Assembly (NCBI GenBank): GCA_003554345.1
Contig: PWGE01000411.1
Coordinates: 1 to 8,547 of the forward strand
DNA from: T1SED10-198M sp003554345 [NCBI: Candidatus Sumerlaeota bacterium]
Lineage (GTDB): Bacteria > Sumerlaeota > T1SED10-198M
Reading direction: 5' to 3'
Length of the DNA: 8,547 nucleotides
The notes under the pieces were generated by a model, which made no database searches, was not told the DNA's origin, and saw only the letters and a program-made list of their open reading frames with translations. Positions 1-8,547 of the stretch are shown piece after piece (the stretch's first letter is position 1; each line of letters starts with the position of its first letter). Position numbers and translations under genes: made by a program.

Positions 1-2907
1 CGGACCTGCCGTAGCACTGGCGGTAGATCCAATAAGATATACTGCAACAACTCCAAATTTTCTGGAACCAAGTCTTAATGCAAGTTGTTCTGCCATACGC
101 AAGCGCCATTGCCAGTATTCTTCGTTATGTATAACCGTGGTTTTACGCGGCACCTTTATCTGTTCGCTTATAGGAGCTGGTTTATCAAAAAATCCGATTC
201 CTTCATTTATGTCGGCATTCATTAAAATTTTGAGAACCTTTTCATCCTTTTGTTTAGAAACGTCGATTACCCGTAAAGTGTCTTCCAGATACTCATATTC
301 CGGTAAAATATCGGCCAGTATGTTTTCTGAACTTAAAAGAAACTTTTCATTGAACACCGAGTCGGCTTCATGAGGATAGATTGGAATATATCGTATACCT
401 GCTTCTACCATATCCTGGAAAAAATGGGTTCCAAAAGACAGCTCAGGTTCATAGGCCCCCTTTTTATATGCGATTTCCACAAGTGCAGCGGTATGACTGA
501 TGTCAGAATAGGTGATAGGTACTCCTTGCTTAATGTCGCCTCTACTGCCCCATCGCCCGGGGCCCATTAAAATAAAACGCCGCTTGGGTAAGAGAGTATT
601 CAACTTGCCCACGGCGCGTCCTATATCAACCATAGTGTCAAGACTTTTCTGTTGAGCATAATGTGCCGGAGGCACATAAACGATGTGGGTGATATCGGGT
701 ACCCAGCCATTTGAAATAAACCGGTGTATCCTGAAAAGTATCTCCTTCAGGGGTATGTCCTGCCGTATAGCTTCCGGCACTTCTACCTCTTCCGTAAATT
801 GAGGGCGGCACTGGAGCAGGTAAAAGTCTTCTCCATCACAGGCAAACTCTATGTCTACCGGTGTATTCATCCCTTCCTGAAGGGTTTGCAGGATCTGTTT
901 CATTTTTCGATCAAAAGAAGTGCGCTTGATCAAGCCGTCAAAGGTGGCCACCAATTCGGTTTTCTCCAGGTCTGTTTCCAGGGGAGAGAGACGTCTTATT
1001 TCACCGTCACGGTATGTAGAGACGATCCGGGATAGGTTGGGGAGCTCATTTCCATAGTCGGCAAGCAGACGTTGAAAAGAAATGGTTTCCAGAGTACAGG
1101 TTTCCAGGTTTATAGCGTCTACGTAGGAAGGAGAATAATATCGCACTTCGTCAGGTGTGGCGTTCACACGTATATCGGGTTGACCGGGTGATATCATCGC
1201 CGGATAATCGTTACTGATCCGGTCTACAGCCCTCGTTCCCAGTCCGGGAACCAACCGAATTAATCCATCTTCACGTTTCAATCGTGGAGACCACCTGAAC
1301 TCATTGGAACTGAATGCTACTCCTGCATAGTTCGGCATATAATAGGGGCCTACACGGCATCCTACAACTTCTTGAATCATAATGCCCATTTCTTCGTGAA
1401 AATCAAGTAACCCATGTTCTGTACGATAAAGAATGGCATCAGGATTGTACACAGAGGCATAAATTTCAGCTATGGCGTCTGTCAGGGCATGCAACCGTTC
1501 CTTTTTGCTTCCCTGGTTTGGCAAGAAAAGACTCTTGTATTTTCCTGAAAAAGCTGTGCCGGCACGGTCCTCCAGCAAACTGGAACTTCGTACTATAATT
1601 GGATTGTGCCCGAATTCATCCAGGGCATGAGAAAGCCCCTTGTAGATATCTGAAGGAAAACGTCCGTGCTTGAATAACTGTATAATATTCGGATATTCGA
1701 ACCGAATTTGCTCAATGTTCTCGTACTTCAATTCGCTTACATCGCCCAGATCATTATAATGGAGAAATTCTGTCAGGCAATCTGCAGTCATATACCAGGT
1801 CTTTGGCATTTTTATCCCTTCCAGCAGATCGTTTTTTTCCGCAGCTCCGGATATAATATGCCACGCCAGGAATAGACCGGTGCTCTTACCGCCAAGCCTC
1901 CCGTTGCTTCCGGCAGGATAAATGATGCGGGATACCAGATCAAAAAAATCAGATACCTTCAGATATTGCTTGGCATAGTTTATAAACTCTACATCATCAG
2001 TAAAAAACCTGCGAATAAGGGACACGCGAAGCCATTTATCGGTTGACTCTGAAAGAACTGTTTCATTTCCTGCCTGCGCATGATACCTCAAAAGAACGTC
2101 GATTATTTCTTTGAGCGACATGATGTCAGAATCTACTGTTCTGATCAGATATCCCAACCTGTTTTCCTGTATCCACTTGTGCAGCGAAGAAAGAATTTCT
2201 TCATCGTTCAGGTAGCGCGAGGCAATCCTGAACACCTTTTCACTTATTTGCAGGAGGTTTTCCCGTGATTCTTTACGGGTCGGAATATTGACTTCACCCA
2301 TGACTTCGGCATATTGTGCGGCAAACTCGGACCCGAAAGATTGAAGCGTCTCGCGGGCTTCTGTAATGCCCCGGCAGAAAAGGTGGTACAGCATTTTGCG
2401 TGAGCAGTAAAGATACAGCTTTTCATCAGTTCGTCGCAACATATCGACAACGGCTTTCCATTCACTGGTCGTTTCTTTTTGCTCGGATAATAAACTCTCC
2501 AGCTGTCTGTGGAGAAGGGTTTGTCCTATTCGGTCAGCAATTGTACGAAGCAGCTGGCTTTCCTGCTTTAAAAAGGGCCCCTCTGATGTTTCCGGGACCT
2601 CTTTAATATAGGAGACTTCCACGGAACCGGCCTCTTTATCTCCAACAAAAATAGGTGCACTTTCCTGGTACCTCGCAGGCTTATGTCGGGGAGATTCATA
2701 GGTTTGGTCTTTGTAAATGATCCGGGCCTGACAATCTTTGGGATATCTCCATCCAGTAGGGATGGCTGTAATCAGGTCCTGGAAAATATCTGTCAGGGAA
2801 CTTGAACGATTTCCCAGTATTTCATCAACGTAGTAGAGACAGTTGAGTTCTTTTTCCCGCTCCATTAACAGAGGGACAAGTTCTTCTGTTTGTTTGTCCT
2901 TTTTCAT
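1..2907 (-). CDS. Large PEP/pyruvate-binding (PPDK_N-type) multidomain protein, 3' end beyond window
   Basis: The frame is open from the ATG at 2907 to base 1, giving 969 codons with no stop, so the C-terminus is missing. A GAGGGG ribosome site lies 4 nt upstream of the ATG. Residues about 10-145 resemble a GAF-like sensor region. Residues about 325-705 match the ATP-grasp PEP/pyruvate-binding domain of pyruvate phosphate dikinase and PEP synthase: GGKS at 339-342, VRSS at 439-442 followed by E446-D447, a GVAF strand at 529-532, and the closing IEFA (686-689) and LQCRP (698-702) with E687, Q699 and R701. Residues about 770-840 hold a GPGRWGS motif (782-788) and a GTHFFQ motif, which I recall from atypical PEP/pyruvate-binding proteins. 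The last visible residues, LIGSTASATAGP, look like the start of a Pol-beta-type nucleotidyltransferase motif. Domain assignment is sound; substrate and pathway are unknown. It could be an atypical phosphotransferase or a regulatory protein rather than PEP synthase. Confidence 0.85.
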   Translation of the reverse strand, partial: MKKDKQTEELVPLLMEREKELNCLYYVDEILGNRSSSLTDIFQDLITAIPTGWRYPKDCQARIIYKDQTYESPRHKPARYQESAPIFVGDKEAGSVEVSYIKEVPETSEGPFLKQESQLLRTIADRIGQTLLHRQLESLLSEQKETTSEWKAVVDMLRRTDEKLYLYCSRKMLYHLFCRGITEARETLQSFGSEFAAQYAEVMGEVNIPTRKESRENLLQISEKVFRIASRYLNDEEILSSLHKWIQENRLGYLIRTVDSDIMSLKEIIDVLLRYHAQAGNETVLSESTDKWLRVSLIRRFFTDDVEFINYAKQYLKVSDFFDLVSRIIYPAGSNGRLGGKSTGLFLAWHIISGAAEKNDLLEGIKMPKTWYMTADCLTEFLHYNDLGDVSELKYENIEQIRFEYPNIIQLFKHGRFPSDIYKGLSHALDEFGHNPIIVRSSSLLEDRAGTAFSGKYKSLFLPNQGSKKERLHALTDAIAEIYASVYNPDAILYRTEHGLLDFHEEMGIMIQEVVGCRVGPYYMPNYAGVAFSSNEFRWSPRLKREDGLIRLVPGLGTRAVDRISNDYPAMISPGQPDIRVNATPDEVRYYSPSYVDAINLETCTLETISFQRLLADYGNELPNLSRIVSTYRDGEIRRLSPLETDLEKTELVATFDGLIKRTSFDRKMKQILQTLQEGMNTPVDIEFACDGEDFYLLQCRPQFTEEVEVPEAIRQDIPLKEILFRIHRFISNGWVPDITHIVYVPPAHYAQQKSLDTMVDIGRAVGKLNTLLPKRRFILMGPGRWGSRGDIKQGVPITYSDISHTAALVEIAYKKGAYEPELSFGTHFFQDMVEAGIRYIPIYPHEADSVFNEKFLLSSENILADILPEYEYLEDTLRVIDVSKQKDEKVLKILMNADINEGIGFFDKPAPISEQIKVPRKTTVIHNEEYWQWRLRMAEQLALRLGSRKFGVVAVYLIGSTASATAGP

Positions 2908-3147
2908 ATTACCCCTCAAAATAAGTGGTGCCTGATATCTGTATGATGTTTATCTTCACCTGGCTGAAATAAGAGTATTTTTTTGTGACTGTTCTTGCCG
3001 GTGATCTGTCAAATCATGACACCCTTTATGTGGAATAGAGTCTAATTAATTATGAACTTTGCCTGTCTTGTCAGCCATCCGGTTTCTGTCTCTCCTTCAT
3101 GTTTTTTCATCACCAATCCTGTAGAAAAGTGACAATTCTTTCTTCTC

Positions 3148-3164
3148 CCCCGGTAATCCCGGGA
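3148..3164 (-). other. Stem-loop just after the glutamate dehydrogenase gene
   Basis: In the minus-strand message CCCGG pairs with CCGGG around a five-base loop, with one extra T-G pair, 16 nt after the dehydrogenase stop codon. The same bases form an alternative perfect palindrome, ATCCCGGGAT, at 3156-3165. No U-run follows, so this is not a canonical intrinsic terminator. It may be a 3' end stabiliser or have no function. The rest of the 273-bp gap down to the next gene shows no gene or clear promoter. Confidence 0.3.
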
Positions 3165-3180
3165 TGAAAAATTCTCAATC

Positions 3181-4467
3181 TTATGCCCACCCCCGTAATT
3201 GAACTGCCTCGGCAACACGATTGATAGCTATCATGTATGCGGCATCCCTCATGTACACTTTCTTACGGCGGGCCACTTCGTTGACGGCTGCAAAAGCCGA
3301 TGTCATTTTTGTATCCAATTTATCAAGGACCTCTTCTTTTTCCCAGAAATAATTGGTGTTACATTGAACCTGTTCGAAGTAACTGCAGGTTACACCACCG
3401 GCATTGGCAAGAAAATCAGGCAGGACAAAAATATTACGCTCCTTAAGCACCGAATCTGCTTCCGGAGTGGTGGGACCATTAGCCCCCTCCGAGATTACTT
3501 TAACTGAAGAGCCTATTTTTTTTACATTGCCACGGTTGATTTGATTCTCAAGCGCAGCAGGAATGAGGATATCCACTTCTTCTTCCAGCCAGGCTTCCCC
3601 GGGCAGTTTTTCATACCCCAGGTCACAGGCGCGCTGTTTGTCTATGCCGCCAAATTTATCCGTAATAGCCTTCAGTTCGTTTAAAACAATCCCTGTTTTC
3701 TTGCGATAGGTATAAGCTGTATTGTCCTCTTGATCCCAGCAGGAAATGGCGGTTACTTTACCGCCGAGTTGGGTGTACAATTGGATGGCATGTTGAGCAA
3801 CATTTCCAAAGCCTTGAATACTGGCTGTGGTTTTTTTGATATCAATTCCCAATACTTTGAGCGCTTCCCTTAATACATATATCACTCCGTATCCGGTAGC
3901 TTCGGTTCTTCCAAGTGATCCGCCCATACCAACCGGCTTGCCGGTGATAAAGCCGGGAAAGTGTCCACCGTGTATGGTCTCGAATTCGTCAAGCATCCAC
4001 AGCATATGTTGTCCACTTACCATCACGTCCGGAGCAGGGACATCACTCCAGGGACCTACATTTTTCGAAAGCTGTCGTACCCAACCCCGGCAGATTTGTT
4101 CCTGTTCACGCTGACTCAGGTTATGAGGATCACAAATTACGCCTCCTTTTCCTCCGCCCAGGGGGATATCGACCACCGAACATTTCCAGGTCATCCACAT
4201 TGCCAGTGCTCGTACTGTGTCAATGGTTTCCAGAGGGTGGAAGCGATTGCCTCCTTTGGCAGGACCGAGTGCATCATTATGCTGGACCCGGAATCCTTTG
4301 AATACTTTGATACTGCCGTCATCCATGCGTACAGGTATGACAAACTGATATTCTCGCATGGGTTCCCGCAGAAGGCTTTTGACCCCATTATCAAGATCAA
4401 GAAGCTCTGCTACGTTGTCAAACTGTGATTGGGCAACTTCAAATGGATTGTATGAACCATTTTTCAT
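3181..4467 (-). CDS. gdhA: Glutamate dehydrogenase (Glu/Leu/Phe/Val dehydrogenase family)
   Basis: A 428-residue cytoplasmic enzyme expected to convert glutamate to 2-oxoglutarate and ammonium, and the reverse, with NAD(P)H; the length suits hexameric glutamate dehydrogenases better than the shorter leucine dehydrogenases. The N-terminal catalytic half has the substrate motif KGGNRFHP (71-78), Lys94 in the MTWK segment, the catalytic lysine motif GGGKGG (103-108, Lys106) and PAPDV (143-147) with the catalytic Asp146. The nucleotide-binding half has GRTEATGYGV (185-194), the Rossmann turn GFGNVA (218-223), and later EGANGPTTPEAD and LANAGGV. The end of the second Rossmann strand reads ISCWDQ, where Ser-Asp is common, so NAD versus NADP preference cannot be called. 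An in-frame TTG at 4485 would add six residues, but it lies inside the Shine-Dalgarno sequence, so the ATG at 4467 was chosen. It is separated from its neighbours by 0.27 and 0.5 kb and is probably transcribed on its own. Confidence 0.95.
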   Translation of the reverse strand: MKNGSYNPFEVAQSQFDNVAELLDLDNGVKSLLREPMREYQFVIPVRMDDGSIKVFKGFRVQHNDALGPAKGGNRFHPLETIDTVRALAMWMTWKCSVVDIPLGGGKGGVICDPHNLSQREQEQICRGWVRQLSKNVGPWSDVPAPDVMVSGQHMLWMLDEFETIHGGHFPGFITGKPVGMGGSLGRTEATGYGVIYVLREALKVLGIDIKKTTASIQGFGNVAQHAIQLYTQLGGKVTAISCWDQEDNTAYTYRKKTGIVLNELKAITDKFGGIDKQRACDLGYEKLPGEAWLEEEVDILIPAALENQINRGNVKKIGSSVKVISEGANGPTTPEADSVLKERNIFVLPDFLANAGGVTCSYFEQVQCNTNYFWEKEEVLDKLDTKMTSAFAAVNEVARRKKVYMRDAAYMIAINRVAEAVQLRGWA

Positions 4468-4472
4468 ACGTG

Positions 4473-4483
4473 TTCTCCTCCTC
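4473..4483 (-). promoter_or_regulatory. Ribosome binding site of gdhA
   Basis: The minus strand reads GAGGAGGAGAA, containing a full AGGAGG core that ends 9 nt before the ATG at 4467. It decides the start: the upstream in-frame TTG at 4485-4483 overlaps this site and cannot be served by it. Confidence 0.85.
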
Positions 4484-4632
4484 AATGTGCAATATATTTA
4501 TCTGTTTGAATGATTTTTCGCCAAACTTCCGGAAAAAACTTCCTTATTCTTTTGAAGCTGAAAGGTATGTGAAGAGTCCTGTTCAGGTGCATGAATGTTG
4601 TTATTCCTGTAGGAAAATTTGAGATAGTCATC

Positions 4633-4661
4633 ATTATACTGCAAAGATTGTTTATTGCCAG
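4633..4661 (-). promoter_or_regulatory. Likely sigma-70 promoter of gdhA
   Basis: The minus strand has a perfect TATAAT at 4638-4633 preceded, at exactly 17 nt, by CTGGCA (4661-4656), a 4-of-6 match to the -35 consensus. The predicted start near 4626 would give a leader of about 160 nt before gdhA. This is sequence matching only; a weaker promoter nearer the gene cannot be excluded. Confidence 0.5.
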
Positions 4662-4991
4662 TAGTCATTTTTTCTTTCCCAGATCTTTTAAGGTGTATTT
4701 TAGGCCTGGAATCCGGTGAAAGAGGTTAGCTGTTAATGTGCTGTAAAAATCTCTTGAAAAGGATGAAATGTTTTTTTTCGTTAAAATTATTTCTGACACT
4801 TCTTTTTAAAGAGCCTGTACCTTTTTACGAAAAGCGTGGCATTGACGATACTATCGAGTGCTGGAAAATTCTACTTTTGTCTCAATTCCCTTTCAAATGG
4901 GAGGTGTTAAACGTGAGTCTATTGATGTGCAAAGCTCACCGGTAGTAAAGCCTGCATTGAGTGGAAGAATTCAGTGATAAGAAAAAGAAAA

Positions 4992-5702
4992 TCAGGGCCC
5001 CTTTTTTTTCTTGAGAGAATGAAGATGTTCTTTATAAAGATCAGGTCGGCGTTTACGGGTTTCTTCGCGGGCTTTTTCTAACCGCCAGCGTTGTATCTTT
5101 TCATGATGTCCGCTTAAAAGTATGTCAGGTACTCGGTATCCTTTAAATTCGGCAGGTTTGGTATAATGGGGATGGTCAAGGAGATAAGGTGAAAAGGACT
5201 CATCGTCAAGTGACTGTTCATTACCCAGTACTCCGGGAATAAGACGCACTACGGCATCGATAACTACCAGGGCGGCACTTTCGCCACCGGACAGAATATA
5301 ATCTCCAATGGAAATTTCGCGGTCAACCCAATGCTGGCGGATTCGTTCGTCAATTCCTTCATACCGGCCGCATAAAAGGATAAAATGCTCTTTTCGGGCC
5401 AGTTCTTCAGCTGTTTTTTGATGAAACGATGTTCCTTTAGGGGTCAGGTAAATGCATTCAGAAGAGGGGGAATATTCTCTGGCTGATTCGATGGCCCGAC
5501 TTAAGGGCTCCGGCTTCAGTACCATGCCCGGGCCTCCTCCGAAAGGTGTATCATCTGCCGTTTTATGCTTATCCCGGCAGTAATCCCGAATATCCACAAC
5601 CCGGTATTCTACATGACCACCTTCCCGGGCCCGTTTGAGAATGGACTGTTGAAGGGGGGTGGCAAAAAAATCCGGGAAAAGGGTTAAAATCGTTATGATC
5701 AT
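4992..5702 (-). CDS. trmD: tRNA (guanine-N1)-methyltransferase TrmD
   Basis: Full-length at 236 residues. TrmD uses S-adenosylmethionine to methylate G37 next to the anticodon of a subset of tRNAs, preventing +1 frameshifts; it acts as a cytoplasmic dimer with a trefoil-knot cofactor site. Visible signatures are DDTPFGGGPGMVLKPEP (50-66), the knot motifs LLCGRYEGIDERI (109-121) and ISIGDYILSGGE (130-141), then RLIPGVLGN (153-161), HPHYTKP (177-183) and the C-terminal SGHH segment. The position aligning with the catalytic aspartate of the Haemophilus and E. coli enzymes (Asp169, in a D-S-F motif) is Glu168 here (E-S-F), which may be a lineage variant. Its ATG overlaps the rimM stop by four bases (ATGA), implying translational coupling, and an AGGGA site lies within the rimM end. 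The C-terminus is a run of four lysines encoded by eight A, then Gly-Pro. Confidence 0.97.
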   Translation of the reverse strand: MIITILTLFPDFFATPLQQSILKRAREGGHVEYRVVDIRDYCRDKHKTADDTPFGGGPGMVLKPEPLSRAIESAREYSPSSECIYLTPKGTSFHQKTAEELARKEHFILLCGRYEGIDERIRQHWVDREISIGDYILSGGESAALVVIDAVVRLIPGVLGNEQSLDDESFSPYLLDHPHYTKPAEFKGYRVPDILLSGHHEKIQRWRLEKAREETRKRRPDLYKEHLHSLKKKKGP

Positions 5703-6226
5703 GTTGATCCCTGCAGGAGATTCTCTGGCAGATCAACAGTGACCACCCTCTTTTGAGAAGAATAGCTGACTATGTATTCTTCCTGATAGGGGATGTAAAA
5801 TTCTTGACCTCCTTCGTCCATTGTGAACAGGATATCATGAGCAGGAGTGGGTACAATACTCTTTATAACGCCAATTCTCCCCTTTTTCACATCAAATACT
5901 TCCACCTGAAGTAGTTGCCAGTTACGATGATGAGAGGATAAGTATGATAGGTTATCGTGAGGACAGACAAGATGACATCCCCGAAACCTTTCCGCCTCGC
6001 TTCGAGTGGCGATTGTGTTGAAAGAAAGAATATACTGGCCAGGAGTCTTTCTTACTCCCTTTAACCAGGTGGGAAAAATAAATGAAATGTCATCACTGAT
6101 GTACAGGGTAGGAAGATTCTGTAAATCCTGCGCATCAGAAACCAGGAGCTGGGAGTTCAATTCTCCCTTTATGCCGAAAGGCTTTTTAAGATAAGCCACT
6201 TTTTCCAGTTGATACTTTTCAAGCAT
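5699..6226 (-). CDS. rimM: 16S rRNA processing / 30S maturation factor RimM
   Basis: A 175-residue protein of normal length for RimM, which binds ribosomal protein S19 and assists maturation of the 30S subunit head. The N-terminal RimM beta-barrel opens with VAYLKKPFGIKGEL (10-23), the family's G-x-x-G-E-type signature. The C-terminal PRC-barrel runs from about 103 to 170, with EVFDVKKGRIGVI, a D-I-L-F strand, EFYIP and the closing VDLPENLL (162-169). Placement between khpA and trmD agrees with the conserved operon. In-frame upstream sequence reaches a stop within seven codons without another start, so the ATG at 6226 is the longest possible start. A usable AAGGAG is 26 nt away in linear sequence, separated from the ATG by a hairpin. 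The gene overlaps trmD by four bases. Confidence 0.95.
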   Translation of the reverse strand: MLEKYQLEKVAYLKKPFGIKGELNSQLLVSDAQDLQNLPTLYISDDISFIFPTWLKGVRKTPGQYILSFNTIATRSEAERFRGCHLVCPHDNLSYLSSHHRNWQLLQVEVFDVKKGRIGVIKSIVPTPAHDILFTMDEGGQEFYIPYQEEYIVSYSSQKRVVTVDLPENLLQGST

Positions 6227-6235
6227 AAGAAAAAA

Positions 6236-6253
6236 GAGGGGTACTTACCCCTC
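6236..6253 (-). terminator. Hairpin plus U-run at the rimM start (terminator-like or translational element)
   Basis: On the minus strand GAGGGGTA and TACCCCTC form a perfect 8-bp inverted repeat separated by two bases (in practice 6-7 bp with a 4-6 base loop). Six T follow at once, then CTT and the rimM ATG. The structure has the shape of an intrinsic terminator, yet it sits inside an operon. The AAGGAG at 6258-6253 abuts the upstream arm; folding the hairpin would leave AAGGA 9 nt from the ATG. It may therefore reduce read-through from khpA, or bring the ribosome site to the start. Confidence 0.55.
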
Positions 6254-6303
6254 TCCTTCTTTAAGTGTTAAACCTGAGTCCCCCCAACCTATAAAAAATG
6301 TTG

Positions 6304-6540
6304 TTATTCGAGTATTTCCAGGATTGAACGTTTGTTGAGTTTGGATGCAGAAGCGCTGAGAATGGTTCTCATTGCTTTGGCAGTTTTACCTTCTTTTCCA
6401 ATAACTTTGCCAATGTCTTCCGGATTCACCTTTAACTCTAAAACCACACTGCTTTCTGCTTCAACCACGTTGACTTCAACATCGTCGGGATGATCAACTA
6501 AAGAAGTTGCCATGGTCATCAGTAGTTCTTTAATGTTCAT
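6304..6540 (-). CDS. khpA: KH-domain RNA-binding protein KhpA (YlqC family)
   Basis: A 78-residue single KH domain protein of the family encoded between rpsP and rimM in many bacteria. KhpA binds RNA broadly and, in Gram-positive models, pairs with KhpB (Jag/EloR) to affect cell elongation and small-RNA biology; a role here is by homology. The nucleic-acid-binding loop is the GxxG motif GKEG (48-51) within IGKVIGKEGKTAKAMR (43-58), preceded by an acidic N-terminal helix and strand. A GTG at 6552 would add four residues, but it lies inside the Shine-Dalgarno sequence; the ATG at 6540 is 8 nt after AGAGAGGTGG and gives the usual family start MNIKELL-like. It is the first gene of the visible cluster, with its own promoter upstream, and lies 77 bp before rimM. 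Confidence 0.95.
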   Translation of the reverse strand: MNIKELLMTMATSLVDHPDDVEVNVVEAESSVVLELKVNPEDIGKVIGKEGKTAKAMRTILSASASKLNKRSILEILE

Positions 6541-6548
6541 AATAGTTT

Positions 6549-6558
6549 CCACCTCTCT
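6549..6558 (-). promoter_or_regulatory. Ribosome binding site of khpA
   Basis: The minus strand reads AGAGAGGTGG ending 8 nt before the ATG at 6540. The in-frame GTG at 6552-6550 is part of this site, which argues against it as the start codon. Confidence 0.75.
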
Positions 6559-6608
6559 TTCAGATTTTAAGCTTGTTGTTCGTTTTTCCGGGAGGGACCG
6601 TTTTTAAA

Positions 6609-6638
6609 ATAGTAAACATCAAACTATTGTTTTGTCAA
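6609..6638 (-). promoter_or_regulatory. Sigma-70 promoter of the khpA-rimM-trmD cluster
   Basis: The minus strand has TTGACA (6638-6633), an 18-nt spacer and TACTAT (6614-6609), a 5-of-6 match to the -10 consensus. The predicted start near 6602 leaves a leader of about 60 nt. The -35 box is about 30 bp outside the insertion sequence, so the promoter belongs to the host DNA and is not a hybrid made by the element. A 6-bp inverted repeat, AATAGT-N9-ACTATT on either strand (6608-6628), covers the -10 box and part of the spacer and could be an operator. Confidence 0.65.
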
Positions 6639-6667
6639 ATTAAAAAGTATTTATTCTTTTTTCTTAG

Positions 6668-6682
6668 CGTGACTTTACTAAA
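6668..6682 (+). repeat. Left terminal inverted repeat of the insertion sequence
   Basis: CGTGACTTTACTAAA, identical to the reverse complement of 8533-8547; similarity fades after base 18. The outermost base may belong to the target site rather than the element, because the far flank is not visible. Confidence 0.85.
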
Positions 6683-6740
6683 TCTAACGAAAAAACAAGG
6701 GTCTTATGCTGTGGCATTGGGGGTTTTAGAAAATGCGCCC

Positions 6741-6752
6741 TGTATAAACTAA
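6741..6752 (-). repeat. Left copy of a 12-bp subterminal inverted motif
   Basis: On the minus strand this reads TTAGTTTATACA and includes the transposase stop codon TAG. The same 12 bases occur on the plus strand at 8419-8430, so the pair bracket the transposase gene in inverted orientation. It may be an inner transposase-binding site. Confidence 0.55.
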
Positions 6753-8416
6753 AGCGCTCTGAGAAGATCGTCGTAGAGCTTTTTGATTTCCGGCTCCATC
6801 TCTTCCAGTTGTGTTTCCTTTACCGGTTTACCCTTCAACCCTGTTACTGTAACGATCTGGGCTTTACGAATCTCTGAAAGTCTATCGAGAAGGGTTTGTA
6901 TGCTGTACTTGTAACCTGCTTCTTCTGCTTTTTTCCACAATAGCTGTGAGAGAAGTAAACCGATAACACAGATAAAGGTATGAACCCGAATCTTTTGATC
7001 CGTCCAGTGGTATTGAGGATGAACGGCATTATGGTAAGGATTCTTTAATTGCTTGAAAACTCTTTCAACATTGTTCTGTCCATGATAGGCAGCAATGATC
7101 TCTTCATCGCTCCACTCTGAGCGAGATGAGACAAGGATTTTTTTGCCATAAATATTTTGCGTTATGTCCCGATAAGCTTCTTTGTCCAGTTCCCAATCAA
7201 TGTCAAAACGCCCCTCTTCTCTTTCCTGAAGAGAAGTATTTATCAGCTGCTCGGTTCGCTCTCCTTTCAGAATTTCCTGCAGTTTGTTTTGAACAGCTTT
7301 TTTTGTTGTTTTTCTTGCCCGGGGATTATTTAGCTTATGCTTGAGTTCTCGAAGTAAGGAATATTTCTTTGCCAGTGTTTGATGTAATCCTCGTATCTGT
7401 CCCTTACGGAGTTTTTCACTTAAATATATAACGATCGTTCTGTCTTTTCCCCAAACTTTTCTGCACGTGCGATAACACAAAACTGTACGATCATGAACCA
7501 CGACTTTCCGGTAGGAAGAAAATGGGATCTCTAAGAGCTCCTGGTGGTAAGAAGAGCTCAAGCAGGCTACATATGATAACTGTTTGGCATCAAGTTCAGC
7601 AAAGTTTTTTTTGCTATTGCTCCCCTTATCAAAAACAAGAGTGATTTCTTCTAACTCAACATGAAGCTCCGTCATTTTTTCTCTAAAACGGGTCAGAAAA
7701 GGAATGAATCGCTTTTTATCCGTCTGGTTTCCTTCATAAATCTCTGAAAATACCGGAAGAAGAAAGTCTTTGGTGACCACTTGAGATAAGCCGAACTGCC
7801 TTAAATCATGTCGTTTTTGTTTGTTTCTTCCCCGACGAGCCAGCTTATTTCTCTCGTTACTCGAATCAATATAGGTGAAAAAATTGGTCATGTCATAAAA
7901 CAAAAGCCGGGGAGAAAAGTGCCCTTTTTCAATAAGCTTCAAGGTAACCCTTTTTTCTGCTTCCGCCAGCTCCTGGTCCGTTACAGCGTCCATCTGTTCC
8001 CAGAAATGCTGGCTGTCAAGCTTTTCTGGAGTTAAGCAGCAAAGCTCAGGCAGACTTGTCCGGCTTGCCCACCGGGCCAAAGAACGCTTACTGCCGGGAC
8101 AAGCTGCCCGGTGTACTGCCGCCACAAGGAGGCTTTTGCCAACGGTAAGACCATCTCTTTGCTGTGTAGAAAACGTCTGCTCAAATATACGCAACACCTC
8201 AAGTTCTTGTGCCGCCTTATGCAAGAGTTCTACAGAGCCGTGCTCTTTTGAGCAGATTTTCTTTTTTAAGGCCCCTGCTTGCAGTTTATACAAAAGCTGC
8301 TCAGCAGTTCCCAGATGCATGAGTACAAAGGGGCGAGGTTTACCATTAACACTTTTAGATTCAATAATCTGCCAGTATGTTTTGTTACCCACTTTTGACT
8401 TTCGTATGGTCGCCAT
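6749..8416 (-). CDS. IS1634-family DDE transposase
   Basis: A 555-residue transposase expected to cut and join the element's ends through an RNase H-like fold with a DDE metal-binding triad. Likely catalytic residues, counted from the ATG, are Asp175 in FYDMTNFF, Asp263 in LVFDKGSNS, and Glu451 in NNVERVFKQLKNPY; the last resembles the Y-(2)-R/G-(3)-E-(6)-K signature of the IS4 superfamily. The N-terminal MATIRKSKVGNKTYWQI and NGKPRPFVLMHLGT segments are typical of IS1634 transposases. A GTG at 8431 would add five residues, but the -10 box of the promoter overlaps that stretch, so the ATG at 8416 was chosen. No frameshift or internal stop is present. There is no Shine-Dalgarno sequence before the ATG, consistent with a leaderless message. 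Confidence 0.93.
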   Translation of the reverse strand: MATIRKSKVGNKTYWQIIESKSVNGKPRPFVLMHLGTAEQLLYKLQAGALKKKICSKEHGSVELLHKAAQELEVLRIFEQTFSTQQRDGLTVGKSLLVAAVHRAACPGSKRSLARWASRTSLPELCCLTPEKLDSQHFWEQMDAVTDQELAEAEKRVTLKLIEKGHFSPRLLFYDMTNFFTYIDSSNERNKLARRGRNKQKRHDLRQFGLSQVVTKDFLLPVFSEIYEGNQTDKKRFIPFLTRFREKMTELHVELEEITLVFDKGSNSKKNFAELDAKQLSYVACLSSSYHQELLEIPFSSYRKVVVHDRTVLCYRTCRKVWGKDRTIVIYLSEKLRKGQIRGLHQTLAKKYSLLRELKHKLNNPRARKTTKKAVQNKLQEILKGERTEQLINTSLQEREEGRFDIDWELDKEAYRDITQNIYGKKILVSSRSEWSDEEIIAAYHGQNNVERVFKQLKNPYHNAVHPQYHWTDQKIRVHTFICVIGLLLSQLLWKKAEEAGYKYSIQTLLDRLSEIRKAQIVTVTGLKGKPVKETQLEEMEPEIKKLYDDLLRAL

Positions 8417-8418
8417 AG

Positions 8419-8430
8419 TTAGTTTATACA
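8419..8430 (+). repeat. Right copy of the 12-bp subterminal inverted motif
   Basis: TTAGTTTATACA on the plus strand, the inverted partner of 6741-6752. It contains the -10 box of the transposase promoter. A related copy, TTAGTCTATACG (10 of 12 bases), lies in the same orientation at 8475-8486. Confidence 0.55.
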
Positions 8431-8451
8431 CTATTTTTACTCATATGTCAA
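8423..8451 (-). promoter_or_regulatory. Near-consensus transposase promoter
   Basis: The minus strand has a perfect TTGACA (8451-8446), a 17-nt spacer and TATAAA (8428-8423). The expected transcription start, about 7 nt after the -10 box, falls on the A of the transposase ATG at 8416, so the message would have no leader. Confidence 0.75.
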
Positions 8452-8465
8452 GTGGGGTTATTATA

Positions 8466-8487
8466 GCGTATATTTTAGTCTATACGC
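8466..8487. repeat. Inverted repeat upstream of the transposase promoter
   Basis: GCGTATA and TATACGC form 7-bp perfect arms around an 8-base centre, between the right terminal repeat and the -35 box. Its right half contains the variant copy of the 12-bp motif. It is a candidate protein-binding site for transposase or a host factor. Confidence 0.4.
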
Positions 8488-8532
8488 AAAAGTGGGCGTA
8501 AATAGTGTTAAAATGGGGTTTATCACAAAAGG

Positions 8533-8547
8533 TTTAGTAAAGTCACG
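8533..8547 (-). repeat. Right terminal inverted repeat of the insertion sequence
   Basis: The reverse complement reads CGTGACTTTACTAAA, matching the left terminus at 15 of 15 bases. The window ends on its outer base. Confidence 0.85.

Follow-up and report, generated by a model that had tools for sequence, protein, structure and literature searches.

Nucleotidyltransferases that control nitrogen assimilation are represented by GlnD and GlnE, which carry family-specific nucleotidyltransferase domains, accompanied by HD and ACT domains or present as paired GlnE domains, and act on PII and glutamine synthetase. The PTS-Ntr enzyme EINtr (PtsP) is a phosphotransfer protein with a GAF sensor; it works with PEP and contains a PEP-utiliser TIM barrel. 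Binding of glutamine by EINtr depends on its GAF domain, and glutamine inhibits the autophosphorylation of EINtr (PMC4848567). MntA, with GSX10DXD spacing, adenylylates a tyrosine of its partner protein (PMC7641770).

The locus described here encodes a long protein beside a glutamate dehydrogenase (GDH) gene. With PEP synthase, pyruvate phosphate dikinase (PPDK) and rifampin phosphotransferase it shares the fold and residues of the PPDK_N ATP-grasp domain and, possibly, a swivel-like domain after it; it differs from them in having neither a TIM barrel nor a match to PF00391 (the PEP-utiliser phosphohistidine domain), and in adding a GAF-fold sensor, a nucleotidyltransferase and the link to GDH. 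The GS-X10-DxD spacing and the fold of that nucleotidyltransferase are those of the MNT type (the MntA antitoxin and AadA; Pfam NTP_transf_2), yet here the domain forms the C-terminal end of a larger protein with an ATP-grasp and a sensor. Like EINtr the long protein joins a GAF sensor to a phosphotransfer protein, and PtsP GAF domains are among its fold matches, but an ATP-grasp takes the place of the PEP-utiliser TIM barrel. Any likeness to GlnD and GlnE would lie in presumed logic only, namely a nucleotidyltransferase controlling nitrogen assimilation: no Pfam match to either family was found in the window protein or in its modelled relative L029, the accompanying domains are others, and the presumed target is GDH rather than PII or glutamine synthetase. 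The core of the long protein is also that of a Parabacteroides distasonis ‘PEP/pyruvate-binding domain-containing protein’, the divergent neighbour of gdhA, which has a receiver-like N-terminus and no nucleotidyltransferase match and is 29% identical over 54% of the window protein. No earlier description of such a protein or of its GDH link was found in open papers, a weak kind of evidence for absence as bioRxiv and most subscription journals fall outside that coverage. The building blocks are known families, and the regulatory system would, if confirmed, be new.

Results

Domain architecture of the long protein

The window, that is, the whole stretch of 8,547 bases that was analysed, is the entire contig C1 of an assembly of 454 contigs. 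Its minus strand carries, in order, khpA, rimM, trmD, GDH and the long gene (1..2907, minus strand), and an Rfam scan of the window at gathering thresholds returned 0 matches. The frame of the long gene reads without a stop from an ATG at 2907 (or from a TTG at 2919, which is open too) down to base 1; as the window comprises the full contig, the contig end truncates the frame after residue 969, so that 969 codons are visible and the C-terminus is missing. A first-pass annotation, made from the DNA sequence alone, had proposed extending the contig to the left and reading the C-terminus. The gene's own tail was not found on the other contigs of its 454-contig assembly, where just weak matches to short MNT-like frames were seen besides the window; the C-terminus is instead supplied by complete relatives.

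Scanning a genome collection with the protein as the sole query yielded 126 relatives, the best 80 of which were kept. Nearly all of these 80 come from metagenome assemblies, and their sources include Verrucomicrobia/Kiritimatiellae, Planctomycetes, Fibrobacter, Chitinispirillaceae, Aminicenantes, Acidobacteria, Syntrophomonas, Ignavibacteria, Calditrichia, Neomarinimicrobiota, Zixibacteria, Spirochaetes, Gemmatimonadetes and others. Complete relatives, with start codons chosen by us, are of ~1050-1140 residues (about 1060) and consist, in order, of a sensor with the GAF fold, a helical part, a PPDK_N ATP-grasp domain, a region with the GPGRWGS and GTHFF motifs and a minimal nucleotidyltransferase. 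The main alignment has 49 rows (48 of the 80 kept relatives plus the window). A structure model (mean pLDDT 81, pTM 0.66) was made on L029, a full-length relative 63% identical to the window protein, to which the domain boundaries were carried over by alignment. Pfam, this model and the 49-row alignment together uphold the earlier reading of the protein as a multi-domain one.

The N-terminal domain (~residues 12-140; 2488..2874, minus strand) is of the GAF fold in the L029 model: the best GAF-titled row was 4g3k (Z 12.3, 114 residues aligned, rmsd 2.4), and the NifA GAF domain 8jrc aligned with Z 11.7. The GAF-like N-terminus proposed in the first-pass annotation is therefore backed by the predicted fold of L029 and not by Pfam, the GAF family of which has no match in the window protein or L029. 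A helical region without assigned family follows (~residues 150-325; 1933..2460, minus strand), as delimited from the secondary structure of the same model.

The PPDK_N ATP-grasp domain (766..1899, minus strand) was matched by Pfam at residues 341-718 of the TTG-started frame, with 196 bits against a cut-off of 27. The columns of R440, E446-D447, E687, Q699 and R701, exactly the ATP-grasp residues that had been named at first pass, are invariant in all 49 aligned sequences, window included. In the L029 model this domain aligns with rifampin phosphotransferase (Z 25.9, rmsd 3.7, 370 residues) and with PEP synthase (Z 24.8, rmsd 4.0, 363 residues); NCBIfam scores are far under the family cut-offs (39.6 versus 999 bits in the rifampin phosphotransferase comparison).

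The region that follows (172..774, minus strand) holds the GPGRWGS and GTHFFQ motifs, which are present as previously reported and conserved in relatives; the GTHFF histidine, H828 (codon 424-426), is invariant in 49 of 49 rows. A swivelling phosphohistidine domain had been judged unrecognisable here, and at the level of sequence that judgement stands: PF00391 has no Pfam match in the window protein or L029, and hhalign of the GTHFF region against phosphohistidine domains (probability 0.2%, P 0.26) did no better than three control regions (P 0.18-0.21). At the level of structure it is uncertain. Eight structural-alignment rows of the L029 model extend across the GTHFF region into stretches of PPDK, PEP synthase and rifampin phosphotransferase that we take to be the site of their swivelling phosphohistidine domains, these rows giving first and last aligned residues only and thus leaving residue-by-residue overlap with the GTHFF region unproven. 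In addition, one row of the C-terminal model pairs 109 residues with the 756-867 stretch of rifampin phosphotransferase, at a Z of 5.3 that by itself might be fortuitous. The GTHFF region is thus possibly, on these model-based alignments, a divergent swivel domain. No TIM-barrel family was found by Pfam in full-length L029, which ends in the nucleotidyltransferase ~140 residues past position 920; the predicted lack of a TIM barrel after the ATP-grasp is hence borne out.

The visible gene ends in the start of a C-terminal MNT-type nucleotidyltransferase domain (1..129, minus strand), first proposed from its GSTASATAGP motif. This proposal is supported by the relatives, most of which continue the motif with SDIDLL or a close variant, and by Pfam NTP_transf_2, which matched 46 of 49 C-terminal halves at E <= 0.1 and L029 with 30.5 bits (curated cut-off 21). 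The model of the C-terminal third of L029 aligned with MNT and AadA nucleotidyltransferases (Z 7.7-8.2, rmsd 3.2-3.5, 98-106 residues), a moderate likeness that agrees with Pfam; Foldseek on the C-terminal model gave no match at E <= 0.001, its top rows being nucleotidyltransferases (best E 3.6e-3) with scattered other folds lower. The window's own tail being missing, its D-x-D assignment is transferred from relatives, where G-S, D-x-D and a later third Asp are kept in 41 of the 48 members with the tail present and altered in seven (L053, L057, L062, L076, L083, L096 and L101). An ordinary PEP synthase relative had been expected to show a sequence without D-x-D after residue 969, or a swivel domain plus TIM barrel; D-x-D is present in relatives, and there is no TIM barrel.

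Linkage to glutamate dehydrogenase

Directly upstream of the long gene lies a GDH gene (3181..4485, minus strand; an in-frame ATG is at 4467), at a distance of 273 nt from the long-gene ATG and on the same strand. Both ELFV domains are present in its product (PF00208, 246 bits; PF02812, 177 bits), and the conserved motifs that carry the active-site residues of GDH are kept in 65 rows of neighbouring GDHs, window included. A close relative of this GDH was found in 68 of the 80 loci, some of which are cut by a contig end: 65 are on the same strand (median gap ~119 nt, maximum 2031) and three are divergent. Where at least 600 nt of upstream sequence was available, GDH was close upstream in 64 of 73 loci; despite room it is absent from L042 (almost 10 kb) and L048 (3 kb). 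In eight of the nine GDH-less loci, L059 being the exception, the gene directly upstream encodes a short member of this ATP-grasp family, whole or contig-cut, and in 13 loci a short core gene is placed between GDH and the long gene.

The core (the ATP-grasp domain plus the GTHFF region) was then surveyed at E <= 1e-30 in 386 genomes, a sample weighted towards the window's phylum (40 genomes, its own included), with a GDH limit of 6 kb and with distances taken between matched segments. It was found in 80 genomes, three of them (G045, G193 and G332) by weak, partial matches only, and in 11 of the 40 from the window's phylum. Of the 112 core matches, with fragments counted separately, 62 have a GDH-family domain no more than 6 kb away; these 62 come from 42 of the 80 genomes. 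As control, one of 150 PEP-utilising domains in the same genomes, among the matches listed, was found that close to a GDH-family domain, and this single one (G352) is on the same contig as a core gene. The difference has a Fisher P of ~1e-27 for matches and ~1e-14 for genomes, both rough as matches are not independent. No GDH-family gene was found within 6 kb of a core match in 38 of the 80 core genomes, to which contig breaks contribute; anywhere in the genome, a GDH-family domain was found in 73 of the 80 and none in seven. Architecture, conserved residues and the genomic link to GDH are thus established by computation.

The strongest evidence, consisting of the link to GDH and to other nitrogen genes, lies beyond positions 1-2907, the coordinates given in the first-pass annotation, which had missed this context.

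Architectures of the core and GDH classes

Distant relatives retain the ATP-grasp and GTHFF core and differ at the ends. The N-termini found on the core are GAF-fold, receiver-like and KaiC-resembling, while a short form has none. The receiver-like type scored 28 bits with Pfam Response_reg in the two proteins tested, just below the cut-off of 30.2, and the KaiC-resembling type, without a Pfam match in two proteins tested, was assigned by eye. When 26 core regions from four architectures were aligned, neither the ATP-grasp residues nor the GTHFF histidine varied in any row.

To compare GDH classes, 40 stretches chosen among the GDH-linked core matches were read. The class of the window's GDH is present in 16 of them, 13 of which carry a core of the GAF/nucleotidyltransferase type (within these 13, no nucleotidyltransferase was detected in L237 and no GAF in L208 or L231). 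In L245 a receiver-like core adjoins the window-class GDH, and in L208 one lies on its other side; in L229 an unclassified core and then a receiver-like core are found by the window-class GDH, and L228 stops at the contig edge. Another 20 occurrences, one per stretch, are of a second GDH class that is nearer to gdhA of Parabacteroides. The core beside it is receiver-like in 14 of these stretches and KaiC-resembling in three; the other three have a core of 518 residues (L213), a core of no assigned class (L245) and a GDH beyond a first-class GDH (L222), respectively. Seven stretches hold a GDH that scores lower against the first class (463-529 bits), with cores that are receiver-like (one), KaiC-resembling (two) or unclassified (four). 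Sensor type therefore largely follows GDH class, with exceptions. In the window's own phylum, three KaiC-resembling cores (L109, L110 and L111) are ~100-200 nt from a second-class GDH.

A tree of 149 core regions, built by a fast method with long-branch and composition warnings and used for the separation of main groups only, placed the 64 GAF/nucleotidyltransferase rows on one branch and the 20 KaiC-resembling rows on another, while 26 of the 27 short rows fell with the receiver-like rows and not with the long proteins. Hence a short gene beside a long one is no recent copy of it.

Core genes away from GDH

A further 20 stretches were read around core matches that lack a GDH close by. In four of them, other genes of glutamate or glutamine metabolism were noticed by eye close to the core and confirmed with curated models. 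In L193 the core gene directly follows GltB and GltD and directly precedes CarA; in L175 it is followed directly by GltB; GlnA is at ~2.3 kb in L184, and glutaminase at ~1.8 kb in L192. In L107, from the window's phylum, the core gene and an ammonium transporter gene (Amt) are divergent neighbours, and aminotransferases adjoin the core in L113, L179 and L182, two of the three scoring under curated cut-offs. The ten neighbour proteins scanned with curated models had been picked by eye beforehand. Most of the 20 GDH-less stretches have no evident nitrogen link.

Discussion

Variable sensors on a constant ATP-using core, with GDHs from more than one class as the dominant neighbours, make up the pattern expected of a regulator; the long protein thus probably helps control bacterial nitrogen uptake. 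The first-pass guess of a signalling role or of chemistry on something other than pyruvate is supported. The MntA-like spacing and the EINtr precedent of a GAF domain and glutamine favour an enzyme that modifies or otherwise controls GDH. Our best reading, to which we give a probability of about 0.5, is that of a nitrogen-status-sensing, ATP-dependent sensor-effector that regulates GDH, in parallel to GlnD and GlnE; in this reading the signal, the chemistry and the GDH protein as the target of modification are inferred.

In such a mechanism the GAF domain would most likely read a nitrogen/carbon signal such as glutamine or 2-oxoglutarate. The signal would control the ATP-dependent core, in which the PPDK_N ATP-grasp is joined to a domain whose invariant histidine may be a phosphoryl carrier. 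The core, the C-terminal MNT-type nucleotidyltransferase or both would then act on GDH by adding a nucleotide or a phosphate, and so switch GDH activity, in the way that GlnD and GlnE act on their own targets. More broadly, and tentatively, there may be a new nitrogen-control module parallel to GlnD-PII-GlnE, in which a PPDK-type ATP-grasp core with interchangeable sensors, and with an MNT-type nucleotidyltransferase in one clade, covalently controls GDH and elsewhere perhaps glutamate synthase or related steps.

GDH is one of the central points at which ammonium enters carbon metabolism, and a conserved sensor-bearing, ATP-using gene beside it in many phyla would, if the reading is true, be a missing regulator. 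It would also give a function to genes now named just for PEP/pyruvate binding, of which the P. distasonis one is an example, and would mean that a PPDK_N ATP-grasp can serve in signalling instead of central metabolism.

The family as a whole cannot have nucleotidyl transfer as its common function, as no nucleotidyltransferase domain was found in L237 or in the other architectures of the core, and as the motif is changed in seven of 48 members. This bears on the alternative of a regulator that changes GDH activity by contact: its core, binding both ATP/AMP and GDH, would sense adenylates or energy, and its nucleotidyltransferase would be dispensable or partly vestigial. The ATP-grasp residues are invariant even where that motif is altered, and receiver-like, KaiC-resembling and unclassified forms without the domain also lie beside GDH, both as a non-covalent regulator would have it. 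We nevertheless consider it doubtful: the full G-S, D-x-D and Asp set persists in 41 of 48 members, and the GTHFF histidine, which pure binding does not require, is invariant across architectures.

That the protein is instead a metabolic enzyme, an ATP-dependent phosphotransferase or ligase acting on a small molecule of glutamate metabolism in the manner of PEP synthase, rifampin phosphotransferase or PigC, is suggested by the affinities of its ATP-grasp, which is nearest to the PEP synthase and PigC models in sequence and to rifampin phosphotransferase, PEP synthase and PPDK in fold. Such an enzyme is unlikely, however, given a core that lacks a TIM barrel or other recognised acceptor domain and is joined to at least three kinds of N-terminus, the GAF fold and the receiver-like type included, among varying neighbours.

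The short core genes raise the prospect that the long protein modifies another protein (the short core protein or a further regulator) and that its link to GDH reflects shared regulation only. Among the 80 loci, 25 were inspected by eye, and a short core gene was seen directly upstream of the long gene in 21; the 17 of these that were translated all carry the core, and in L064 the short and the long gene share a few bases. The placing of short proteins in the receiver-like branch, which sets them apart from recent copies, points the same way. Yet in the window and in most GDH-linked loci of its type, less than 600 nt separates GDH from the long gene, too little for a short gene, and we regard a target other than GDH as quite unlikely.

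An ordinary or decayed relative of PEP synthase or PPDK, to which the PPDK_N domain would point, is highly improbable and was rejected: L029 has neither a PF00391 match nor a TIM-barrel family, the PEP-utilising control domains of the same genomes are not linked to GDH, and a separate enzyme with both PPDK_N and PF00391 is encoded on contig C26 of the window's own genome.

Core genes in multi-gene arrangements

Among the loci collected around relatives of the long protein or of its core (PPDK_N ATP-grasp plus GTHFF region; L-numbers), core genes were found in several multi-gene arrangements. At L242 (2312-17146), a first-class GDH gene is followed by a short core gene, a GAF-core-nucleotidyltransferase gene and a second-class GDH gene, the last being flanked on either side by receiver-like core genes; both systems, the first-class and the second-class GDH sets, are located within one stretch. 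An operon-like row at L193 (444-13483) runs in the order GltB, GltD, core protein and CarA, followed by CarB-like and GuaA-like frames, where GltB, GltD and CarA were assigned by curated models and the latter two frames by eye.

At L088 (4548-6858) and L094 (2387-4780), the gene just upstream of GDH encodes a protein whose N-terminus is about 33% identical to the GAF domain of the long protein, and is followed by response-regulator-like frames (called by eye). The L088 gene encodes a histidine kinase (Pfam), and a second signalling layer is possible at the two loci.

Variation in the terminal domains

A KaiC-resembling N-terminal region of about 295 residues is present in L104-L111, L174, L175, L177, L178, L179, L191 and L193; Pfam scans of two of these proteins matched no family to this region, which may represent an undescribed domain. 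The core proteins of L176, L225, L226, L227, L229, L230 and L245 (about 780-845 residues) carry N-termini that matched none of the sensor profiles used. Most of these unclassified proteins adjoin a GDH, several of which belong to the lower-scoring class.

At the nucleotidyltransferase end, alignment revealed altered active-site acids in L053 and L057 (Aminicenantes by title; GN..ELN and GS..EIG), despite intact ATP-grasp residues. In the window's own genome, small frames of 104-137 residues on contigs C21, C67, C289, C310 and C453 match the nucleotidyltransferase part weakly, at E values from 8e-4 to 0.4, and are possibly MNT-type antitoxins.

Gene order around trmD

The gene order that usually surrounds trmD seems disturbed near positions 6749-8431 of the window: inspection of the window's frames found none readable as rplS after trmD, and khpA is directly preceded upstream by a transposase (Pfam DDE_Tnp_1, 27.7 bits).
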